Shown here: piece after piece, positions 1 to 64,000 of the stretch
Position numbering within the stretch: the stretch's first letter is position 1
How the letters are laid out: each line of letters opens with the position of its first letter
Assembly: GCF_023702065.1 (NCBI RefSeq)
Contig: NZ_QFDM01000001.1
Location: forward strand, 806,001-870,000
Direction: 5' to 3'
DNA: 64,000 nt
Source of the DNA: Methanoculleus oceani
GTDB taxonomy: Archaea > Halobacteriota > Methanomicrobia > Methanomicrobiales > Methanoculleaceae
Program-made: the position numbers and the translations under genes
The notes under the pieces: model-generated
Databases searched by the model: none
What the model saw: the letters and a program-made list of their open reading frames with translations, nothing else
What the model was told of the DNA's origin: nothing

Positions 1-1
1 C

Positions 2-91
2 TACGCGGCAGAAAGGATCACTGTCGGGACGGCGACAGAACCCCCGGCGCCCCGGGGCGACCTCTTCGTGGTGGTGGCGGGGGCATTCTAG
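2..91 (+). CDS. C-terminal end of an unidentified protein (partial)
   Basis: An open frame runs in from the left edge of the window and stops at TAG 89-91, giving a 29-residue tail ending in LFVVVAGAF. The gene begins outside the window, so function cannot be read. It converges on the transposase remnant on the other strand, whose stop lies only three bases away. That it is a real gene end rather than a chance open frame is inference. Confidence 0.3.
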   Translation, partial: YAAERITVGTATEPPAPRGDLFVVVAGAF

Positions 92-94
92 CCT

Positions 95-418
95 CTACGG
101 CACGGGAGACCGGAGGTCCTCCGCGGCGCATCGTGCGGCCTCTCCCTTCCGGAACTCGTAGCCGGCCCGGAGGAGGTCGAGAAAGATCGCCTGGTAGGCC
201 CCCCGCTCGCAGAGCTCGAGGTGGTAGCGGTGCACCGTCGATTTCGTCCCGTACGTCGCCGGCACATCGCTCCAGGTGCACCCGGTAGTGAGGACGTACA
301 GGACACCGTTGAAGAGGTGCCGGGGATCCCGACGGGGCCTCCCTATATGGGGCTTCTGGCGTGGGAGGTGTCTGCAGACGATCTCCCAGAAGTCATCGTC
401 GATCTCCCGGAATGCCAT
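95..418 (-). pseudogene. IS5-family transposase, N-terminal fragment
   Basis: The 107-residue product starting MAFREIDDDFWEIV matches the pattern of the N-terminal (ORF A, DUF4096-type) part of IS5-family transposases: an initial FW..I segment, the GRPRRDPRHLFNGVLYVL stretch and the TGCTWSDVP motif. Homology breaks off after GYEFRKG, and the minus-strand sequence beyond it does not continue into an ORF B with the catalytic DDE core. I therefore call it a broken element. The start at 418 is chosen because the open frame upstream (to 532) overlaps the methylase 3' end and lacks family character. No terminal inverted repeats were found by eye. It lies directly downstream of two methyltransferase genes. 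Confidence 0.7.
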
Positions 419-506
419 GGGCCTCGCATATCCGCAGAGGGTATTATAGTTATGGGATGGTCCCGGAACGAAGAAGAACGGGTTTCCAGGGACCCTGCAT
501 CGGACG

Positions 507-1442
507 CTATCGCTCTGGATCGTGCGGGTCATAGTTCGTGACGATGATCTCGCGGATCTCTCCCCGCTTCGTCCCGTCGCAGTTGATCGTCCTTCTCGCC
601 GGAACCCGGTCTATGCGGTATCCGGCGTAGAGCTCATCGAAGAACCCGTCGTCCGGGTCGGTGTTCTTCGGGTCGGAGTTGCTCAGCATAAGTCTCGCGC
701 CCTTTGCGTCGCACCGTGCGTAGAATGCCGCGAGACGCTTCTGTTCCTCGTCGGAGAACCTGTTCTTCGAGTACTGCGTGAACGACGACGTCCGGTTCAG
801 GGGCCGGTACGGCGGGTCGAAGTAGACGAAGGCATCCTCCGAGATGCAGGGTTCCGACAGCGTGAAGTCGCCGAGGTGGACGGTCGTATTCCGGAGCGCG
901 ACGGAATCGGCCCGGAGCACCTCTTCATGCAGGACCGTCGGGTTCCTGTACCTGCCGAACGGGACGTTAAACCCGCCCCGGGAGTTTACCCGGTAGAGAC
1001 CATTGAAGCACGTCCTGTTGAGGAAGATGAGTTGACCGGCCCGTTCTATCCAACCCTCACCGTACTGCCCGAAATCGATGGCGCCCCGCTCGCGGTTGAA
1101 CGCATCCCGCACGGCGTAGTAGTACTCCTTCCGCCCGGGATCGTTCCTGGGCAGGAACTCGTCTGAGACGTCGCTTAAGTAGTCGATGAGGGCGGAAACA
1201 TCGTTCTTCACGACGCTGTAAGCGAGGACCAGTTCCTCGTTGATATCGAAGAGATGACACTCCCTGAACTCAAAGACGCTGTTGAAGTGGAAGTAGACCG
1301 CTCCGCCGCCCATGAACGGCTCGACAAAGACCGGGAGGGTCCCCTCAGTGAGTTCGCGGGGGACTCTCCTGGTGAACGCATCGAGCAGTTGCGCCTTTCC
1401 GCCTGCCCACTTGAGGAACGGTCGTACGGTGGGTGTTGCCAT
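507..1442 (-). CDS. Dam/DpnM-type adenine-specific DNA methyltransferase
   Basis: The 311-residue protein has the alpha-class (D12) N6-adenine methyltransferase layout: FLKWAGGK near residues 9-16 (motif X), EPFMGGGAVYFHF near 41-53 (AdoMet-binding motif I), LNRTCFNGLYRVN near 141-153 and catalytic YFDPPY at about 207-212. Family knowledge predicts methylation of adenine, most often in GATC for this Dam/M.DpnII branch. The second methyltransferase gene lies 127 bases upstream on the same strand, reproducing the dpnM/dpnA pairing. GATC is common in this window, so no restriction-driven avoidance is evident. The exact recognition site is inference. Confidence 0.92.
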   Translation of the reverse strand: MATPTVRPFLKWAGGKAQLLDAFTRRVPRELTEGTLPVFVEPFMGGGAVYFHFNSVFEFRECHLFDINEELVLAYSVVKNDVSALIDYLSDVSDEFLPRNDPGRKEYYYAVRDAFNRERGAIDFGQYGEGWIERAGQLIFLNRTCFNGLYRVNSRGGFNVPFGRYRNPTVLHEEVLRADSVALRNTTVHLGDFTLSEPCISEDAFVYFDPPYRPLNRTSSFTQYSKNRFSDEEQKRLAAFYARCDAKGARLMLSNSDPKNTDPDDGFFDELYAGYRIDRVPARRTINCDGTKRGEIREIIVTNYDPHDPER

Positions 1443-1569
1443 CGGTCTCTTCCATCCGGCATGAATCGCGGTATCGACAGAAATTTGTTCTGAAACACGT
1501 TAGCGTTGTCTATATCCTGCGACCGTGTTCCCTGTTACATCCTCGCACCACGAAACCATCGGCCCGGAT

Positions 1570-2604
1570 TCAGACGCCCTTGCCGCTCCCCCCTCTTCCC
1601 GGACCGGTCTGCCTGCTGCCCGTCCGAACGCCCTGAATCTTGAGCATCTTCTCGATGGACCACCGGCCCCGGCCAAGTTCTCTTCCCAGTATCTCGACGG
1701 CCTTCCTCTTTGTCTCGCCGGACTCGACGAGCCCGGCGAACCGGGAGACCAGGATCTCGCGGTCATCGTCCGTCCAGGGCAGGCCCCGGTTCTCCTGCCC
1801 CCCGGTCTGCGGGGCTCTCAGCGACGGCAGCAGGTATCCCTCGCCGGTATTCCGCAACTCTTCGATCTTTAAGTCGAATACCCGGCCCGAGATCTCAAAC
1901 CCGGTCGCCCGGCGGTTGAGGCCGATGGCCGTCCTGGCGGTCGAGAACCCGCCAAGGAACATATCGCAGACAAGGTCGCCCTCGTTGCTGCTGTACTGTA
2001 TCATTTTCGCGAGCAGTTCTGTGGGCAGTTCGTTCTTGTTCTTCGCCTGTCCCGGTTTGTACTCGCGATTGATGCACCAGACATCTTCACGGTCGCGGTA
2101 GTTCAGCGATCCGTTGTCCTGGGCCTTCTCCCCGGTCCCGTAGCGCGACTCCAGGTTGAACGTCCTCTTACCGCCTGGCTTTTCGTAGAAGAGGATGTGG
2201 TAGTGGGAGGAGACGTACTTCCGGCTGGTGTAGACGCCGAAGTTGTACCGCCAGATGATATGATTGACCTCGCGAAGATCCGTCTGTCGCAGGGCGTGGA
2301 GTATGTGGTAGAGGTTCGTATACCCGGAAACGATGTAGATTGACCCGCCCGGCCTTAATACCCGTGCGGCCTCCCGGATCCAGTTCCGGCTGAACGCTCC
2401 GTAATCGGATGCGGGAACCTCGACGTAGCCCCCGACGACGAACCTCTCGTCCCTGTTGTAGTGGTGATGCAGCCGGTCGCCGTTGATGCCGTACGGGGGA
2501 TCGGTGACGATCAGGTCGACCGAGTCGTCGGGGATACACGCTCGTGCCCCCACGATGCAATCGCCGTTGTAGAAGATGTTGCCGTTGACCTCCTCCAATC
2601 TCAT
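1570..2604 (-). CDS. Site-specific DNA methyltransferase, beta-class (DpnA-like)
   Basis: The 344-residue protein has catalytic TDPPYGI near residues 34-40 ahead of the AdoMet motif MFLGGFSTARTAIG in the second half, the order typical of beta-class N6-adenine/N4-cytosine methyltransferases such as DpnA. After the methylase core, roughly the last 80 residues form a separate region starting PWTDDDREILVSRFAG and containing ELGRGRWSIEKML, which resembles a Myb/SANT-like DNA-binding fold; that resemblance is inference. The start at 2604 (MRLEEVNGN) is preferred over the longer frame from 2673 because the family begins close to the DPPY motif. It pairs with the Dam-type gene downstream. Confidence 0.88.
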   Translation of the reverse strand: MRLEEVNGNIFYNGDCIVGARACIPDDSVDLIVTDPPYGINGDRLHHHYNRDERFVVGGYVEVPASDYGAFSRNWIREAARVLRPGGSIYIVSGYTNLYHILHALRQTDLREVNHIIWRYNFGVYTSRKYVSSHYHILFYEKPGGKRTFNLESRYGTGEKAQDNGSLNYRDREDVWCINREYKPGQAKNKNELPTELLAKMIQYSSNEGDLVCDMFLGGFSTARTAIGLNRRATGFEISGRVFDLKIEELRNTGEGYLLPSLRAPQTGGQENRGLPWTDDDREILVSRFAGLVESGETKRKAVEILGRELGRGRWSIEKMLKIQGVRTGSRQTGPGRGGSGKGV

Positions 2605-2849
2605 GCTCTTCTCCTCTGCGGGCTTTGCGAACGCTTCTCTGGCGGTATGTTTGCGGGCTGCAACGTAAATCACGTTGGCTGTACGAGCATAAGATATTCG
2701 CTATAATTACGCTTCCTGCCGGGGGGCGTCTTCCTTTGAGTGCCAGGGTTCGTGTGAGACGTGTTCCATACCCACGAGGTCGGGAGGTAGCATTAATACA
2801 CTTCAGGCGAACCCAAGCTTATTACCAGCAACCAGCCCCGGGAGTTCGG

Positions 2850-5273
2850 ATGGCGCCACATTCAGGAGAATCAGAGAGTTCGTCCCGCACCGGAGCGGGA
2901 GAGAGAGGGCAGCGGGCCTCTGCGGCGGGAGAGCGGCCGGTCCATGAACGCATGGCAGACCTCCTGGCCGAGAACGAGGCGCTCCGGCGCGAGAACGCCA
3001 CGTTGCAGTCGGTGAAGGATGCCCTGCAGGAGAGCGAGGAGCGCTACCGGCGGCTCTTTGAAGACGATCTCACCGGGGATGTCATCACCGCCCCGGATGG
3101 CCGGATACTTGCCTGCAACCCTGCGTTCGTCAGGATATTCGGGTTTGCCTCCGTGGAAGAGGCGCTGAACACCAATGTCCGGGACCTCTACGAAGACCCC
3201 CGTGACCTGGACCGGCTCCAGGAGCACGTCCGGAGGGAGGGGAAGGTCGAGAACGAGGGCAGGATCCGGAAACGCCGGGACGGCACCCGTATCCATGTCG
3301 TGGAGAACGTGATCGGGCGCTTCGGTTCGGACGGCGAACTGCTCGAGCTTCAGGGCTACATCTACGACGACTCGGAGCGTAAACGGGCGGAAGATGCCCT
3401 GCGGGAGAACATGGAGTGGTACCGGCATGCTCTTGATAACCCGCTCGTTGGGTACGCTCACTGCGAGATCATCACCGATGCTGCCGGAAAACCCGTCGAT
3501 TATGTCTACCTTGAGGTTAACAGGGCGTTCGAGCAGTTTACCGGGCTTGCGCGGGAAGATGCCCTGAACCGACGGGTGACCGAGCTTCTCGCCCCCGAAG
3601 AGGTTGCCGGTATCATCGCGATCTACGGGAGCGTGGCGTTGACGGGCGAATCGACGACGTTTCAGTATCCGGTGCCGACTCTTTCGAAATGGTTCGAAGT
3701 CACCGCGTTCTCGTATCAACGGGGACGTGTTACAACCTTCTTCACCGACATCACCGAGCGGAAACGGACGGAGGAGGCCCTCCGGGAGAGCGAGGAGCGG
3801 TGCCGGCGGCTCTTTGAAGACGATCTCACCGGAGACTTCCTCACCGCCCTGGATGGCCGGATACTCGCCTGCAACCCTGCGTTCGTCAGGATATTCGGGT
3901 TCGCCTCCGTGGAAGAGGCGCTGAACACCAATATCCGGGACCTCTACGAAGACCCCGGGGACCGGGACCGGCTCCTTGAGCGCCTCCGGGGGGAGGGGAA
4001 GGTCGAGAACGAGGGCAGGATCCGGAAACGCCGGGACGGCACCCGTATCCATGTCGTGGAGAACATGGTCGGGCGTTTCAGTGTGGACGGCGAACTGATC
4101 GAGACCCAGGGTTACGTCTACGACGACTCGGAGCGCAAACGGGCGGAAGAGGCTCTCCGGGAGAGCGAGGAGCGGTTCCGGGCGGTTCTCGAAAATTCGC
4201 TTGACGCGGCCTACCGGCGCAACCTGCAGGCGGACCGCTACGACTACATGAGCCCGGTCATCGAGGAGATCCTCGGCTTCACCCCGGAGGAGATGGCTGC
4301 GATGAGCCTTGAAGAGATCGTGGACCACATTCATCCCGACGACCGCCTGCCGGTGGATACGGAGCTTAACACCGCCGCCGCTTCGGGAAGGGGGCTCCTC
4401 GAGTACCGGTTCCAGGCGAAAGACGGCCGGTACCGCTGGCTCGAAGATCACTTCACGGTGATCGCCGACCCGGGCGGCCGGCCGCTCTTCCGGGGCGGGA
4501 TCGTCCGCGACGTCACCGAGCGCAGGCGGACGGAGGAGGCAATCAGGCGCCACGCCGAGGATCTCGCCCGTATCCACCGGGATCTTGAGTCCGCTCACCG
4601 GGAGACGAACCTCTACCTCGATATCCTGACCCACGACATCGGGAACACCGAGAACGTCTCGAACCTCTATACCGAACTGCTCATAGACTCCGTGAAGGGG
4701 GAGGCGGCCTGTTACGTGGCAAACCTGAAGCGGAGCATAGCAAAGAGCATCGAGATCCTCGGGACGGTCTCGAAGATCCGGCGGATCCATTCCGGACCAC
4801 CCGGGCTCCGGCCGACCGATCTCGACGCGGTCATCAGGGCGGAGATCGCTCACTTCCCGGATATCCCCATCTCCTACGAGGGCGTTCCCCGGCAGGTCCT
4901 TGCCGACGACCTTCTCTGCGAGGTCTTCACGAACCTGATCGGCAACGCCGTAAAGCACGGGGGTCCCGGCGTCGCCGTAACCGTTCGGACGGAAGAAGAG
5001 GACGGGTTCGTCCGGGTGACGGTCGCGGATACAGGCCGGGGCGTCCCGGACGACCAGAAAGAGGAGATCTTCCACCGCTACGAGAAGAAGCAGCGGGGCG
5101 TGGGCGAGGGGCTCGGGCTCTACCTCGTGCAGATCCTCATCGACCGCTACGGCGGCAGGATCTGGGTCGAGGACCGGGTGCCCGGCCGTCCCCGGGGAGG
5201 AGCGGCGTTCTCATTCCTGCTCCGGGAGGCGGATCCGGTGCCGGATCGTTCCCCCTCCGTCTGCGTGACGTAG
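2850..5273 (+). CDS. Four-PAS sensor histidine kinase
   Basis: The 807-residue protein, with no membrane segment, contains a short coiled coil (about residues 33-60), then PAS domains at about 60-180, 190-310, 312-432 and 440-560, a dimerisation/phosphoacceptor region with LTHDIGN (candidate His595), and a HATPase domain with LIGNAVKHGG, ADTGRGVPDD and GEGLGLYLV. The H-box HDIGN is a variant common in methanogen kinases rather than HELRTP. PAS 1 and PAS 3 are nearly identical, pointing to an internal duplication. No response regulator is adjacent; the next gene is a PP2C-type phosphatase. The start at ATG 2850 is preferred because the upstream extension is low-complexity. The ligand cannot be predicted. 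Confidence 0.9.
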   Translation: MAPHSGESESSSRTGAGERGQRASAAGERPVHERMADLLAENEALRRENATLQSVKDALQESEERYRRLFEDDLTGDVITAPDGRILACNPAFVRIFGFASVEEALNTNVRDLYEDPRDLDRLQEHVRREGKVENEGRIRKRRDGTRIHVVENVIGRFGSDGELLELQGYIYDDSERKRAEDALRENMEWYRHALDNPLVGYAHCEIITDAAGKPVDYVYLEVNRAFEQFTGLAREDALNRRVTELLAPEEVAGIIAIYGSVALTGESTTFQYPVPTLSKWFEVTAFSYQRGRVTTFFTDITERKRTEEALRESEERCRRLFEDDLTGDFLTALDGRILACNPAFVRIFGFASVEEALNTNIRDLYEDPGDRDRLLERLRGEGKVENEGRIRKRRDGTRIHVVENMVGRFSVDGELIETQGYVYDDSERKRAEEALRESEERFRAVLENSLDAAYRRNLQADRYDYMSPVIEEILGFTPEEMAAMSLEEIVDHIHPDDRLPVDTELNTAAASGRGLLEYRFQAKDGRYRWLEDHFTVIADPGGRPLFRGGIVRDVTERRRTEEAIRRHAEDLARIHRDLESAHRETNLYLDILTHDIGNTENVSNLYTELLIDSVKGEAACYVANLKRSIAKSIEILGTVSKIRRIHSGPPGLRPTDLDAVIRAEIAHFPDIPISYEGVPRQVLADDLLCEVFTNLIGNAVKHGGPGVAVTVRTEEEDGFVRVTVADTGRGVPDDQKEEIFHRYEKKQRGVGEGLGLYLVQILIDRYGGRIWVEDRVPGRPRGGAAFSFLLREADPVPDRSPSVCVT
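3031..4146 (+). repeat. Duplicated PAS-domain coding segment (two copies 756 bases apart)
   Basis: The DNA from about 3034-3390 recurs at about 3790-4146 with very high identity, an exact in-frame offset of 252 codons. Both copies encode a PAS domain containing LFEDDLTGD, ILACNPAFVRIFGF and RIRKRRDGTRIHVVEN. A different PAS domain lies between them, so the duplication is of one PAS unit or a two-domain unit with one member since diverged. Confidence 0.85.
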
Positions 5274-5428
5274 ACCGTGCCGTCGTCGCCGGTCGTCATG
5301 GCTCCCGGGGCGTAAGTCCGGCCTGCCGTCTGCCGGCATTGAAGAGTCGTTATGTCCGATAATCTGGCAGAAAGGGGAGCGCTCGATCCAGAACGCATAT
5401 CATCCTCTCCCTGCGAATAATCATACTG

Positions 5429-7567
5429 ATGAGCGAGAGCGAGCAGGAGCACCGCCGGATCAGGATCTCGGTCAGGACCAAGTTCCTCCTCGTATTCCTG
5501 GGCCTCTCCACGGCCGCTCTTCTCTTTGCCGGAACTCTGGCCTTCGTGCAGATGGACGACGTCAGCTGGTACGCGCTCGAGCGGAGCACCGATCTCGGGA
5601 ATCGCGCGATAAACGACAGTACCACTGCGCTTGAGCGCAACGCCGAGGAGTCGCTTCTCCGGCTTGCGCAGGATCAGGCCTACATCAGCAACATCGTCTT
5701 CGAACAGGTGAGCGGGGACCTTGAGGTCATGGGGCGCTACGCCGCAACCGTCATGGAGAACCCGTCCATGGTCCGGCCGAGGTACTTCTACCTGCAGGAC
5801 GAGGAGCCGGAGGACCGGCGTGCAACCTCGGTCCTCTTCCTCGCGCCCGGAATCGAGGGCGATCTCCCGGAGGAGCGGAACGCAGCGGGGGTGATGGACG
5901 ACATCTTCATCCCCGTCTCCGCGACGAACCGGAACCTGGCAAGCGTCTACGTGGGTACCGGCTCCGGGATGGCGATGATCTACCCCTGGACGACCGGGTT
6001 CGACGCAAATTTCGATCCACGGCTCAGGAGCTGGTTTTCCCAGGCGAACGAGACGGGAGGAACGGTCTGGTCCGAGCCGTACGTCGACCTTCTCGGGAAC
6101 GGCCTGATGGTGACCTGTTCACGGCCGGTCTACGACACGGAGAGAGGCTGGGTCTGGGTGGTCGGCGCGGACGTCACAATCGAGACGATCAACCAGCAGA
6201 TCATCGGCACCCAGGTGGGCGACCGGGGCTATGCCATGCTGATCGACCAGCACGGGAACGTCATCAGCCGGCCCGGCCTCACCTCGGGGGATATGCGGTG
6301 GGACGGGTCGTTCGTCGCGGAGAACCTCCTTGCAAGCGAGAACCCCGACCTGGTCGCGGTCGCCGGGAAGATGACCTCGGGGGAGACCGGGGTCGCCCGG
6401 GTGGGGTTCGATGACGGCGAGCGGTTCATCGCGTATGCTCCCGTCCGGAGCGTGAACTGGAGCGTCGGGGTGGTGATGCCGGTCGACGAGGTGCTCGCGC
6501 CGATCCGGACGACCCGGGAGAGCATCCTCTCAGCATCGGAGGATACCGCGATGCACATCAGCAGCCAGCAGGATCGGATGAAGACCGTCTTTACCGGGGC
6601 GTTTCTCGCCCTGCTCGTTGTCGTCGCTCTCCTGACCCTTGCCGTCACCCGGCACATCACCCGGCCTATTGAGGAGTTGCAGAAGGGTTCCGAGGCCATA
6701 GGGAGAGGCGATCTCACATGCCGGGTGAACGTGGAGACCGGGGACGAGTTCGAGGATCTTGCCCGCTCCTTCAACCGGATGGCAACCGAGCTCCGGGGGC
6801 ATATCGAGGATCTCCGGCGGACGACTGCAGAGAAGGAGCGGATAGCAAAGGAGCTCGAGATAGCAAAGGAGATCCAGCAGAGTATCCTGCCCGAGTCCGC
6901 GCCGGTGCTTCCCGGGTTCGATCTCGCGGGCTTCAACCTCTCCGCCCGGGAGGTGGGCGGCGACTTCTACGACTACATCCCCGTCGGGGAAGGCTGCTGG
7001 GGCGTCGAGATCGCCGACGTCTCGGGGAAAGGCGTTCCGGCCGCCCTGTTCATGGCGCTCTCGCGCACCCTCGTCCGGGCGAGCGCCTCGCAGAACCTGG
7101 ACCCCGCCGGGTCGATCCTTGAGGCGAACCGCTACATCTGCATGGATTCAAAGACCAGCATGTTCGTCACGCTCTTCTACGGTATCCTGGATACCCGGAA
7201 GAGAACCTTTTCCTACGTGAACGCAGGGCACAACCCTCCGCTCCTCTTCAGGGCGGGATCGAGCGAGGCGACCCTCCTCATGGGCAAGGGGATCGCACTC
7301 GGGATCTTTGACGAGATCGAGCTGGAACTCGTGCAACTCCAGTTGAACCCGGGCGATACGGTGGTCTTCTACACCGACGGGGTGACCGAGGCCACGAACG
7401 AGCGTGACGAGGAGTACGGTATGGAGCGGCTTACAGCACTTATCTCGGGACTGCTGGACCGCGGGGCGCGGGAGATGATCGATGCGATCGTGGAGGACGT
7501 CACCGCCCACGCCGGTAACCAGCCGCAGTTCGATGATATCACTCTGGTGGTGCTGAAGGTCGGGTAA
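5429..7567 (+). CDS. Membrane Cache-HAMP-SpoIIE serine phosphatase (RsbU-like)
   Basis: The 712-residue protein has a hydrophobic segment at about residues 14-34, a long extracytoplasmic double-Cache-type region to about residue 385, a second membrane helix (about 390-410), a HAMP linker with RHITRPIEEL, a coiled coil rich in E/K, and a C-terminal SpoIIE/PP2C domain. Phosphatase motifs seen: VGGDFYDYIPV, ADVSGKGVPAALFMAL, NAGHNPPLLF, FYTDGVTEA and the terminal FDDITLVVLK. The family dephosphorylates serine phosphoproteins in partner-switching pathways in response to an external ligand. No anti-anti-sigma-type partner is adjacent. Start ATG 5429 is the first in frame before the membrane helix. 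Confidence 0.92.
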   Translation: MSESEQEHRRIRISVRTKFLLVFLGLSTAALLFAGTLAFVQMDDVSWYALERSTDLGNRAINDSTTALERNAEESLLRLAQDQAYISNIVFEQVSGDLEVMGRYAATVMENPSMVRPRYFYLQDEEPEDRRATSVLFLAPGIEGDLPEERNAAGVMDDIFIPVSATNRNLASVYVGTGSGMAMIYPWTTGFDANFDPRLRSWFSQANETGGTVWSEPYVDLLGNGLMVTCSRPVYDTERGWVWVVGADVTIETINQQIIGTQVGDRGYAMLIDQHGNVISRPGLTSGDMRWDGSFVAENLLASENPDLVAVAGKMTSGETGVARVGFDDGERFIAYAPVRSVNWSVGVVMPVDEVLAPIRTTRESILSASEDTAMHISSQQDRMKTVFTGAFLALLVVVALLTLAVTRHITRPIEELQKGSEAIGRGDLTCRVNVETGDEFEDLARSFNRMATELRGHIEDLRRTTAEKERIAKELEIAKEIQQSILPESAPVLPGFDLAGFNLSAREVGGDFYDYIPVGEGCWGVEIADVSGKGVPAALFMALSRTLVRASASQNLDPAGSILEANRYICMDSKTSMFVTLFYGILDTRKRTFSYVNAGHNPPLLFRAGSSEATLLMGKGIALGIFDEIELELVQLQLNPGDTVVFYTDGVTEATNERDEEYGMERLTALISGLLDRGAREMIDAIVEDVTAHAGNQPQFDDITLVVLKVG

Positions 7568-7781
7568 CGGGGTGCGGTGAGCGGTGCCGGAAATCTGGCG
7601 TTCCCCGTCCCTGTTCAAACCTCTCGCGGGCGGCGCCCTGCAGGTTTCAGCCCCTTCCAGTGCCACGTTGATACGGCATTGTTCACCCCGGATGCCGCCA
7701 CGGATTCTTCCGGCAGCGGCCGAACCCGCAGGGGGACAGACGGCCCGTCAGAAAAGGGAGGGCATGAGATGCCCTTATCTT

Positions 7782-8624
7782 CTACTCAACCGCCCGGATC
7801 ACCGCCACGCGCCACTCGACCCCGTGGAGCCCGGCCGTCGTCCAGGCAATCTCCTTCTGCACCGTCTGCCCGCCGTCGGCGGCAAACCTGTAGGTCGCGG
7901 TGCCGTACCGCTCGTCGGCGACCCGGCGGGCCACGTCAAGCAGCTCCGGGTAGTCCGCGTAGAGCGGGTCCTCAAACGTCATCCGTCCGACCTGGGCCGG
8001 ATCGGTGTCGTAGAGCACCCGCCCGTCCGTCTGGACGACCATCACCTGGTAAGGGGTGCCGTTCGCCGCCGGGCCGGCGACGCCGCCGATCAGGTCTTCC
8101 GGCCGGAAGACGACGGCGGCAAACCCGGCGAACCGGCTCTCGTTCGTAAATATCGGCGCCGTGATGACCGCCGCCGGGAAGCCTTCCGCGACCGTGATCA
8201 CCTCGCTCATGATCGGCCGCTTCGTTGCCAGGATGTGCCGGACGTGGTCCTGGCCCCGGATGTCCGCGCCCTCGGCGCCGCGGTATGCCGCCGGCTCGGC
8301 GGCGACGATCGTGCCGCCCGCGTCGACGGCCACGCAGTCGGCGATCGACGGATCGGTGGCGGAGAGGTTTGCGAGGATCCCGCGGGCGGCATCGTCGTTG
8401 AGGTCGGTCTCCCCGAGGTCGAACGCCGCGTATGCCAGGCGGTCGTCCAGGCCTTCGAGCGCCGCGGTGATCTCGGACTGCAGGCGGATAAGGAGCGCCG
8501 CGGCATCTCCGTCGGTTGCGGAGGCGGTCGCCGTCGCCGACTGGTCCGGTGCCGCGCAACCGGCGCAGGCGATGGCCAGAACCGCCAGAGCGGCGACGAT
8601 CCATGGGTGTAATTGAGAACTCAT
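7782..8624 (-). CDS. Sensor-type lipoprotein with Cache-like domain
   Basis: The 280-residue protein begins with a signal peptide and lipobox-like LAIACAGC, suggesting export and lipid attachment. The rest resembles a Cache/PDC sensory domain: IADCVAVDAGGTIVAAEP, an IRGQDHVRHIL segment, ITAPIFTNESRFAGFAAVVF and MVVQTDGRVLYDTDP. There is no cytoplasmic output domain, so it probably binds a small ligand outside the membrane and works through a partner. The upstream gene on the other strand also has a Cache-type region. ATG 8624 is preferred to TTG 8627 because a GAGGG Shine-Dalgarno lies six bases before it. Confidence 0.7.
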   Translation of the reverse strand: MSSQLHPWIVAALAVLAIACAGCAAPDQSATATASATDGDAAALLIRLQSEITAALEGLDDRLAYAAFDLGETDLNDDAARGILANLSATDPSIADCVAVDAGGTIVAAEPAAYRGAEGADIRGQDHVRHILATKRPIMSEVITVAEGFPAAVITAPIFTNESRFAGFAAVVFRPEDLIGGVAGPAANGTPYQVMVVQTDGRVLYDTDPAQVGRMTFEDPLYADYPELLDVARRVADERYGTATYRFAADGGQTVQKEIAWTTAGLHGVEWRVAVIRAVE

Positions 8625-8715
8625 CAAAATCCCTCGATACAGGAAAAAAGGAGGGCGGGAAATTTAAGGCCTGCGAAATTGCCCCTGTTTAATTGAGGCA
8701 GACAGCGGCGTATCG

Positions 8716-9432
8716 TCACCGGGGCGTCCGTTCCCTGAGCCTCTTCTCGTGCATCCGCCACCCGATGATTGCGGCCAGAACTGCGGTGACGATCGCGGCC
8801 AGGATGCCGATACCGAGCGCCGGGTTCTGCCGGTAGACGTCCAGGAGCACGTCGGCCCCGAGGGCGATGATGAGGCTGGAGGCGATCGACCCGGCGCAGA
8901 CGCAACCAAAGACCCGGGCCTTATCCAGCCCGAGCAGCCGGCCGACGATCGCCCCGTTCATCGCCCCGGTCCCCTGGAGGGGGAAGAAGACGAAGAGGAC
9001 GAGCCCGATCGTCGAGAATCGCCGGAGCCAGGGCTGGGTATCGGTGTAGTTCCGGCCCGCCGTCATCCCGCTCTCGAGCAGCCGGCCGACGAGCGGGATC
9101 TTCAGCGCCAGGTCGAAATTCCAGACGACGAAGAGGGAGACGGCCACGTCGAGGAGGAAGATCACGAGCGTGACGAGCCACCAGGGGTAGCCCATCAGGA
9201 TGGCGATGGGAATGATCGACTCCTTCCCGGCCGGGGGGATGAAGTAAGCAATGAGCAGACCGGAGAGCATCAGAAACTGCTGGTAGGGCTCGATCAGGTA
9301 GAGCGTCGCAAAGATGGCCGGGATGATGGCGAGCGGGAGGATGAACTTCAGGGGGCCGGTGAGGTAGGGGTTTGCGAGGAGGGCCTTCCAGCTCCCCGGT
9401 TCGGGCATATCGGTCGTATGGTCCGCGGTCAT
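8716..9432 (-). CDS. Small multidrug-export family integral membrane protein (COG2426-like)
   Basis: The 238-residue protein has about five hydrophobic segments, the signature-like IPPAGKESIIPIAILMGYP, WNFDLALKIPLVGRLLESG, and a FFPLQGTGAMNGAIVGRLLG stretch seen in the family annotated as putative small multidrug export protein. The physiological substrate of that family is not established. ATG 9432 (MTADHTTD) is chosen over the upstream frame to 9525 because the extension is not family-like. It is separated from the sensor lipoprotein gene by 91 bases on the same strand. Confidence 0.72.
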   Translation of the reverse strand: MTADHTTDMPEPGSWKALLANPYLTGPLKFILPLAIIPAIFATLYLIEPYQQFLMLSGLLIAYFIPPAGKESIIPIAILMGYPWWLVTLVIFLLDVAVSLFVVWNFDLALKIPLVGRLLESGMTAGRNYTDTQPWLRRFSTIGLVLFVFFPLQGTGAMNGAIVGRLLGLDKARVFGCVCAGSIASSLIIALGADVLLDVYRQNPALGIGILAAIVTAVLAAIIGWRMHEKRLRERTPR

Positions 9433-9545
9433 GGCTCGATCTCTGGACGGCGAGATACTCAGTTCAGGTTTGGGGTTTCCGGATAAATACGTTATCTGCG
9501 CTGGTTCCAGCAGGTTCAAATTCATGTAGTGCGAGGATAGGGAGC

Positions 9546-9812
9546 ATGGTTCCCGTTCCTGTTACCCGACCTCCCCGGACCCTCTCTCCCGTCGATGCCG
9601 GCACCCGGGAGAGCGCTCTATGCACGATCGCAAACGTCGGGACCGCGCTCGAAACCCTGCGCGAGGTGAGAAAGCACGTCCGCGGCGACCACAAACGGCG
9701 CCTCGACGATGTCGCGGTGATCCTCCGGGTGGTCGCGCTCGAAGCCCAGGCAACCTACGCGATCACCGATGACGAGGCCCGGGCGTTCATCCGGAACTGC
9801 CGTTCAAGATGA
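9546..9812 (+). CDS. Small hypothetical protein (88 aa)
   Basis: ATG 9546 is preceded by GGATAGGGAG, a reasonable ribosome-binding site, and encodes 88 residues with a Pro/Thr-rich start and a helical second half (LETLREVRKHVRGDHKRRLD, VVALEAQATYAITDDEARAF). No family is recognised. The stop overlaps the 3' end of the convergent DUF885-like gene by 26 bases. Codon use looks like the neighbours, supporting a real gene. Confidence 0.5.
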   Translation: MVPVPVTRPPRTLSPVDAGTRESALCTIANVGTALETLREVRKHVRGDHKRRLDDVAVILRVVALEAQATYAITDDEARAFIRNCRSR

Positions 9813-11040
9813 GGTCGCCGGGCAGCACCGGTTCGGCGAGGACGCGGGCGAAGCGTTCCCACCGGTCCGCCCCATCTCCGACGTAGTCCCGGACGAGCCG
9901 GTAGCCTTCGCTCAGGGCCACCGGGTAGGCCCCGAGTTCCTCAATGACCCGGAGGCGGGCCTCCGCCGTCTCCGGGTCGAGGAGCAGGACGTCCCGGAGG
10001 AGCCCGCACGCGTCCTCACGCGAGAGCGCACCGTCGAGCAAACCCCGGGCCACCCGGGTATTCCCCGAGAAGGTCAGGTCCGTGGCCGCGGTGCTGACGG
10101 CATCCACGAGAGCGGCATCTGCCGGGTCGAACCCGGCCAGCGGGAAGAGGACCTCCTCCCGGAACCGCACCCGTTCAGGGCCGGGAAAGATCATCTCCTC
10201 CCCGAACCGGGCGGCACCTTCTGCGACCGTCGCGAGCGGGACGACCGAGTGCTCGATCCAGCCCCGGGCACGGACGAGGGCCGCCTCCCGGATCGTCCAC
10301 ATGGTGTGGTGGCCGGGGTAGCCCTCGCGGCAGGCGTGGGTGAGGGGCCGGTCGATGGTGACCGGCAGGTCGGCGTTCACCTGAACGAGGCTCGTCCCGT
10401 CGCCGAGGTAGCGGTTATAGGCCTCCCACGGCTTCCCGGTGACGTATGCGACCTCGAGACGTTCTCCCGCCGGGAGCGGCAGGTGTTCTGCAGTCCGGCG
10501 GCGGCTTTCGGCAAATGCGGCTGCAAAGACCCGTTCCAGCCGGTCGGGCGGGATGACGAACGAGTCCATGAACGCCCGGTAGCGCCCGGCAAGGTCGCCG
10601 GTTCCGGGAAGACTGGCATCGAGTGCCGCGTGGAGTTCCTCGTACCAGGCGGGGTCGTCCTCCGGCGGCGGAACCCCGAAGAGCGCCTCCGCCTCGGCAT
10701 CGAAGGCGAGGCTCTTTCCCGCGAGGAGCCCGGCGCGGACTTCGAGCGCCCGGACCATGCCCTGGAGGCAGGCGTGGCGCATGCGCCCGGCGTCCCCCAG
10801 CCGGTCGGGGTCGATCCGGTCCAGGGTCGCGAGGAGGTCGGCGGCGTACCCGGCGATGCGATCCGGCGGGACCGTGACCGTGAGCGCCTCCTCACGCACG
10901 GCCGCCGGACCGAAGTAGGCGTCCACATAGCTCGGGTCGTGCGCGCCTAGCCAGAGCACACACTTGACATAAAACCGTGCGACGGCATCCATATCTCCGG
11001 TATCGGCGGCATTCTCTCCGGTGTGGGTTGAAAACTCCAT
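9787..11040 (-). CDS. DUF885-like metallopeptidase-type protein
   Basis: The 417-residue protein carries HACREGYPGHHTMW, which matches the zinc-site signature of DUF885-type proteins (usually H-E-G-Y-P-G-H-H). Here the residue before EGYPGHH is Arg, so the first His of the usual motif is replaced or displaced. Flanking helices, AYVTGKPWEAYNRYLGDG and AVSTAATDLTFSGNTR, fit a mostly helical hydrolase fold. No signal peptide is seen. A shorter start at ATG 10992 (MDAVARFYV) directly after GGAGAT is possible. Substrate unknown. Confidence 0.6.
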   Translation of the reverse strand: MEFSTHTGENAADTGDMDAVARFYVKCVLWLGAHDPSYVDAYFGPAAVREEALTVTVPPDRIAGYAADLLATLDRIDPDRLGDAGRMRHACLQGMVRALEVRAGLLAGKSLAFDAEAEALFGVPPPEDDPAWYEELHAALDASLPGTGDLAGRYRAFMDSFVIPPDRLERVFAAAFAESRRRTAEHLPLPAGERLEVAYVTGKPWEAYNRYLGDGTSLVQVNADLPVTIDRPLTHACREGYPGHHTMWTIREAALVRARGWIEHSVVPLATVAEGAARFGEEMIFPGPERVRFREEVLFPLAGFDPADAALVDAVSTAATDLTFSGNTRVARGLLDGALSREDACGLLRDVLLLDPETAEARLRVIEELGAYPVALSEGYRLVRDYVGDGADRWERFARVLAEPVLPGDLILNGSSG

Positions 11041-11159
11041 CTATCACGTCTCGGGGAAAACGTGGGCTTCCTGGCTACTTAACCGGCGTGATCTGCATCA
11101 ACTCTTCCCCGGCTCCGCCTGCAGAGGGTTTAACCGGTTCCGCGCCAACCTCTGGTGTG

Positions 11160-11708
11160 ATGAACGAGTCGCTCCGGCAGGTCGTCCACCTCGTCTTCGG
11201 CCTCGGGATCGCGGGATTTGTCCTCTTCTTCGACCGCGACCTCACCCTCTCCGTCCTCATGCTCGCTCTCTTCGTGGGATTCATCCTCTCCGACGCCGTC
11301 TCACGGGGCTACACCGTCCCGGTCGTCTCGGCGTTCATCGCGAGCCTTGAGCGGCGGGATGCCGTCCCGGGCAAAGGAGCCCTCTTCTTCGCGCTCGGAG
11401 CTCTCTTCTCCCTCGTCTTCTTCAGTAAGGAGGTCGCCTTCATCGGGCTCGTGGTGCTCTCGCTCCTCGACAGCGTCACCACCCTCGTCGGCGTCCGGTT
11501 CGGCAGGACCCGGATCTACAACCACAAGTCCCTCGAGGGGACGCTTGCCGGGGTGGCGGTGACGGCGGCCGCCCTCTGTCTCTTCGTCCCGCCGGCGATC
11601 GCCTTCGCGACGGCCGCGGTCACGGCCTTCGCCGAACTGGTGAGCCCCGTCGACGACAACCTCGTCATCCCGGTCGTTGCCTGCCTTGTCCTCACGGTGC
11701 TGCTCTGA
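11160..11708 (+). CDS. Dolichol/polyprenol kinase-type CTP-dependent membrane protein
   Basis: The 182-residue integral membrane protein (about six hydrophobic segments) has the features of the diacylglycerol/polyprenol kinase and phosphatidate cytidylyltransferase superfamily: SLLDSVTTLVGVRFGRTRIYN, NHKSLEGTLAG (the K.xEG element) and FAELVSPVDDNLVIP. In archaea such proteins are thought to phosphorylate isoprenoid alcohols such as dolichol for glycosylation or lipid salvage; the exact substrate is inference. ATG 11160 is preferred because the open frame upstream of it is not membrane-like. Confidence 0.75.
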   Translation: MNESLRQVVHLVFGLGIAGFVLFFDRDLTLSVLMLALFVGFILSDAVSRGYTVPVVSAFIASLERRDAVPGKGALFFALGALFSLVFFSKEVAFIGLVVLSLLDSVTTLVGVRFGRTRIYNHKSLEGTLAGVAVTAAALCLFVPPAIAFATAAVTAFAELVSPVDDNLVIPVVACLVLTVLL

Positions 11709-11783
11709 AGCCGTTGAACCGCCCGGTTCAATTATTGTATAAAAGATCATCCCGAATCTCCCGGTATCCAGAGGTGAAGATCG

Positions 11784-12467
11784 ATGAAACGCATCATTGC
11801 AGCAGTCATGATCGTCTTCCTCCTCCTCCCCGGGTTCGCGGCCGCCGCTTCCGGGAACGGCAGCCCCGGGGGAGAGCAGGTCGGGAACAGCGAGACGAAC
11901 GTAACACCGGGGGGAGAGCAACGGGTGGGGACGGAGGAGAATACGACCCTCCGCGCGGAAGAGAACGTCCCTGACAGGCAACGGGTGAGGACAGGAGAGA
12001 ACGAGACCGCCGGGGACCGGGTGCGGGCTTCGGAGAATACGACCCTCCGGGGGGGAGAGAACGTCCCTGACCGGGACCGGGACCGTGTCCGGCTCGCAGT
12101 CCACGCCCTGCTCGGCGCTGAGAACCGGACCGGCGGCATAGGAGCGAACGTCTCCGCCATCGCCCGGGAGGTTAACAACTCGGTCCAGAAGACCTTCGAA
12201 GCCGAAGAGCAGATCCGGACCCGGCACGGTTTCATACGGTTCCTCTTCGGGGGTGACACGGAAGCCGCCCGGCTGATCGAGGAAGAGGCACAGCAGAACC
12301 GGGAGCGGGGCACGGAACTCCGGCGCCTGATCGAGAACTGCACCTGCGACGACGGAACCCGGGAGATGCTCCGGGAGCAGGTCCGGACGATAGAGCAGGA
12401 GCAGGACCGGCTGAACGCCCTTGCACAAGAGGAGATGCAGAGTCGGGGCCTCTTTTCCTGGCGGTAA
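11784..12467 (+). CDS. Secreted charged coiled-coil protein with short internal repeats
   Basis: The 227-residue product has a clear signal peptide (IIAAVMIVFLLLPGFAAAA), then a low-complexity region with repeated units such as ENTTLRAEENVPDRQRV and ENTTLRGGENVPDRDRD that carry N-x-T/S sequons, then a helical, Glu/Arg-rich second half with INCTCDD-like LIENCTCDDGTREM and a predicted coiled coil ending RTIEQEQDRLNALAQEE. No known family is recognised. Probably extracytoplasmic and possibly N-glycosylated. It is 75 bases after the polyprenol-kinase-type gene. Confidence 0.6.
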   Translation: MKRIIAAVMIVFLLLPGFAAAASGNGSPGGEQVGNSETNVTPGGEQRVGTEENTTLRAEENVPDRQRVRTGENETAGDRVRASENTTLRGGENVPDRDRDRVRLAVHALLGAENRTGGIGANVSAIAREVNNSVQKTFEAEEQIRTRHGFIRFLFGGDTEAARLIEEEAQQNRERGTELRRLIENCTCDDGTREMLREQVRTIEQEQDRLNALAQEEMQSRGLFSWR

Positions 12468-12480
12468 GAAACTCCAACTC

Positions 12481-13533
12481 TTATTCCCGCTCTTTTTGTC
12501 CCCCGCAGAGCGCGAGCCGGTCGCACTCCGGGCAGGTGGTGAAGACCCCGCAGGCGGAACAGTCCTCGCCGGTGCAGGGCTGGACCCTGATAGTGACGCT
12601 CGTCCGGGGGAACTCCTGCCGGACATCGTCTTCCACGCGCTTCACGACCCCGTACGCCTCTTCGAGGGTCGCGGTCCTCGGGACGACCAGGTGGAAATCC
12701 ACGAACCGGTTCGGCCCCGACCGGCGGGTCCGGAGCCGGTGGAAACTGATGACGTTCGTGCAGTGCCCGCTGATGATCTCGCGGATCCGGGCCTCTTCGT
12801 CGGCGGGAAGGCTCCGGTCGACGAGGTCCTCGAACGAGCGCCGGATGAGGTCGAAGGCCGCCCGAAGGATGATGGCGGCGACCGCGAGCGCGACGAGCGA
12901 ATCGAGCACCACGAGACCGGTCAGCCGGATCAGGACGAGCCCGGCCACGACCCCGACGGAGGTGTAGACGTCTGTGCGCAGGTGCCAGGCGTCGCTCTCG
13001 AGCGCGATCGACTCGGTCTTCTTCGCCACTGTCATCAGCCGGGAGGAGACGTAGGTGTTTACCCCGGCCGAAAGGAGCATGACGGCGATACCGAGCCCGA
13101 GCCCCTCGACGTTCAGCGTTCCCTCCCCGCCGAGGAGGTTTCTCACCGCTTCGTTGATGATCAGGGCGGCGGCCGCGAGGATCAGGACCGCCTCGAGGAG
13201 CCCCGATATACTCTCGTACTTCCCGTGCCCGAAGGTATGGCACTCGTCGGGAGGCCGGGCCGACTGCCTGACCGAGAAGTAGGCGATAACTGCGGCAATC
13301 AGGTCGATGGCGGAGTGGATCGCCTCGGATATGATGCCGACCGAGCCGATGGCGAGACCGACGGCCAGCTTCGTCACCACAAGAAGCGTGTTCGATGCGA
13401 CCGAGAGGCGTGCGGTCTTCTCTTTGAGAACACCATCCTGGCCCGAAACATCCCGTTCCCCCGGAACGACCACTCCCATGCTTGATGAGTGTTCGCCCTC
13501 CACCGGGATAGGGTTTGTCGTCCCGGAGGCCAT
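12481..13533 (-). CDS. Cation diffusion facilitator (CDF) metal exporter with Cys-rich tail
   Basis: The 350-residue protein has six hydrophobic segments and CDF metal-site elements: SEAIHSAIDLIAA (H/D in helix 2), HTFGHGKYESISG, and SDAWHLRTDVYTS in helix 5. A cytoplasmic ferredoxin-like domain follows (about residues 240-315). The C-terminus adds a run with six cysteines, CTGEDCSACGVFTTCPEC plus a final Cys, which standard CDF proteins lack and which could bind metal. Family role is proton-coupled export of divalent metals such as Zn, Fe or Mn. The gene ends 14 bases from the convergent secreted-protein gene. Confidence 0.9.
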   Translation of the reverse strand: MASGTTNPIPVEGEHSSSMGVVVPGERDVSGQDGVLKEKTARLSVASNTLLVVTKLAVGLAIGSVGIISEAIHSAIDLIAAVIAYFSVRQSARPPDECHTFGHGKYESISGLLEAVLILAAAALIINEAVRNLLGGEGTLNVEGLGLGIAVMLLSAGVNTYVSSRLMTVAKKTESIALESDAWHLRTDVYTSVGVVAGLVLIRLTGLVVLDSLVALAVAAIILRAAFDLIRRSFEDLVDRSLPADEEARIREIISGHCTNVISFHRLRTRRSGPNRFVDFHLVVPRTATLEEAYGVVKRVEDDVRQEFPRTSVTIRVQPCTGEDCSACGVFTTCPECDRLALCGGQKERE

Positions 13534-13554
13534 TCTCCCGGAGGCAGCCTTCCC

Positions 13555-15054
13555 TCAATCGACCGTGAGAATGATGAGCGAGTCGGTCCCTTCGCGCCCG
13601 GGGGATACCCCTTCGGTGAGCACCACGCGCTCCCCGGGCCCGATAAGCCCCAGGTTCCGGATCGAGTCGAGGATCGCCCCGTGCCAGTACTCCTTCTCGC
13701 TCCGGATCAGGAACGGGCAGACCCCGTAGGAGAACGCCAGGAACTTAAGGGTGCTCGGATTCCGGGTGAACGCGAGGATCCAGGCCTCGGGTTTGAACCG
13801 GGAGATGTTCCGGGGGGTGCTCCCGGAGCGGGTGGGCGTCAGCACGAACCGGATGCCGAGCGCGTCCAGCGCCTCGATGACGTTTAAGGAGACGACGTCG
13901 TTGACGGTGATCATCTCCCGTCCCTTCCCGTGCCTGAAGTAGTCGAGCGGGCCGCACCCTGCGCCGACGCTTGCGCGCTTCTCCTCGGTCGAACGGGCGA
14001 TCTTCGCCATCATCGCGACCGTCTCGACCGGATACTTCCCGATGGACGTCTCCTCGGAGAGCATGACGGCATCCGTCCCGTCGAGGATGGCGTTCGCGAC
14101 GTCGGTCACCTCCGCCCGGGTGGGCCGGATGTTGTCGGTCATCGACATCAGCATCTGGGTGGCAGTGATCGCCGGCCGGCCGAGGATGTTGGCCTTCTGG
14201 ATGATCCGTTTCTGTACAGCGGGAACCTCTTCGATGGGAGTCTGGACCCCGAGGTCGCCCCGGGCAATCATGACCCCGTCGGACTCCCGGAGGATCTCAT
14301 CGAGGTTTGCGAGCGCCTCCTGCCGCTCGATCTTTGCGATCACCCGGATGGATTTCCCGGACCGGGCCGCGTACTCCCGGGCCTTCAGGATATCCTCCGC
14401 CCGCTCGATGAAGGATATGCTGAAGGTGTCGAGCCCCTCGGCAAGCCCGAACTCAATGCACTCGAGGTCGCGGTCGGTCACGGCGCTGACCGCGAGGATC
14501 CCCCCGCCGCCCACGAGGCTCATTCCCTTGCGCGAGAGGAGGGGGCCGCCGATGACCACCGTCGCCCGGACGTCCGTGCCCGCGATCTCGTCGACCCGGA
14601 GCTGGAGGAACCCGTCGCTGAGGAAGATGGTGCTCCCCCCCGAGACCAGCTGTGGAAACTGCTCGAAGTCGACGGGGATCCGGGAAGGGTCGCCCTGCAC
14701 CGGGGCGGGGGTGAGGGTGACGGTCTCCCCCTTGCGAAGTTCCATGGGCTCTTCTGCGAGGTCGCCGATCCGGATCTTCGGTCCCGGGAGGTCGAGCAGG
14801 ATCGTGATGGGGAGCCCGATATCCTCGGCCGCGGCCCGGACGTTCCGTATGTTCTCCCGGTGCTCGTCGAACGTTCCGTGGGAGAGGTTGAGCCGGGCGA
14901 CGTTCATGCCTGCCCGGATCATCCGGACGAGCACCTCCCGGGAGCGGGATGCGGGCCCGATGGTACATACGATCTTTGTTTTATGGTCGGGCAGGCTCAT
15001 CCGCTTCCGTTTCGCCTGCTCCGAGATCTGCTGCAGCACCTCTTCGAGCATCAT
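13555..15054 (-). CDS. pyk: Pyruvate kinase
   Basis: The protein contains TKIVCTIGPASRS, MNVARLNLSHG, the substrate/metal region VMIARGDLGVQ and the signature AITATQMLMSMTDN with RAEVTDVANAILDGTDAVML. The length (499 aa from ATG 15054) is usual for the family. It converts phosphoenolpyruvate and ADP to pyruvate and ATP in the cytoplasm. ATG 15054 follows a GAGGG at suitable distance; the family-like core begins at MSLPDHKTK (15000), which is an alternative start. It lies 22 bases from the CDF gene on the same strand. Confidence 0.96.
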   Translation of the reverse strand: MMLEEVLQQISEQAKRKRMSLPDHKTKIVCTIGPASRSREVLVRMIRAGMNVARLNLSHGTFDEHRENIRNVRAAAEDIGLPITILLDLPGPKIRIGDLAEEPMELRKGETVTLTPAPVQGDPSRIPVDFEQFPQLVSGGSTIFLSDGFLQLRVDEIAGTDVRATVVIGGPLLSRKGMSLVGGGGILAVSAVTDRDLECIEFGLAEGLDTFSISFIERAEDILKAREYAARSGKSIRVIAKIERQEALANLDEILRESDGVMIARGDLGVQTPIEEVPAVQKRIIQKANILGRPAITATQMLMSMTDNIRPTRAEVTDVANAILDGTDAVMLSEETSIGKYPVETVAMMAKIARSTEEKRASVGAGCGPLDYFRHGKGREMITVNDVVSLNVIEALDALGIRFVLTPTRSGSTPRNISRFKPEAWILAFTRNPSTLKFLAFSYGVCPFLIRSEKEYWHGAILDSIRNLGLIGPGERVVLTEGVSPGREGTDSLIILTVD

Positions 15055-15167
15055 AGAGTACCCTCGGGTACCGGCACCGGATTAACCTTCGCCCGTGGGG
15101 TTCTGGGGCCCGGAGAATAAATAGCGTGCAGGGGTTAGGAGCCTTTCCGGGGGCAGGTACGCCCCCA

Positions 15168-16373
15168 TCACTCCGGGACGCTCTCCCTGCCGGGTCCGGG
15201 GCTCACCGGCCCCTGCACCGGGGTCGCCTTGAGCGCCCGCCCACTCTCGGCACTGTATTCCCCGATACGGCGATGGACGTGCTCGACCATGCCCCCGGTG
15301 GTGATGATGAGCGAGTTCTCCCCGATGAGGGCTTTTAAGATGCACTTGTCGATGACGCCGTAGGTGTAGTCGAGGAGGATCCGCTCCCGGTTGGCGAACT
15401 CCTTGGCGCGGGTGCCCATCGCCCCGACATGCTCGACCACCCCCTGCTCCACGAGCACTCGAAGCTCGTCGCCGCCGGTCCGGTCGGCGTTGCAGAGGTA
15501 GATCTTCCCGGGCTCGTCCCGGGCCGGGGCGTGGCCGTGCATCTCCCGCTCGATCCGGTCGGTGAACTCGAGTACGCTTTTTGGGGGGACGCCCCGGTCG
15601 ATGACGCCCCGGAGACCGAGCTCGTTGTAGAGGTCGAGGAGGGCGGGCGGTTTCAGGCGTGCGGCCGCGAGGAGGCCGTGGTCCGAGAAGACCTCCTCCG
15701 GAGGCCCCCGGGCGAGGACGCTCCCCCGTTCCATGAGGATGACCGAGTCGGCCCAGCGGTAGGCAAGTTCGACATCGTGCGTCGATATGAGCACCGTCCG
15801 ACCGCCGGAGGCGAGTTCGTCGAGGAGTTCCATCACCTCCTCCGAGCTTGCCGGGTCGAGGGTGTTCGTCGGTTCGTCGAAGACCAGGACCGCCGGCTCC
15901 ATCGCGAGGATACCGGCGATGGCGACCCGTTTCTTCTCGCCCCCGGAGAGGTGGTGGGGCGGCCGCTTCTCGTAGCCCCGGAGTCCGACGTACCCGAGCG
16001 CGTCCCGGACCGCCTGGCGGACGGCGTCGGGGGGGAGGCCGAGGTTCACCGGCCCGAAAGCCACGTCCTGCTCGACGGTCGGGGCGATGATCTGGACGTC
16101 GGGGTTCTGGAAGACGAACCCAACCCGGCGGCGGAGGTCCCGGAGACTCCGGTTGTCGTAGGCAAGCGGCCGGCCGTCGAAGCGCACCTCGCCCGAGGCG
16201 GGCCGGAGCATGCCGTTGAGCATCAGAAGAAGCGTCGACTTCCCGGCGCCGTTCGGGCCGACGAGGGCGGTCTTCGATCCGGCGGCAATCCGGACGCTCA
16301 CCCCGGCAAGCGCGGCGGGGCTGTTCTGGTAGGTGTAGGTGACGTTGTCGGTTTCAAGCAGTGGTGTCGTCAT
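15168..16373 (-). CDS. cbiO: Cobalt/nickel ECF transporter ATPase CbiO with C-terminal extension
   Basis: The 401-residue protein has Walker A GPNGAGKSTLL, signature LSGGEKKRVAIAGIL, Walker B VLVFDEPTN and the H-loop ISTHDVEL. ABC ATPases of this type are about 280 residues. Here some 120 further residues follow, containing GKIYLCNADRTGGDELRVLV and IGENSLIITTGGMVEHVH, with no family I recognise. The start overlaps the stop of cbiQ as ATGA (16370-16373). It energises uptake of Co2+ or Ni2+ through CbiQ/CbiM. Confidence 0.93.
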   Translation of the reverse strand: MTTPLLETDNVTYTYQNSPAALAGVSVRIAAGSKTALVGPNGAGKSTLLLMLNGMLRPASGEVRFDGRPLAYDNRSLRDLRRRVGFVFQNPDVQIIAPTVEQDVAFGPVNLGLPPDAVRQAVRDALGYVGLRGYEKRPPHHLSGGEKKRVAIAGILAMEPAVLVFDEPTNTLDPASSEEVMELLDELASGGRTVLISTHDVELAYRWADSVILMERGSVLARGPPEEVFSDHGLLAAARLKPPALLDLYNELGLRGVIDRGVPPKSVLEFTDRIEREMHGHAPARDEPGKIYLCNADRTGGDELRVLVEQGVVEHVGAMGTRAKEFANRERILLDYTYGVIDKCILKALIGENSLIITTGGMVEHVHRRIGEYSAESGRALKATPVQGPVSPGPGRESVPE

Positions 16374-17146
16374 ACGAGGACCAGACCTCCGGTGGAAAGC
16401 GAGACGCCGAAGACGGCCGAAAGATAGAGAAGGGTCGTTATGATTGCGATGAAGGAGACCGGCCGGGAGTCGCCCGGGATGCCGAGTTTGCCGTCGTAGC
16501 AGCGTGCGTCCATCGCAAGGATCAGGGCCTCGCCGCTCTCCCAGGTCCTGAGGAAGAGGGCTCCTGCGAGCATCCCGGACGACTGCACCGACTCCCGGAA
16601 CCGGCCGTAGCCGAGGCGCATCACCTGCGATCGGTAGATCTGGCCGGCCTCCTCGATGAGGATGAAGATGAACCGATAGGTGAGCATGGCGAGATCGATG
16701 AAGACGGCGGGCACCCGGAGCCTCCTGAGGATATCGAAGACCTCTGTCATCGGCGTCGTGAGCGCGATGAAGTAGAGCGAGCACATGCCCCCAAAGACCC
16801 GGGCGAGGAGGAGGAGGGCGAGGTTCGCGCCGTCCGACGTGACCGCGAGGGGGAGGCCGGGGACCTCGAGAAGCACCGCCCCGCCGGCGGTGATGAAGAG
16901 GATCACGGCGATGCTCATCACCGAAAACGAGACCGGGACGAGGAGAAGCCGGGCGTAGAACCGTGCGGGGATCTTCGCGAGGGCGAGGACGGCGGCGCTC
17001 ATCGAGGCCGCGACGAGCAGGGGGGCGGCAGGATCGGACGACGAGACGCAGAGGAGGATGCTTGAGACCCCGAGAAAGAGTTTGAGGCCCGGGCTCGTCT
17101 GCCGGAGGCCGTTTTGTTGGGCAAAGTCTTCGAGCACCTCGTACAT
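16370..17146 (-). CDS. cbiQ: ECF transporter transmembrane component CbiQ
   Basis: The 258-residue membrane protein has five to six helices and the EcfT/CbiQ features LARVFGGMCSLYFIALT and the coupling-helix region GYGRFRESVQSSGMLAG with LRTWESGEALILAMDARCY. It couples the CbiO ATPase to the substrate-binding CbiM/CbiN. Its 3' end overlaps cbiO by four bases; its start is 39 bases after cbiN. Confidence 0.93.
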   Translation of the reverse strand: MYEVLEDFAQQNGLRQTSPGLKLFLGVSSILLCVSSSDPAAPLLVAASMSAAVLALAKIPARFYARLLLVPVSFSVMSIAVILFITAGGAVLLEVPGLPLAVTSDGANLALLLLARVFGGMCSLYFIALTTPMTEVFDILRRLRVPAVFIDLAMLTYRFIFILIEEAGQIYRSQVMRLGYGRFRESVQSSGMLAGALFLRTWESGEALILAMDARCYDGKLGIPGDSRPVSFIAIITTLLYLSAVFGVSLSTGGLVLV

Positions 17147-17185
17147 TTGCGTTCTCCTATCTGGTTTGCGTGATTACCACAAAAA

Positions 17186-17485
17186 TCAGGCGGTTTTCCT
17201 GCTGCCCTGCCAGTAGCCGAAGACATAGCCGATGATCACGGCGCCGATGGCGGCCTGCAGGGCGAAGAGGAGCGACTCAATCTCGCCGCTCGGGGGTGCC
17301 CAGAAGGGTTCGGTCCAGGGCTCGTAGCCGGAGGCCTCGATGAGGTCGGCGGCCTCGCCGTCGGCACCGCCCCAGGCCTCCTCCCCGTCGCCGAGGCTGG
17401 CCTGGATCGCGGCGTCCTGGAACAGGAAGACTGCGGCAAAGACGATGATGAGCGCGGCGACCGCGATCTCCATACCGTGCTTCAT
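17186..17485 (-). CDS. cbiN: Cobalt transport accessory protein CbiN
   Basis: The 99-residue protein has two membrane helices (about 8-24 and 72-90) flanking an extracytoplasmic loop with GEEAWGGADGEA and YEPWTEPFW, the layout of CbiN, which assists metal loading of CbiM. The start at 17485 (MKHGMEIAV) overlaps the cbiM stop by four bases, so the two are translationally coupled. Confidence 0.92.
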   Translation of the reverse strand: MKHGMEIAVAALIIVFAAVFLFQDAAIQASLGDGEEAWGGADGEAADLIEASGYEPWTEPFWAPPSGEIESLLFALQAAIGAVIIGYVFGYWQGSRKTA

Positions 17486-18174
17486 GCCGCGGCCTCCTGG
17501 AGTTTTTTGACGGTGCTCTCGGAGAGGAGATTCAAACGGGTGAGGATCTCGGGCTTGAGCTGGACGATATACTTGAAGACGAGCATGATGACCGCACCCT
17601 CGACGATGGCGAGCGGGACCTGGGTGACGGCGAATATCGCGGCGAAGGCCGAGAATGCTCCGAGGAATCCGGCGGTTCCCGGGAAGGCGAGGGCGAGCTG
17701 GACCGAGGTGACGACGTAGGTGGAGAGATCGGCAAGGGCTGCGGCGCAAAAGACCGTCGCGTAGGTGTTTGCGCCCGCCCGTGTTCCGGCCTTATAGATG
17801 AGGTAGGCGACGGCGGGCCCCGCGATCCCCATCGAGAAGACGTTCGCCCCGAGGGTGGTGATCCCGCCGTGCGCGAGGAAGACCGCCTGGAAGACGAGGA
17901 CGATCAGCCCGAGAACGGCGGCGATGCAGGGGCCGAAGAGGACGCCGCCAAGCCCCGTCCCCGTGGGGTGGGAGCAGCTCCCGTTGAACGAGGGGAGTTT
18001 GAGCGAGGAGAGAACGAAGACGAAGGCGCCTGCGACCGCAAGGAGCGGCAGGGCTTCCCGTTTCTCCTGTACGAGTTTGTTGAGCTGATACAGTCCGATA
18101 ATAATGAAGGGCAGGGAGACAAGAAACCAGACCTGCCACCAGGGGCTTGGTAAGAATCCTTCCATGATGTGCAT
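17482..18174 (-). CDS. cbiM: Cobalt/nickel ECF substrate-binding membrane protein CbiM
   Basis: The protein starts with the hallmark MHIMEGFLP, whose N-terminal amine, His2 and nearby residues form the metal site in CbiM/NikM proteins. It continues with FNGSCSHPTGTGLGG and LGANVFSMGIAGP, also family signatures. The start is set at 18174 because MHIMEG must be N-terminal; the longer frame to 18210 would destroy the site. It is the first gene of cbiMNQO and is transcribed away from the cobyrinate-type synthase gene. Confidence 0.95.
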   Translation of the reverse strand: MHIMEGFLPSPWWQVWFLVSLPFIIIGLYQLNKLVQEKREALPLLAVAGAFVFVLSSLKLPSFNGSCSHPTGTGLGGVLFGPCIAAVLGLIVLVFQAVFLAHGGITTLGANVFSMGIAGPAVAYLIYKAGTRAGANTYATVFCAAALADLSTYVVTSVQLALAFPGTAGFLGAFSAFAAIFAVTQVPLAIVEGAVIMLVFKYIVQLKPEILTRLNLLSESTVKKLQEAAA

Positions 18175-18210
18175 GATAATTAACCTCAGACTGCCGTGCC
18201 GGCGCGCCAT

Positions 18211-18244
18211 CCAAATTTACTTGTTTTAATGTAAATTAATTTGG
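18211..18244. promoter_or_regulatory. Imperfect palindrome between cbiM and the a,c-diamide synthase gene
   Basis: CCAAATTTAC (18211-18220) is matched on the other side by GTAAATTAATTTGG (18231-18244): an inner AATTTAC/GTAAATT pair and an outer CCAAATT/AATTTGG pair around an AT-rich centre. It sits in the 131-base divergent gap, 36 bases from the CbiM start, and stands out from the GC-rich surroundings. A TATA-like CATATTTATC at 18266-18275 would serve the rightward gene. Interpretation as an operator for a metal-responsive regulator controlling both sides is inference. Confidence 0.5.
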
Positions 18245-18305
18245 TGTATGCTGGTTATCCCCGGTCATATTTATCTTCTGCGGTATTCAACATTACAGGA
18301 ACGTT

Positions 18306-19637
18306 ATGCGCTCGATTCCACGGATCGTCATCGCCGGAACCCACAGCGGCTGCGGCAAGACAACGCTTGCAAGCGGCCTGATGGCGGCGCTCGTTACCCG
18401 GGGGCTCGCCGTCCAGCCGTTCAAGGTAGGCCCGGACTTCATCGATCCCACGCACCATTCGGCCATCTGCGGCCGGACCTCGCGCAACCTCGACCCGTTC
18501 ATGATGGGAGAGGCGGGGGTGCGGGAGACGTTCTTCCGGGCCTCTGCCGGAGCCGATGTTGCCGTCGTCGAGGGCGTGATGGGGCTCTACGACGGCCTCG
18601 ACGGGACCGATACCGCGAGCACGGCGCACGTAGCAAAGATCCTCGATGCCCCGGTCCTCCTTGCGGTGGACGCAAAAGGGGCGTCACGGAGCGTCCACGC
18701 GACTATCCGGGGCTACGTTGGGTTCGATCCGGGGGTCCGGGTCGCCGGGGTCGTCTTCAACCGGGTCGGGAGTCCCCGTCACCGGGCGCTGATCGAGGCC
18801 ACACAGAGCCTCCCGGTCTACGGGTGGGTCCCCCGGCGGGACGACCTCGTGGTCGCGAGCCGGCACCTCGGACTTGCGATGGCGGCCGAGACCGGGGCGA
18901 TGGGAGGGTTCGGTGCGGTGGTAGAGGAGTCCTGCGATCTACCCGGTATCATGGACCTCGCACGGTCGGCCCCGCCCCTCCCGGCGCCGGCGGATGTCTC
19001 GTGCCGGCCCGAGGCGGGGGTTCGGATCGGCGTCGCCCGCGATGCGGCGTTCTGCTTCTACTATCCCGACAACCTCGACCGGCTTTGGCAGGCCGGGGCG
19101 GCCCTGGTCTTCTTCTCACCGATGACGGACCGGCTCCCGGACGTGGACGCCCTTTACTTCGGGGGAGGTTACCCGGAGCTCCACGCGGAGGCACTCGCAG
19201 CCTCCCGGTGCCGGGAGGACGTGCGCCGGGCGGTCGACGACGGCATGCCGGTCTACGGCGAGTGCGGCGGGCTCGCCTACCTCACGGAACGGCTTGCGAC
19301 CGCCGAGGGCGACTACCCGATGGTAGGCGTCCTCCCCGCGGCGACGGAGATGACGGGCCGCATCCAGGGCCTCGGCTACGTGGAGGCCCGGGTGGTCGGC
19401 GGAGCGCCGGTCCTTGCGCCGGGATCCGTCTTCCGGGGCCACGAGTTCCACTATTCACGCCTCGACTGCGCTTCGGACGCCCGGTTTGCCCTGGAACTCC
19501 TCCGGGGCCGGGGGATCGACGGCGGCCGGGACGGACTCGTCGTGCAGAACGCGGTCGGGCAGTACACTCACGCTTACTTCCCGGAGGGGTTTGCCGGGAC
19601 GCTGGTCCGGGCCGCCGGGGCATACCGGCGGGGGTAA
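18306..19637 (+). CDS. Cobyrinate / Ni-sirohydrochlorin a,c-diamide synthase
   Basis: The 443-residue protein has an ATP-grasp-like dethiobiotin-synthetase fold with P-loop AGTHSGCGKTT (residues 10-20), KVGPDFIDPTHH, and a class I glutamine amidotransferase domain with YFGGGYPELHA and nucleophile Cys320 in GECGGLAYL, plus FRGHEFHYS. It amidates the a and c side chains of a tetrapyrrole using glutamine and ATP, either cobyrinate (CbiA, cobamide synthesis) or Ni-sirohydrochlorin (CfbB, coenzyme F430). Sequence alone does not separate these; divergence from cbiMNQO fits either metal. Confidence 0.92.
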   Translation: MRSIPRIVIAGTHSGCGKTTLASGLMAALVTRGLAVQPFKVGPDFIDPTHHSAICGRTSRNLDPFMMGEAGVRETFFRASAGADVAVVEGVMGLYDGLDGTDTASTAHVAKILDAPVLLAVDAKGASRSVHATIRGYVGFDPGVRVAGVVFNRVGSPRHRALIEATQSLPVYGWVPRRDDLVVASRHLGLAMAAETGAMGGFGAVVEESCDLPGIMDLARSAPPLPAPADVSCRPEAGVRIGVARDAAFCFYYPDNLDRLWQAGAALVFFSPMTDRLPDVDALYFGGGYPELHAEALAASRCREDVRRAVDDGMPVYGECGGLAYLTERLATAEGDYPMVGVLPAATEMTGRIQGLGYVEARVVGGAPVLAPGSVFRGHEFHYSRLDCASDARFALELLRGRGIDGGRDGLVVQNAVGQYTHAYFPEGFAGTLVRAAGAYRRG

Positions 19638-19686
19638 GGGAGTGTCATAGGCTCCCTTACGACCGCCGGTCGGGGAAAAATAAGGG

Positions 19687-20322
19687 TTAGCCGGTGACGA
19701 TGACTTCACCTTCAATCCCGGTCGTCAACGACTGGTAGGTGTAGTTGCCCACGCCGTTGAAGGTGTAACTGTACGAGTCGCCCGGCTGGAGCAACCCGGA
19801 GTCGAAGAATCCTGATGCTCCGGTCGCCGATACGGTCTGATTCGTCGAGGCGTCGTTGGTCCATCCCACCGTGGTGCCCGCGGGGACGGTGATCGTGTCC
19901 GGCACGTACCCGCTCTCGGTGATGGATACGATCTCGTCAGCGATGAGTGCCGCCGGCGTTCCCGGCGGGGTCTCCGTCGCGCCCGGGGCGAGGGTCGTTT
20001 CCGTTGCCATCGGTGTTCCGTCTCCTGTCGGCGTTGTTGCCGTTGTCATCGGTGTCTCGGTCCCCACCGGGGTTGTCGCGGTTCCCATCGGGGTCTCGGT
20101 CTCCATCGGGGTTTCGGTCGCCATCGGTGTCTCAGTCGTCATGGGCGTCCCGGTTTCCATCGGGGTTTCGGTCGCCATCGGGGTTTCAGTTTCCATCGGG
20201 GTCTCGGTGAGTCCCGGTGTTGTACCGGGGGTCACCGTCTCGTTACCCGCTGGCTGTACACATCCTGCGATCATGATGCTCGCGATCACCATGAGGGCAA
20301 GGATACCAAACATGCTCTTCAT
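19687..20322 (-). CDS. Lipoprotein with Thr/Met/Glu repeat linker and ligand-less cupredoxin-like domain
   Basis: The 211-residue product has a signal peptide with lipobox-like MIAGCVQP, then a linker of roughly twelve TETPM-type six-residue units (about residues 30-115), then a C-terminal plastocyanin-like domain: ITESGYVPDTITVPAGTTV, GWTNDAST, FFDSGLLQPGDSYSYTFN and GVGNYTYQS. The copper ligands expected in this fold are missing: HTV is NQTV, and the C-xx-H-xxxx-M loop reads YQSLTTGIEGEV. It is probably surface anchored; blue-copper electron transfer is unlikely. It converges with the diamide synthase gene. Confidence 0.75.
   Translation of the reverse strand: MKSMFGILALMVIASIMIAGCVQPAGNETVTPGTTPGLTETPMETETPMATETPMETGTPMTTETPMATETPMETETPMGTATTPVGTETPMTTATTPTGDGTPMATETTLAPGATETPPGTPAALIADEIVSITESGYVPDTITVPAGTTVGWTNDASTNQTVSATGASGFFDSGLLQPGDSYSYTFNGVGNYTYQSLTTGIEGEVIVTG
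19999..20215. repeat. In-frame 18-base tandem repeats
   Basis: About twelve copies of an 18-base unit (plus-strand form like TCGGGGTTTCGGTCGCCA with substitutions) encode TETPMA/TETPME units in the lipoprotein above. Units vary at one or two codons (Met/Thr/Val, Ala/Glu/Thr/Gly), so copy number may differ between strains. Confidence 0.85.
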
Positions 20323-20421
20323 GTGGTGGACGATGCTTCTTGGCGTAAATAAACTTTACCCCCGGCCGGAAAACTCAAATACGGGACGTAAAACCCTCAC
20401 AGAAACGTTATGCCCGTTCAT

Positions 20422-20528
20422 CCCGATATCGGGGCGGTACCCGATACTCTCCAGGTGATAACGCTTCCTACCGGGAATTTCAGGCAGGACAGGGGATTAT
20501 CCGCCCGTATCGGGGACCCGGCGGATAA
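20422..20528. promoter_or_regulatory. Cluster of CCCGATA motifs and an inverted repeat upstream of the aldo/keto reductase
   Basis: The 262-base gap before the reductase holds a perfect 12-base palindrome CCCGATATCGGG (20422-20433), then ACCCGATAC close behind and GTATCGGGG near 20507-20515, and a 9-base inverted repeat TTATCCGCC (20497-20505) / GGCGGATAA (20520-20528). A TATA-like GGTATTTATAC follows at about 20551. The grouping suggests operator sites for the downstream gene or for the divergent lipoprotein gene; that is inference. Confidence 0.4.
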
Positions 20529-20584
20529 CTCTTCCCCCCGCTCCGGCTGAAGGTATTTATACGCGGGCACGGATAGGGTGGCCC

Positions 20585-21433
20585 ATGGCCGGACTGGAGA
20601 AGCGCAGGTTCGGGAAGACCGGGCGGCAGGTCACCTCCGTGGGGCTCGGGGGCGAGGGGATCCTCAGGACGTACGGGCGGCATGCGGAGGCAAACGCCGT
20701 CATCATGGAAGCCCTCAATCAGGGGATCGCCTACTTCGACTCGGCGAAGGCCTACGCGGGGAGCGAGGATTACTACGGCGAGGTCTGGGTGAGTCGTCCC
20801 GACCTCCGGGCACCCGTGTTCCAGGCCAGCAAGTCGGCGAGCCGGGCACACGCGGACGCCGAGATGGACCTCCAGGAGACCCTCCGGCGGATGGGGATCG
20901 AGACTCTCGACCTCTGGCAGATCCACGACATCCGGACGTTTCCTGAGATCCGGGAGATGGAGGGGCCGGGCGGCGCCCTCGCGGCGTTCGTCGAGGCGAA
21001 GGAGATGGGCATCGTCCGGCAGATCGGGGTGACGGGACACCACGATCCGGACGTCCTCTCGCATGCGGTGGAGAACTGGCCGGTCGACGCCGTCATGATG
21101 CCCGTGAACCCGGTGGAGGGAGCGCTCGGGGGGTTCCTTGATGCGACGCTCTCCGCTGCGAGGGACCAGGGGGTCGCGGTCATCGGGATGAAGGTACTCG
21201 GCGGGTCGAACTACCTCGTCCCCGATGCGGGGGTGACACCGGATCTCCTCGTCCGGTACGCCCTCGCCCAGGACATCTCCGTTGCGATCGTCGGCTGCTC
21301 GACGCCCGCGGAGGTGCAGGCGCTTGCCGCCGCCGGGCGGAGCGGCTCCCTGCCCGACGACGAAGCGGGGGCGCTCGTCGAAGCGTTCCGGCCCTATGCC
21401 CGCGAGCTCGCGTATTACCGGGGTTCCCTGTGA
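20585..21433 (+). CDS. Aldo/keto reductase
   Basis: The 282-residue protein starts MAGLEKRRFGKTGRQVTSVG and keeps the AKR catalytic tetrad in order: Asp52 and Tyr57 in YFDSAKAY, Lys83 in QASKSA and His114 in QIHDI. Later GCSTPAEVQA forms part of the NADPH-binding end. It should reduce carbonyl substrates with NAD(P)H; the substrate is unknown. ATG 20585 follows a TATA-like box by about 30 bases. Confidence 0.9.
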   Translation: MAGLEKRRFGKTGRQVTSVGLGGEGILRTYGRHAEANAVIMEALNQGIAYFDSAKAYAGSEDYYGEVWVSRPDLRAPVFQASKSASRAHADAEMDLQETLRRMGIETLDLWQIHDIRTFPEIREMEGPGGALAAFVEAKEMGIVRQIGVTGHHDPDVLSHAVENWPVDAVMMPVNPVEGALGGFLDATLSAARDQGVAVIGMKVLGGSNYLVPDAGVTPDLLVRYALAQDISVAIVGCSTPAEVQALAAAGRSGSLPDDEAGALVEAFRPYARELAYYRGSL

Positions 21434-21542
21434 GGCGGCCCCGGCAGAACTTCTTCTGTTATCGATATATGCCGGCGACGCCAACCTACGGGGAGAAAGC
21501 GGCGCACCGGGGCGTCGGAGTGCCGCGTGGAGATGAATCGCC

Positions 21543-22754
21543 ATGACAACCGGGGAACCGCACAGGTTCCGCACCCTCCCCGACCGCATCGCCGCATCCC
21601 CGGATGCAATCCTCGTGCTGGTCGTGCTCGTCATCTTCATGGACATGATGATCTACGGCCTCCTCATCCCGGTCTTCCCGCAGTACGCCCCCCGGCTCGG
21701 GGTGGACGAATCGGTCATCGGGGTCGTCTTCGGGATCTACGCCGCCATGCTCCTCCTCTTCTCCATCCCGATGGGCCTCCTCTCCGACCGGGTGGGCCGT
21801 CGACCCCTCATCGTCGTCGGGATGCTCCTCCTGGCTCTCGCGACTGCTCTCTTCGGCTTCTCGACCACGGTCGCGCACCTGATCGTCGCCCGGGCCGTCC
21901 AGGGGGTGTCGGCCGCGGCCACCTGGTCCGCGGGGCTTGCACTCCTCGCCGATACCTGCGACCCTGGCAGGCTCGGGGAGAAGATGGGGGTAGCGCTCTC
22001 GGCGGTCGGGCTCGGGACCGTCCTCGGGCCGGTCGTCGGTGGGCTGCTCTTCGAGTACGCGGGCTACACAGCGACCTTCCTTCTCCCGGCGGTGCTGGTG
22101 GCCTCCGTCGGCCTGCTGGTCCTCGCCGTCCCGGTGCGCACCTGCAGGCGGGAGGGCGGTCGGGGGCGGCCGGGGATGCTGCCCCGGGGTCCCCTCCTCC
22201 CGCTCGCCGCCTGTGCGGCCGCGATCGTGATGGTCTCCGGGACCTACGGCGTCGTGGACCCCTACCTCCCGGTCTACCTGCACGCCACCTTCTCGGCGTC
22301 CCCGGCGACGATCGGCCTCGTCTTTGCGGTGCTGGCGGTTGCCGCCGCAATCGCCCAGCCGGCTGCAGGAAAGATCTACGACCGGCACGGGGGCAGCCGC
22401 TACCTCATCGGCGGCGGGCTCCTCCTCTCGGGGGTCGCGAGCGTTGCCGCCATGCAGGCGCCGACCCTCGTGCTCGTCGCCGCCGCCGTCTTCGCGCTGG
22501 GGATCACGCTGAGCTGTGCCCTGGTGCCGGCGATGCCGATCCTTGCAGACATCTACCGGGGCCAGGGCTCACAGGGCGCCGCTTACGGCATGTACAACAC
22601 CTTCTTCTCCGTAGGGCTCTCGGCAGGGCCGTTCGCGGGAGCCATTCTCGCGGGCCGGTTGCCGCTGCCGGCAATATTCCTGCTGCAGGCAGCGGTCCTC
22701 GTGGTTATGGGGGCGCTCGGCTGGCTTGTCATCGGGAGGCTCGGATGGCGGTGA
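21543..22754 (+). CDS. MFS transporter (DHA1-type efflux family)
   Basis: The 403-residue protein has twelve predicted membrane helices. Helix 1 carries FMDMMIYGLLIPVFPQYAP, and the loop between helices 2 and 3 has the MFS motif GLLSDRVGRRPLIVVG; helix 5 has LGTVLGPVVGGLLFE, the antiporter-type motif C. This supports drug/proton antiport or efflux of a small molecule. It begins 109 bases after the aldo/keto reductase gene and precedes a CPBP gene by 70 bases on the same strand. Confidence 0.9.
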   Translation: MTTGEPHRFRTLPDRIAASPDAILVLVVLVIFMDMMIYGLLIPVFPQYAPRLGVDESVIGVVFGIYAAMLLLFSIPMGLLSDRVGRRPLIVVGMLLLALATALFGFSTTVAHLIVARAVQGVSAAATWSAGLALLADTCDPGRLGEKMGVALSAVGLGTVLGPVVGGLLFEYAGYTATFLLPAVLVASVGLLVLAVPVRTCRREGGRGRPGMLPRGPLLPLAACAAAIVMVSGTYGVVDPYLPVYLHATFSASPATIGLVFAVLAVAAAIAQPAAGKIYDRHGGSRYLIGGGLLLSGVASVAAMQAPTLVLVAAAVFALGITLSCALVPAMPILADIYRGQGSQGAAYGMYNTFFSVGLSAGPFAGAILAGRLPLPAIFLLQAAVLVVMGALGWLVIGRLGWR

Positions 22755-22824
22755 GCGTGCGCTACGTTCATCGTCCCGCCGGGCCAACGGGGATCGCATC
22801 TCCGACCATCGAATCGAGGAAACC

Positions 22825-23973
22825 ATGTCGTTAGAATTCTGCCGTCGTCACGCCCCCGAACTGCTGATCGTCTTCTTCGGCCTCATCTTCCTGGTCGCGG
22901 CCTCCGGGATCGCCGGCGGGGAGGCGGGCTCGTTCCTCACCTCTGCGCTCGACGTGGCGCTCTTCGTCGTCCTTGCGATGCTCGTCTACCTGGCCGAAAA
23001 CCGGCACCGGGCGTTCCGGTGGGCTGCCGGCGCCTGGCTCCTCGTCCTCATCGGCGGGCTTGCGGCCGCCACGGCGGGGGTCGGGGTCATCGGGATCATG
23101 CCGGCGGAGATGTTTGGGGCCGGGGAGCTCGATCCGGAGACGATCGACCCTGCCCTGGCCGCGGAGGCGGCCCTCCTCCTCCTCGGCGTCCTTGCAGCCG
23201 CCCTTGCAAGCCTCATCGGGTTTTCCCGCCGGTTCAGGGTATGGCTCGCCCGGTACCTCCCGTTCGACCCGGATTCGCTCCTCCATACGGTTGCGCTGGT
23301 GGTCATCCTTGCGATGACCCTCATCCCGCCGGTGCCGCTCATGGTGACGGGGACTCCGCCTTACCTCTCGCCGCAGTTCCTCGACCTCCTGATCGAGTCC
23401 GGGGATCTCCTCGCGGACACGGTCACGCTGAACGCCTACACCCTCTTCTGGACGCTCGTCGGCTCGTTCTTTATCGCCGGGGCGTTCGTCCGGCGGACGC
23501 CCCGTGAGACTCTGGAGCGCCTCGGGCTCGTCCGGCCGACGGGAAGGGAGATCGTTCTCGCCGTTGTCGGGGCGTTCGCGCTCGTCGTGGCGTTCCACTT
23601 CATCGACCCGGTGCTCGCCGCGCTTGTAGACTTGCTCGGCCTCCCGGTCACCGACGTCGATGCCGTCAACCTGCTCTTTGCGGGAACCCTCACCCTGCCC
23701 GGGATCGTCATGGCGTCCATCGCAGCGGGGTTCGGCGAGGAGGTGAGCATCCGCGGCCTGCTTCAGCCCCGGTTCGGCATCCTCCTCCCGGCGCTTCTCT
23801 TCGCATCGCTCCACGCGTTCCAGTACAGCTGGGACGGCCTCATCTCGGTCTTCCTTGCGGGGATTGTATTCGCCTATATCCGCAGGTACACGAACACCAC
23901 GACGTCGGCGATCGCCCATACCGTCTACGACCTGGTACTGTTCTCCCTGCTGATGGCCGGGATATCGTTCTAA
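22825..23973 (+). CDS. CPBP-family intramembrane metalloprotease (Abi-type)
   Basis: The 382-residue protein has eight or more hydrophobic segments. The C-terminal CPBP domain shows the motifs EEVSIRG (from about residue 305, EExxxR), FASLHAF (FxxxH) and IAHTVYDL (HxxxD), which form the catalytic site in Rce1-type proteases. The N-terminal half is an extra membrane region. ATG 22825 is preceded by GAGGAAACC. Substrate unknown. Confidence 0.85.
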   Translation: MSLEFCRRHAPELLIVFFGLIFLVAASGIAGGEAGSFLTSALDVALFVVLAMLVYLAENRHRAFRWAAGAWLLVLIGGLAAATAGVGVIGIMPAEMFGAGELDPETIDPALAAEAALLLLGVLAAALASLIGFSRRFRVWLARYLPFDPDSLLHTVALVVILAMTLIPPVPLMVTGTPPYLSPQFLDLLIESGDLLADTVTLNAYTLFWTLVGSFFIAGAFVRRTPRETLERLGLVRPTGREIVLAVVGAFALVVAFHFIDPVLAALVDLLGLPVTDVDAVNLLFAGTLTLPGIVMASIAAGFGEEVSIRGLLQPRFGILLPALLFASLHAFQYSWDGLISVFLAGIVFAYIRRYTNTTTSAIAHTVYDLVLFSLLMAGISF

Positions 23974-24026
23974 AAGAGATCCGGGGCTTCATTTTTCAGT
24001 GATGCTCCACAGTCGCGTTCCGGGTC

Positions 24027-24683
24027 TCAACCTTCAATATGGCGTCCATCACAGAACGGTTTATTTCGCGATCTCCCGCATCGGCAGAGTGTAACCCGGT
24101 TCCTGACCGTGTAGGGTCTTCCATCCGCGGACTCGACAGGGATCCCGCCGCGGATCCAGAGCGGCCCATGTTCGCCTCTGGCGGGATTCTCGACCACGAC
24201 GATGGATCTTTCAAAAACGGGCTCGACCGCCTCACCGGTCCTGCGGTCACGGAGAACGAGCCGGCCGGAAGGACAGTTACACGCTTCATCTATTGCCGTG
24301 TTTCGGGCGTCCGGGATATGAGACTGTTCCGTGAGGTTCCAGATCCCTCCGGCCCGCAGGCAGAACCGTGCGTGTACGCAGAGTTCTTCATAATCGGCCA
24401 GTTCCAGTTCCGGCCCTCCGATGACGGTGGGGTTCTGGAGATACGGTTCATCCCCGGCGGTTTCGGTACCGTTAAAGTGAATCTTCGCATGCGTCCCGTC
24501 GCAAAAGGGTTTGTTCTTCGAATGCCCGCAGCGGCATAAGGAATACTGTTCCTGCAGAGGATACTCCCGTACCTTCTGCCATGAACGGCAGTTGCTCTCG
24601 TCATCGTGGGCGATCTCCATCACCATGAGCGGGACACTCCCGGTCACGATGTATGGGCCGTTTCTGCTCACCTGGACCTTCAT
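24027..24683 (-). CDS. Iron-sulfur protein with two CDGSH motifs and a divergent ferredoxin-like segment
   Basis: The 218-residue cytoplasmic protein has two CDGSH iron-sulfur binding motifs, CRCGHSKNKPFCDGTH (about residues 50-65) and CRCGRSRNKPFCDGRH near the C-terminus, each with the 3Cys-1His ligand set for a 2Fe-2S cluster. Between them, LCVHARFCLRAGGIWNL and ACNCPSGRLVLRDR match the pattern of a Fer4_19-type divergent ferredoxin domain. Such proteins are probably electron carriers or cluster donors. It converges with the CPBP gene. Confidence 0.88.
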   Translation of the reverse strand: MKVQVSRNGPYIVTGSVPLMVMEIAHDDESNCRSWQKVREYPLQEQYSLCRCGHSKNKPFCDGTHAKIHFNGTETAGDEPYLQNPTVIGGPELELADYEELCVHARFCLRAGGIWNLTEQSHIPDARNTAIDEACNCPSGRLVLRDRRTGEAVEPVFERSIVVVENPARGEHGPLWIRGGIPVESADGRPYTVRNRVTLCRCGRSRNKPFCDGRHIEG

Positions 24684-24930
24684 GGTGCCTTCTCCTGCGC
24701 GTTTCTGGCGATTCGCACAGTTGTTCTCTCTTTATGGTGGGGTGGTAGACGTACCTGGAACTATCATGAAGGTTTCGACAAAGGTGTGGTCGGACGGAGC
24801 GGGTGCGTGGACCACCTGGCAGGATGAAAGTCACGGCCTCCCCGGGCCGGTGCGGGGGTTGAACCCATGATGAGGGGTCAGAGAGGCGAAATTTAACTGT
24901 CTGGCAAAAGAATCGAACTGGTTTTCAAAA

Positions 24931-25017
24931 CGCTGAGGGGGAGATTTGAACTCCCGAGGGGCTCAACGCCCCACGGGCTTTCCAGGCCCGCGCCCTACCG
25001 GTCTAGACTACCTCAGC
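24931..25017 (-). tRNA. tRNA-Ser (GGA)
   Basis: Read on the minus strand, acceptor arm GCTGAGG (25017-25011) pairs with CCTCAGC (24938-24932) with discriminator G. The anticodon arm is CGGGC-CTGGAAA-GCCCG, giving anticodon GGA, the T arm is GGGAG-TTCAAAT-CTCCC, and a long variable arm (GGGGCGTTGAGCCCC) confirms a class II serine tRNA. CCA is not encoded. No intron. Confidence 0.95.
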
Positions 25018-25107
25018 AATGTGCATCATTAGTTGGCGGCATATTCTATTAATAATATCTCCCGGCAGGCGTTTCCCCACGAGCCGGGAAGGACATCATG
25101 AGCGTCC

Positions 25108-26037
25108 TTACGCCCCGGGCTCTCTGGCGTGCGCCTTCCAGCCGCGGGGGTAGGTGCCAGGAAGCATCAGGACGGCGACGGGGGCGACGACGAATCCGGG
25201 CTCCCCCGGTTTCAGCGCCGGCGAACCGACGAGGGCCTTCCCGAGCCCTACGAGTTCGCCGCGCTCCGTCGTGATCGCGACCGTCTCGCCTTTCCCGAAT
25301 CCGCCCTCCTTCGCCGTGACCCCCACCCCGGCGAGCACCGCGCCGTGGCAGACGGCGTCGACCGCGGTGTCGCGGACGACGACCTTCGGGAGATCGGCGA
25401 CGGCGGCCGCCGGCGGGAGGATCATCCCCCGGAGAGGTTCGGGATCGCCCTCCCGGGCCGCTGCAGCGGCATCCGCGAGTTCATGAAGCGTTACGGCGGC
25501 GGTCTCGTCGAACGAGCCCGAGCGTATCCTCCGGAGTTCCTCCATATGGGCGCAGACCCCGATCGCGTAGCCTAGATGAACGCAGAGCGTCCTGATGTAG
25601 GTTCCGGCATCGCACCTGACCCGGAAGAGGACGAGCCTGCCGACCATGTCCAGGATCTCGATCTCCTGGATCTTCCTGATCCGGAGGCTCCTCTTCACCG
25701 CGCTCTTTTTTGGCGGCCGCTGGTAGATCCGGCCGGTGAACTCCGCCGCCACCCGGTACACGGCCTCCGGGGAGGCGTCGCCGTGGAGCCTCATCAAGCA
25801 GACGTACTCCTTGTTGTGCGAGAGGAGGACGGGGGCGAGCCGGACGGCTCCGCCGAACATGACGATGAGCACCCCGGAGACCTGCGGGTCGAGCGTCCCG
25901 GCGTGGCCCACCCGTCGCCCGAGGATATCCCCCACCCAGGCGGTCACCTGGTGGCTGCTCGGCCCCCGGGGCTTGTCGACGACGACGATCCCGGACTCAG
26001 GGATGGAGTAGTCTTCCTGGTCGGTCAACTGTCTCAC
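25108..26037 (-). CDS. cbf5: H/ACA RNP pseudouridine synthase Cbf5
   Basis: The 309-residue protein has the TruB/dyskerin catalytic motif GHAGTLDPQVSGVL with its catalytic Asp, NKEYVCLMRLHGD, YQRPPKKSAVKR and CDAGTYIRTLCVHLG, then a PUA domain (about residues 225-305, VCHGAVLAGVGV onward). It isomerises uridines in rRNA guided by H/ACA RNAs, and can act on tRNA U55. Its start overlaps the hemD stop by four bases. Confidence 0.95.
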   Translation of the reverse strand: MRQLTDQEDYSIPESGIVVVDKPRGPSSHQVTAWVGDILGRRVGHAGTLDPQVSGVLIVMFGGAVRLAPVLLSHNKEYVCLMRLHGDASPEAVYRVAAEFTGRIYQRPPKKSAVKRSLRIRKIQEIEILDMVGRLVLFRVRCDAGTYIRTLCVHLGYAIGVCAHMEELRRIRSGSFDETAAVTLHELADAAAAAREGDPEPLRGMILPPAAAVADLPKVVVRDTAVDAVCHGAVLAGVGVTAKEGGFGKGETVAITTERGELVGLGKALVGSPALKPGEPGFVVAPVAVLMLPGTYPRGWKAHAREPGA

Positions 26038-26714
26038 CTGCCTTCCTGGTGGCGGTTCAGCGCCTCAAGGGTTCCTGCGAGCGACCCGTCACCGACGACC
26101 GCCGGGGGATGCCCGCCGGCCCGCATCGATTCGGCGGTGATATCGCCGATGGCGAGGAGGAGGAGGTCGTCGCGGGGCCGCCACCGTGCCTCCCGGTAGG
26201 ACATGGCGCTCGTGAAGAGGACAGCATCGGCGCCATCGAGCGCGAGTTCGGTCCCCGTAGGGACGAGGGCATAGACCCGCTCCTCACGGACAGTTCCCCC
26301 TGCTGCGGCGATCGCCGCAAGAAGGCCCGGGTTCGGGACGTCTGCCCGCGGGATCCCGACAATCCGCCCGCGGAGCCAGTCCCCGAGGTAGGGGACGAAG
26401 TCCCGGGAGTAGAACGAGGGGAGGACCTCCGCCTCGATCCCCGACTCCCGAAGAACCTCGGCGGTCTTCGGCCCGATCGCGATCACCCGGGGCCACCGGT
26501 CGAGTTTCGGCCCGACGATCGCGGCAGGGAGGGCGCTTGAGAAGAAGAGGCAGTCGAACTCGCCGCGGTGGACTGCCTCGACGAACGTGTCGACCCGTTC
26601 AGGCCGGAGTTCCGCCCGCAGCGGCGAGACCGTGTAGCAATCGTGGCCGTAGGAGGTGCAGAGGGCGCGGTCTCCCGCCGCCTTGTTCTCGAGCCGGGTA
26701 ATGGCGATCTTCAT
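26034..26714 (-). CDS. hemD: Uroporphyrinogen-III synthase
   Basis: The 226-residue protein shows the loosely conserved HemD pattern: MKIAITRLENKA at the start, FDCLFFSSALPA, VIAIGPKTAEVLRESGIE, the second lobe starting GRIVGIPRADVPNPGLLAAI and DAVLFTSAMSY. It closes hydroxymethylbilane to uroporphyrinogen III, precursor of F430 and cobamides, linking functionally to the diamide synthase and metal uptake genes in this window. Coupled to cbf5 by a 4-base overlap. Confidence 0.88.
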   Translation of the reverse strand: MKIAITRLENKAAGDRALCTSYGHDCYTVSPLRAELRPERVDTFVEAVHRGEFDCLFFSSALPAAIVGPKLDRWPRVIAIGPKTAEVLRESGIEAEVLPSFYSRDFVPYLGDWLRGRIVGIPRADVPNPGLLAAIAAAGGTVREERVYALVPTGTELALDGADAVLFTSAMSYREARWRPRDDLLLLAIGDITAESMRAGGHPPAVVGDGSLAGTLEALNRHQEGR

Positions 26715-26740
26715 CGCTACAACCTTCGTCCCGGTGGAAT

Positions 26741-28015
26741 ATGACTGTATCGTGGGACACGATTCGGTTGGTTTATCCCCGGCCGTTCCAACCGTTAATT
26801 AACGTGCTCTTCGGTATCGTGCTGGGGGCTGCCGTCGGTATCGGCTGCGGCGCCGTGAGCGGCCTCGTCCCCGGTATCCACGCAAACACCATGGCGGGTG
26901 TCCTCCTCTCGCTCCAGGCACTCCTGCTTGCCTGGTTTGATCCGTTGGTCATCGCCTCCGCGATGTTTTCCACCCTCGTTACGCACACGTTTCTCGATAA
27001 CGTCCCGGGCACCTTCCTCGGCATCCCCGACGCCGACACATCGCTTGCGGTTCTCCCCGCGCACGCCCTCTGCCTCGAAGGGCGGGGAGAGGAGGCCGTC
27101 CGGATATCGGCCCTCGGGAGCGCCGCCGGCGTCACCCTCTCGCTCCCTCTCGCGCTGGCTTTCGTCCTCTTCCTCCCCGCCCTCCAGCCGGCGATCGACT
27201 GGGGTATCGGCCTCGTCGTCCTCGCGGTGGCGGGCTACCTCATCGTCGTCTCCGAGTCGCCGGGCTGGGCGCTCGGGGTCTTTTCGGTCTCGGGGGTCCT
27301 CGGGCTCTTCTCCCTCGGCTACTCCTTCCTCGCCTGGCCGGCGGGCGGCGAGTCCGGGGTGCTGATGCCTCTCCTCTCCGGGCTCTTCGGGATCGCGGTC
27401 CTCCTCAAGGCGTCGCACGGGGCCATGCCCGCACAGCACTTCACAGGCATCGAACTCCCCCGGGGTGCAATCCGGCGGGGCTCCCTGCTCGGTTCGGCTG
27501 CCGGCGCTCTCGTCGGCTGGCTCCCGGGCCTCTCGAGCGCCACGGCAAACGCACTTCTCACCTCGGTCGTCGGCTATGACTCCAATCCCCGGGAGTACAT
27601 CCTTGCGACCAGCGCCGCGAACACCGTGAACGCCTTTCTCGGGCTTGCGGCGTTCTACGCCATATCCCGGACGCGGAGCGGGGTGATGGCGGCGATATCG
27701 GCGCTCGAGGAGATGCCGCCGGCCACCGCCGTCCTCCTTGCGGGCGCGATAGCCGCTGTCGGCGCCTACCTTCTGACCGTTCTCCTCTCGTCGATGGCCG
27801 GATGGTTCGGGGGCGTGAACGTCACGAACCTCAACTACGGCGTCATCGCCTTTGTCGTCCTCCTCTCCCTCTTCCTCTGCGGCCCGTTCGGGGGGCTCGT
27901 CCTTCTGCTCGCAACGGCGGTCGGCTATGTGCCGACTCTCGTCAACATCCGCCGGGTCTACTGCATGGGCGCGATCATGGTTCCCGTTATGGCCTACTCG
28001 TTCGGCCTTGCCTGA
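26741..28015 (+). CDS. TctA-like (DUF112-type) membrane permease
   Basis: The 424-residue protein has about eleven hydrophobic segments and a duplicated signature: GCGAVSGLVPGIHANTMAG in the first half and AAGALVGWLPGLSSATANAL in the second, as in TctA-family permeases of tripartite tricarboxylate transporters. No TctB or TctC partner is adjacent, and archaeal stand-alone members have unknown substrates. ATG 26741 follows GGTGG closely. Divergent from hemD with a 26-base gap. Confidence 0.8.
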   Translation: MTVSWDTIRLVYPRPFQPLINVLFGIVLGAAVGIGCGAVSGLVPGIHANTMAGVLLSLQALLLAWFDPLVIASAMFSTLVTHTFLDNVPGTFLGIPDADTSLAVLPAHALCLEGRGEEAVRISALGSAAGVTLSLPLALAFVLFLPALQPAIDWGIGLVVLAVAGYLIVVSESPGWALGVFSVSGVLGLFSLGYSFLAWPAGGESGVLMPLLSGLFGIAVLLKASHGAMPAQHFTGIELPRGAIRRGSLLGSAAGALVGWLPGLSSATANALLTSVVGYDSNPREYILATSAANTVNAFLGLAAFYAISRTRSGVMAAISALEEMPPATAVLLAGAIAAVGAYLLTVLLSSMAGWFGGVNVTNLNYGVIAFVVLLSLFLCGPFGGLVLLLATAVGYVPTLVNIRRVYCMGAIMVPVMAYSFGLA

Positions 28016-28023
28016 TCGCCGCG

Positions 28024-28947
28024 TCAGACAAGCCCGAAGAGCAGGCCGATATATCCGGCATATGCGAGAAGCATCACGAGCCCCCACCCCCGCCGCACCT
28101 GCACCCGGGAGGAGAAGAACGGCAGGATGGCGACGGCAAACCCCAGCATGACGAAGACGTCGGCATACGAACCCACCGGTATCGGCAGGACGATCGCTGC
28201 GCACCCCATTACGAAGAGGACATTGAAGGTGTTGCTGCCGACGATGTTCCCGACCGATATCGCGCCTGCACCCCGCACTGCAGCGGTGAGGGACGTGGCG
28301 AGTTCCGGGAGCGATGTGCCCACGGCGACCATGCTGACGCCGATGACGAACGGGCTGATCCCGAAGGCGACGGCGATCCGGGTTGCGGACTCGACCAGCA
28401 GCCAGGAGCCGAGGATGACCGCGATAAGCCCGCCGCCGGTGAGGAGAACGTCGCGGATGCCCCGGCTCTCGAACGTCTCCTCTGTGACCACCCCCTGCCG
28501 CCACAGGACTGCCATGGTGAGGGCGAAGGCCCCGAGCATCGTGATTCCGGCGGGAAGGTCGAAGACGCCCCGGAGGGCGAGGAGCGCAAAGGCGACGACG
28601 GCTGCAAGCATCACGGCGACCTGTCTCATCCCGTGCGTCCCCTCTTGGAGCGCTTCGGGGTTGACGACGGCCACGACGGCGAGGACGAGGGCGATGTTCG
28701 CCACAGTGCTCCCGACGATATTCCCGAGCGCGAGGTCGGGCTCCGCTGCCGCGGCGGCCTGGAGGTTCACCACGAGTTCCGGGAGGGATGTCCCGAACGC
28801 GATGACGGTGAACCCGATCAGCGCCGGCGAGACCCGGTACCGGACGGCAAGCCCGCTCCCTCCGCCGACGAAGAAGTCGGCTCCCTTGATGAGGAGAAGG
28901 ATGCCGACGACGAACTCCGGGAGGGAGGCGGCTACCTGCGAAAGCAT
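28024..28947 (-). CDS. Sodium/calcium exchanger family protein (YrbG/NCX type)
   Basis: The 307-residue membrane protein has about ten helices in two inverted halves, each with the ion-binding alpha repeat: AFGTSLPELVVNLQAA plus GNIVGSTVANI, and AVGTSLPELATSLTAA plus GNIVGSNTFNV. This is the cation/calcium exchanger superfamily with acidic ligands in the GTSLPE motifs. Ion choice is inference. It converges on the TctA-like gene with an 8-base gap. Confidence 0.93.
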   Translation of the reverse strand: MLSQVAASLPEFVVGILLLIKGADFFVGGGSGLAVRYRVSPALIGFTVIAFGTSLPELVVNLQAAAAAEPDLALGNIVGSTVANIALVLAVVAVVNPEALQEGTHGMRQVAVMLAAVVAFALLALRGVFDLPAGITMLGAFALTMAVLWRQGVVTEETFESRGIRDVLLTGGGLIAVILGSWLLVESATRIAVAFGISPFVIGVSMVAVGTSLPELATSLTAAVRGAGAISVGNIVGSNTFNVLFVMGCAAIVLPIPVGSYADVFVMLGFAVAILPFFSSRVQVRRGWGLVMLLAYAGYIGLLFGLV

Positions 28948-29027
28948 CGTTGCAGAGTATGAGACGGCCCCGGATATCAGTTGCCGTCCGGTTCACCCTT
29001 ATATCGGTCGAGCCCCAATACCGTACC

Positions 29028-29888
29028 ATGCTACAGCGTTACTGGTTCGGAGATGTCGATGAGCAGGAGTGCCGGGCTGCCGGCACCGATCCGGCCGCGC
29101 TCGCAGAGCGGGCGGCCACGCTCCGCACCGGTATGGAGTCTTATGTTCCCATCGACTGGGAGGTTGCCCGGGACTGCGGAGTCGTCCGGACACGGGAGGA
29201 GTACGTCGACCTGCTCCGTTCCGTCTGCACCGCCCTTGCCCGGAAAAAGATCGCCCAATCATACCAGGGCCGCGACGTCGAGCTCCTCCAGATGGTCAGG
29301 ATGCTCGACGAGCTCGACAACGTCATCAACCTCCTCCAGGAACGTGCCGCGGAGTGGTACCAGGTTACGAACCCGTCGTTCTCCCGGAAATACCGGTCGC
29401 TCCCGGCCCGGAAGATGCTCGGGATCATCAGGAAAGGCGCCCGGGGCGGTCTCTCGGACGCAGCCGAAGAGATCGAGCGGCTCGCCGGAACGAGGAGCCG
29501 CCTGATGCGGGAGGTCTCGGCCCGGGCCGACGAGGTGATGCCGAATACGAGCGCTCTCATCGGCGGGCTGGTCGCGGCCCGTCTCCTCTCACGGGCGGGA
29601 GGTCTGTCCGCACTCGCGAGGATGCCGGGGAGCACCATCCAGGTGCTCGGTTCGGAACGTGCCCTCTTCTCGCACCTCCGCGGCGGGACGCCGCCGCCGA
29701 AGCACGGGATCATCTTCCAGCACCGGCGGGTCCATAACGCTCCCCGCGAGGTGCGGGGACGGGTGGCCCGGGTGCTCGCGGCGAAGCTCGCCATCGCCGC
29801 CCGGCTCGACTACTACCGGGGAGAGGCGGTGCCGGAGTTCCTCAAAGACGCCCAGGTGCGGATCGACGAGGCGGGGGTGACGGCATGA
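29028..29888 (+). CDS. nop5: C/D box RNP protein Nop5 (Nop56/58 family)
   Basis: The 286-residue protein contains the coiled-coil region (LLQMVRMLDELDNVINLLQE) and the Nop domain with NTSALIGGLVAARLLSRAGG, LARMPGSTIQVLGSERALF, PKHGIIFQH and GRVARVLAAKLAIAARLDY. It bridges the guide RNA-L7Ae complex and fibrillarin. The fibrillarin-binding N-terminal domain is short, roughly 45 residues rather than about 120. The stop overlaps the flpA start (ATGA). ATG 29028 follows a TATA-like CTTATATCG at about 28999. Confidence 0.93.
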   Translation: MLQRYWFGDVDEQECRAAGTDPAALAERAATLRTGMESYVPIDWEVARDCGVVRTREEYVDLLRSVCTALARKKIAQSYQGRDVELLQMVRMLDELDNVINLLQERAAEWYQVTNPSFSRKYRSLPARKMLGIIRKGARGGLSDAAEEIERLAGTRSRLMREVSARADEVMPNTSALIGGLVAARLLSRAGGLSALARMPGSTIQVLGSERALFSHLRGGTPPPKHGIIFQHRRVHNAPREVRGRVARVLAAKLAIAARLDYYRGEAVPEFLKDAQVRIDEAGVTA

Positions 29889-30484
29889 TCTGGCTCGGGA
29901 ACGTGCTGGTCTCGCCCGGCGAGGGTGGGGTCTACGGGGAGCGGACGCTCGACGGTTACCGGGTCTGGGACCCCCACCGGAGCAAGCTGGCGGCGCTCTA
30001 CACCCTCGGCGGCGGGATTGAACTCACCCCGGGGATGAGGGTGCTCTACCTCGGTGCGGCGAACGGGACCACGGTCTCGCACGTCGCCGACTACGTCGAG
30101 ACCGTCTACGCGGTGGAGTTTGCGCCCCGGCCGATGCAGGACCTCCTCGAGGTGGCCCGCCGGAGGAGGAACATCGTCCCGATCATGGCCGACGCGAGCC
30201 GGCCGGAGGAGTATGCACCGTTCATGGAGGCGGTGGACCTGGTCTACCAGGACGTGGCGCAGCCCAACCAGGTCGAGATCGCGGAGCGGAACCTCGTCTT
30301 CCTCAAACCGGGAGGCCACCTCATCCTGATGCTCAAGACCCGGAGCGTGGACGTCCGGCGGGACCCGGCCGAGGTGCTCGCCGGGGCCCGGGCCGGGCTC
30401 GAGCGGCGCCTCAATGTCGCGGACGTCCGGTGGCTCGAGCCTTACCACCACGACCACGCCGCGATCGTCTGCTCCCGCCGGTGA
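29885..30484 (+). CDS. flpA: Fibrillarin-like rRNA/tRNA 2'-O-methyltransferase
   Basis: The 199-residue protein has fibrillarin's AdoMet-binding VLYLGAANGTTVSHVAD, VYAVEFAPRPMQDLLEVA, NIVPIMADASRPEEYAPF and VDLVYQDVAQPNQ. It methylates ribose 2'-hydroxyls guided by C/D box RNAs. It is translationally coupled to nop5, its structural partner. Confidence 0.96.
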   Translation: MIWLGNVLVSPGEGGVYGERTLDGYRVWDPHRSKLAALYTLGGGIELTPGMRVLYLGAANGTTVSHVADYVETVYAVEFAPRPMQDLLEVARRRRNIVPIMADASRPEEYAPFMEAVDLVYQDVAQPNQVEIAERNLVFLKPGGHLILMLKTRSVDVRRDPAEVLAGARAGLERRLNVADVRWLEPYHHDHAAIVCSRR

Positions 30485-30487
30485 GAG

Positions 30488-30498
30488 CATATATTATA
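30488..30498 (+). promoter_or_regulatory. TATA-box promoter of the DUF1614 gene
   Basis: CATATATTATA at 30488-30498 stands in the 35 bases between flpA and ATG 30520, 22-32 bases before the start codon. The spacing implies transcription starting at or just before the ATG, so the mRNA would be nearly leaderless. Confidence 0.55.
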
Positions 30499-30519
30499 GA
30501 TGGCGAAACACCTTCCGGC

Positions 30520-31254
30520 ATGGACCGAGTCGTCTTCAACCCGTTCTCCCCCCTCGCGCTCCTTCTCTTCTTCGGGCTGCTCATCCTCGTCGGGCTCGCC
30601 GTCATCGTCTTTCCGATCCTCTTCCTGACGGCGATCGGGGCGACGTTCACGAGGCTCGGGTTCTCCTGGTGGCAGGCGCTCCTTATCCTCTTCCTGACGC
30701 TTATCGGGAGTTTCATCAACATCCCGGTGAGGACGCTTGAGGGCCGGCCGGGGGTGCCGGCCTACGACCGCTACGCCGTGATGTACGGGCGGCTCTACCG
30801 CATTCCGCAGCAGGCGCCGCGGACGGTCCTCGCGGTCAACGTCGGCGGCGCCCTCATCCCGGTGGCGATATCGCTCTACCTGCTCTACGAGTCGGTCGTG
30901 ATCAGCGGGGGCTACCTGCTCTTCGCACTCGCGCTCGCCGGGGTCGCGGTCGTGACCGTCGTAACAAAACTCGTCGCCCGCCCCGTGCCGGGGCTCGGGA
31001 TCGCGACACCGTTCTTCATCCCGCCGCTCGCGGCGCTCTTTGCGGCGCTGATCCTCTCGCTCTTTGCGGGCGGCGTCCCGGCCGCGGCGGTGATCATCGC
31101 CTACGTGAGCGGGACGCTCGGCACCCTGATCGGGGCGGATCTCTTGAACCTCCACCATATCGCGGAACTGGGGGCGCCGACGGCGAGCATCGGGGGGGCG
31201 GGGACGTTCGACGGGATATTCCTGACCGGGATCATCGCGGCGCTGCTCGCATGA
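30520..31254 (+). CDS. DUF1614 family membrane protein
   Basis: The 244-residue integral membrane protein has six to seven hydrophobic segments, a cytoplasmic loop with IPVRTLEGRPGVPAYDRY, and the conserved end GTLIGADLLNLHHIAELGAP followed by SIGGAGTFDGIFLTG, typical of archaeal DUF1614 proteins. Function is unknown for the family. ATG 30520 is preferred because of the TATA spacing and the hydrophobic N-terminus starting right after it. Confidence 0.8.
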   Translation: MDRVVFNPFSPLALLLFFGLLILVGLAVIVFPILFLTAIGATFTRLGFSWWQALLILFLTLIGSFINIPVRTLEGRPGVPAYDRYAVMYGRLYRIPQQAPRTVLAVNVGGALIPVAISLYLLYESVVISGGYLLFALALAGVAVVTVVTKLVARPVPGLGIATPFFIPPLAALFAALILSLFAGGVPAAAVIIAYVSGTLGTLIGADLLNLHHIAELGAPTASIGGAGTFDGIFLTGIIAALLA

Positions 31255-31369
31255 GGGGGCCCTTCGACCGGTCGCGATCACCGGCTCACGGGCATCCGGG
31301 GTGCTGCGGTGCCCGGGCGTGTCGCGATTTTGCTGTATGGTTGAACCTGGAAGGGCGGTATGGGCCCTT

Positions 31370-31810
31370 TCACTCTTCGTTCACCGACTGCAGAAAATGT
31401 TCAACCTCCTGTCTGAAGAGAGCAAAGTCGCCGATATGCTCCTTCAGGATTGAGAAGGCAAGCGCATCGTCGATTGCCCCGTAGCGGTGCACGACAATGT
31501 TCCGGAACCCTTTCATCGCTTTTACATTCTGCCGCATCTCCGGGGCGAGCACCCCGTGCTGCACGAGGTTGTCAAGGATGTTCTCATCGGTGCCGGGGAC
31601 GCCGAGGTGGAGGTCGGCGTTTAAGATAGCGCATATGTCGAAGACGTTCTCGACGGCGTACTCGGTGCGCTTGTATACGCCGTCTTTTACGATGCCGAGC
31701 TGCCTGAACGAATCGGCTGAGTCGGGGAGGTGTTCTTTGACCATATCGACACTCTCGGTCATCTCCTGGAGTTTGATACGGATTGCCGCATCCCGGACCT
31801 TGCGCGTCAC
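31370..31810 (-). CDS. hepT: HepT-like HEPN toxin
   Basis: The 146-residue helical protein has the HEPN RNase motif Rx4HxY as RNIVVHRY (about residues 103-110), plus VYKRTEYAVENVFDICAIL and HGVLAPEMRQNVKAM, all typical of HepT (DUF86). In the characterised pair HepT is a toxin silenced when MntA adds AMP groups to the motif tyrosine. Its start overlaps the end of mntA by four bases. Confidence 0.88.
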   Translation of the reverse strand: MTRKVRDAAIRIKLQEMTESVDMVKEHLPDSADSFRQLGIVKDGVYKRTEYAVENVFDICAILNADLHLGVPGTDENILDNLVQHGVLAPEMRQNVKAMKGFRNIVVHRYGAIDDALAFSILKEHIGDFALFRQEVEHFLQSVNEE

Positions 31811-32193
31811 ACCATCGCCTCCTTGCCGATGTAGTCGTACAACCGGTGCTTGAAATCGTCGAATTCCCGGATCGTCTGATACGCGACGTCGTAGAGGAAC
31901 CGCTCGTCGGGACAGTAGATTACCTTTCCGCGGAGGACTTCCGTCCGGACATAGAGCGGCAGGAGAGAGAAGATCTGGATGTCGTAGCGGTCGTCGGGGA
32001 GTTCGGAGAGCGCTGCAAACCTGAACCGGGCTGCCTCCTCGCGGTCCCCGTCGTAGTAGATGCAGAGATCGAGATCAGACCCTGCCCTCGCCCGCCCTTC
32101 GGCAACGGAGCCATAGAGGATGATGAAGCGGACCTTCTCGAAACCCTCGACGGTCTTGAGCCGCTCAAGTGCGTGCCGGACAAAATGATTCAC
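31807..32193 (-). CDS. mntA: MntA-like nucleotidyltransferase antitoxin
   Basis: The 128-residue protein has the minimal nucleotidyltransferase motif FIILYGSVAEGRARAGSDLD (GSx10DxD) and a downstream Asp in DDRYDIQIFS that would complete the metal-binding triad. This pattern matches MntA antitoxins that AMPylate HepT. The gene precedes hepT with a 4-base overlap, the usual order. Confidence 0.88.
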   Translation of the reverse strand: MNHFVRHALERLKTVEGFEKVRFIILYGSVAEGRARAGSDLDLCIYYDGDREEAARFRFAALSELPDDRYDIQIFSLLPLYVRTEVLRGKVIYCPDERFLYDVAYQTIREFDDFKHRLYDYIGKEAMV

Positions 32194-32435
32194 TCGCTCT
32201 CACCCCCCGGGGCGCGCCCGGAAGTTCTGTAGGTTCTAGATGGGGATCCCTCTCACATTAACGTTTCCCGCGGCGGGGGGGCCGGATCGGGCTGATCGCC
32301 TGTCTCACTCCCCCCGCAAGACCAATATCATCATCCGGGATCCCCGGGCAATTGTCCAGGATCAGGGTCGAGGAGCCCCCCGATTTGAGTCGGGGTAGTT
32401 GCCCCTCACAATCACAAAATATGTGAAATAAACCG

Positions 32436-32624
32436 CTACCTGGCGAGCCGATTCCATTCCTCACGGGAAATGTCCGCCTGCCGGAGGATGCGCACGAGCA
32501 GGTCGACACTGATCTCTGACCTATGTGGGTTTGGGATGGTCAGAACGAGATCCCCTTTTACCATGAATGGGTGTCTCCCTCCCCGGCAGGGTCCCTCGAA
32601 TCCCAGGGCCTGAAGGTTCTTCAC
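32436..32624 (-). CDS. hicA: HicA-like toxin (start uncertain)
   Basis: From GTG 32624 the frame encodes 62 residues: KNLQALGFEGPCRGGRHPFM, LTIPNPHRSEISVDLLVRIL and ILRQADISREEW. This is the HicA double-stranded-RNA-binding-like fold with its catalytic His in GRHPFM. In frame upstream lie codons for ISWNQLV, which belong to the first HicA helix, back to the hicB stop, but no ATG, GTG or TTG occurs there. The toxin therefore starts at an unusual codon or at GTG and is shortened by about nine residues. It follows hicB. Confidence 0.75.
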   Translation of the reverse strand: MKNLQALGFEGPCRGGRHPFMVKGDLVLTIPNPHRSEISVDLLVRILRQADISREEWNRLAR

Positions 32625-32651
32625 GAGTTGGTTCCATGAGATGGGCTGATC

Positions 32652-32924
32652 CTATGCTCCGGCACCCGTATCCACCCTGACGATCTCTCCCACAGTGCGG
32701 CCGGCGATCGGAGGTATCGGGAGGCCGCGCCGGAGCCGTATAATCAACCATTCGTCAATGACGCCGGCAAGGTTTCTCCTGCACTCTTCCAGCGTCCTGC
32801 CGGTTGCAAAGACCCCGGGAAGTTCCGGGATCTCTCCGTAATACGGTTCATCGTCCTCGATAATCTCGTAGTTGGCGTGTTCGAGTGCCGCGTTGATATA
32901 CTCAAGGATCATTGCATACTTCAA
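32652..32924 (-). CDS. hicB: HicB-like antitoxin
   Basis: The 90-residue protein has the HicB partial RNase H-like core: IIEDDEPYYGEIPELPGVFA, TGRTLEECRRNLAGVIDEW and LRRGLPIPPI. No DNA-binding domain is attached, so autoregulation would need another factor. Its stop (32652-32654) lies in the same frame as the hicA coding sequence, so readthrough would fuse the two. The order antitoxin then toxin is the less common arrangement. Confidence 0.85.
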   Translation of the reverse strand: MKYAMILEYINAALEHANYEIIEDDEPYYGEIPELPGVFATGRTLEECRRNLAGVIDEWLIIRLRRGLPIPPIAGRTVGEIVRVDTGAGA

Positions 32925-33049
32925 TGGAATTGCCCCCGCATATAGGATTTTGCTTTCCCTGGTCGAGCGGGATCACGACTGCTGCTATTGGGCCATTCGG
33001 TTTAGTATCGGTTATCCTCGGGGTGACCCCGATGCGGCAGGGACCCGAT

Positions 33050-33880
33050 TCATTCCCCGGCACGGTCTTCCCAGAGCCCGGCAAAGACCTTCACCTGCCG
33101 GGTGTAGAAGTCCGCCGAGTCCTCCTTGTACTCGAGCGTCGTCGGCACATCGGGGTGCCGCCGGAGCCGGGCAAAGACCGCCGCAAGGTCGAGGCCGCCG
33201 TCGGGGTGGTCGAGTTCGAGGTGCTCGTCGGTGATCGAGCCGCTTCTGATGTTCGAGAGGTGGTGGAGGGCCACGTCGAGGGACTCGAACCGTTCCAGTT
33301 CCCCCGCGAACGAGAGGCGCCGGTGGTTTGCGGTGCAGGCGAGGTGGGGGAAGTCGAGGCAGAACCGGCCGATCCTGTTGCCGGCAAGAGCCGTGAGTTC
33401 CCCGGCGGTGTTGCCGAGGAGGGGGTAGCCGGCGTAGACGGCAGGGAGGTTCTCGAGGGCGAACCGGGGGTCGGCATGGCGGTCGAGGAACGCGGCGAAT
33501 GCTTCCACGGCGGCAAAGCGTCCTCCGGGTTCGTACCGGCCTGCGTGGAGGACGATCGTCTCCGCGCCGAGGGTGTCGGCCGCTTCAAGGGCCTGGCTCA
33601 TCGCCTCTTCAATATACGCCTCGATCTCCTTCGCCGGCCGGTCGTCGTAGGCGGTGGGGGCGCAGGGGTTGACGCCGTGGCCGTGGTGGGGTGCGTGGAC
33701 GATCGAAGGGATGCCGGCCCCGGCGACCGCTGCAAGACGCTCCCTGAAGAGGGTCCGGGGCAGGGGGACGGCCTGCACCTGGATGTGGCGGATTGCGCCC
33801 TCTTCGTAGAGCCCCGCGAGCAGGGCGAGCAGTCGTTCGTCGTCGAGGCGCACGGCGCAACCGAGGTTGTAATCAGTCAT
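33050..33880 (-). CDS. TIM-barrel sugar isomerase/endonuclease IV-like protein
   Basis: The 276-residue protein shows the xylose-isomerase-like TIM barrel pattern: IPSIVHAPHHGHGVNPC, ETIVLHAGRYEPGG, FALENLPAVYAGYPLLG, IGRFCLDFPHL, SDEH-like ITDEHLELDHPDGGLDL and TTLEYKEDSADF. Conserved His/Glu/Asp residues could bind metal. Whether it isomerises a sugar or cleaves DNA is not readable. ATG 33880 has GGGGGG upstream and removes an extension overlapping the tRNA-Gln gene. Confidence 0.75.
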   Translation of the reverse strand: MTDYNLGCAVRLDDERLLALLAGLYEEGAIRHIQVQAVPLPRTLFRERLAAVAGAGIPSIVHAPHHGHGVNPCAPTAYDDRPAKEIEAYIEEAMSQALEAADTLGAETIVLHAGRYEPGGRFAAVEAFAAFLDRHADPRFALENLPAVYAGYPLLGNTAGELTALAGNRIGRFCLDFPHLACTANHRRLSFAGELERFESLDVALHHLSNIRSGSITDEHLELDHPDGGLDLAAVFARLRRHPDVPTTLEYKEDSADFYTRQVKVFAGLWEDRAGE

Positions 33881-33932
33881 ATACCCCCCTTTGGTGTATG
33901 CGCTTTCAGGTGCCGGGAGAAAAAGGTTCGAG

Positions 33933-34005
33933 TAGCCCGGAGCAGATTCGAACTGCTGTCGCAAGATCCAGAGTCTCACATGATTGACCGCTACACTACC
34001 GGGCT
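33933..34005 (-). tRNA. tRNA-Gln (CTG)
   Basis: On the minus strand AGCCCGG (34005-33999) pairs with CCGGGCT (33940-33934), with discriminator A. The anticodon loop CTCTGGA gives anticodon CTG for the CAG codon. The T arm reads AGCAG-TTCGAAT-CTGCT. No intron and no encoded CCA. Confidence 0.93.
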
Positions 34006-34057
34006 ATTGGGCTCTAAAATGTTGTTTGTGAATCCTAATTAACCTGACGGCTATCGG

Positions 34058-34789
34058 TCATACCCCGGACGAGCGGGGGCACTTCCCGCAGGCCCGGCAG
34101 ACCTCGGCAACGGGCCGGATCTCTGTACCGGATTTGCAAAACGGCTCGATGTCGTTGAGATCCCGGCGGTAGTAGACGTGGGGGACGAGCGCGATATGCG
34201 TGTAGCGCCCGCAGGGCACGCCGAGCCGGTCCGCGATCGCCTTCTGGAGATGCACGAGCGCATACATATTGGAGCCGGCGGCGGAGAGGATGTCGTTGCT
34301 CCGGAAGACGACCTTCATCTGGAGTTTCCCATCCCGGAGGAGGCACTGGACGAGCTGCAGGCAGGGGCAGTCGTCGAGGTTCTCGTCGACGACCGGGTTC
34401 CATGTGATCGCGACCGCCCGCCGGGAGTTTTTGGCGGCAGCGAGTTTCCGGGCGATGTAGGCGATCTGGTCGACGTGGACGTCTTCGCTCTCCGGCGCGA
34501 CCCGGAGTCGTTCGCCCCAGTCGAAGAGCCGCCGGTGGTAGTCGTACTCGAACTTTGCATCGGAGCCGTGCAGGAGGTTCTCGGCGTAGGCGTCCAGGAA
34601 CCGCTGCTGGAACCGGGAGGCGGGGCTCGCCATGGGAACGCTTTCCGGTGACTCCACCTCGAGCGCGAGCTCCTCGCACTCGATCGTCGCCTCGTCGTTC
34701 TCGGTATCCAGCACCCATCCCTTCTCGAGGACGGTCCTGACCGCCAGTTCGTGTGCCCGTGCGAGCGTGGGGGCCCGAATGATCCGCAT
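34058..34789 (-). CDS. thyA: Archaeal-type thymidylate synthase
   Basis: The 243-residue protein is of the short archaeal ThyA type: ENLDDCPCLQLVQCLLRDGK includes the catalytic Cys in a PCLQ context, followed by VVFRSNDILSAAGSNMYALV and THIALVPHVYYRRDLNDIEP. It methylates dUMP to dTMP, using a tetrahydromethanopterin-type donor in methanogens. The C-terminus has VCRACGKCPRSSG, a small Cys cluster that could bind metal. A TATA-like CTATATACAA (34842-34851, minus) precedes the start by about 55 bases. Confidence 0.85.
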   Translation of the reverse strand: MRIIRAPTLARAHELAVRTVLEKGWVLDTENDEATIECEELALEVESPESVPMASPASRFQQRFLDAYAENLLHGSDAKFEYDYHRRLFDWGERLRVAPESEDVHVDQIAYIARKLAAAKNSRRAVAITWNPVVDENLDDCPCLQLVQCLLRDGKLQMKVVFRSNDILSAAGSNMYALVHLQKAIADRLGVPCGRYTHIALVPHVYYRRDLNDIEPFCKSGTEIRPVAEVCRACGKCPRSSGV

Positions 34790-35286
34790 AGAGAGTAGTT
34801 GGCGGGCCGGGGTAGAAAAGGCTCCGCACTAGGGAGGGTCTTGTATATAGATGCTCCGGCAGGTGACGCCGACCGGGGTTGCTGGTCGGGTGCGGGTGGG
34901 ACGGGCGCACCCGGCACTGCCTGCCGGGGGGTGCCGGCCGGGTGCGGCGCCGGGGGAAGATCACGCGGTTACGGGGCACAGGGAGCCGCGAGAAGGCCGG
35001 AAGTTCTTGCGTTAACCCTTGGTAAGATTTTTATCCTCGTATACCTATGAATCCCGGTGATCCGGGAATGAAGCGTGATCCTGGCGCATTCGGGGCGTTT
35101 TCCAGCATTGTGGTGCCTTTTCGGGACGCCAGATCCCCGGTCGACCACAAAGGATATATTAAGTGTTCCACAAATATTGTGACATATTCCGTGATTCGGA
35201 GTATAGAGCGTGGTGAACCCGTATTCGACGTCTGTCGAGTACCTCGCGTTCACATTCCCTCATGTCATCACAAATGGAGGTATAGT
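34790..35286. other. Intergenic region with GC-rich nested inverted repeats
   Basis: No gene is seen in these 497 bases. Positions 34856-34927 carry CCGGCAGG/CCTGCCGG (8 pairs) enclosing CCGACC (34869-34874)/GGTCGG (34884-34889) and GTGCG (34890-34894)/CGCAC (34906-34910), so a three-way junction is possible in either strand's RNA. The rest holds the S-layer gene promoter: TATA-like GATATATTAA at 35153-35162 and a 100-base leader. Confidence 0.5.
35153..35162 (+). promoter_or_regulatory. TATA box of the S-layer-type gene
   Basis: GATATATTAA at 35153-35162 predicts transcription from about 35185, leaving a leader of about 100 bases that ends in the strong Shine-Dalgarno GGAGGT (35276-35281) six bases before ATG 35287. 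Archaeal mRNAs are usually short-leadered; long leaders are common for abundant surface proteins. Confidence 0.5.
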
Positions 35287-37593
35287 ATGAAGAGTATGAC
35301 AAAACTGATGATTGTCGCCATGGTCCTCGTGGCTGCGCTGGTCGTTGCACCGGCTGCAGCACGGACGATTGATACATCCGGCACAGTCATCTATGTAGGC
35401 GAAGAAAACCTTAACTTCGACTTAGGAGTAGAGGTCACGAGTCTTTCCCACTTCAGTGGCGAATCCGAGGACAATGTTATCATAGTAGGCACTCCGTTCA
35501 ACCTGAATGCAGTTGACGTCGACGGCGTGTTCGGCACCTACTATGTGAACGGAGTCCTTACGGGTGACTCTGTCATCATCAGGAATCCCTCTGTGGTTCT
35601 CGATGTTATGCTGGCTCAGGAGGGCAAGACCGCGGCAGAGCTGAGAGAGTCCGTGAACAGCAGGACCGTCACGCGGACCAACGACGTGGTCTTCAAGCTG
35701 ACCAACAACCTGATTGGTTTTACCCAGTCCACTGACGTCGTCGCTGGTACCAACAACATCAACATCGATGTTACCCTGCCCGGCGGCGGTGTGACCCGTC
35801 AGCTTGCCGGTGTGGGCCTGGCCAACATCGTTGCCAACGGCACGACCTTCTATTCCGATGAAGTCGCCCTGCAGAACCTCGAGGCCGGCACCTACACCGC
35901 TCAGGCAAAGTGGCCCAGCGCGGCTGACTTCTACGGCAAGGGCTTTGACTCCAACACCGTAACCTTCGAGCTCGCCACCAAGACGCTCGCCATCACGGCC
36001 AACAAGGACAACGTCGTCCGCGGCAACAGTTTCACCGTGACGATCACCGGCGAGTCCCTTAAGACCTACTACCTGTTTATCAGGGAAGTGGGTGGCCTCG
36101 CAGAGGAGGAGTACCCCTTCATTGTAGCGGGTCAGAGTGGCGTTGCTGATGCTCCCACTATCACCGGGGCCAGCCCCGTCGCAGCGAACGTTACGACCAA
36201 CGCCGGCGGCACGCGGTCTGTCCAGTTCAACACCAACACGACGACCGACGACCGGCAGTACACCATCCGTGTCCAGGACCCGGTTACGAACTCCACCTAC
36301 GACGAAGTCAAGGTGAGAGTTGAGCAGGGTGACGTCACCATCACGGCGTCCGGCACCGGTGTCTACTACATCGGCGAGGAAGTTACCCTCTCCGGTACCA
36401 GCACCGACAACGACACCGTCTTCCTCTTCCTGACCGGTCCGAACCTCAACAGCAACGGTGTCATGCTCACCGGTATGCTGGACGCTGTGATAAACGGCGA
36501 TGCAAGCTCGTTCGACACGGCAGACGTTGAGAGTGACGACACCTGGTCGCTCAAGTGGAACACCGGCGACATCGAGAGATCTCTTGACGCCGGCGGCTAC
36601 ACGATCTACGCTGCCTCGAGACCCGTGGACAAGGCTCACCTCTCCGACGCCAAGTACGCCACGGCCTCCGTCCAGCTCCGGTCCGGATTCATCACCGCAA
36701 CCTCGAGCGGCGCAGTCGTCGCGAAGGGTGACGACCTGACGCTCACCGGAACCGCACAGGGCGACCCCGGAACCGTTGCAGTCTGGGTCTTCGGCAAGAA
36801 CAAGCAGATACTCGCCGAGTCCGCCACCGTTGAGGATGACGGCAGCTTCGAGTACGACATCGACAACACCGAGACCTTCTCTGCAGGCCAGTACTTCGTG
36901 GTCATCCAGCACCCGATGATGGACAAGATCTTCGGAATCGAGCCCGGTACGGGTGACGAAGAAGGATGGATCGTCGGCGCAGATGGCTCCGGCTTTACCG
37001 CGGTGAACATCGCACGGCTCCAGGCCTCCGATGCAGCGACCGCGCTGATCACCGCGCTTGACTCCCCGAACATTGACGACACCTACGTGAAGCTCACCTT
37101 CGTCGTCGAAGAGGCTCAGATCTTCATCGACGCGATCGGCGACAAGGCTGCGGGCAGCACGTTCACGATCACCGGCACGACCAACCTCGCTGTCGGCGAC
37201 ACGCTGAACATTGAGGTAACCTCCGCTGCGTTCCAGCCGACCTCCAAGAGCGAGGCCTCCGGCTTTGGCTCCGTTGCGGGCGTTACTGAAGTCCAGCAGG
37301 GCGACGGCGTGAACACCTGGTCCTTCGAAGTCGATGGATCCAGCTTCAAGCCCGACCAGTACATCGTCAACGTCGAGTCCATCGAGACCGACACGACCAC
37401 GACCGCGACCTTCAACGTAGTCGAGGCAGTCCCGACAACTCAGGCTACCCCGACCACGACCGCGACCGGCGAGGTCACCCCGACCACCACCGCGACCACC
37501 GCGGCAACCCCGACCCAGTCCCCCGGATTCGGAGCACTCATTGCTCTGGCCGGCCTTGGTGCGGTTGCCTTCCTGGTCCTGCGTCGGGACTAA
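35287..37593 (+). CDS. S-layer-type surface glycoprotein with PGF-CTERM anchor
   Basis: The 768-residue protein has a signal peptide (LMIVAMVLVAALVVAPAAA), an N-terminal IDTSGTVIYVGEENLNFDL segment of DUF3821 type, several beta-sandwich modules in tandem (for example KTLAITANKDNVVRGNSFTV, VTITASGTGVYYIGEEVTLS, FITATSSGAVVAKGDDLTL), a Thr/Pro-rich stalk, and the C-terminal sorting signal SPGFGALIALAGLGAVAFLV then RRD. PGF-CTERM tails are processed by archaeosortase A and exchanged for a lipid. Many N-x-S/T sites suggest glycosylation. Strong SD and long leader fit high expression; likely a main envelope protein. Confidence 0.88.
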   Translation: MKSMTKLMIVAMVLVAALVVAPAAARTIDTSGTVIYVGEENLNFDLGVEVTSLSHFSGESEDNVIIVGTPFNLNAVDVDGVFGTYYVNGVLTGDSVIIRNPSVVLDVMLAQEGKTAAELRESVNSRTVTRTNDVVFKLTNNLIGFTQSTDVVAGTNNINIDVTLPGGGVTRQLAGVGLANIVANGTTFYSDEVALQNLEAGTYTAQAKWPSAADFYGKGFDSNTVTFELATKTLAITANKDNVVRGNSFTVTITGESLKTYYLFIREVGGLAEEEYPFIVAGQSGVADAPTITGASPVAANVTTNAGGTRSVQFNTNTTTDDRQYTIRVQDPVTNSTYDEVKVRVEQGDVTITASGTGVYYIGEEVTLSGTSTDNDTVFLFLTGPNLNSNGVMLTGMLDAVINGDASSFDTADVESDDTWSLKWNTGDIERSLDAGGYTIYAASRPVDKAHLSDAKYATASVQLRSGFITATSSGAVVAKGDDLTLTGTAQGDPGTVAVWVFGKNKQILAESATVEDDGSFEYDIDNTETFSAGQYFVVIQHPMMDKIFGIEPGTGDEEGWIVGADGSGFTAVNIARLQASDAATALITALDSPNIDDTYVKLTFVVEEAQIFIDAIGDKAAGSTFTITGTTNLAVGDTLNIEVTSAAFQPTSKSEASGFGSVAGVTEVQQGDGVNTWSFEVDGSSFKPDQYIVNVESIETDTTTTATFNVVEAVPTTQATPTTTATGEVTPTTTATTAATPTQSPGFGALIALAGLGAVAFLVLRRD

Positions 37594-37608
37594 ACCCTAA
37601 CCAACCCT

Positions 37609-37617
37609 ATTTTTTAT
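37609..37617 (+). terminator. T-rich terminator after the S-layer-type gene
   Basis: ATTTTTTAT fifteen bases after the stop codon at 37591-37593 is a typical archaeal oligo-T termination site. A second weaker T run follows at 37626-37631. Confidence 0.55.
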
Positions 37618-37864
37618 TCAAGCCGATTTTAATGAGCGTTTTTGGATACGGGACGGAAAGCCGTATTCACATCCCGACCCATGGAGATGAGCAGCGCCGC
37701 TGGCCTGTCTCTGCCGCCAGCCGGTGGAAGGCGTCGCTTCGTATACGGTGCGTCGGGTCCGTCCAGTAGCGGGCTTAAGGCAGACACTACCTGCAAGGCT
37801 CCGCCCGATCAGCCGCCCTTAAGTAGTACGAAACCTCAATTTCAGACAGGATGGGGTTACTCAC

Positions 37865-39388
37865 ATGAAACTGACAGTAAAACTGCTCGACATCGAAAAC
37901 CGGGGGGTTCTCCTCCACAGCACCGACGCACAGAGCATGCGGGTCCGCGACGGCGACCGCGTCCAGATCGTCGACGAGGTGACGGGGAAGACCGCCCAGG
38001 CCCACGTCGACACCACCGGGTCGCTCATCGAGCCGGGCGTCATCGGCGTCTACCGGCCGCTGAACGCCACGCTCGCCGTCGAAGAGGAAACTCCCGTCGA
38101 GGTCCGCGGCGCCGAGAGGCCGGCATCCCTCTCGCATATCAAGAAGAAGATGGATGGCGGCCGGTTTACCAAGGACGAGACGCTGGATATCGTCAGGGAT
38201 ATCGTCAGCGACACCCTTTCGCCCGGGGAGATCACCGCCTACGTCACCGCCTCCTACATCAACGGCCTCGATATGGACGAGGTGGAATACCTGACGAGAG
38301 CCACGGTCGAGACCGGGGAACGCCTCCACTTCACCCGGCACCCCGTCGTCGACAAGCACTCCATCGGGGGCGTGCCGGGGAACAAGATCACCCTCCTGAT
38401 CGCGCCGATCATCGCCGCGAGCGGTCTTTTGATCCCGAAGACCAGCTCCCGCGCCATCACCGGCGCCGGCGGGACCGCAGACCTCATGGAGGTTCTCGCG
38501 CCGGTCTCGTTCCCGGCGATCGAGGTGCAGCAGATGACCCAGAAGGTCGGCGGCGTCATCGTCTGGGGCGGGGCCACGAACATCGCCCCCGCCGACGACA
38601 AGATCATCACCTACGAGTACCCGCTCCGGATCGACGCCCGGGGCCAGATGATCGCGAGCGTCATGGCCAAGAAGTTCGCCGTCGGCGCCGACCTCGTGGT
38701 CATCGACATCCCGGTCGGCCGGAACACCAAGATTGCAACGGCCCAGGAGGGACGGAAACTCGCCCGGGAATTCATCGAACTCGGCGAACGGCTCGGCATA
38801 CGGGTCGAGTGCGCGTTAAGCTACGGGGAGTCGCTCGTCGGCCACACCATCGGTCCGAACCTCGAGGTGCACGAGGCGCTGGCCGTCCTCGAGGGGGCGA
38901 CCGAACCGAACTCCCTGATCCAGAAGAGTCTCTCGCTTGCCGGGATCGCGCTCGAGATGGCCGGGAAGGCTGCACAGGGGCAGGGGGCCCAGGTGGCCGC
39001 AGATATCCTCCGGAGCGGCAAGGCGCTTGAGAAGATGCGGGAGATCATCGAGATCCAGGGCGGCGACCCGGGGGTGAAGGCCGGGGATATCGTCCCGGGA
39101 GAGTGCCGGTTCGACGTGAGGGCGCCGCAGGACGGCTACGTCATCGAGTTGAACAACAGCGCCCTCGTCACGCTCGCCCGGCTCGCCGGCTCACCCTACG
39201 ATCACGGCGCGGGGCTTGAGATCCACGCAAAGAAGGGGACCCGGGTCAGGAAAGGCGACCCCATCTTCACCATCTACGCGGACCGGGATTGGCGGCTTGA
39301 ACGTGCGATCGAGGTCGGCCGGACGCTGATGCCGGTGCTTGTGGAAGGGATGGTCCTTGAGCGTGTTCCCCCGGAGCGCTGGGTGTGA
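37865..39388 (+). CDS. deoA: AMP phosphorylase
   Basis: The 507-residue protein is of the archaeal thymidine-phosphorylase-like AMP phosphorylase family: an extra N-terminal domain of about 85 residues ([14 protein letters not shown]), then [16 protein letters not shown], the phosphate-site motif [54 protein letters not shown] and a C-terminal barrel-sandwich domain. It converts AMP and phosphate to adenine and ribose 1,5-bisphosphate, which feeds ribose-1,5-bisphosphate isomerase and type III RubisCO. Those partners are not in the window. Confidence 0.95.
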
Positions 39389-39427
39389 ACCGAAGCACTC
39401 AAATTTCCGGCCGCAGTACACTCCAGC

Positions 39428-40822
39428 ATGAAGAAAGGTCGTCTCATCATAGCCCTTCTCATCTCCTGCGTCCTCCTCTGCTGCACAGCGCAGGCGATCA
39501 CCCTGCGCATCAGTGTGGTCGACGAGAAGACCGATGACGCGCTTGCCGGTGCCTCCCTATACGTCGACGGCGACTACGTGGGAAGCACCGCATCGGACGG
39601 TACCTACTCCTACGTCCATTCCGGAGAAAAGGACCTGTACCTGAAGGTTGTCAAAACGGGCTACCGCAACTGGGTGGATTACGTCGATTACGACGCGACC
39701 CGCGTCCAGATCGATATGCTCCGGGAGGACAAGACCCTCACGTTCGAGCTCTACGATGCGGGGACTCTGCAGCCGATCGTCGGTGCCGTGGTGCGGGTCG
39801 AGGGTGAAGATTACTCCGACTCGGAGGTCACCGGCAGCGGCGGGAGCGCGAACTTCCCGGTGAAGGCGGGTGAACTCTACAACGTCGAGATCCGCGCGTC
39901 GGGCTACTACGACCTCTCAAAGACCGTGCAGATGGAAAACAGCGCCAAAGTCGTCCAGTACTGGCTCTTTTCCAATAACCTCGTGGCGATTCAGGTCCGG
40001 GATGGTGAGACTTCCACGCCCCTCGGAGGCGCGGAGATTTATATCGACAACGCGCGCGCCGGGGTGACCGACGCCGACGGCAGACTGCCGCTTCATCTGG
40101 AGCGGGCGAAGAGGTATTCGTTCAGGGTCACGGCGGCCGACTACCAGCCTTACCAGGAAAGCCGCTATCTCGAGGTGGACGATGTTCTCCTTTCGGTGGA
40201 CCTCTCGAAGTCGGCATACCCTGTATCGGTAACCGTCTTCAACGAGGCGACAAAACCGGTTGAGGGGGCCGAGGTCTACCTCAACGGGACGCTGCAGGGC
40301 AAGACAAGCCAGTACGGCAGGTTCACGCTCTCCGATGTCCATGCAGGCACCTACCTGATTGCGGTGAAGGCATCCGGGTACGAGGACTGGAGCGTGACGC
40401 GCCAGATCTCCGGACAGGGGGAGGATATCGTCGCCGAACTCGGTTACGACCGGGCGAGCGTGACCATCCGCGCGGAAGATTCCGACCGGAAAGCGGTGGC
40501 CGAAGCGGTCATTGTTATCGACGGTCAGGTTATCGGGGTGACCGACGGCCAGGGACGCCTCAATACGGCGCTCGTTACGAACAAGGCGTATGCCGTCACC
40601 GCCGCTCGTGACGGCTACCGGAACATCTCGGTCAATGCCGAGATCCCGCTCGGCACGACAGAGTTCACCGTCCCGCTCGTCATGGAGCGGGACTTCGGCA
40701 TCTGGGTGCTCGTGGCCGGCGTCGGGGTTGTTGCCGTGGTCCTGCTCGGGGCGGTCGCGGTCGTGCGGCACAGGCGGGCCGGGCGGAATCAGGGCAAGTC
40801 ACGCGGCCGGGACAGCCTGTAG
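39428..40822 (+). CDS. Secreted, membrane-anchored protein with about five carboxypeptidase-regulatory/PEGA-like repeats
   Basis: The 464-residue product has a signal peptide (LIIALLISCVLLCCTAQA), then repeated beta modules of 75-90 residues, each with a G-A-x-V/L-Y-V-D-G core and a K-x-G-Y element: GASLYVDGDYVGSTASDGTY, GAVVRVEGEDYSDSEV, GGAEIYIDNARAGVTDADG, GAEVYLNGTLQGKTSQYG and AVIVIDGQVIGVTDGQG. A C-terminal helix (WVLVAGVGVVAVVLLGAVAV) and a basic cytoplasmic tail anchor it. Role likely structural or adhesive at the cell surface; function not known. Confidence 0.78.
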   Translation: MKKGRLIIALLISCVLLCCTAQAITLRISVVDEKTDDALAGASLYVDGDYVGSTASDGTYSYVHSGEKDLYLKVVKTGYRNWVDYVDYDATRVQIDMLREDKTLTFELYDAGTLQPIVGAVVRVEGEDYSDSEVTGSGGSANFPVKAGELYNVEIRASGYYDLSKTVQMENSAKVVQYWLFSNNLVAIQVRDGETSTPLGGAEIYIDNARAGVTDADGRLPLHLERAKRYSFRVTAADYQPYQESRYLEVDDVLLSVDLSKSAYPVSVTVFNEATKPVEGAEVYLNGTLQGKTSQYGRFTLSDVHAGTYLIAVKASGYEDWSVTRQISGQGEDIVAELGYDRASVTIRAEDSDRKAVAEAVIVIDGQVIGVTDGQGRLNTALVTNKAYAVTAARDGYRNISVNAEIPLGTTEFTVPLVMERDFGIWVLVAGVGVVAVVLLGAVAVVRHRRAGRNQGKSRGRDSL

Positions 40823-41057
40823 GGCCTCCCGGGCTCGTTTTTTAGAACTTTTTGGAATCCTGGTCCGGGATGTTACGCTGTTTCCGGAGTCGGGCGGTGG
40901 GACTCAACCCGGGGAGAAGAGATATTTTTCAGATAGAGGTCATGGAATCTCTTCCTTCCGTCCGAGTATCTTCTCTGTCGAAAATCTGTTCATTTTGCGT
41001 GGATATGATTGTTCAATCAGAAAACGGACCCCTCAGATTTGCCCCCCTCCCTGACAA

Positions 41058-41067
41058 CATTTATATA
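41058..41067 (+). promoter_or_regulatory. TATA box of the first VWA-domain gene
   Basis: CATTTATATA spans 41058-41067, so transcription should start near 41090 and the in-frame ATGs at 41067-41073 cannot be translated. This decides the start at ATG 41100, preceded by GGTGGA. The second paralogue has a similar GTTTATATAC element at 44578-44587. Confidence 0.6.
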
Positions 41068-41099
41068 TGATGATGTGTCAGGATGACATACGGTGGAAT

Positions 41100-44000
41100 A
41101 TGAATAGCTGGACATATGCGTGCCTGGCCGTCGGGCTGCTTCTGCTGGGGGTCCCGGCAGGTGCGCTGGTACCGGATAAAATCATAATGAACGAGACTTC
41201 ATGGGTGACAGCGGGAAGTGGGGAGACCGCGACCATCATGGCATGGGTACTGAATGTTACCCCTGATGGCGATGCCCTGGTCCCGGGGGTTGCCGTCGAT
41301 TTTGCAGTGGACAGCACATACGGGAGTATCTCCCCCGCGAGCGTGGTTACGAACAGTGAAGGAAAGGCGACGACATTCTTCACCCCCGGGACGCGCAGCG
41401 GGACCGCGATAATCACGGCGACGGTGTCGTACGAGGGACTGGATGAGCCCCTGACCGGAAGCGTCGAGCAGCAGATCGATCACGCGGCAGCGAACAAGAT
41501 TGCCGATCTCTGCTACGAGCCGGAGGTGACCGCCGGGGAGACGACGGAGATCGTCGTCCTGGTGGTGGACAGGTATGGAAACCCGGTGGATAACAGGAAC
41601 GTAACTGAGAATGTGAACTTCATGGTGGGCTCCCCCACAGGAGGCGCGGCGTTCATTGACGGTACGGATGAGATCTCGGTGCCGGTGGACGCTGATGGGA
41701 ATGCCGTCGCAACGCTCCGGGTCGATGCGGCGGCGGGGGAGAATCTTGTCTGGATCCAGCCGCCTGCGCCGATTGGATTCTCCGGGAGCCGCAGTATCTC
41801 CATCGCCGGCGCGGGGGGACTGCCGGCCGGTATCACGCAGGCGGTCGTTCCGGGCAGCGGTTCGGTTCCGGCCGACGGGAAGACGAAGGTTTCGTTCACT
41901 TACACATTGCTGGACGAATACGGGAATCCTTCCGCGGGGCAGGGTCTCTGGGTGAACGCCACGCTGAAACGGTTGAGCCAGCCTGATGAGCAGGAGAGCC
42001 GTCTCCTCAAAACCAACTCGTTGGGACAGGTGATGATCACCTATGGCCCCGAGGACTCCGTCGGCATGGCCATCATCACCGCGACGGCGGCTGTGAACGC
42101 GAGCGTGAGCATATCGGAGGACGTCGAGTTCACCAGCACCGACCCGACGAACATGCTCCTCTCCGCAAGCCCACAGTCGATGCCGAGCCGGGATGTCAAA
42201 CCCAATTCCGTCTCGCAGATCCGGGCCAAGGTGATGGATGTCAGGGGGAACCCGGTCGGGGGCGAGACGGTGACGTTTGAAATCGTTTCCGGATCGGTTG
42301 TTTACGATGGATACAACCAGACCGGGGAGCCGTATCTTGATGGGGACTCTGCCGTGACCAATACGAACGGGTATGCCGTCATCGGGTTCCACCCCGGTGC
42401 GTTCACGACCGATCCGGATGCACCGAACTGGAGCGAGACCGCGACCGGAACGGCGACCGTCCAGGCGACGTGGGGCAACGTCAGCCGGGATATCGAGCTC
42501 ACCTGGAAGAACTACCCCTATCTCTCGGTGGAGACGGAAGTCTCCCCCGAGACGGTGGCAGTGAACGATACGGTCGACGTCACGATCCGGCTGAAGGGTG
42601 ACGGCTGGGCGCTCCAGCCGGACCCGATCGACGTGGTGCTCTGCACGGATCGATCGGGGAGTATGCTTAGGGATAATCCCGACCGGATGCACTCGGTGAG
42701 AGAGGCGGCGAAGCAGTTTGTCGATGAAATGTCCGAGAACGATCAGGTGGGCCTTGTCACCTTCGGGAGAAATACCGGCGGATCGGATTGGATTAATGTC
42801 CCTGGAGAGAGTTCATTTCAGTCTCCTCAGAGTTATATCAACAATAATTACAACACACCGAAACAATATCTCGGCTATGCAACGGTAGATCTGCGGCTCA
42901 CTAATGCTCTCTCCACAGTGAAAGTAGGACTTGACAATATCGTTCCTGATTCTGGAACGCCGATGCGTGCGGGGCTATACGAATCGATAAAGGAACTATG
43001 TGGGGCCGGGAGTTCAACCCCCAATTCCGACGCCATAAAAGCGGTCATTCTCCTTTCCGATGGAGATTACAATTGGTACGGTGATCCCTTGGCCAGAGGG
43101 GATAGTTCTACTTCGATTACCTATTATGATGATTGTGACTGGGACTACTATGGATTCAGCGATCTAACGGATGCCGAACAGAACCTTTCGATCTATGCTA
43201 GAAATAACAATATCACGATCTACTCGATCGGATATGCGGACAGCATCTCCACAGATGGGAAAGCCACTCTACAGAAACTTGCCGAGTCCACAGGCGGGGT
43301 ATATTATGACGGCGATGCGGCTAACATAGGTGCTGTCTATACGGCGATCGCCGGCGAACTCAAGACCGAGGCCGGCGTCGACACCGAACTGGACGTTGTC
43401 TTTGAGAACATCGAGGTGAACACCGAGGTGTTCGAGTCCGGTGCCGACGTCTTCGACTATGTCTATGAAGACGGGGTATCGACCACCATCGAAAGCTGGA
43501 TCGACAACGAGACGGCGCATCATGAGCTCCTCTATCTTTATACCCGCGACGACACGCCGAACTGGACCTCGGAAAACCCGCACCTCCCCTTTAATATCGG
43601 CACCGTGCGCCTCGGCCAGACCTGGGAGACGACCTTCAGGCTTGCGGTGAAGATGGAAGGGAACATCAACATCTTCGGCCCGAATTCGACAATCACGTTC
43701 AATGACGGCAACGACGGTACCGACTCGCTGACCCTCCCCGACACCTTCATCACGGCCCTTCCCCTGAACAACACCGGGATGGACTTTGCGGTGCTCAACA
43801 TCACCAACCTCGTGTTCACCGGCGCAGAGCCGGTCGATGAGCTCCTCCCGGTCGCCTGGGACCTCAACTACACCGGTCTGTACAACGTGACGCAGGATGT
43901 CTTCTATTCCAACGACAACGAGTACACCTGGGTGAAATTCGACACGCTCAGCGCCACGAATGAGACGACGGGCGGAGCATCTACGCTGGACGTGCGGGGC

Positions 44001-44126
44001 CGCCCGCCCGGCGACTACGTCATCAGGGTCCGTGGGTATGCACCGGACACCGAGGATGCCTCGGCAAAGATCACTCAGAGTGTAACTGCCGGGGCGACGG
44101 GAAGCGCGTACATACGTATCCAGTGA
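41100..44126 (+). CDS. Secreted VWA-domain surface protein with Ig-like repeats (paralogue 1)
   Basis: The 1008-residue protein has a signal peptide (CLAVGLLLLGVPAGA), about four Big_1-type beta modules (for example VDFAVDSTYGSISPASVV, SVPADGKTKVSFTYTLLDEY, RAKVMDVRGNPVGGETVTFE), then a von Willebrand A domain. The VWA MIDAS is complete: DRSGS from Asp517, Thr in DSGTPMRAG and Asp in ILLSDGDYNWYG. A C-terminal beta region ends in YIRIQ without an anchor. VWA MIDAS domains bind metal and protein ligands, so adhesion or envelope assembly is likely. A paralogue of the same length follows; the VWA core from about 42665 to 43330 is the divergent, more AT-rich part. Confidence 0.85.
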   Translation: MNSWTYACLAVGLLLLGVPAGALVPDKIIMNETSWVTAGSGETATIMAWVLNVTPDGDALVPGVAVDFAVDSTYGSISPASVVTNSEGKATTFFTPGTRSGTAIITATVSYEGLDEPLTGSVEQQIDHAAANKIADLCYEPEVTAGETTEIVVLVVDRYGNPVDNRNVTENVNFMVGSPTGGAAFIDGTDEISVPVDADGNAVATLRVDAAAGENLVWIQPPAPIGFSGSRSISIAGAGGLPAGITQAVVPGSGSVPADGKTKVSFTYTLLDEYGNPSAGQGLWVNATLKRLSQPDEQESRLLKTNSLGQVMITYGPEDSVGMAIITATAAVNASVSISEDVEFTSTDPTNMLLSASPQSMPSRDVKPNSVSQIRAKVMDVRGNPVGGETVTFEIVSGSVVYDGYNQTGEPYLDGDSAVTNTNGYAVIGFHPGAFTTDPDAPNWSETATGTATVQATWGNVSRDIELTWKNYPYLSVETEVSPETVAVNDTVDVTIRLKGDGWALQPDPIDVVLCTDRSGSMLRDNPDRMHSVREAAKQFVDEMSENDQVGLVTFGRNTGGSDWINVPGESSFQSPQSYINNNYNTPKQYLGYATVDLRLTNALSTVKVGLDNIVPDSGTPMRAGLYESIKELCGAGSSTPNSDAIKAVILLSDGDYNWYGDPLARGDSSTSITYYDDCDWDYYGFSDLTDAEQNLSIYARNNNITIYSIGYADSISTDGKATLQKLAESTGGVYYDGDAANIGAVYTAIAGELKTEAGVDTELDVVFENIEVNTEVFESGADVFDYVYEDGVSTTIESWIDNETAHHELLYLYTRDDTPNWTSENPHLPFNIGTVRLGQTWETTFRLAVKMEGNINIFGPNSTITFNDGNDGTDSLTLPDTFITALPLNNTGMDFAVLNITNLVFTGAEPVDELLPVAWDLNYTGLYNVTQDVFYSNDNEYTWVKFDTLSATNETTGGASTLDVRGRPPGDYVIRVRGYAPDTEDASAKITQSVTAGATGSAYIRIQ

Positions 44127-44617
44127 GGGGCTCCGGCACCCCCACCCCCTTCGACCGGTTGGCTGCAGGTAGGCGGCCTCCACTGGAATACCCGTGTTGG
44201 TCTCTGATTCCTGCGGTTTCGCCCAGGTTAGATGACCGTTATCTCTTCTTTGAGGTTGAGCGAACTACGACGCCCTTACACGTTTATTGAATGTCGAGAT
44301 CCGATCGTCTACGTTCCCGTACTACTTGGGCGACGCCGTGGGCTGCCGACAGGCCCTGGTGGCTAATCCCCCACGTCAACCACCTCCGCAACCCCCCTCC
44401 CGTGAGCCAGGGAACAGTTCTTTCCCCGCGGGGAAACGAATGCCCACGTATGCCGGACCCTGCTGCAAGGTTTATTCGGAATGAATGTTCTGGTTTCAAA
44501 CAATTTTTACAAATAGCTAATATTTGTTGATTAAATCATTTAATTCAGATACAGATCTATTTTTCTCAACGAGATATGTTTATATACATGTTCAATCAAA
44601 TGTCCCTCTCGATGCGT
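44127..44617. other. Intergenic region between the paralogues
   Basis: About 490 bases without a recognisable gene. It contains a perfect 16-base palindrome TTTCCCCGCGGGGAAA at 44421-44436 and, just before the second gene, an AT-rich promoter block with TATA-like GTTTATATAC at 44578-44587. A minus-strand open frame (44284-44499) lacks family resemblance and is not called. Confidence 0.5.
44578..44587 (+). promoter_or_regulatory. TATA box of the second VWA-domain gene
   Basis: GTTTATATAC at 44578-44587 lies in a 60-base AT-rich stretch and predicts a start of transcription near 44612, which excludes ATG 44576 and 44600 as start codons and favours 44612 or 44618. Confidence 0.55.
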
Positions 44618-47600
44618 ATGAAGGGATGGATGTGTGCATACATAGTCATTGCCGGGCTGCTCCTTCTTGTGGCCCCGGCCTGTGCCCTGGTACCCGATAA
44701 GGTCGAGGTCGGCACGAGCAGCGAGTGGCTGACGGCGGGGAGCAGCGAGACCGCGATCATCACGGTGCAGGTCTCAGACAGCACGACGGGCGACACCCAG
44801 TTCGAGGGGGCCGCCGTTGAGTTCGCGGTGGACAGCGCCTACGGCAGCATCACGCCCGCCGTCACCACGACCGGCAGCACCGGCATGGCGACGGCGGTCT
44901 TCACCCCCAGGACCACCAGTGGGACCGCACCGATCACGGCGAGAGTATCATACGAGGGGCTGGATGAGCCCCTGACCGGAAGCGTCGACCAGCAGATCGA
45001 CCACGCGGCCCCGTCTGCGATCGCCAATATCTGCTACGAACCGGAGGTGACCGCCGGGGGAACGACGGAGATTGTCGTCCGGATGGTGGACCGGTACGGC
45101 AACCCGGTGGACAGCCGGCGTGAGGCCGAGACCGTGCACTACATGGTGGGCTCGCCAGCCGGGTTTGTGGATGGCGAGTCCTGCACGGATGATATCCTGG
45201 TGCCGGTGGATGCTTCCGGGAATGCCGTCGCAACGCTCCGCGCCGATACGCAGGCGGGAGAGAACCTTGTCTGGATCCAGCCGCCGGTGCCGCTCAAGAG
45301 CGATTATATCTCGATCTTCGGTGTGGCGGGACTGCCGTTCAGCATCACACCGGTGATTGCTCCGGCCAGCGGTTCGGTCCCGGCGGATGGGGGGGCGAAG
45401 GTTTCGTTCACCTACACCCTGTATGATGAGAACGGGAACCCCTCCGGCGGGCAGGGCCTCTGGGTGAACGCCTCGGTGAAGCGGGTGGGCCAGCCTGATA
45501 AGCAGGAGAGCCGCCTCCTCAACTCCAACTCACGGGGGGAGGTGATGATCACCTACGGGCCTGAAGACTCCGTCGGCGCCGCGATCATCACCGCAACGGC
45601 AGCCGCGAGCCCGAGCGTGACCAACACAACTCAGATAGAGTTCACCAGCACCGATCCGGTGAACATGCTCCTCACGGCAAATCCGCAGTCGATGCCGAGC
45701 CGGGATGTCAGGGAGGATTTCGTCTCGCAGCTCCGGGCCAAGGTGATGGATGAGAAAGGGAACCCGGTCGGGGGCGAAACGGTGACGTTCGAGATTGTAT
45801 CGAGCAGTTTTGCACCCTACAACCAGACCGTCGCTCCGGCACTGGAAAAGCCGTCCGCCATCACCAACGCCGACGGGTATGCCATCGTCGGGTTCTACCC
45901 GGGTGCTTTCACGTTCGACGAGGGTGCGTCGGGCTGGAGCGAGACCGCGACCGGCACGGCGACCGTCCAGGCCACGTGGAACGGCACCAACCGGGATATC
46001 GAGCTGACCTGGAAGAACTACCCCTACCTCTCGGTGGATACGGCGGTTTCCCCCGAGACGGTCGCCGTCAACGGCACGGTCAATGTCACGATCCGTCTCC
46101 GGGGCGACGGCTGGGCGCTCCAGCCGGACCCGATCGACGTGGTGCTCTGCACGGACCGCTCGGGAAGTATGCTCAAGGACTACCCTGACCGCATGGTCCG
46201 GGCAATGGAAGCCTCCGAGCTCTTCAATACTCAGATGAACTATCCCCGCGACCATCTGGGGCTCGTCTCCTTCGGCAAAAACGGACAAACCGACCTTATG
46301 GGTTACGGTTATCATGAATGGCTAGGTAAGGACTACACCGATGACGATGATGCCACTTATCGTTGCACCCATTATCCCTCTGATCGTAAGGACTATGCTA
46401 ACTATGCCACCGTTGACCTCCCGATGAGCAGTAATCCCTCAACAATTAACACGACCATTAAAGAGATGGTTCCTGATTGGGGAACCCCGATGCGATCCGG
46501 TATCTACAAGGCGATCAATGAGTTGAAAGTGAATGGGCGTGCCGACGTCGTGAAAGCCGTCATCGTTCTTTCGGACGGGGATTACAACCACTATGGCGAT
46601 CCCCTCGCACGGGGAGAATCAAAAGGATCCTGGGCTCCATCGGAATTTGGGGATCTTACGACGAATTACCTCCCCTTTGACGGGCTTGGTGTAGGACGAA
46701 TGAGCAACCAGAACATGTCGGTCTTTGCGGCGAGCAATGACATTCACATTTACTCCATCGCATTTGCAAGGGACATCACCGACGGGGGTAAACGAACTCT
46801 CAGGATTCTGGCGGAGTCCACCGGCGGGAAATACTATTATGCAGACAGCGGTGACGACCTTGCCGGGATCTACTCCGATATCGCGGGCGAACTCAAGACC
46901 GAGGCCGGCGTCGACACCGAACTGGACGTCGTCTTCCAGAATGTAGAGGTGAACGAGGCGTTTGAGTTAGGGGCCGACGTCTTCGACTACGTCCACATGG
47001 ACGGGATCTCGACCACCATCGAGAGTTGGGTCGACAACGAGACGGGACACTATGTGATCACTCCCAAAAACACCGCCGACCAGACCGACGACTGGAACGA
47101 CGACCACACCCTCCACTTCGACATCGGCACCGTGCGCCTCGGCCAGACCTGGGAGACGACCTTCTGCCTCAAGGTAATGATGGAAGGGAACATCAACGTC
47201 TTCGGCCCGGGTTCGACGATCACGTTCAACAACGGTACCGACTCGCTGACCCTCCCCGATACCTTCATCACGGCCTACCCCCTGAACAACACCGGGATGG
47301 ACTTTTGGGGGCTCAATATCAGCAACCTCCGCTTCACCGGCGAAGAGCCGGTCGATGAGTTCCTCCCGGTCGCCTGGGACCTCAACTACACCGGTCTGTA
47401 CGGCGTGACGGAGGAGGTCTTCTACTCCAACGACAACGAGTACACCTGGGTGAAATTCGACACGCTCAGCGCTACAAACGAGACGACGGGTGGAGAATCC
47501 ACGCTGGACGTGCGGGGCCTCCCGGCCGGTGAATACGTCATCAGGGTCCGTGGTTATGCACCGGACACCGAGGACGCCTCGGAAAAGATTACTCTGAATG

Positions 47601-47644
47601 TAACTGCCGGGGCGACCGGAGGCTCGTATATACGTATCAAGTGA
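44618..47644 (+). CDS. Secreted VWA-domain surface protein with Ig-like repeats (paralogue 2)
   Basis: From ATG 44618 the product is 1008 residues, the same length as paralogue 1, with signal peptide (YIVIAGLLLLVAPACA), Ig-like modules (SVPADGGAKVSFTYTLYDEN, RAKVMDEKGNPVGGETVTFE), a VWA domain with MIDAS DRSGS from Asp513, Thr in WGTPMRSG and Asp in IVLSDGDYNHYG, and the same C-terminal region ending YIRIK. Flanking parts are nearly identical to paralogue 1, but residues about 520-750 differ strongly. ATG 44618 aligns with the start of paralogue 1; ATG 44612 is an alternative. No membrane anchor is visible. Confidence 0.85.
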   Translation: MKGWMCAYIVIAGLLLLVAPACALVPDKVEVGTSSEWLTAGSSETAIITVQVSDSTTGDTQFEGAAVEFAVDSAYGSITPAVTTTGSTGMATAVFTPRTTSGTAPITARVSYEGLDEPLTGSVDQQIDHAAPSAIANICYEPEVTAGGTTEIVVRMVDRYGNPVDSRREAETVHYMVGSPAGFVDGESCTDDILVPVDASGNAVATLRADTQAGENLVWIQPPVPLKSDYISIFGVAGLPFSITPVIAPASGSVPADGGAKVSFTYTLYDENGNPSGGQGLWVNASVKRVGQPDKQESRLLNSNSRGEVMITYGPEDSVGAAIITATAAASPSVTNTTQIEFTSTDPVNMLLTANPQSMPSRDVREDFVSQLRAKVMDEKGNPVGGETVTFEIVSSSFAPYNQTVAPALEKPSAITNADGYAIVGFYPGAFTFDEGASGWSETATGTATVQATWNGTNRDIELTWKNYPYLSVDTAVSPETVAVNGTVNVTIRLRGDGWALQPDPIDVVLCTDRSGSMLKDYPDRMVRAMEASELFNTQMNYPRDHLGLVSFGKNGQTDLMGYGYHEWLGKDYTDDDDATYRCTHYPSDRKDYANYATVDLPMSSNPSTINTTIKEMVPDWGTPMRSGIYKAINELKVNGRADVVKAVIVLSDGDYNHYGDPLARGESKGSWAPSEFGDLTTNYLPFDGLGVGRMSNQNMSVFAASNDIHIYSIAFARDITDGGKRTLRILAESTGGKYYYADSGDDLAGIYSDIAGELKTEAGVDTELDVVFQNVEVNEAFELGADVFDYVHMDGISTTIESWVDNETGHYVITPKNTADQTDDWNDDHTLHFDIGTVRLGQTWETTFCLKVMMEGNINVFGPGSTITFNNGTDSLTLPDTFITAYPLNNTGMDFWGLNISNLRFTGEEPVDEFLPVAWDLNYTGLYGVTEEVFYSNDNEYTWVKFDTLSATNETTGGESTLDVRGLPAGEYVIRVRGYAPDTEDASEKITLNVTAGATGGSYIRIK

Positions 47645-47655
47645 GAGGATTCGTA

Positions 47656-47664
47656 CTTTTTTTG
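47656..47664 (+). terminator. T-rich terminator after paralogue 2
   Basis: A run of seven T at 47657-47663, twelve bases beyond the stop codon, fits archaeal oligo-T termination. Confidence 0.5.
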
Positions 47665-47702
47665 CAGGTGGGATGCGCCCCCGGAGACCCGGCGGCCCCT
47701 GA

Positions 47703-47927
47703 ACCCTTCTCTTTCCGGGGCCTGTATCCCCCAAAGACACAGGATACCTGCAGGGTTCGCTGCCCGGGCGCCTCCCGCCAGGCGAATACCCGATCCGGGT
47801 ATGGACGATGCACCCGATGGCCGGCCTGCTCTTCACACCCATCCGGGTCGGAGAGCGGCACAAGGCGCACATCCGGATCATGCAACGATGTTCTGGTGCG
47901 CGTGATCCGCGCACCCGAAAGAAATGA
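47703..47927 (+). pseudogene. Remnant of a surface-protein C-terminus
   Basis: An open frame bounded by TGA 47700-47702 and TGA 47925-47927 encodes 74 residues including RLPPGEYPIRVWTMHP and KAHIRIM. These resemble the ends of the two VWA paralogues, which read GLPAGEYVIRVRGYAP and then SYIRIK. There is no start codon, no signal peptide and no upstream domain, so I read it as the decayed tail of a third related gene. It stops one base before the tRNA-Arg gene on the other strand. The similarity was judged by eye and is short. Confidence 0.4.
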
Positions 47928-47999
47928 CGGACCCAGCGGGAATTGAACCCGCGTCCTTGGGTTCGAAGCCCAAAAGGATGTCCTCTACCCCATGGGTCC
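47928..47999 (-). tRNA. tRNA-Arg (TCG)
   Basis: On the minus strand GGACCCA (47999-47993) pairs with TGGGTCC (47935-47929), discriminator G. The anticodon arm TTGGG-CTTCGAA-CCCAA gives anticodon TCG for CGA codons. The T arm is GCGGG-TTCAATT-CCCGC. No intron and no encoded CCA. Confidence 0.95.
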
Positions 48000-48054
48000 C
48001 CTCATGGGTTTCTATCATAAGTTATTAAGCGTTTTTGTGCCAGTACAGTATACA

Positions 48055-48480
48055 ATGATCATCTCGTCCAGCGAAATCGTTCGCCGGCTCCAGGACGGCG
48101 ATCTCGTCATCGAGCCATACCATGGTGCATCCCAGCAGCCAGCGTCCTACGACCTCCGGGTGGCCGAAGAGACCGTGCTCCCGCGCGGCGCATGCACCCT
48201 CGTTCCCTCGATCGAGTGGGTGGAACTCCCGAAGGACCTCGCGGCAACCCTCCGGTGCCGCTCCTCGCTCGCCCGTCGCGGCGTCCTCCTCGGCGGCGGA
48301 TTCGTAGACCCGGGGTTCCGCGGCCAGCTGACGCTCTGCCTGACGAACACCGGTGCGGAGGAGATCCGCCTGGCAAAAGGCGACCGGATCGTGCAGATGA
48401 TCCTGCAGGAAGTGCGGAACGGCGACCGGCTCTACCAGGGCAGGTATCAGGACAGCGAAGGCGCGGTGCAGACACGATGA
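48055..48480 (+). CDS. dCTP deaminase/dUTPase family protein, short form
   Basis: The 141-residue protein has the family core: QQPASYDLRV, CRSSLARRGVLLGG, GFVDPGFRGQLTL and KGDRIVQMILQEV. dCTP deaminases are usually 170-205 residues. The segment after GFRGQLTL is CLTNTG, where deaminases and bifunctional deaminase-dUTPases have a catalytic Glu (pattern ITLELxN). This suggests a pure dUTP diphosphatase or another nucleotide function. It overlaps the next gene by ATGA. ATG 48055 follows a TATA-like TTATTAAG at about 48021. Confidence 0.75.
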   Translation: MIISSSEIVRRLQDGDLVIEPYHGASQQPASYDLRVAEETVLPRGACTLVPSIEWVELPKDLAATLRCRSSLARRGVLLGGGFVDPGFRGQLTLCLTNTGAEEIRLAKGDRIVQMILQEVRNGDRLYQGRYQDSEGAVQTR

Positions 48481-49445
48481 GTCCGTCGATACGTTCGGAA
48501 CGGAAATACCTTGAGATCCTGCGGATCCTCGCGGAGTCGCACGAACCCCTGGGCGCGAAGAGGTTAAGCGAGAAGATGGCCGAACGGGGATTCATCCTGA
48601 GCGATCGTGCCGTCCAGTACTACCTCCAGTATCTCGACGAGATGGGGTTTACGGAGAAGGTCGGGAACCGGGGCCGTATCCTCACCGAGGCGGGGATCGC
48701 CGAGAGCGAGAGCGCGCTCGTCGACGAACGGATCGGGTTCATCATATCGAGGCTCGAGCAACTCGCCTTCCGGAGCACCTTCGACCCGGCGACCGGAACG
48801 GGAAGCGTCGCCTACAACCTCTCCTTCGTGCGGGAGGAAGACCTCCAGGCCGTCACGGCAGCCTTCGACGAGGTGGCAACAGCAGGCTACGGGTTCCTGA
48901 ACACCTACCGGATCGTCGATTCCGACCCGCGCATACCCGAAGGCCATGTCGGGATCATGACGGCCTGCAGCGTCACCCTGGACGGCGTCCTCCAGAAGAT
49001 GGGTATCCCGGCGAGGCTTGAGTATGCCGGCAGGATTGCCGTCGATGAGAACGGCTCCGCCGGGTTCCTCGATCTCCTTGGCTACCGGGGGACATCGGTC
49101 GACCCGCTCCACCTCTTCATATCCGCCGGACTCACCTCGATCAACCGGCTGGTGACGAACCGGGCCGGTGTAGGGCTTGCAAACGTCCGTGCGGTGCCTG
49201 CGGCCGCGCGGGGCCGGGTGGAGGAGGCCGCCGGCCTGATGACGGAGTGGGGTTTCATCTTCCCCGCCGGAGGAGGCATCGGAGAGTTCAATCTCCCCAA
49301 ACACCCCTACCGGCTCTCGGTCGTCGCGTTTTCCGGCATGAACATGGTGGGGAACGCCATTGAGAAGGGCTATGTCATCAGGACCGATATCGGTGCCGGA
49401 ACCATACCGTTCGAACGAATAGCGGACGCTACCGGATCCAGGTGA
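48477..49445 (+). CDS. nrpR: NrpR-type transcriptional repressor with one regulatory domain
   Basis: The 322-residue protein has an N-terminal winged helix (KYLEILRILAESHEPLGAKR, LSDRAVQYYLQYLDEMGF) followed by an NrpR/DUF128 regulatory domain (LERIGFI-like DERIGFIISRLEQLAF, GHVGIMTACSVTLDGVL, LLGYRGTSVDPLHLFI, AGGGIGEFNLP). NrpR represses nitrogen-assimilation genes and is released by 2-oxoglutarate. Only one regulatory domain is present, the split form known from several archaea. The start overlaps the preceding stop; the 3' end overlaps the convergent FtsZ-like gene by 17 bases. Confidence 0.88.
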   Translation: MSPSIRSERKYLEILRILAESHEPLGAKRLSEKMAERGFILSDRAVQYYLQYLDEMGFTEKVGNRGRILTEAGIAESESALVDERIGFIISRLEQLAFRSTFDPATGTGSVAYNLSFVREEDLQAVTAAFDEVATAGYGFLNTYRIVDSDPRIPEGHVGIMTACSVTLDGVLQKMGIPARLEYAGRIAVDENGSAGFLDLLGYRGTSVDPLHLFISAGLTSINRLVTNRAGVGLANVRAVPAAARGRVEEAAGLMTEWGFIFPAGGGIGEFNLPKHPYRLSVVAFSGMNMVGNAIEKGYVIRTDIGAGTIPFERIADATGSR

Positions 49446-51384
49446 TCCCGTCGTCCGGGTCGTCGTCCGGTTTCTTCTCCCCGTCTTTGCTCTTCTGTCG
49501 AGCGGCCGCGTCAATCACCTCAAGTCTCCCGCGCGAGGGGTCGACCTCCTTCGGGCGGGGACCGGGCCGGCCGAATCCCCGACCTGTCTGGTCCATCTGG
49601 GCATCCTTCGGTGTGGGGGCCGTCCCGCGCATGCGCAGACCGAACTCCTCGAAAAGGGCGTCGCTCGGCCGTTGCATCCCGCGGTCGAGCGCGACCTTAT
49701 CGCCGGTGAACACCCCGTCCTTCGGCCGCTGCGTCCCGCTGTCCAGCATCACCGTATCGCCGGCGAGCGACCCGTCCTTCGGGCGCTGCACCGGTTTTAA
49801 GGATGCGGAGTATGTTATGGCATCGTCTTTCGGGGCGGCCTTATCGATGCTGATCCCCTTCAGGCCGAAGGTGGAGTTCTTCGGCGCAGGCACAGACGAG
49901 GTGACCGAGGCGGACCCGGTGAGGTCAATCTCCCTCCCGCCCTGTTTCGGGGGGAGGATGACGGCGCCGTCGTCCTGTTGCTTCCCGGCTCTCGGGAGCA
50001 TATCGATGGTATCGTCCCTGCGCTTCGGGCCGCTCCCGCCGCTGCCCGGGAGCATGATCATCTCATCCCTCTCTGGTGTAGAAGGTTCCTTCATGTATCC
50101 ACTCTCCTCCAGAAATGCTGATTCGATGGGGGAAGCAAAGCCCGGGGCATCGTCCTCCTCCGGCACCCCGGCGCCGGCACCCGATACCCCGGCCGCTTCC
50201 TCATCGTGCAGCCGCGCCTCCTCTTCGGCCCTCAGTCGTTCTTCCTCGCATTCAAGCCGGTATTCCGTCCGGATATCCCGGAGTTCCTCGACGCGGGGGA
50301 TGTTGGAGAGTCCCGAGAGCACGATGATGATCCCGACAAACGATGTGTTCTTCACCGGGTAATCGCCGGACCGCATCTCGAGCCCGGCGATGCTCCGGTC
50401 GATCCACTTCCGGACGGTCTGAAACCCCTTCATCGAGAGTTCGGCCGAAGGCCCGGCGATCAGCACCAGTGCCTTGTCGGCGCTCGTGAGGTCGCAGGGA
50501 ACCGATACCTCATCATAGACCGCTTTTTTGGCGAGTGAAATGATCCGGGCGGCCTTCTCCTGCGACCCCTCAATGAAGTACTTCAGCGACTGTCGCCGGT
50601 GGAGGAAGTTCAGCCATCCGGTCGGCAGGCGTTCGGCGGCGTAGCCGACCGCTACGAAACCGTTTCCTTTCAGGGTGTTGAGGACCTCTCCGGCATCCAG
50701 GACGATCTCGGCGACGTCGAGCCCGAATTCGTTGAACTCTCCGGCACGAAGGAGCAGGCCGATCTGCCGGGCAATCCGCTCGTTGAGCATGTTATACTGC
50801 GATCGCGGGTCGGATGCCCCGGGGGTCTGGCGCAGCTGGCTCATGACGCCGGTGTTCTCAGCCTCGGCCGCAGCTATGGCCGCCCGGATCTTCTGCGACC
50901 AGGTCTCGTTGTCGAAGAGAATGACGGCATCGGCGAGCCCCTGGAGCACGTCGAGGTCGTCGGCGGCCTTGGCCGAGACCCGTTTCCCCTCCTCCAGGCA
51001 CGGCAGTATGGCGAGAGCGAAGATCGGCTCCACGTAGGACTTCCGGATCTCTTCGATGATGGGCGGCGCGATATCGATGACGCTGCCCCCGAGCCCGCAG
51101 CAGAGGAGGATGGCGTCGATCTCCATCGTATCCAGACTCTGGAGCCGGGTCATCACCTCCTCGATGTCGATCACGTCCGTGACCTCGGCGTGATCCGCGA
51201 TATCGACCCGCGGGAAGAAGATCCTGGCCGGGTCCGGGAGGTAGCGGAGTTGCAGCAGGGAGTTCGGGTCGATGTCGATTGCTACCGCATTCATGCAGCA
51301 GATCCTGCTTCGCCGGTCGTGGTCGTAGAGGTTGTCCACAATCCTTGACCCGGCGCCACCTAACCCGATCGTCAGCACTCGCAT
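49429..51384 (-). CDS. Divergent tubulin/FtsZ-family protein with long disordered tail
   Basis: The 651-residue protein starts with a tubulin-like nucleotide-binding end, RVLTIGLGGAGSRIVDNL, and has LCCGLGGSVIDIAPPIIEEI where FtsZ has GGGTGTG, so the T4 phosphate loop is altered. ALAILPCLEEGKR and VILFDNETWSQKI match the strand-helix pattern of the GTPase domain, which ends near residue 360. Then come a charged helix (RLECEEERLRAEEEARLHDE) and about 240 low-complexity residues with repeated QRPKDG-type units. The tail ends DDGITWIR. It is probably a non-division cytoskeletal relative (FtsZ-like or CetZ-like); function unknown. Confidence 0.72.
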   Translation of the reverse strand: MRVLTIGLGGAGSRIVDNLYDHDRRSRICCMNAVAIDIDPNSLLQLRYLPDPARIFFPRVDIADHAEVTDVIDIEEVMTRLQSLDTMEIDAILLCCGLGGSVIDIAPPIIEEIRKSYVEPIFALAILPCLEEGKRVSAKAADDLDVLQGLADAVILFDNETWSQKIRAAIAAAEAENTGVMSQLRQTPGASDPRSQYNMLNERIARQIGLLLRAGEFNEFGLDVAEIVLDAGEVLNTLKGNGFVAVGYAAERLPTGWLNFLHRRQSLKYFIEGSQEKAARIISLAKKAVYDEVSVPCDLTSADKALVLIAGPSAELSMKGFQTVRKWIDRSIAGLEMRSGDYPVKNTSFVGIIIVLSGLSNIPRVEELRDIRTEYRLECEEERLRAEEEARLHDEEAAGVSGAGAGVPEEDDAPGFASPIESAFLEESGYMKEPSTPERDEMIMLPGSGGSGPKRRDDTIDMLPRAGKQQDDGAVILPPKQGGREIDLTGSASVTSSVPAPKNSTFGLKGISIDKAAPKDDAITYSASLKPVQRPKDGSLAGDTVMLDSGTQRPKDGVFTGDKVALDRGMQRPSDALFEEFGLRMRGTAPTPKDAQMDQTGRGFGRPGPRPKEVDPSRGRLEVIDAAARQKSKDGEKKPDDDPDDGITWIR

Positions 51385-51743
51385 AACGTTGTACTCCCTG
51401 CCTGGTACCTTCGCATGCCCGGAGCGGCCTGTGCCGCGAAAAAGGCATGCAGATCACCCCAAACTACTGATGAATATGTGGGCGGACGGACATATATATT
51501 TCTGTACGTTACAGGGAGGGCGGAAGCATACCCGTTCGCAAAAACCCCTTACTTAAACATTCCGGTTTATCTATGCCACGCTGGAGCCCCCTGCAGGATA
51601 AGGGGAAATACTCACCAGATGTCCTTGAGAACCCGTTACGCCTCTCCTTTTGGCACTACCTGTGCGGTACGTGTCGATTGGCGAGCACAAAATGATAATA
51701 TATATAACTCTCTGCACGTAACTACTCAATGAGGTGCATAGCC
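51385..51743. other. Intergenic region upstream of mer
   Basis: About 360 bases with no gene seen. Two AT-rich blocks stand out: ACATATATATTT at 51489-51500, which can serve as the TATA box of the FtsZ-like gene on the minus strand or of a rightward transcript, and ATAATATATATAA at 51695-51707, the likely mer promoter. Confidence 0.5.
51695..51707 (+). promoter_or_regulatory. TATA box of mer
   Basis: ATAATATATATAA at 51695-51707 predicts transcription from about 51728, that is, at the in-frame ATG 51729. With the GAGGTG Shine-Dalgarno at 51731-51736 this supports TTG 51744 as the start codon. Confidence 0.65.
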
Positions 51744-52736
51744 TTGACTACATATGGAATTGAATTTGTGCCCGGAGCAATCAACGTCAAGCAGGTGGTG
51801 AACTACACCAAGCTCGCAGAGTCGAAGGATATTGACTACGCTTGGATCACCAACCACTACAACAACCGTCATGCATACCCGACCCTCGCCATGATCGCGG
51901 CAAACACCGACTCGATCAAGATGGGACCCGGTATCATGAACACGTTCACCGACACCCCGGCAGCCATCGCATCCTTCATGGCTACCTTAAACGAGATCTC
52001 CGACGGACGTGCAGTCCTCGGTATCGGACCCGGTGACCTCTCGACCCTCCCGAAGCTCGCGATCGACCCCGTAAAGCCCGTCGGCCACTTAAAAGAGGGC
52101 GTCGAGCAGATCCGGAAACTCCTCGCCGGTGAAGAGGTCAAGAAGACCGGCAACATGGAGTTCTTCGACTACGACGGCGCCAAGCTGACCGGCGTCACCC
52201 TGCCCGGTAAGAAGGGCATCCCGGTCTACATCGGTGCCCAGGGTCCCAAGGTGCTCGAGCTCGCCGGAACGATCGGCGACGGCGCCCTGATCAACGCCTC
52301 GAACCCCAAGGACTTCCAGGTCGCCATCCCGATCATCAAGAAGGCGATGGAAGCAGTCGACAAGAAGAAGTTCGACGTCGGCGCCTACACCGCCATGTCC
52401 ATTGACATGGACGAGAAGAAGGCCCGGAACGCCGCAAAGATCGTTGCCGCATTCATCGCCGCCGGCTCCCCGCCCGACCTCCTCAAGCGCCACGGACTCA
52501 ACCTGGACAACGTCGCGAAGATCAAGGAAGCGCTCGGACGCTTCGACTTCAAGACCGTCGGCGGACTCGTCGGCGACGCGGAGATCGACGCCTTCACCAT
52601 CGCCGGAACCCCCGACATGGTCAAGCAGAAGTGCGAAGACCTCGCAAAGTCCGGAGTTACCCAGATCATCTTCGGCTCGCCGCTCGGCCCCGACATGACC
52701 AACTCCATCCGCCTCCTCGGCAAGTACATTGTCTGA
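51744..52736 (+). CDS. mer: 5,10-methylenetetrahydromethanopterin reductase (Mer)
   Basis: The protein is Mer of the luciferase-like F420-dependent family: TTYGIEFVPGAINVKQVVNY, AWITNHYNNRHAYPTLAMIA, GPGIMNTFTDTPAAIASF, ISDGRAVLGIGPGDLSTLP and GVTQIIFGSPLGPDM. It reduces methylene-H4MPT to methyl-H4MPT with F420H2. A longer frame from ATG 51729 adds MRCIA, but GAGGTG lies inside that extension, seven bases before TTG 51744, and known Mer proteins begin right at TTYGIEF. TTG is therefore chosen (330 residues). Confidence 0.96.
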   Translation: MTTYGIEFVPGAINVKQVVNYTKLAESKDIDYAWITNHYNNRHAYPTLAMIAANTDSIKMGPGIMNTFTDTPAAIASFMATLNEISDGRAVLGIGPGDLSTLPKLAIDPVKPVGHLKEGVEQIRKLLAGEEVKKTGNMEFFDYDGAKLTGVTLPGKKGIPVYIGAQGPKVLELAGTIGDGALINASNPKDFQVAIPIIKKAMEAVDKKKFDVGAYTAMSIDMDEKKARNAAKIVAAFIAAGSPPDLLKRHGLNLDNVAKIKEALGRFDFKTVGGLVGDAEIDAFTIAGTPDMVKQKCEDLAKSGVTQIIFGSPLGPDMTNSIRLLGKYIV

Positions 52737-52756
52737 GGCGGGAAAACACCCATCAT

Positions 52757-52765
52757 CTTTTTCTT
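52757..52765 (+). terminator. T-rich terminator after mer
   Basis: CTTTTTCTT lies 21-29 bases beyond the mer stop codon, ahead of a separate TATA-like TTTTATAC at 52888-52895 for galT. Confidence 0.45.
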
Positions 52766-52916
52766 GGTTACAACTGCACCGCCGGATACCTCATGCGGTC
52801 CGGACCCCCGGGTGTTCCCGGTTCTTCTGAGCGTTTTTGCACTCCATCCTGGCTTTTGATCAGTGCCGTCCGGCAATCCTGACAGGGTTTTATACGGTCG
52901 GCACTCCAACCGGAGT

Positions 52917-53855
52917 ATGAGGGGCATGTTTACCATTCGTGAGATCCGAACCGAACGGGGGGTTCTCCAGTACCGCCGGGAGTCGCTCACCGGCATCCGG
53001 TGCCGGATCAGTCCCGTCCGGGTTGAGAGGCAGATCGACACCGCCCCTGCCATGCCGGACTCCCGCGACGGCTGCCCGTTCTGCCCCGATGCCATAGCCG
53101 TCTCCACCCCGACGTTCGAGGACGGCAGCCGTCTCCGGTCCGGTGAGAGCGTGACGTTCCCCAACCTCTACCCCTTCGCAGAGCGTCACGTGGTTACGGT
53201 GATCACGCCCGATCACGCGGCCGGCAGGTTTGAGAAGAGGTGCCTCGCCGACGCCATATCCGGCACGGCAGAAGCCCTGGGCCGGGCTCCGGGATACGCG
53301 AGCATCAACTGGAATTACCTCCCGTCGGCAGGCGCGAGCATCGTCCACCCCCACCTGCAGGGCATCGCCGACCCGGAGCCCACCCGCCTCGCGGACCTCT
53401 ACATCACCGGCGGCCGCCGGTACCTCGCCGACCACGGTCGTCTCTACTGGGAAGACCTGGTGGAGGGCGAGCGCTGCTCCGAGCGGTTCCTCTTCGAGGA
53501 CGAGATCTTCTGGTCGGCAAACCCCGTCCCCCTCGGTGAACGGGAGGTGCGGGGAATCCTTCCTGTGTCGACGCTTGCCGAGTTCGGGCCGTACATAGGG
53601 CCGCTGGCCGACGGGATCCTCCGGGTCATCGATTTCTACCGGTCCCTCGGCACCCATGCCTTCAACGCCTCGATCTTCTTTGACGCCCCGGGGAAAGGGG
53701 GGCAGGGCCACCGTGCTTTCTGTTCCATCATCGCACGGTTAAACCCGAACAGCCTCTCCATGTGCGACTCGGCGTTCATGGAGCGGCTGCACCTGGAGCC
53801 GGTCGTCCTGACGCTTCCCGAGGCCCTGGGCGCGCTCTTTCGGGAGAAAGGTTGA
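52917..53855 (+). CDS. galT: Galactose-1-phosphate uridylyltransferase-like protein
   Basis: The protein (312 residues from ATG 52917) has two metal-site-like Cys (CPFCPDA), SVTFPNLYPFAERHVVTV, the nucleotidyl-transfer motif SIVHPHLQGIAD with the HPH active-site histidine, and GQGHRAFCSIIARLNP. It belongs to the HIT superfamily and transfers UMP or another nucleotide to a sugar phosphate. The archaeal substrate may not be galactose 1-phosphate. A TATA-like box ends about 22 bases upstream, and ATG 52926 with GGAG ten bases before it is an alternative start. Confidence 0.88.
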   Translation: MRGMFTIREIRTERGVLQYRRESLTGIRCRISPVRVERQIDTAPAMPDSRDGCPFCPDAIAVSTPTFEDGSRLRSGESVTFPNLYPFAERHVVTVITPDHAAGRFEKRCLADAISGTAEALGRAPGYASINWNYLPSAGASIVHPHLQGIADPEPTRLADLYITGGRRYLADHGRLYWEDLVEGERCSERFLFEDEIFWSANPVPLGEREVRGILPVSTLAEFGPYIGPLADGILRVIDFYRSLGTHAFNASIFFDAPGKGGQGHRAFCSIIARLNPNSLSMCDSAFMERLHLEPVVLTLPEALGALFREKG

Positions 53856-53881
53856 TTGCGTGCCGGCGTTAACTCCTCATA

Positions 53882-55303
53882 ATGACAGAGCCGCGCGGAT
53901 TCCTGGTCGGCGGAGAATGGCGAACGAGCACCGAGATCCTGGAGGTTCGTTTCCCCTACACCGGGGAGACCGTCGGGCGGGTCTGCCTTGCCGGGAGCAA
54001 GGATGTCGAGGACGCCCTCCGTTCTGCGGAGAGTGATTTCTCCCTCACCCGGCGCCTTCCTGCTCACCGCCGCTCGGAGATCCTCTATGCCCTTGCCGGT
54101 CTCATCCGGGAACGGTCTGAAGAACTCATCGGGACGATCGTCCTCGAAGCGGGAAAGACCCGTGCTCTCGCAGAGAACGAGGTTTTGCGCGCGAAAGCAA
54201 CGATCGAAGTCTCCGCCGAGGAAGCGCGCAGGATCGACGGCACGATCCTCCCCCTCGACTGGAACGCGGCCGGCGAAGGGCGGGTCGGCTGCCTCCGTCG
54301 GTTCCCGCTCGGCCCGGTGCTCGCGATCACGCCGTTCAACTTTCCGCTCAACCTCGCCTGCCACAAACTGGGGCCGGCCATCGCCGCCGGAGACTCCGTC
54401 ATCCTCAAACCCGCGTCGGCAACCCCGATCTCCGCGCTGATGCTCGGCGAGATGGCGCTCGAAGCCGGGTTCCCTGCCGAAGCGATCAGCGTCGTCCCCT
54501 GCCGTCCCGACGTCGCCGAACGGATGGTGCGGGACGGCCGGATCGCGTGCGTGAGTTTCACCGGGAGCCCGGCCGTCGGGTGGCACCTGCGGGAGATTGC
54601 CGGCCGGAAACGCGTCGGGCTGGAACTCGGCGGCAACGCGGCCGTGATCGTCCACTCTGACGGCGATATCCCCTTCGCGGTCGGCCGTATCGTTGCCGGC
54701 GGGTTCTCGAACGCCGGCCAGACCTGCATCTCGGTGCAGCGGGTCTATCTTCACCGGCCGATCTATGATGAGGCGCTCGCGCTGCTCGTCGACCGGGTCC
54801 GTGCCCTTACAGTCGGCGACCCGCGCGAGCCCGGCACCGACGTGGGGCCGATGATATCGGAGTCCGCCGCTCGAGCGGCGTTTGCGAAGGTGCAGGAAGC
54901 GGTGGAGGGGGGCGCCGGGGTGCTCGCCGGGGGAACCCGCAACGGGCCGTTCGTCATGCCGACGGTCCTTCTCGATACGACAGCGGAGATGCGGGTGAAC
55001 CGGACCGAGGTCTTCGCCCCGGTGGTGACGGTCACCCCCTACGATACCTTCGAGGAAGCGATCGCACTCGCGAACGACTCCGAATACGGACTGCAGGCGG
55101 GTATCTTCACCCACGATGCTCGGCGGATCGCACAGGCGTTCGCCGAGCTCCGTGTCGGCGGCCTGGTGGCCAACGATGTCTCAACGTTCCGGATGGACCA
55201 CGCCCCGTACTGCGGGGTCAGGGGATCGGGCATCGGGCGCGAAGGACCGAAGTATGCAATCGAGGAGATGACGGAAGAGCGGATGATGGTCTTCTCTCCG
55301 TAG
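53882..55303 (+). CDS. NAD(P)-dependent aldehyde dehydrogenase (lactaldehyde/CofA-like)
   Basis: The 473-residue protein has the ALDH core: VLAITPFNFPLNLACHKLGP, ILKPASATP, SFTGSPAVGW, catalytic-base region GLELGGN and nucleophile Cys282 in NAGQTCISVQR, plus NRTEVFAPVV. Among archaeal ALDHs it most resembles the lactaldehyde dehydrogenase group, which can supply lactate for coenzyme F420 (CofA); this specific role is inference. It starts 26 bases after galT. Confidence 0.88.
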   Translation: MTEPRGFLVGGEWRTSTEILEVRFPYTGETVGRVCLAGSKDVEDALRSAESDFSLTRRLPAHRRSEILYALAGLIRERSEELIGTIVLEAGKTRALAENEVLRAKATIEVSAEEARRIDGTILPLDWNAAGEGRVGCLRRFPLGPVLAITPFNFPLNLACHKLGPAIAAGDSVILKPASATPISALMLGEMALEAGFPAEAISVVPCRPDVAERMVRDGRIACVSFTGSPAVGWHLREIAGRKRVGLELGGNAAVIVHSDGDIPFAVGRIVAGGFSNAGQTCISVQRVYLHRPIYDEALALLVDRVRALTVGDPREPGTDVGPMISESAARAAFAKVQEAVEGGAGVLAGGTRNGPFVMPTVLLDTTAEMRVNRTEVFAPVVTVTPYDTFEEAIALANDSEYGLQAGIFTHDARRIAQAFAELRVGGLVANDVSTFRMDHAPYCGVRGSGIGREGPKYAIEEMTEERMMVFSP

Positions 55304-55465
55304 GCGGCGAGATCCATCCGGATCCCCTCTCTTGTTCCTGAAATCCTTTATCTCGGGCCGTTTCTACCTGCGGAGTTCGCGCACCCGGTGTGTGGGACTC
55401 GTTCGAACCCCGCAGCCTCAGGAGAGGATCATATGAAGCGAGAGCCGATTCGCTGCCGGGAAGAT

Positions 55466-55477
55466 GCGAAAAAAAGA
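55466..55477 (-). terminator. T-rich terminator after mtd
   Basis: On the minus strand a run of seven T (55475-55469) follows the mtd stop by about 15 bases, a typical archaeal termination signal. The rest of the convergent 187-base gap shows nothing else. Confidence 0.5.
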
Positions 55478-55490
55478 AGTGGTGTTGGAT

Positions 55491-56333
55491 TTACTCGGGC
55501 TTGCTGACGAGCGTCGTCTTGGAGACGATCTCGCCGGTCTTCTTGTGCGGCTTCCGGATGACAGCGTCCATGCCCTTGTCGAGGGTGCGGGCCTCCTCGC
55601 AGAGGAACATCGCCTGGCGCATCATCTCGTGGGCGCTCGCGACGATCGGGATGTATTTCTCCCACTCCTTCGTCATGAAGCAGCCCTTGACGTTGACGCC
55701 TGCAACCGCCTGTGCGATCTCGTAGGCAGCACGGGCCTTCGCGAGCGCGTAGGGGTTGGTGAACTCGCCTTCGACAGCCTTGTCGGAGGTCATGACGACT
55801 TTCGGCAGCGCGAGGTCCGCGCCCTTCTTGCCCGCCTTCACCTGGTCGATCACCTTGTCGAGTTCCATCTGCATCTTGCGGAACGCGCCGGTGAGGGCAA
55901 GCACCTTGACGAGGTTCCCGTTGTAGTCCGCCATCTCGATGGGGTCGAGGAACTCACGGCGGGCGCCGATCATGGCGTCGGCCTTCATGATGATGTAGCC
56001 GAAGTTGCTCGCCTTGAGCGCTTCGAACTGCTCCTTCTTGGTAGTGACATCGTCGGTGATGACGACGCAGGGGATTCCGGCCTTTGCAAGGTCCTCGCGG
56101 GCCTGGGTGGGTCCGGGGAGGACGCCGTTCGGTGAGACGACGACACAGAAGTCCGGGCCCCATGCTTTCATATTGCTGACAACACGGTCGATATCCTCGG
56201 GCTGCAGCTTCGTACCGGAGGTCGCCATGAAGGTGATGATGTCCTCACGGTCGGCGCGCTCATCGAGAAGGAGTTCACCCATTACACCACTGGCGATATT
56301 TCCCAGTTTCGCAATTCCTACTTTAACAACCAC
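55491..56333 (-). CDS. mtd: F420-dependent methylenetetrahydromethanopterin dehydrogenase (Mtd)
   Basis: The 280-residue protein matches Mtd throughout: [20 protein letters not shown] at the start, [39 protein letters not shown] and [20 protein letters not shown]. It interconverts methenyl-H4MPT and methylene-H4MPT with F420. The start codon is GTG 56333, with GAGAGGTG six bases upstream; the longer frame to 56408 runs through the promoter. Divergent from the Tfx-type regulator. Confidence 0.96.
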
Positions 56334-56343
56334 TTTAACACCT

Positions 56344-56389
56344 CTCAAAATTTGAGAACACGATAGTATCGCCAAGTTCTCATATAAAC
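56344..56389 (-). promoter_or_regulatory. mtd promoter with a palindrome at the transcription start
   Basis: On the minus strand a TATA-like TTTATATG (56389-56382) predicts transcription from about 56357. There lies the near-perfect 13-base palindrome CTCAAAATTTGAG (56344-56356), directly before the Shine-Dalgarno. A binding site at this place could block mtd transcription. Its proximity to the divergent Tfx-type gene makes that protein the obvious candidate; this is inference. Confidence 0.5.
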
Positions 56390-56472
56390 GTTTTGAAACG
56401 CCCCGCAAATCCTGCCCGGAGATGGAGCGGTTAAGGAAAAGTGTTTAAATTTACTCCGTCCATATATATCTG

Positions 56473-56877
56473 ATGAAACAAGGTCTGCTTACCGATCGCC
56501 AGAAAGAAGTGCTGCGTTACCGGAAGAAAGGGTTGACGCAGCAACAGATCGCAGAGATCATTCATACCTCAAAGGCAAACGTCTGCACCATCGAGAAGGC
56601 TGCTCTCGAGAACATCTCGCGTGCACGTGAAACGCTTGAATTCCTCTATACCCTTGACGCCGTTCACCTCTGCACGCTTCAGAGCGGCCTCGACCTGCTC
56701 AAGGCCCCCGAGATCATCTATGCTGAAGCCGAGAAGAAGGGATTAAAGGTCAAATACGACACGATCTCGCTCATTAACAGGCTCAGGGACGCCAACCCCG
56801 AGCGGTTCAGGGGGAGGCAGGTCCGCGAGGACGTTGAGATCTATATCAACAAAGACGGCGACCTGTATTTCGGGTAA
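56473..56877 (+). CDS. tfx: Tfx-family DNA-binding protein
   Basis: The 134-residue protein has an N-terminal helix-turn-helix, LLTDRQKEVLRYRKKGLTQQ then IAEIIHTSKANVCTIEKAAL, and a C-terminal domain ending EDVEIYINKDGDLYFG. In Methanothermobacter, Tfx binds near the promoter of the molybdenum formylmethanofuran dehydrogenase operon. Here it is divergent from mtd, another gene of the same pathway. A TATA-like GTTTAAAT at 56443-56450 implies an almost leaderless mRNA. Confidence 0.9.
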   Translation: MKQGLLTDRQKEVLRYRKKGLTQQQIAEIIHTSKANVCTIEKAALENISRARETLEFLYTLDAVHLCTLQSGLDLLKAPEIIYAEAEKKGLKVKYDTISLINRLRDANPERFRGRQVREDVEIYINKDGDLYFG

Positions 56878-57073
56878 TACGGTTTCCCGGGTGCGCGCAT
56901 GGCTCTCGTGTCGGAGCGGGAGCCCCGCGGAGGATCTCTCCCGGTCGTACGTCTGCGAACGGGGCCTTTGCAGCCCTTCATTCATCCCCCTGACCGCTCA
57001 GTTCGGTGAACCGATGCCGCGCCTGCAGCAAATAGTCGTTTGGCGTAAATTCCCGGGAAATCCGATAACAAGG

Positions 57074-57080
57074 TTTATAT
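57074..57080 (+). promoter_or_regulatory. TATA-like box before the structured region and uL3
   Basis: TTTATAT at 57074-57080 within AACAAGGTTTATATCTCATT predicts rightward transcription from about 57103. No protein start with family resemblance follows until uL3 at 57697, so the transcript would begin with almost 600 untranslated bases or represent a separate RNA. The 196 bases between the Tfx-type gene and this box show nothing else. Confidence 0.5.
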
Positions 57081-57102
57081 CTCATTTTAAGTAATGTTTA
57101 AG

Positions 57103-57690
57103 AAACCGCTCTGCACAATTCCGTCCGGACCCGGGAGGCAGCCGGCACCTCACGTGCCTCTGATCCCCGGGATCTCTCCGGTTCCGCAATATACGCGGAA
57201 CAGAGACCCGCGGCGGGAGGGTGCGGAAGGTACCAGACAAAGCGAAGGTCGAACCCTCCTCACGGAGGGCCGATGTCGATATGGAGTTGTGCTCGTCACA
57301 ACGGGATGACAGGAGCTGGATCTGATCGAGACGTTGGGCCAACGCCAGTGCAGCGCGCCCGGTTCCGGGAACACTCTTCCTGGAAACGTCGGAGAGTCAG
57401 GATCTATTGGCGACGACTGGAATGCACCCGGTGCACACCGGGACGGCAGCGGAGAGGGCGATCGAAACGCGCAGAGACGGATGTCTCTGTTGATCCTCAC
57501 GCTCCGCTGCCTCCATCAACTGTTTCCCCTGACACCCGGGCGTTAATGCCTGGGTGTTCGATATCCTGCCCCGTACGGGTTCGCCAGAAGGCCTATCGTG
57601 CCGGCACGTCCGGCACGGGGCCCGGCGCATGCATCGCCCTGCAGCAGGCCTGCAGTCGATGCATCACGCTACAACGCACGAAGGGTTGAT
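57103..57690 (+). ncRNA. Candidate large structured RNA or leader upstream of the ribosomal operon
   Basis: No protein is recognised in this stretch, but it is dense in stem-loops. Examples: GTTCCGC/GCGGAAC (57181-57201) extended by TCTCT/AGAGA; CCCTCC/GGAGGG (57254-57269); GTTGTG/CACAAC (57286-57302); TTCCGGGAA/TTCCTGGAA (57363-57385, one G-U); CCCGGT/ACCGGG (57427-57442); CAGAGAC/GTCTCTG (57472-57489); ACACCCGGGC/GCCTGGGTGT (57532-57557, one G-U); CGTGCCGG/CCGGCACG (57597-57617); ATGCATCG/CGATGCAT enclosing CTGCAG/CTGCAG (57629-57664). CCCTCC can alternatively pair with GGAGGG at 57216-57221. The hallmark sequences of RNase P RNA and SRP RNA were not found. Strand is assumed from the TATA-like box. 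Confidence 0.55.
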
Positions 57691-57696
57691 TGAAAC

Positions 57697-58710
57697 ATGC
57701 CGAAGATTAACAGACCACGCAGAGGATCCCTCGCGTACAGCCCGAGAAAACGGGCAAAAAGCCCGGTTCCCCGCTACGGCTCATGGCCGGAGTATACGGG
57801 AGCCCCGGCCGTCCAGGGATTCGCAGGGTACAAGGTGGGGATGACCCACGTCATCATGGTCGATGACCACAAGAGCAGCCCCACCGAAGGCAAGGATGTG
57901 ATGGTGCCGGTGACCGTGGTTGAGGTCCCGCCCATGCGGGTGGCAGGCGTGCGCGCATACAGTGAGGACACCTACGGAAAGCATGCGCTGACCGAAGCGT
58001 GGACGACCGACCTCGATGAGGAGTTGTCCCGCCGCATCAACGTCCCGAAGAACCACGACACCGCCGCCGCTCTCGACGCCATCAAAAACGCAGTCGGCGA
58101 AGGCAGGGTCGCGGAACTCTACGCTCTGGCCTACACCCGGCCCATGGAACTCACCGGCGTCCCGAAGAAGGTCCCCGACCTGATGGAGATGCGGATCGCC
58201 GGCGGAAGCCTTGACGACCAGGCTGCTTACGCTGCCGAGATTCTCGGGAAGGAGATCACGATCTCCGGCAACCTCGAGGTCGGCGAATACGTCGACGTGA
58301 CCGCAGTTACCACCGGCAAGGGCACGGAAGGCCCCGTCAAGCGCTGGGGCGTCCAGGTCCGGAAGCGGAAACACTCCCGCGGCGGCAAGAAGCGTCACAT
58401 CGGCAACCTCGGTCCGTGGCACCCGCACCATGTTCGGTGGCAGGTCCCGCAGTCGGGCCAGATGGGCTACCAGCAGCGCACCGAGTTCAACAAGCGCATT
58501 TTAAAGATCGGCACCGATGGCGACGACATAACGCCGGCAGGCGGATTCCTGCACTACGGCCTTGTGCGCGGTCCCTACGTGCTGATCAAGGGCTCCGTCC
58601 CGGGACCGAACAAGCGGCTGGTCCGGATACGCTCCGCGATACGGCAGGGTGAACACACCGTCCGCACGCCGACGATCAGTTTCGTCAGCGCGCAGAGCCA
58701 GCAGGGGTGA
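57697..58710 (+). CDS. rpl3: Ribosomal protein uL3
   Basis: The 337-residue archaeal/eukaryotic-type L3 shows [77 protein letters not shown] and [20 protein letters not shown]. It is the first gene of the cluster and helps shape the peptidyl transferase centre. The long structured stretch lies immediately upstream. Confidence 0.98.
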
Positions 58711-58716
58711 GCAGCG

Positions 58717-59466
58717 ATGAAGGCACAGGTTCGAACACTGACAGGCGAGATCGCTCACGAGATCGATCTCCCGGAAATCTTTAACGAAGCGTACAGGCCC
58801 GACCTGATTAAGCGGGCAGTCCTCGCGCTCCAGAGCACCCGGTTCCAGCCGCATGGGACAAACCCCTATGCAGGCATGCGCACCTCGGCAGAGTCCTGGG
58901 GCAGCGGCCGGGGTGTCGCTCAGGTCCCCCGCTTAAAGAACGGCAGCAGGGTGGCCCGGGTGCCGCAGGCAACCGGCGGGCGTGCAGCGCACCCCCCGAA
59001 GGTCGAAAAGATCCTCGTCAAGGAGATCAACCGGAAAGAGAAACAGAAGGCCTTCCGGTCTGCCGTCGCAGCCAGCACCTACCAGGACCTCGCCCGGGAA
59101 CGCGGGCACCTCTTTGAGGGCGATCTCCCGCTGGTCTTCGAGGACCGGTTCGAAGAGATCACCCGCACAGGCGATGTCATCTCGGCGCTCTCTGCGCTCG
59201 GTGTCTATGCCGATGTCGAGCGGGCGAAGAGCAGCAAGAAAGTCCGTGCAGGGCGGGGTACCATGCGTGGCCGCCGCTACAAGCAGCGCAAGAGCGTTCT
59301 CATCGTCACCGGGAGCGAGCCGCTCCGGGCAGCCCGGAACCTTGCCGGCGTCGATGCCGTGACGGTCAACCAGCTCAACACCGAACTCTTGGCCCCCGGC
59401 ACGCAGGCAGGACGCCTGACGATCTGGACTGAGTCTGCAATCAGGAGACTGGAGGAGTTCTCATGA
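58717..59466 (+). CDS. rpl4: Ribosomal protein uL4
   Basis: The 249-residue protein has the uL4 globular domain and the extended loop with HGTNPYAGMRTSAESWGSG, GVAQVPRLKNGSRVARVPQA and GRGTMRGRRYKQRKSVLIV. It lines the peptide exit tunnel. It starts six bases after uL3 and overlaps uL23 by four bases (ATGA). Confidence 0.98.
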   Translation: MKAQVRTLTGEIAHEIDLPEIFNEAYRPDLIKRAVLALQSTRFQPHGTNPYAGMRTSAESWGSGRGVAQVPRLKNGSRVARVPQATGGRAAHPPKVEKILVKEINRKEKQKAFRSAVAASTYQDLARERGHLFEGDLPLVFEDRFEEITRTGDVISALSALGVYADVERAKSSKKVRAGRGTMRGRRYKQRKSVLIVTGSEPLRAARNLAGVDAVTVNQLNTELLAPGTQAGRLTIWTESAIRRLEEFS

Positions 59467-59711
59467 TACTGAAACACCCGTTCGTTACTGAAAAAGCAAC
59501 GATGATGCTCGAAGGCGAGAGCAAGCTCCAGTTTATCGTGCAGAGGGATGCCACCAAGCAGGGGATCAAGCGTGAGCTTCAGTCGATCTTCGAGCAGGAA
59601 GTGACCTCTGTCCGCACAATGATGACCATGAAAGGCGAGAAGAAGGCCATTGTAACGTTTGCGGATGCGAAAGCGGCTGAAGAGATCCTCAGCCGGCTGG
59701 GAATAATGTAA
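59463..59711 (+). CDS. rpl23: Ribosomal protein uL23
   Basis: The 82-residue protein reads MILKHPFVTEKATMMLEGES, LQFIVQRDATKQGIKREL and GEKKAIVTFADAKAAEEIL, typical uL23. It sits at the exit of the peptide tunnel, where SRP docks. Translationally coupled to uL4. Confidence 0.97.
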   Translation: MILKHPFVTEKATMMLEGESKLQFIVQRDATKQGIKRELQSIFEQEVTSVRTMMTMKGEKKAIVTFADAKAAEEILSRLGIM

Positions 59712-59722
59712 GGTGAGTGACG

Positions 59723-60442
59723 ATGGCACATCGAATTATTGCACAGAGCCGTGGAAAAGGCGGCCCGTCCTACCGTGCACCGTCGCACCGGTATAAGGCC
59801 GAACTGCGGCACGTAGGGAAGAATGACGCCCTGGTATCCGGGGTCGTCATCGATATCGAGCACGACCCGGCACGCCACGCACCGATCGCTCTCACCAGGA
59901 TCGAGAACGGCGAGAAGATCTACGTCCTCGCCACCGAAGGACTCGGTGTCGGAGATACGGTCTCCTGGGGCCCGGGTGGCGCGGTGAAGAACGGCAACAC
60001 CCTGCCGCTCCGGGAGGTCCCGGTCGGTGCATACGTCTGCAACATCGAGGCCAGGCCCAACGACGGCGGCAAGTTCGTCCGCTCGAGCGGTGTCCAGGCC
60101 CTCGTCATCGGTAAGGCCGATGACGGCAGGGTCGGTGTTCGGATGCCGAGCGGCAAGAACAAGTGGTTCAACGGTGCCTGCATGGCAACCGTCGGTATCG
60201 TTGCCGGCGGCGGACGGGGCGAAAAACCGTTCGTCAAGGCAGGAAAGAAGCACTTCCACGTCCGGTCCTCCTCCGAGAGGTGGCCTCGCGTCAAGGGTGT
60301 CTGCATGAACGTCATCGACCACCCGTTCGGCGGCGGTGGACACCAGCACTGCGGACGCCCGAAGACCGTATCCCACGGTACGTCCCCCGGCAGGAAAGTA
60401 GGGCATATTGCGGCCCGGAGAACAGGCAAGTGGAAGAAGTGA
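59723..60442 (+). CDS. rpl2: Ribosomal protein uL2
   Basis: The 239-residue protein contains MAHRIIAQSRGKGGPSYRAP, KWFNGACMATVGIVAGGGRG and the C-terminal MNVIDHPFGGGGHQHCGRPK with the His important for peptidyl transfer. ATG 59723 has GGTGA seven bases upstream; the GTG at 59717 overlaps that signal and is not used. Confidence 0.98.
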   Translation: MAHRIIAQSRGKGGPSYRAPSHRYKAELRHVGKNDALVSGVVIDIEHDPARHAPIALTRIENGEKIYVLATEGLGVGDTVSWGPGGAVKNGNTLPLREVPVGAYVCNIEARPNDGGKFVRSSGVQALVIGKADDGRVGVRMPSGKNKWFNGACMATVGIVAGGGRGEKPFVKAGKKHFHVRSSSERWPRVKGVCMNVIDHPFGGGGHQHCGRPKTVSHGTSPGRKVGHIAARRTGKWKK

Positions 60443-60452
60443 GGGGTGAAGC

Positions 60453-60866
60453 ATGGCAAAGAAGACACAGAAGCGAATGCCGCGGCGGCGTGAGGAGTTC
60501 ACCTATCGCGGTCATTCCGTTGAAGACCTGAAGCAGATGGCTCTCTCCGAGCTGCTGCCGCTCATGCCGGCCCGGGCACGCAGGAAGTTCGACCGGGGTC
60601 TCTCCCGGGAACACGAGAAACTCCTTGCCGATCTCCGGTCGGGAGACGGGAGCATCCGCACCCATCTGCGCGACATGATCATCATGCCCGAGATGGTCGG
60701 CAGGACGTTCGAGATTCACAACGGGAAAGAGTTCCAGGCGGTGGAGATTCAGCCGGAGGCGGTCTTCCACTACCTTGGAGAGTTTGCACTGACCCGCAGG
60801 AGGGTCTCCCACGGCAGCGCCGGTATCGGTGCAACCCGGTCGAGTAAGTACGTACCGCTGAAGTGA
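60453..60866 (+). CDS. rps19: Ribosomal protein uS19
   Basis: The 137-residue archaeal-type S19 has [40 protein letters not shown] and [20 protein letters not shown]. It contacts tRNA in the small-subunit head. Its TGA overlaps the ATG of uL22 by one base. Confidence 0.98.
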
Positions 60867-61333
60867 TGGCTATGGCAAGAACAGATTATTCAGCAAAGAT
60901 CGAGGGCGAGAACATCGCTCGCGCAAAGGCGAACGAGCTTCCCGTCTCTCCCAAGCACTCGATCGAGATTGCCAGGTTCATCCGGAAGATGACCACCTCT
61001 GAAGCAAAGGCATACCTCGCCGATGTAGTGGAACTCAAGAAGGCCATCCCCTTCAAGCGGTTCAACCGGAACGTCGCCCACAAGCGGGGTCTTTCGAAGT
61101 GGCCCGCTGGCCGGTACCCGGTCAAGGCCGCGGAGGCCTACATCAGGCTGCTCGAGTCCGTCGAGAAGAACGCCGAGTACATCGGCCTTGATACCGAAAA
61201 CCTCCGGATCGACCACGTCGCCGCCAACACCGGCCGTGGCCTCAAGGCGTTCTTCCCGCGTGCGATGGGTCGCGCCACCCCGAAGCGCAGAGAGACTGTG
61301 AACATCGAGATCGTCGTGACCGAGGTGGCGTAA
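60866..61333 (+). CDS. rpl22: Ribosomal protein uL22
   Basis: The protein has [56 protein letters not shown] and [20 protein letters not shown], as in archaeal L22/L17e. ATG 60866 overlaps the uS19 stop (TGATG); ATG 60872 (MARTDY) is an equally possible start. The stop overlaps the uS3 start by one base. Confidence 0.97.
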
Positions 61334-62037
61334 TGGCAATCGAGAAGAAGTTTATCACTGACGGCGTGCGCAACGTTCGCGTCGAGAAGTTCCTCACGAA
61401 GGAACTCAAGCGGGCAGGATACGGCGGCATGGACATCACCCGGACGCCGCTCGGCACCCAGGTGACCATCTTTGCGGAGAAGCCCGGTATCGTGATCGGG
61501 AAAGGCGGCAAGCAGGTCCGCCAGCTCACTCAGGACCTCGCCACCACGTACGATATCGAGTCCCCGCAGGTGGAGGTCCAGCAGGTCCAGAACCCCAACT
61601 TCAACGCCCAGATCATGGCGGAGAGGCTGGCAAACGCTCTTGAGCGCGGCTGGTACTTCAGAAAGGCCGGACAGAGCACGATCCGCCGGGTCATGGAATC
61701 CGGTGCGCTCGGCTGCGAGGTCGTCATCGCCGGGAAGCTGACCGGTGCCCGGTCACGGACCCAGAAGTTCACCGAGGGTTACGTCAAGCACTGCGGTGAG
61801 CCCAGCGAGACGATCGTCGAGAAGGGCTATGCGCTTGCGATCAAGAAACTCGGGACCATCGGGGTCCAGGTCAAGATCGTCCCGCCGGATGCACGGCTGC
61901 CCGACACCTTCGATGTCCTTGAACCCGCGCCGAAGAAGGCTCCGGCCGAGTCCATCGAGCCCGAAGAGGTCGGCGAAGAGGTCTTCGAGGAAGAGTTCGA
62001 GGAGACCTCCGGAGAGGAGTACGTGGAGGAGCGATAA
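61333..62037 (+). CDS. rps3: Ribosomal protein uS3
   Basis: The 234-residue protein has the KH domain with KPGIVIGKGGKQVRQLTQDL, then AERLANALERGWYFRKAGQS, GCEVVIAGKLTGARSRTQKF and GVQVKIVPPDARLPD, ending in an acidic tail rich in Glu (about residues 200-234). It forms the mRNA entry channel. The next gene follows its stop directly. Confidence 0.98.
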   Translation: MAIEKKFITDGVRNVRVEKFLTKELKRAGYGGMDITRTPLGTQVTIFAEKPGIVIGKGGKQVRQLTQDLATTYDIESPQVEVQQVQNPNFNAQIMAERLANALERGWYFRKAGQSTIRRVMESGALGCEVVIAGKLTGARSRTQKFTEGYVKHCGEPSETIVEKGYALAIKKLGTIGVQVKIVPPDARLPDTFDVLEPAPKKAPAESIEPEEVGEEVFEEEFEETSGEEYVEER

Positions 62038-62241
62038 ATGGCAATCTTTCGCGCACAGGAAGTGAGACAGCTCTCCGACACCGAACTCCTCGAGCAGGAG
62101 CAGAAACTCTCCCTCGAACTGATCCAGGAGCGGGGTAAAGTCAGCGCCGGCGGTGCCACCGAGAACCCCGGGAGGATCCGCGAGGTAAAGAGAACGATTG
62201 CGCGCATCCGGACCGAGAAGAACGCACGGAGGAACGCATGA
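62038..62241 (+). CDS. rpl29: Ribosomal protein uL29
   Basis: The 67-residue helical protein reads MAIFRAQEVRQLSDTELLEQ, KVSAGGATENPGRIREVK and RTIARIRTEKNARRNA, typical uL29. It starts immediately after the uS3 stop and overlaps the RNase P protein gene by four bases. Confidence 0.97.
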   Translation: MAIFRAQEVRQLSDTELLEQEQKLSLELIQERGKVSAGGATENPGRIREVKRTIARIRTEKNARRNA

Positions 62242-62510
62242 TCTCTCCCCAGAACGTCCTGCGGCACGAGTTGATCGGCCTGGACGTTCTGGTCGCCCGT
62301 GCGAGCAACCCGGGTCATACCGGGGTATCGGGTCGCATCGTCGATGAGACCCGTAATACCCTGGTCATCCAGACCGGGCGGGGAGAAAAGCGGATACCGA
62401 AACGGTTCAGCGTGTTCCGCCTCCGGCTTCCCGACGGCACGACCGTCGACGTCGACGGGTCGAGCCTGGAGACACAGCCGGAACGGCGGATCAGCATGCG
62501 CATCAGATAA
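62238..62510 (+). CDS. rnp1: RNase P protein component 1 (Rpp29/Pop4)
   Basis: The 90-residue protein has the Rpp29 Sm-like barrel features: NVLRHELIGLDVLVARASNP, GVSGRIVDETRNTLVIQT and KRIPKRFSVFRLRLPDG. It assists RNase P RNA in cutting tRNA 5' leaders. Its place between uL29 and uS17 is the conserved archaeal arrangement. Start overlaps uL29 by ATGA. Confidence 0.96.
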   Translation: MISPQNVLRHELIGLDVLVARASNPGHTGVSGRIVDETRNTLVIQTGRGEKRIPKRFSVFRLRLPDGTTVDVDGSSLETQPERRISMRIR

Positions 62511-62523
62511 ACGAGGATGAATA

Positions 62524-62850
62524 ATGGCACGAAACATTGGGTTGGACGTTCCCATTCCGGAAACGGAATGTGAGGACGCAAATTGTCCGTTTCACGGCAC
62601 TTTGCCGGTACGCGGCCAGGTGATTACCGGCAAAGTCGTGAGCGACCGTATGAACGGTACCGTCGTCGTGGAGCGTGAGTTCCTCCACTACGTCAAGAAA
62701 TACAAGCGGTACGAGAAACGCAGATCCCGGTACCATGCCCACAGCACGCCCTGCATCAACGCGGGCATCGGCGATGTGGTCCGGATCGCGGAGTGCAGAC
62801 CGCTCTCGAAGACCAAGAACTTTGTTGTGGTCGAGGTGATGAAGGAATGA
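62524..62850 (+). CDS. rps17: Ribosomal protein uS17
   Basis: The 108-residue archaeal-type S17 (S11e) has [60 protein letters not shown] and [20 protein letters not shown]. Its stop overlaps the uL14 start (ATGA). Confidence 0.97.
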
Positions 62851-63245
62851 AGGCGATGCAGTCGACCATTCCGCGCGCCCTCGCCACCGGCTCACAGATG
62901 GTCTGTTCCGACAACACCGGCGCACGGCTCGTGGAGATCGTCTCGGTCGACCGTTACCACGGTGTCAGGCGCCGGCAGCCCTGCATGGGCGTCGGCGACG
63001 TCGCGACCGTGAGCGTCAAGAAGGGCACCCCCGATATGCGGAGGAAACTCGAGAAAGCGGTGGTCATCCGGCAGAAGAAGGAGATCCGCCGCCCGAACGG
63101 CATCCGTCTCTCGTTCGAGGACAACGCCATGGTGCTCATCAACGAGCGCGGCGAGCCGAAGGGAACGGAGATCAAAGGTGCCGTCCCCCGGGAGATCGCC
63201 GAGCGGTTCCCGAAGATCGCCTCCATGGCGACGATAATCGTGTAA
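62847..63245 (+). CDS. rpl14: Ribosomal protein uL14
   Basis: The 132-residue protein contains [60 protein letters not shown] and [19 protein letters not shown], characteristic of archaeal L14. It lies at the subunit interface. Coupled to uS17. Confidence 0.98.
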
Positions 63246-63258
63246 GGTGTGGTGAAGA

Positions 63259-63624
63259 ATGGTACGCATAGTAAGCAAACAGCCGAGAAAACAGCGGAAG
63301 GCGCGTTACAACGCACCGAACCACACCCGGGGCCGGTTCCTCTCCGCATCACTTGCCCCCGAACTCCGTGGGAAGTACAACGCCCGGAGAACCCGTGTGG
63401 TCAAAGGGGATACCGTCAAGGTACTCCGTGGAGACTTCGCCGGTGACGAAGGCATCGTCGATGCGGTCGACATGAAGACGTGCCGGCTGGTCGTGCACGG
63501 CGTGATGGTGACGAAGGCGGACGGAACCGAGGTTCCCCGGCCGGTCGATCCCTCGAACGTGCAGATCACGAAGCTCAACCTGAAAGACAAACTACGTGAG
63601 GAGAGACTCGGAGGCGGAGCATAA
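63259..63624 (+). CDS. rpl24: Ribosomal protein uL24
   Basis: The 121-residue protein has a basic start (SKQPRKQRKARYNAPNHTRG), the KOW motif VVKGDTVKVLRGDFAGDEGI and ITKLNLKDKLREERLGG at the end, as in archaeal L24/L26e. Its TAA overlaps the eS4 start by one base. Confidence 0.98.
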   Translation: MVRIVSKQPRKQRKARYNAPNHTRGRFLSASLAPELRGKYNARRTRVVKGDTVKVLRGDFAGDEGIVDAVDMKTCRLVVHGVMVTKADGTEVPRPVDPSNVQITKLNLKDKLREERLGGGA

Positions 63625-64000
63625 TGTCTCATTATCTCAAGCGGCTGGTAGCGCCAGGGTCCTGGCACATCCCGAAGAAAGTACAGAAATTCGTCATGAA
63701 GACCGCTCCGGGCCCCCACAACGCCGGCGCTCTGCCGGTCGGTGTCTGGCTCCGCGAGCATGTCGGTCTCGCACAGAACGCGAGCGAAGTCCGGAAGATC
63801 CTGCACCAGCGCGATGTCATCGTCAACGGGCGGGCCTGCAGGAACCCACAGATGGGCCTTGGTGTCTTTGATATCGTCTCGATCCCGAAGATCGGGAAGA
63901 ACTACCGCATCCAGCTGGACAACCGGGGCAACCTTGTTGCCGTCGAGATTCCGGCGGAGTCTGCAAAGACCCGGCTCTGCAAGATCCGGAACAAGACCAC
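63624..64000 (+). CDS. rps4e: Ribosomal protein eS4 (partial, cut by window end)
   Basis: The first 125 residues are present: SHYLKRLVAPGSWHIPKKVQ, KTAPGPHNAGALPVGVWLRE, the S4-type RNA-binding segment SEVRKILHQRDVIVNGRACR and MGLGVFDIVSIPKIGKNYRI. The gene continues beyond base 64000. Confidence 0.97.
   Translation, partial: MSHYLKRLVAPGSWHIPKKVQKFVMKTAPGPHNAGALPVGVWLREHVGLAQNASEVRKILHQRDVIVNGRACRNPQMGLGVFDIVSIPKIGKNYRIQLDNRGNLVAVEIPAESAKTRLCKIRNKT

Follow-up and report, generated by a model that had tools for sequence, protein, structure and literature searches.

Genomic context of the leader

The analysed window comprises 64,000 nt of the Methanoculleus oceani genome (contig NZ_QFDM01000001.1, positions 806,001 to 870,000 of the forward strand), and all coordinates given below refer to this window unless another source is named. 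On its plus strand, the gene for ribosomal protein uL3 (57697-58710; PF00297, E 8e-91) is the first gene of the uL3-uL4-uL23-uL2 operon and is preceded on the same strand by a region of 588 nt (57103-57690). In an initial annotation made from the sequence alone, this region was described as a dense hairpin array and as a candidate undescribed large RNA, either standing alone in the manner of the ornate bacterial RNAs or serving the S10/spc cluster as a leader of unusual length. A gene for a Tfx-type DNA-binding protein (56473-56877; TFX_C, E 8e-32) lies directly upstream on the same strand, and an ORF of similar size occupies this position in many Methanoculleus loci.

The TATA-like box that had been noticed ahead of the region proved to be real and conserved across Methanoculleus. 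The TATA-box region AAGGTTTATATC (57071-57082, plus strand) is preserved in nearly all complete Methanoculleus rows of the alignment and has its aligned counterpart in the TATA region of a SPOUT methyltransferase gene that is still intact (see below); its position implies a transcript start probably near 57100-57106. At the opposite end, the Shine-Dalgarno region of uL3 (GAAGGGTTGATT, 57680-57691, plus strand) is near-invariant in 25 leaders and similar in genomes with an intact SPOUT gene. RNase P and SRP RNA are absent from the region, as had been stated: neither gave an Rfam match there, and RNase P RNA was located at G000:C2:58322-58666.

Folding and structural organization

The minimum free energy of 57103-57690 was -283.7 kcal/mol, compared with -238.2 kcal/mol (sd 7.45) for dinucleotide shuffles, corresponding to a z-score of -6.1, and 0 of 100 shuffles were as stable; a repeat of the folding run gave a z-score of -7.6. 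For neighbouring regions of equal length (the uL3 coding sequence, the Mtd coding sequence, and the Tfx gene with its spacer) z-scores of only -0.8 to -1.9 were obtained. Across 21 Methanoculleus leaders the 184 consensus pairs were 94.4% paired, falling to 38-45% when pairing partners were slid; since the alignment used for scoring also yielded the structure, this percentage is favoured, and the stronger measure is the count of pairs changed on both sides, which was 35 compared with 19.5 (sd 2.8) after shuffling (0 of 500). The covariation check suggested for related genomes thus yielded compensatory changes, and the hairpins are real and conserved. Folding, covariation and the model matches described below support the reading as a large structured RNA and long S10/spc leader, so that 57103-57690 can be regarded as a heavily folded RNA leader with a presumably regulatory role.

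Several parts of the leader, all on the plus strand, can be distinguished. The sequence-variable 5′ hairpin domain (57105-57231) contains the helices 57110-57125/57212-57227, 57128-57138/57164-57174 and 57144-57148/57154-57158, which are backed by the consensus fold and covariation in the 21 leaders. The central multibranched domain of about 340 nt (57247-57585), supported in Methanoculleus only, is closed in the consensus fold by the helix GGTCGAACCC/GGGTTCGCC (57247-57256/57577-57585) and by a second helix (57267-57279/57558-57571); these closing helices are 94-100% paired and nearly invariant, hence they give scarcely any covariation signal. Likewise, covariation carries no information for the hairpin GTTGTGC/GCACAAC (57286-57302), because it is invariant in the 21 leaders. 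Within the same domain, covariation was found in 5 of the 10 outer pairs of a hairpin arm of variable length (57445-57511), and strong compensatory change in a fast-evolving hairpin (57532-57557; both sides changed in 6 of 9 pairs). The consensus fold places further hairpins (57590-57662) 5′ of the uL3 ribosome-binding site.

A conserved RNA core and Rfam family RF03135

In a scan with all 4227 Rfam families, the only match in 57103-57690 was RF03135, the L4-Archaeoglobi r-leader motif, which covers 79 nt (57322-57400, plus strand; 47.7 bits at a gathering score of 34.5). The description of the RNA as undescribed therefore does not hold for this stretch; it stands for the remainder of the region, which has no Rfam match, and for the larger structure, the range and the origin of the RNA, which lie outside RF03135. 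The family is listed for Archaeoglobi upstream of rplC, rplD, rplW and rplB, with covariation rated as borderline, and was proposed as an r-leader whose ligand, uL4, was assigned from bacterial precedent only (Eckert and Weinberg 2020, PMC7247131).

A covariance model of 134 positions (R1) was built from 20 sequences, with its structure set from RF03135 and an extension of the outer stem. In M. oceani it matches a core of about 127 nt (57300-57426, plus strand; cmsearch 89.5 bits, E 4.3e-19). Upstream of uL3, R1 gave 84 matches over 86 Methanomicrobiales sources, a count in which a few sources represent one and the same species, while the 20 building sequences match by construction. Among Methanoculleus leaders the core is near-invariant while the flanking sequence diverges. 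Two loci (L096 and L101) carry a run of repeated CTTCGCGA-type units directly 3′ of the core, possibly a local hairpin or a repeat expansion. The 84 noncoding copies contain 246 double-changed cells compared with 106.5 (sd 9.9) after shuffling, and their covariation score of 0.305 compares with 0.159 for shuffled and at most 0.093 for slid alignments. The alignments of these noncoding copies were fitted to R1 and are biased toward the model. In 39 coding copies, 83 double-changed cells were counted compared with 24.8 (sd 5.1). With these shuffle and slide controls, the structure of RF03135 is backed by covariation.

Of the 393 genomes sampled from the phylum, 247 have a match to R1 and 222 a match to RF03135. 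The core is larger and far wider in range than RF03135 as described, and a motif known only from Archaeoglobi and rated as borderline gains strong support as an element of the whole phylum whose boundaries are clear. New here are the larger extent of the core, its wide range, its location in coding sequence and its retention after loss of the protein; in the open-access literature searched, no earlier report of the core within coding sequence or in Methanomicrobiales was found. A resemblance of the core to 23S rRNA was considered and rejected: R1 finds no match in the organism's own 23S rRNA (best score 5.1 bits, chance level), which leaves rRNA mimicry unsupported.

The core within intact SPOUT methyltransferase genes

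In haloarchaea, other families and three Methanomicrobiales genomes, the core lies within an intact SPOUT ORF (PF02598/COG2106) which adjoins uL3 on its upstream side; for the non-Methanomicrobiales loci fetched before genomes with the RNA only were sought, this was always the case. The same holds for the RF03135 motif in family f9. This family was taken as Archaeoglobaceae because the four genomes tested carry DsrA, one of them matching 3MM5, the Archaeoglobus fulgidus enzyme, at 919 bits (next 510). In its namesake lineage the Rfam "leader" thus overlaps coding sequence. The location inside coding sequence in most species suggests why the element may have been overlooked. The protein family (MTH1, 1K3R) is a candidate m3U enzyme (PMC2584109).

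Codon usage carries a trace of the RNA. In non-haloarchaeal SPOUT genes the excess codon identity is 0.262 over the element compared with 0.058 outside (p 5e-5), and the element is the sole block of synonymous constraint; in haloarchaeal genes the values are 0.362 and 0.236 (p 0.001), with conservation reaching somewhat upstream as well. A by-eye comparison of the genome lists gave 176 of the 393 genomes with both RNA and gene, 71 with the RNA only, 10 with the gene only and 136 with neither; judging by this last group, some lineages can dispense with the element. Haloferax volcanii has both RF03135 and PF02598. Sulfolobus acidocaldarius has PF02598 without RF03135 and, together with the 10 genomes of the phylum that have PF02598 without an R1 match, indicates that presence of the protein does not entail presence of the RNA. 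In G082, G131, G160, G183 and G190 (families f18, f24 and f28) a SPOUT gene without an RNA match was seen; here either the RNA was lost from the gene or it diverged beyond the model.

In the protein alignment, intact Methanomicrobiales SPOUT genes encode an HNGM-type insertion, which is absent from the SPOUT proteins of the other aligned lineages; its position matches that of the hairpin at 57286-57302.

Loss of the protein and retention of the RNA

The M. oceani leader is collinear with the intact SPOUT gene of locus L152, from the promoter and a dead start codon to the Shine-Dalgarno region of uL3. The stretch 57255-57441 (plus strand) is homologous to the intact coding sequence: blastn aligns the two at 69% over 198 columns with an E-value of 6e-20 and a score of 85.4 bits, whereas none of 100 shuffles scored above 29.7 bits. 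A second blastn piece pairs 57065-57113 with positions 3-51 of L152 and ends at its ATG, which is CTG in the leader (57111-57113, plus strand; E 5e-4). A third (57553-57583, plus strand) corresponds to the codons of the C-terminal motif VFNVVPGQGS and now supplies the 3′ half of the closing helices; with 71% over 31 nt and an E-value of 1.3 it is weak in isolation and is backed by its order. The piece at the uL3 ribosome-binding site is collinear as well and not significant by itself. A profile search of the organism's own genome gave no PF02598 match.

The leader is thus the remnant of a former SPOUT rRNA-methyltransferase gene whose reading frame has been destroyed, an origin from a protein-coding gene that the first reading had missed. 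Its statement that the open frames lack family resemblance is correct insofar as they have no Pfam match, and incomplete insofar as the DNA of the region is homologous to a protein gene. For the organism itself, loss of COG2106 predicts that the m3U modification of 23S rRNA (PMC2584109) is lost or made by another enzyme.

Continued coding of a leader peptide or cryptic protein as the cause of the conservation is hardly credible. An open frame of 138 codons does span the core, but the longest frame has no Pfam match, indels that are not multiples of three occur even in the core (a 2-nt deletion in L014 and L015), and a relic from another family (L176) has stops in all three frames. Profile hits on the plus strand cluster at SPOUT positions 94-155, each of them weak (the best, in L176, has an E-value of 2e-5); a conserved protein frame was rejected.

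Intact SPOUT genes (PF02598) were found in 3 of 61 sampled Methanomicrobiales, scattered on ribosomal-protein trees in which several nodes are weakly supported, such that 11 losses are needed if loss is irreversible and 6 changes by Fitch. For the RNA state on the tree, covariance-model scoring was used in place of regex-based scoring, which undercounted. The 71 genomes with the RNA only consist of 68 Methanomicrobiales and G068, G355 and G376. The relic in G068 spans most of the intact gene of a congener (61% over 635 columns) and retains the RNA core, with stops in all three frames over the element, while G355 and G376 keep scarcely more than the core. The protein was therefore lost and the RNA kept in almost all Methanomicrobiales as well as, independently, in two further families. 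As the RNA persists where the SPOUT protein is absent, the methyltransferase is ruled out as an obligatory ligand.

An ordinary decaying pseudogene, folded owing to base composition and recent descent, would also be a gene relic, yet this explanation is extremely improbable for the leader. Its folding z-scores (-6 to -8) are set against -0.8 to -1.9 in the neighbours, its core is near-invariant between diverged flanks, the compensatory changes in noncoding copies contradict it, and the RNA was retained after several gene losses. The intact gene with RNA, the fresh relic, the noncoding leader and the minimal core instead form a natural series for the passage from gene to regulatory RNA.

Linkage to the uL3 operon and proposed function

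In M. oceani the end of the core lies 270 nt upstream of uL3 on the strand of the operon, and the spacing between core and uL3 ranges between 174 and 497 nt across loci. About 174 loci were fetched by uL3, RNA or gene models, and uL3 is contained in all of them bar those of RNase P and 23S rRNA; loci recovered later through the RNA alone also contain it. A minimal noncoding form, scarcely more than the core, was observed in family f36 (L177 1501-1606 and L178 1501-1603), where it follows closely on a TATA-like sequence and precedes uL3 by some 70-120 nt.

This constant association disfavours the stand-alone ornate-style RNA of the initial annotation, with OLE, GOLLD and HEARO giving no match. 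A trans-acting RNA that is processed from the leader, or ends within it, and acts away from the operon would fit the length of about 590 nt, the many stable hairpins and a promoter-like box of its own; it is nevertheless quite improbable, given that uL3 follows in every checked locus, that the leader is collinear with the uL3 ribosome-binding region, and that a bacterial-style promoter and terminator scan returned nothing on the plus strand before uL3, hence no terminator-like site.

Little is known about how the S10/spc ribosomal operon is controlled in archaea. We consider it probable that the RNA acts in cis as the leader of the uL3-uL4-uL23-uL2 operon, has outlived its host gene and may mediate ribosomal-protein feedback. 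The core arose within, or was long part of, the coding sequence of a SPOUT rRNA methyltransferase located directly ahead of uL3. In the lineage leading to Methanoculleus, as the sequence shows, both the start codon and the reading frame of this gene were lost and it became shorter; the promoter, the RNA core and the ribosome-binding site of uL3 were retained, and the remnant refolded into a larger structure. Leader and operon may be transcribed as one unit. A ribosomal protein of the operon, most likely uL4, would bind the core when present in excess over rRNA and lower operon expression through attenuation or mRNA destabilisation; direct masking of the start site is disfavoured because the distance between core and uL3 varies. 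That the ligand is a ribosomal protein of the operon is proposed by analogy, and uL4 is favoured on precedent. There is perhaps an even chance that the host gene, by losing its protein, repeatedly became a purely noncoding leader and that the Methanoculleus relic was rebuilt into a new RNA of several domains, which is held together by long-range helices and has gained regulatory capacity.

Binding of the core by a non-ribosomal factor, such as an RNase, a processing factor or a k-turn protein like L7Ae, which would determine how stable the operon mRNA is or how it is processed, is unlikely. The variable distance to uL3 would agree with it, as would the control that L7Ae exerts on archaeal mRNAs by way of k-turns located in their leaders or coding sequence (PMC5539422), but an r-leader position before a ribosomal-protein operon favours a ribosomal protein as ligand.

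Comparison with known systems

The cis-acting leader proposed here shares with L7Ae/k-turn control (PMC5539422) an archaeal mRNA structure, found in coding sequence as well, and post-transcriptional control; its core is, however, a different RNA. The gene for the SPOUT protein (PF02598/COG2106) is homologous to and collinear with the Methanoculleus leader, whereas the leader has no intact frame and encodes no protein. The leader of the S10 operon in E. coli is regulated by L4. We know of no structural homology between that leader and the archaeal core. Common to both are a structured leader, a homologous operon and feedback by a ribosomal protein, as proposed here; they differ in that L4 binding and its mechanism belong to the E. 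coli leader (also cited in PMC7247131), whereas the archaeal counterpart is only predicted. RF03135 (PMC7247131) has the same position upstream of rplC-rplD-rplW-rplB and the same outer stem, inner stem and two hairpins, and it differs from the element described here in that the Methanoculleus core sits within a leader of about 590 nt and that in most lineages the core is located in the coding sequence of a host gene.
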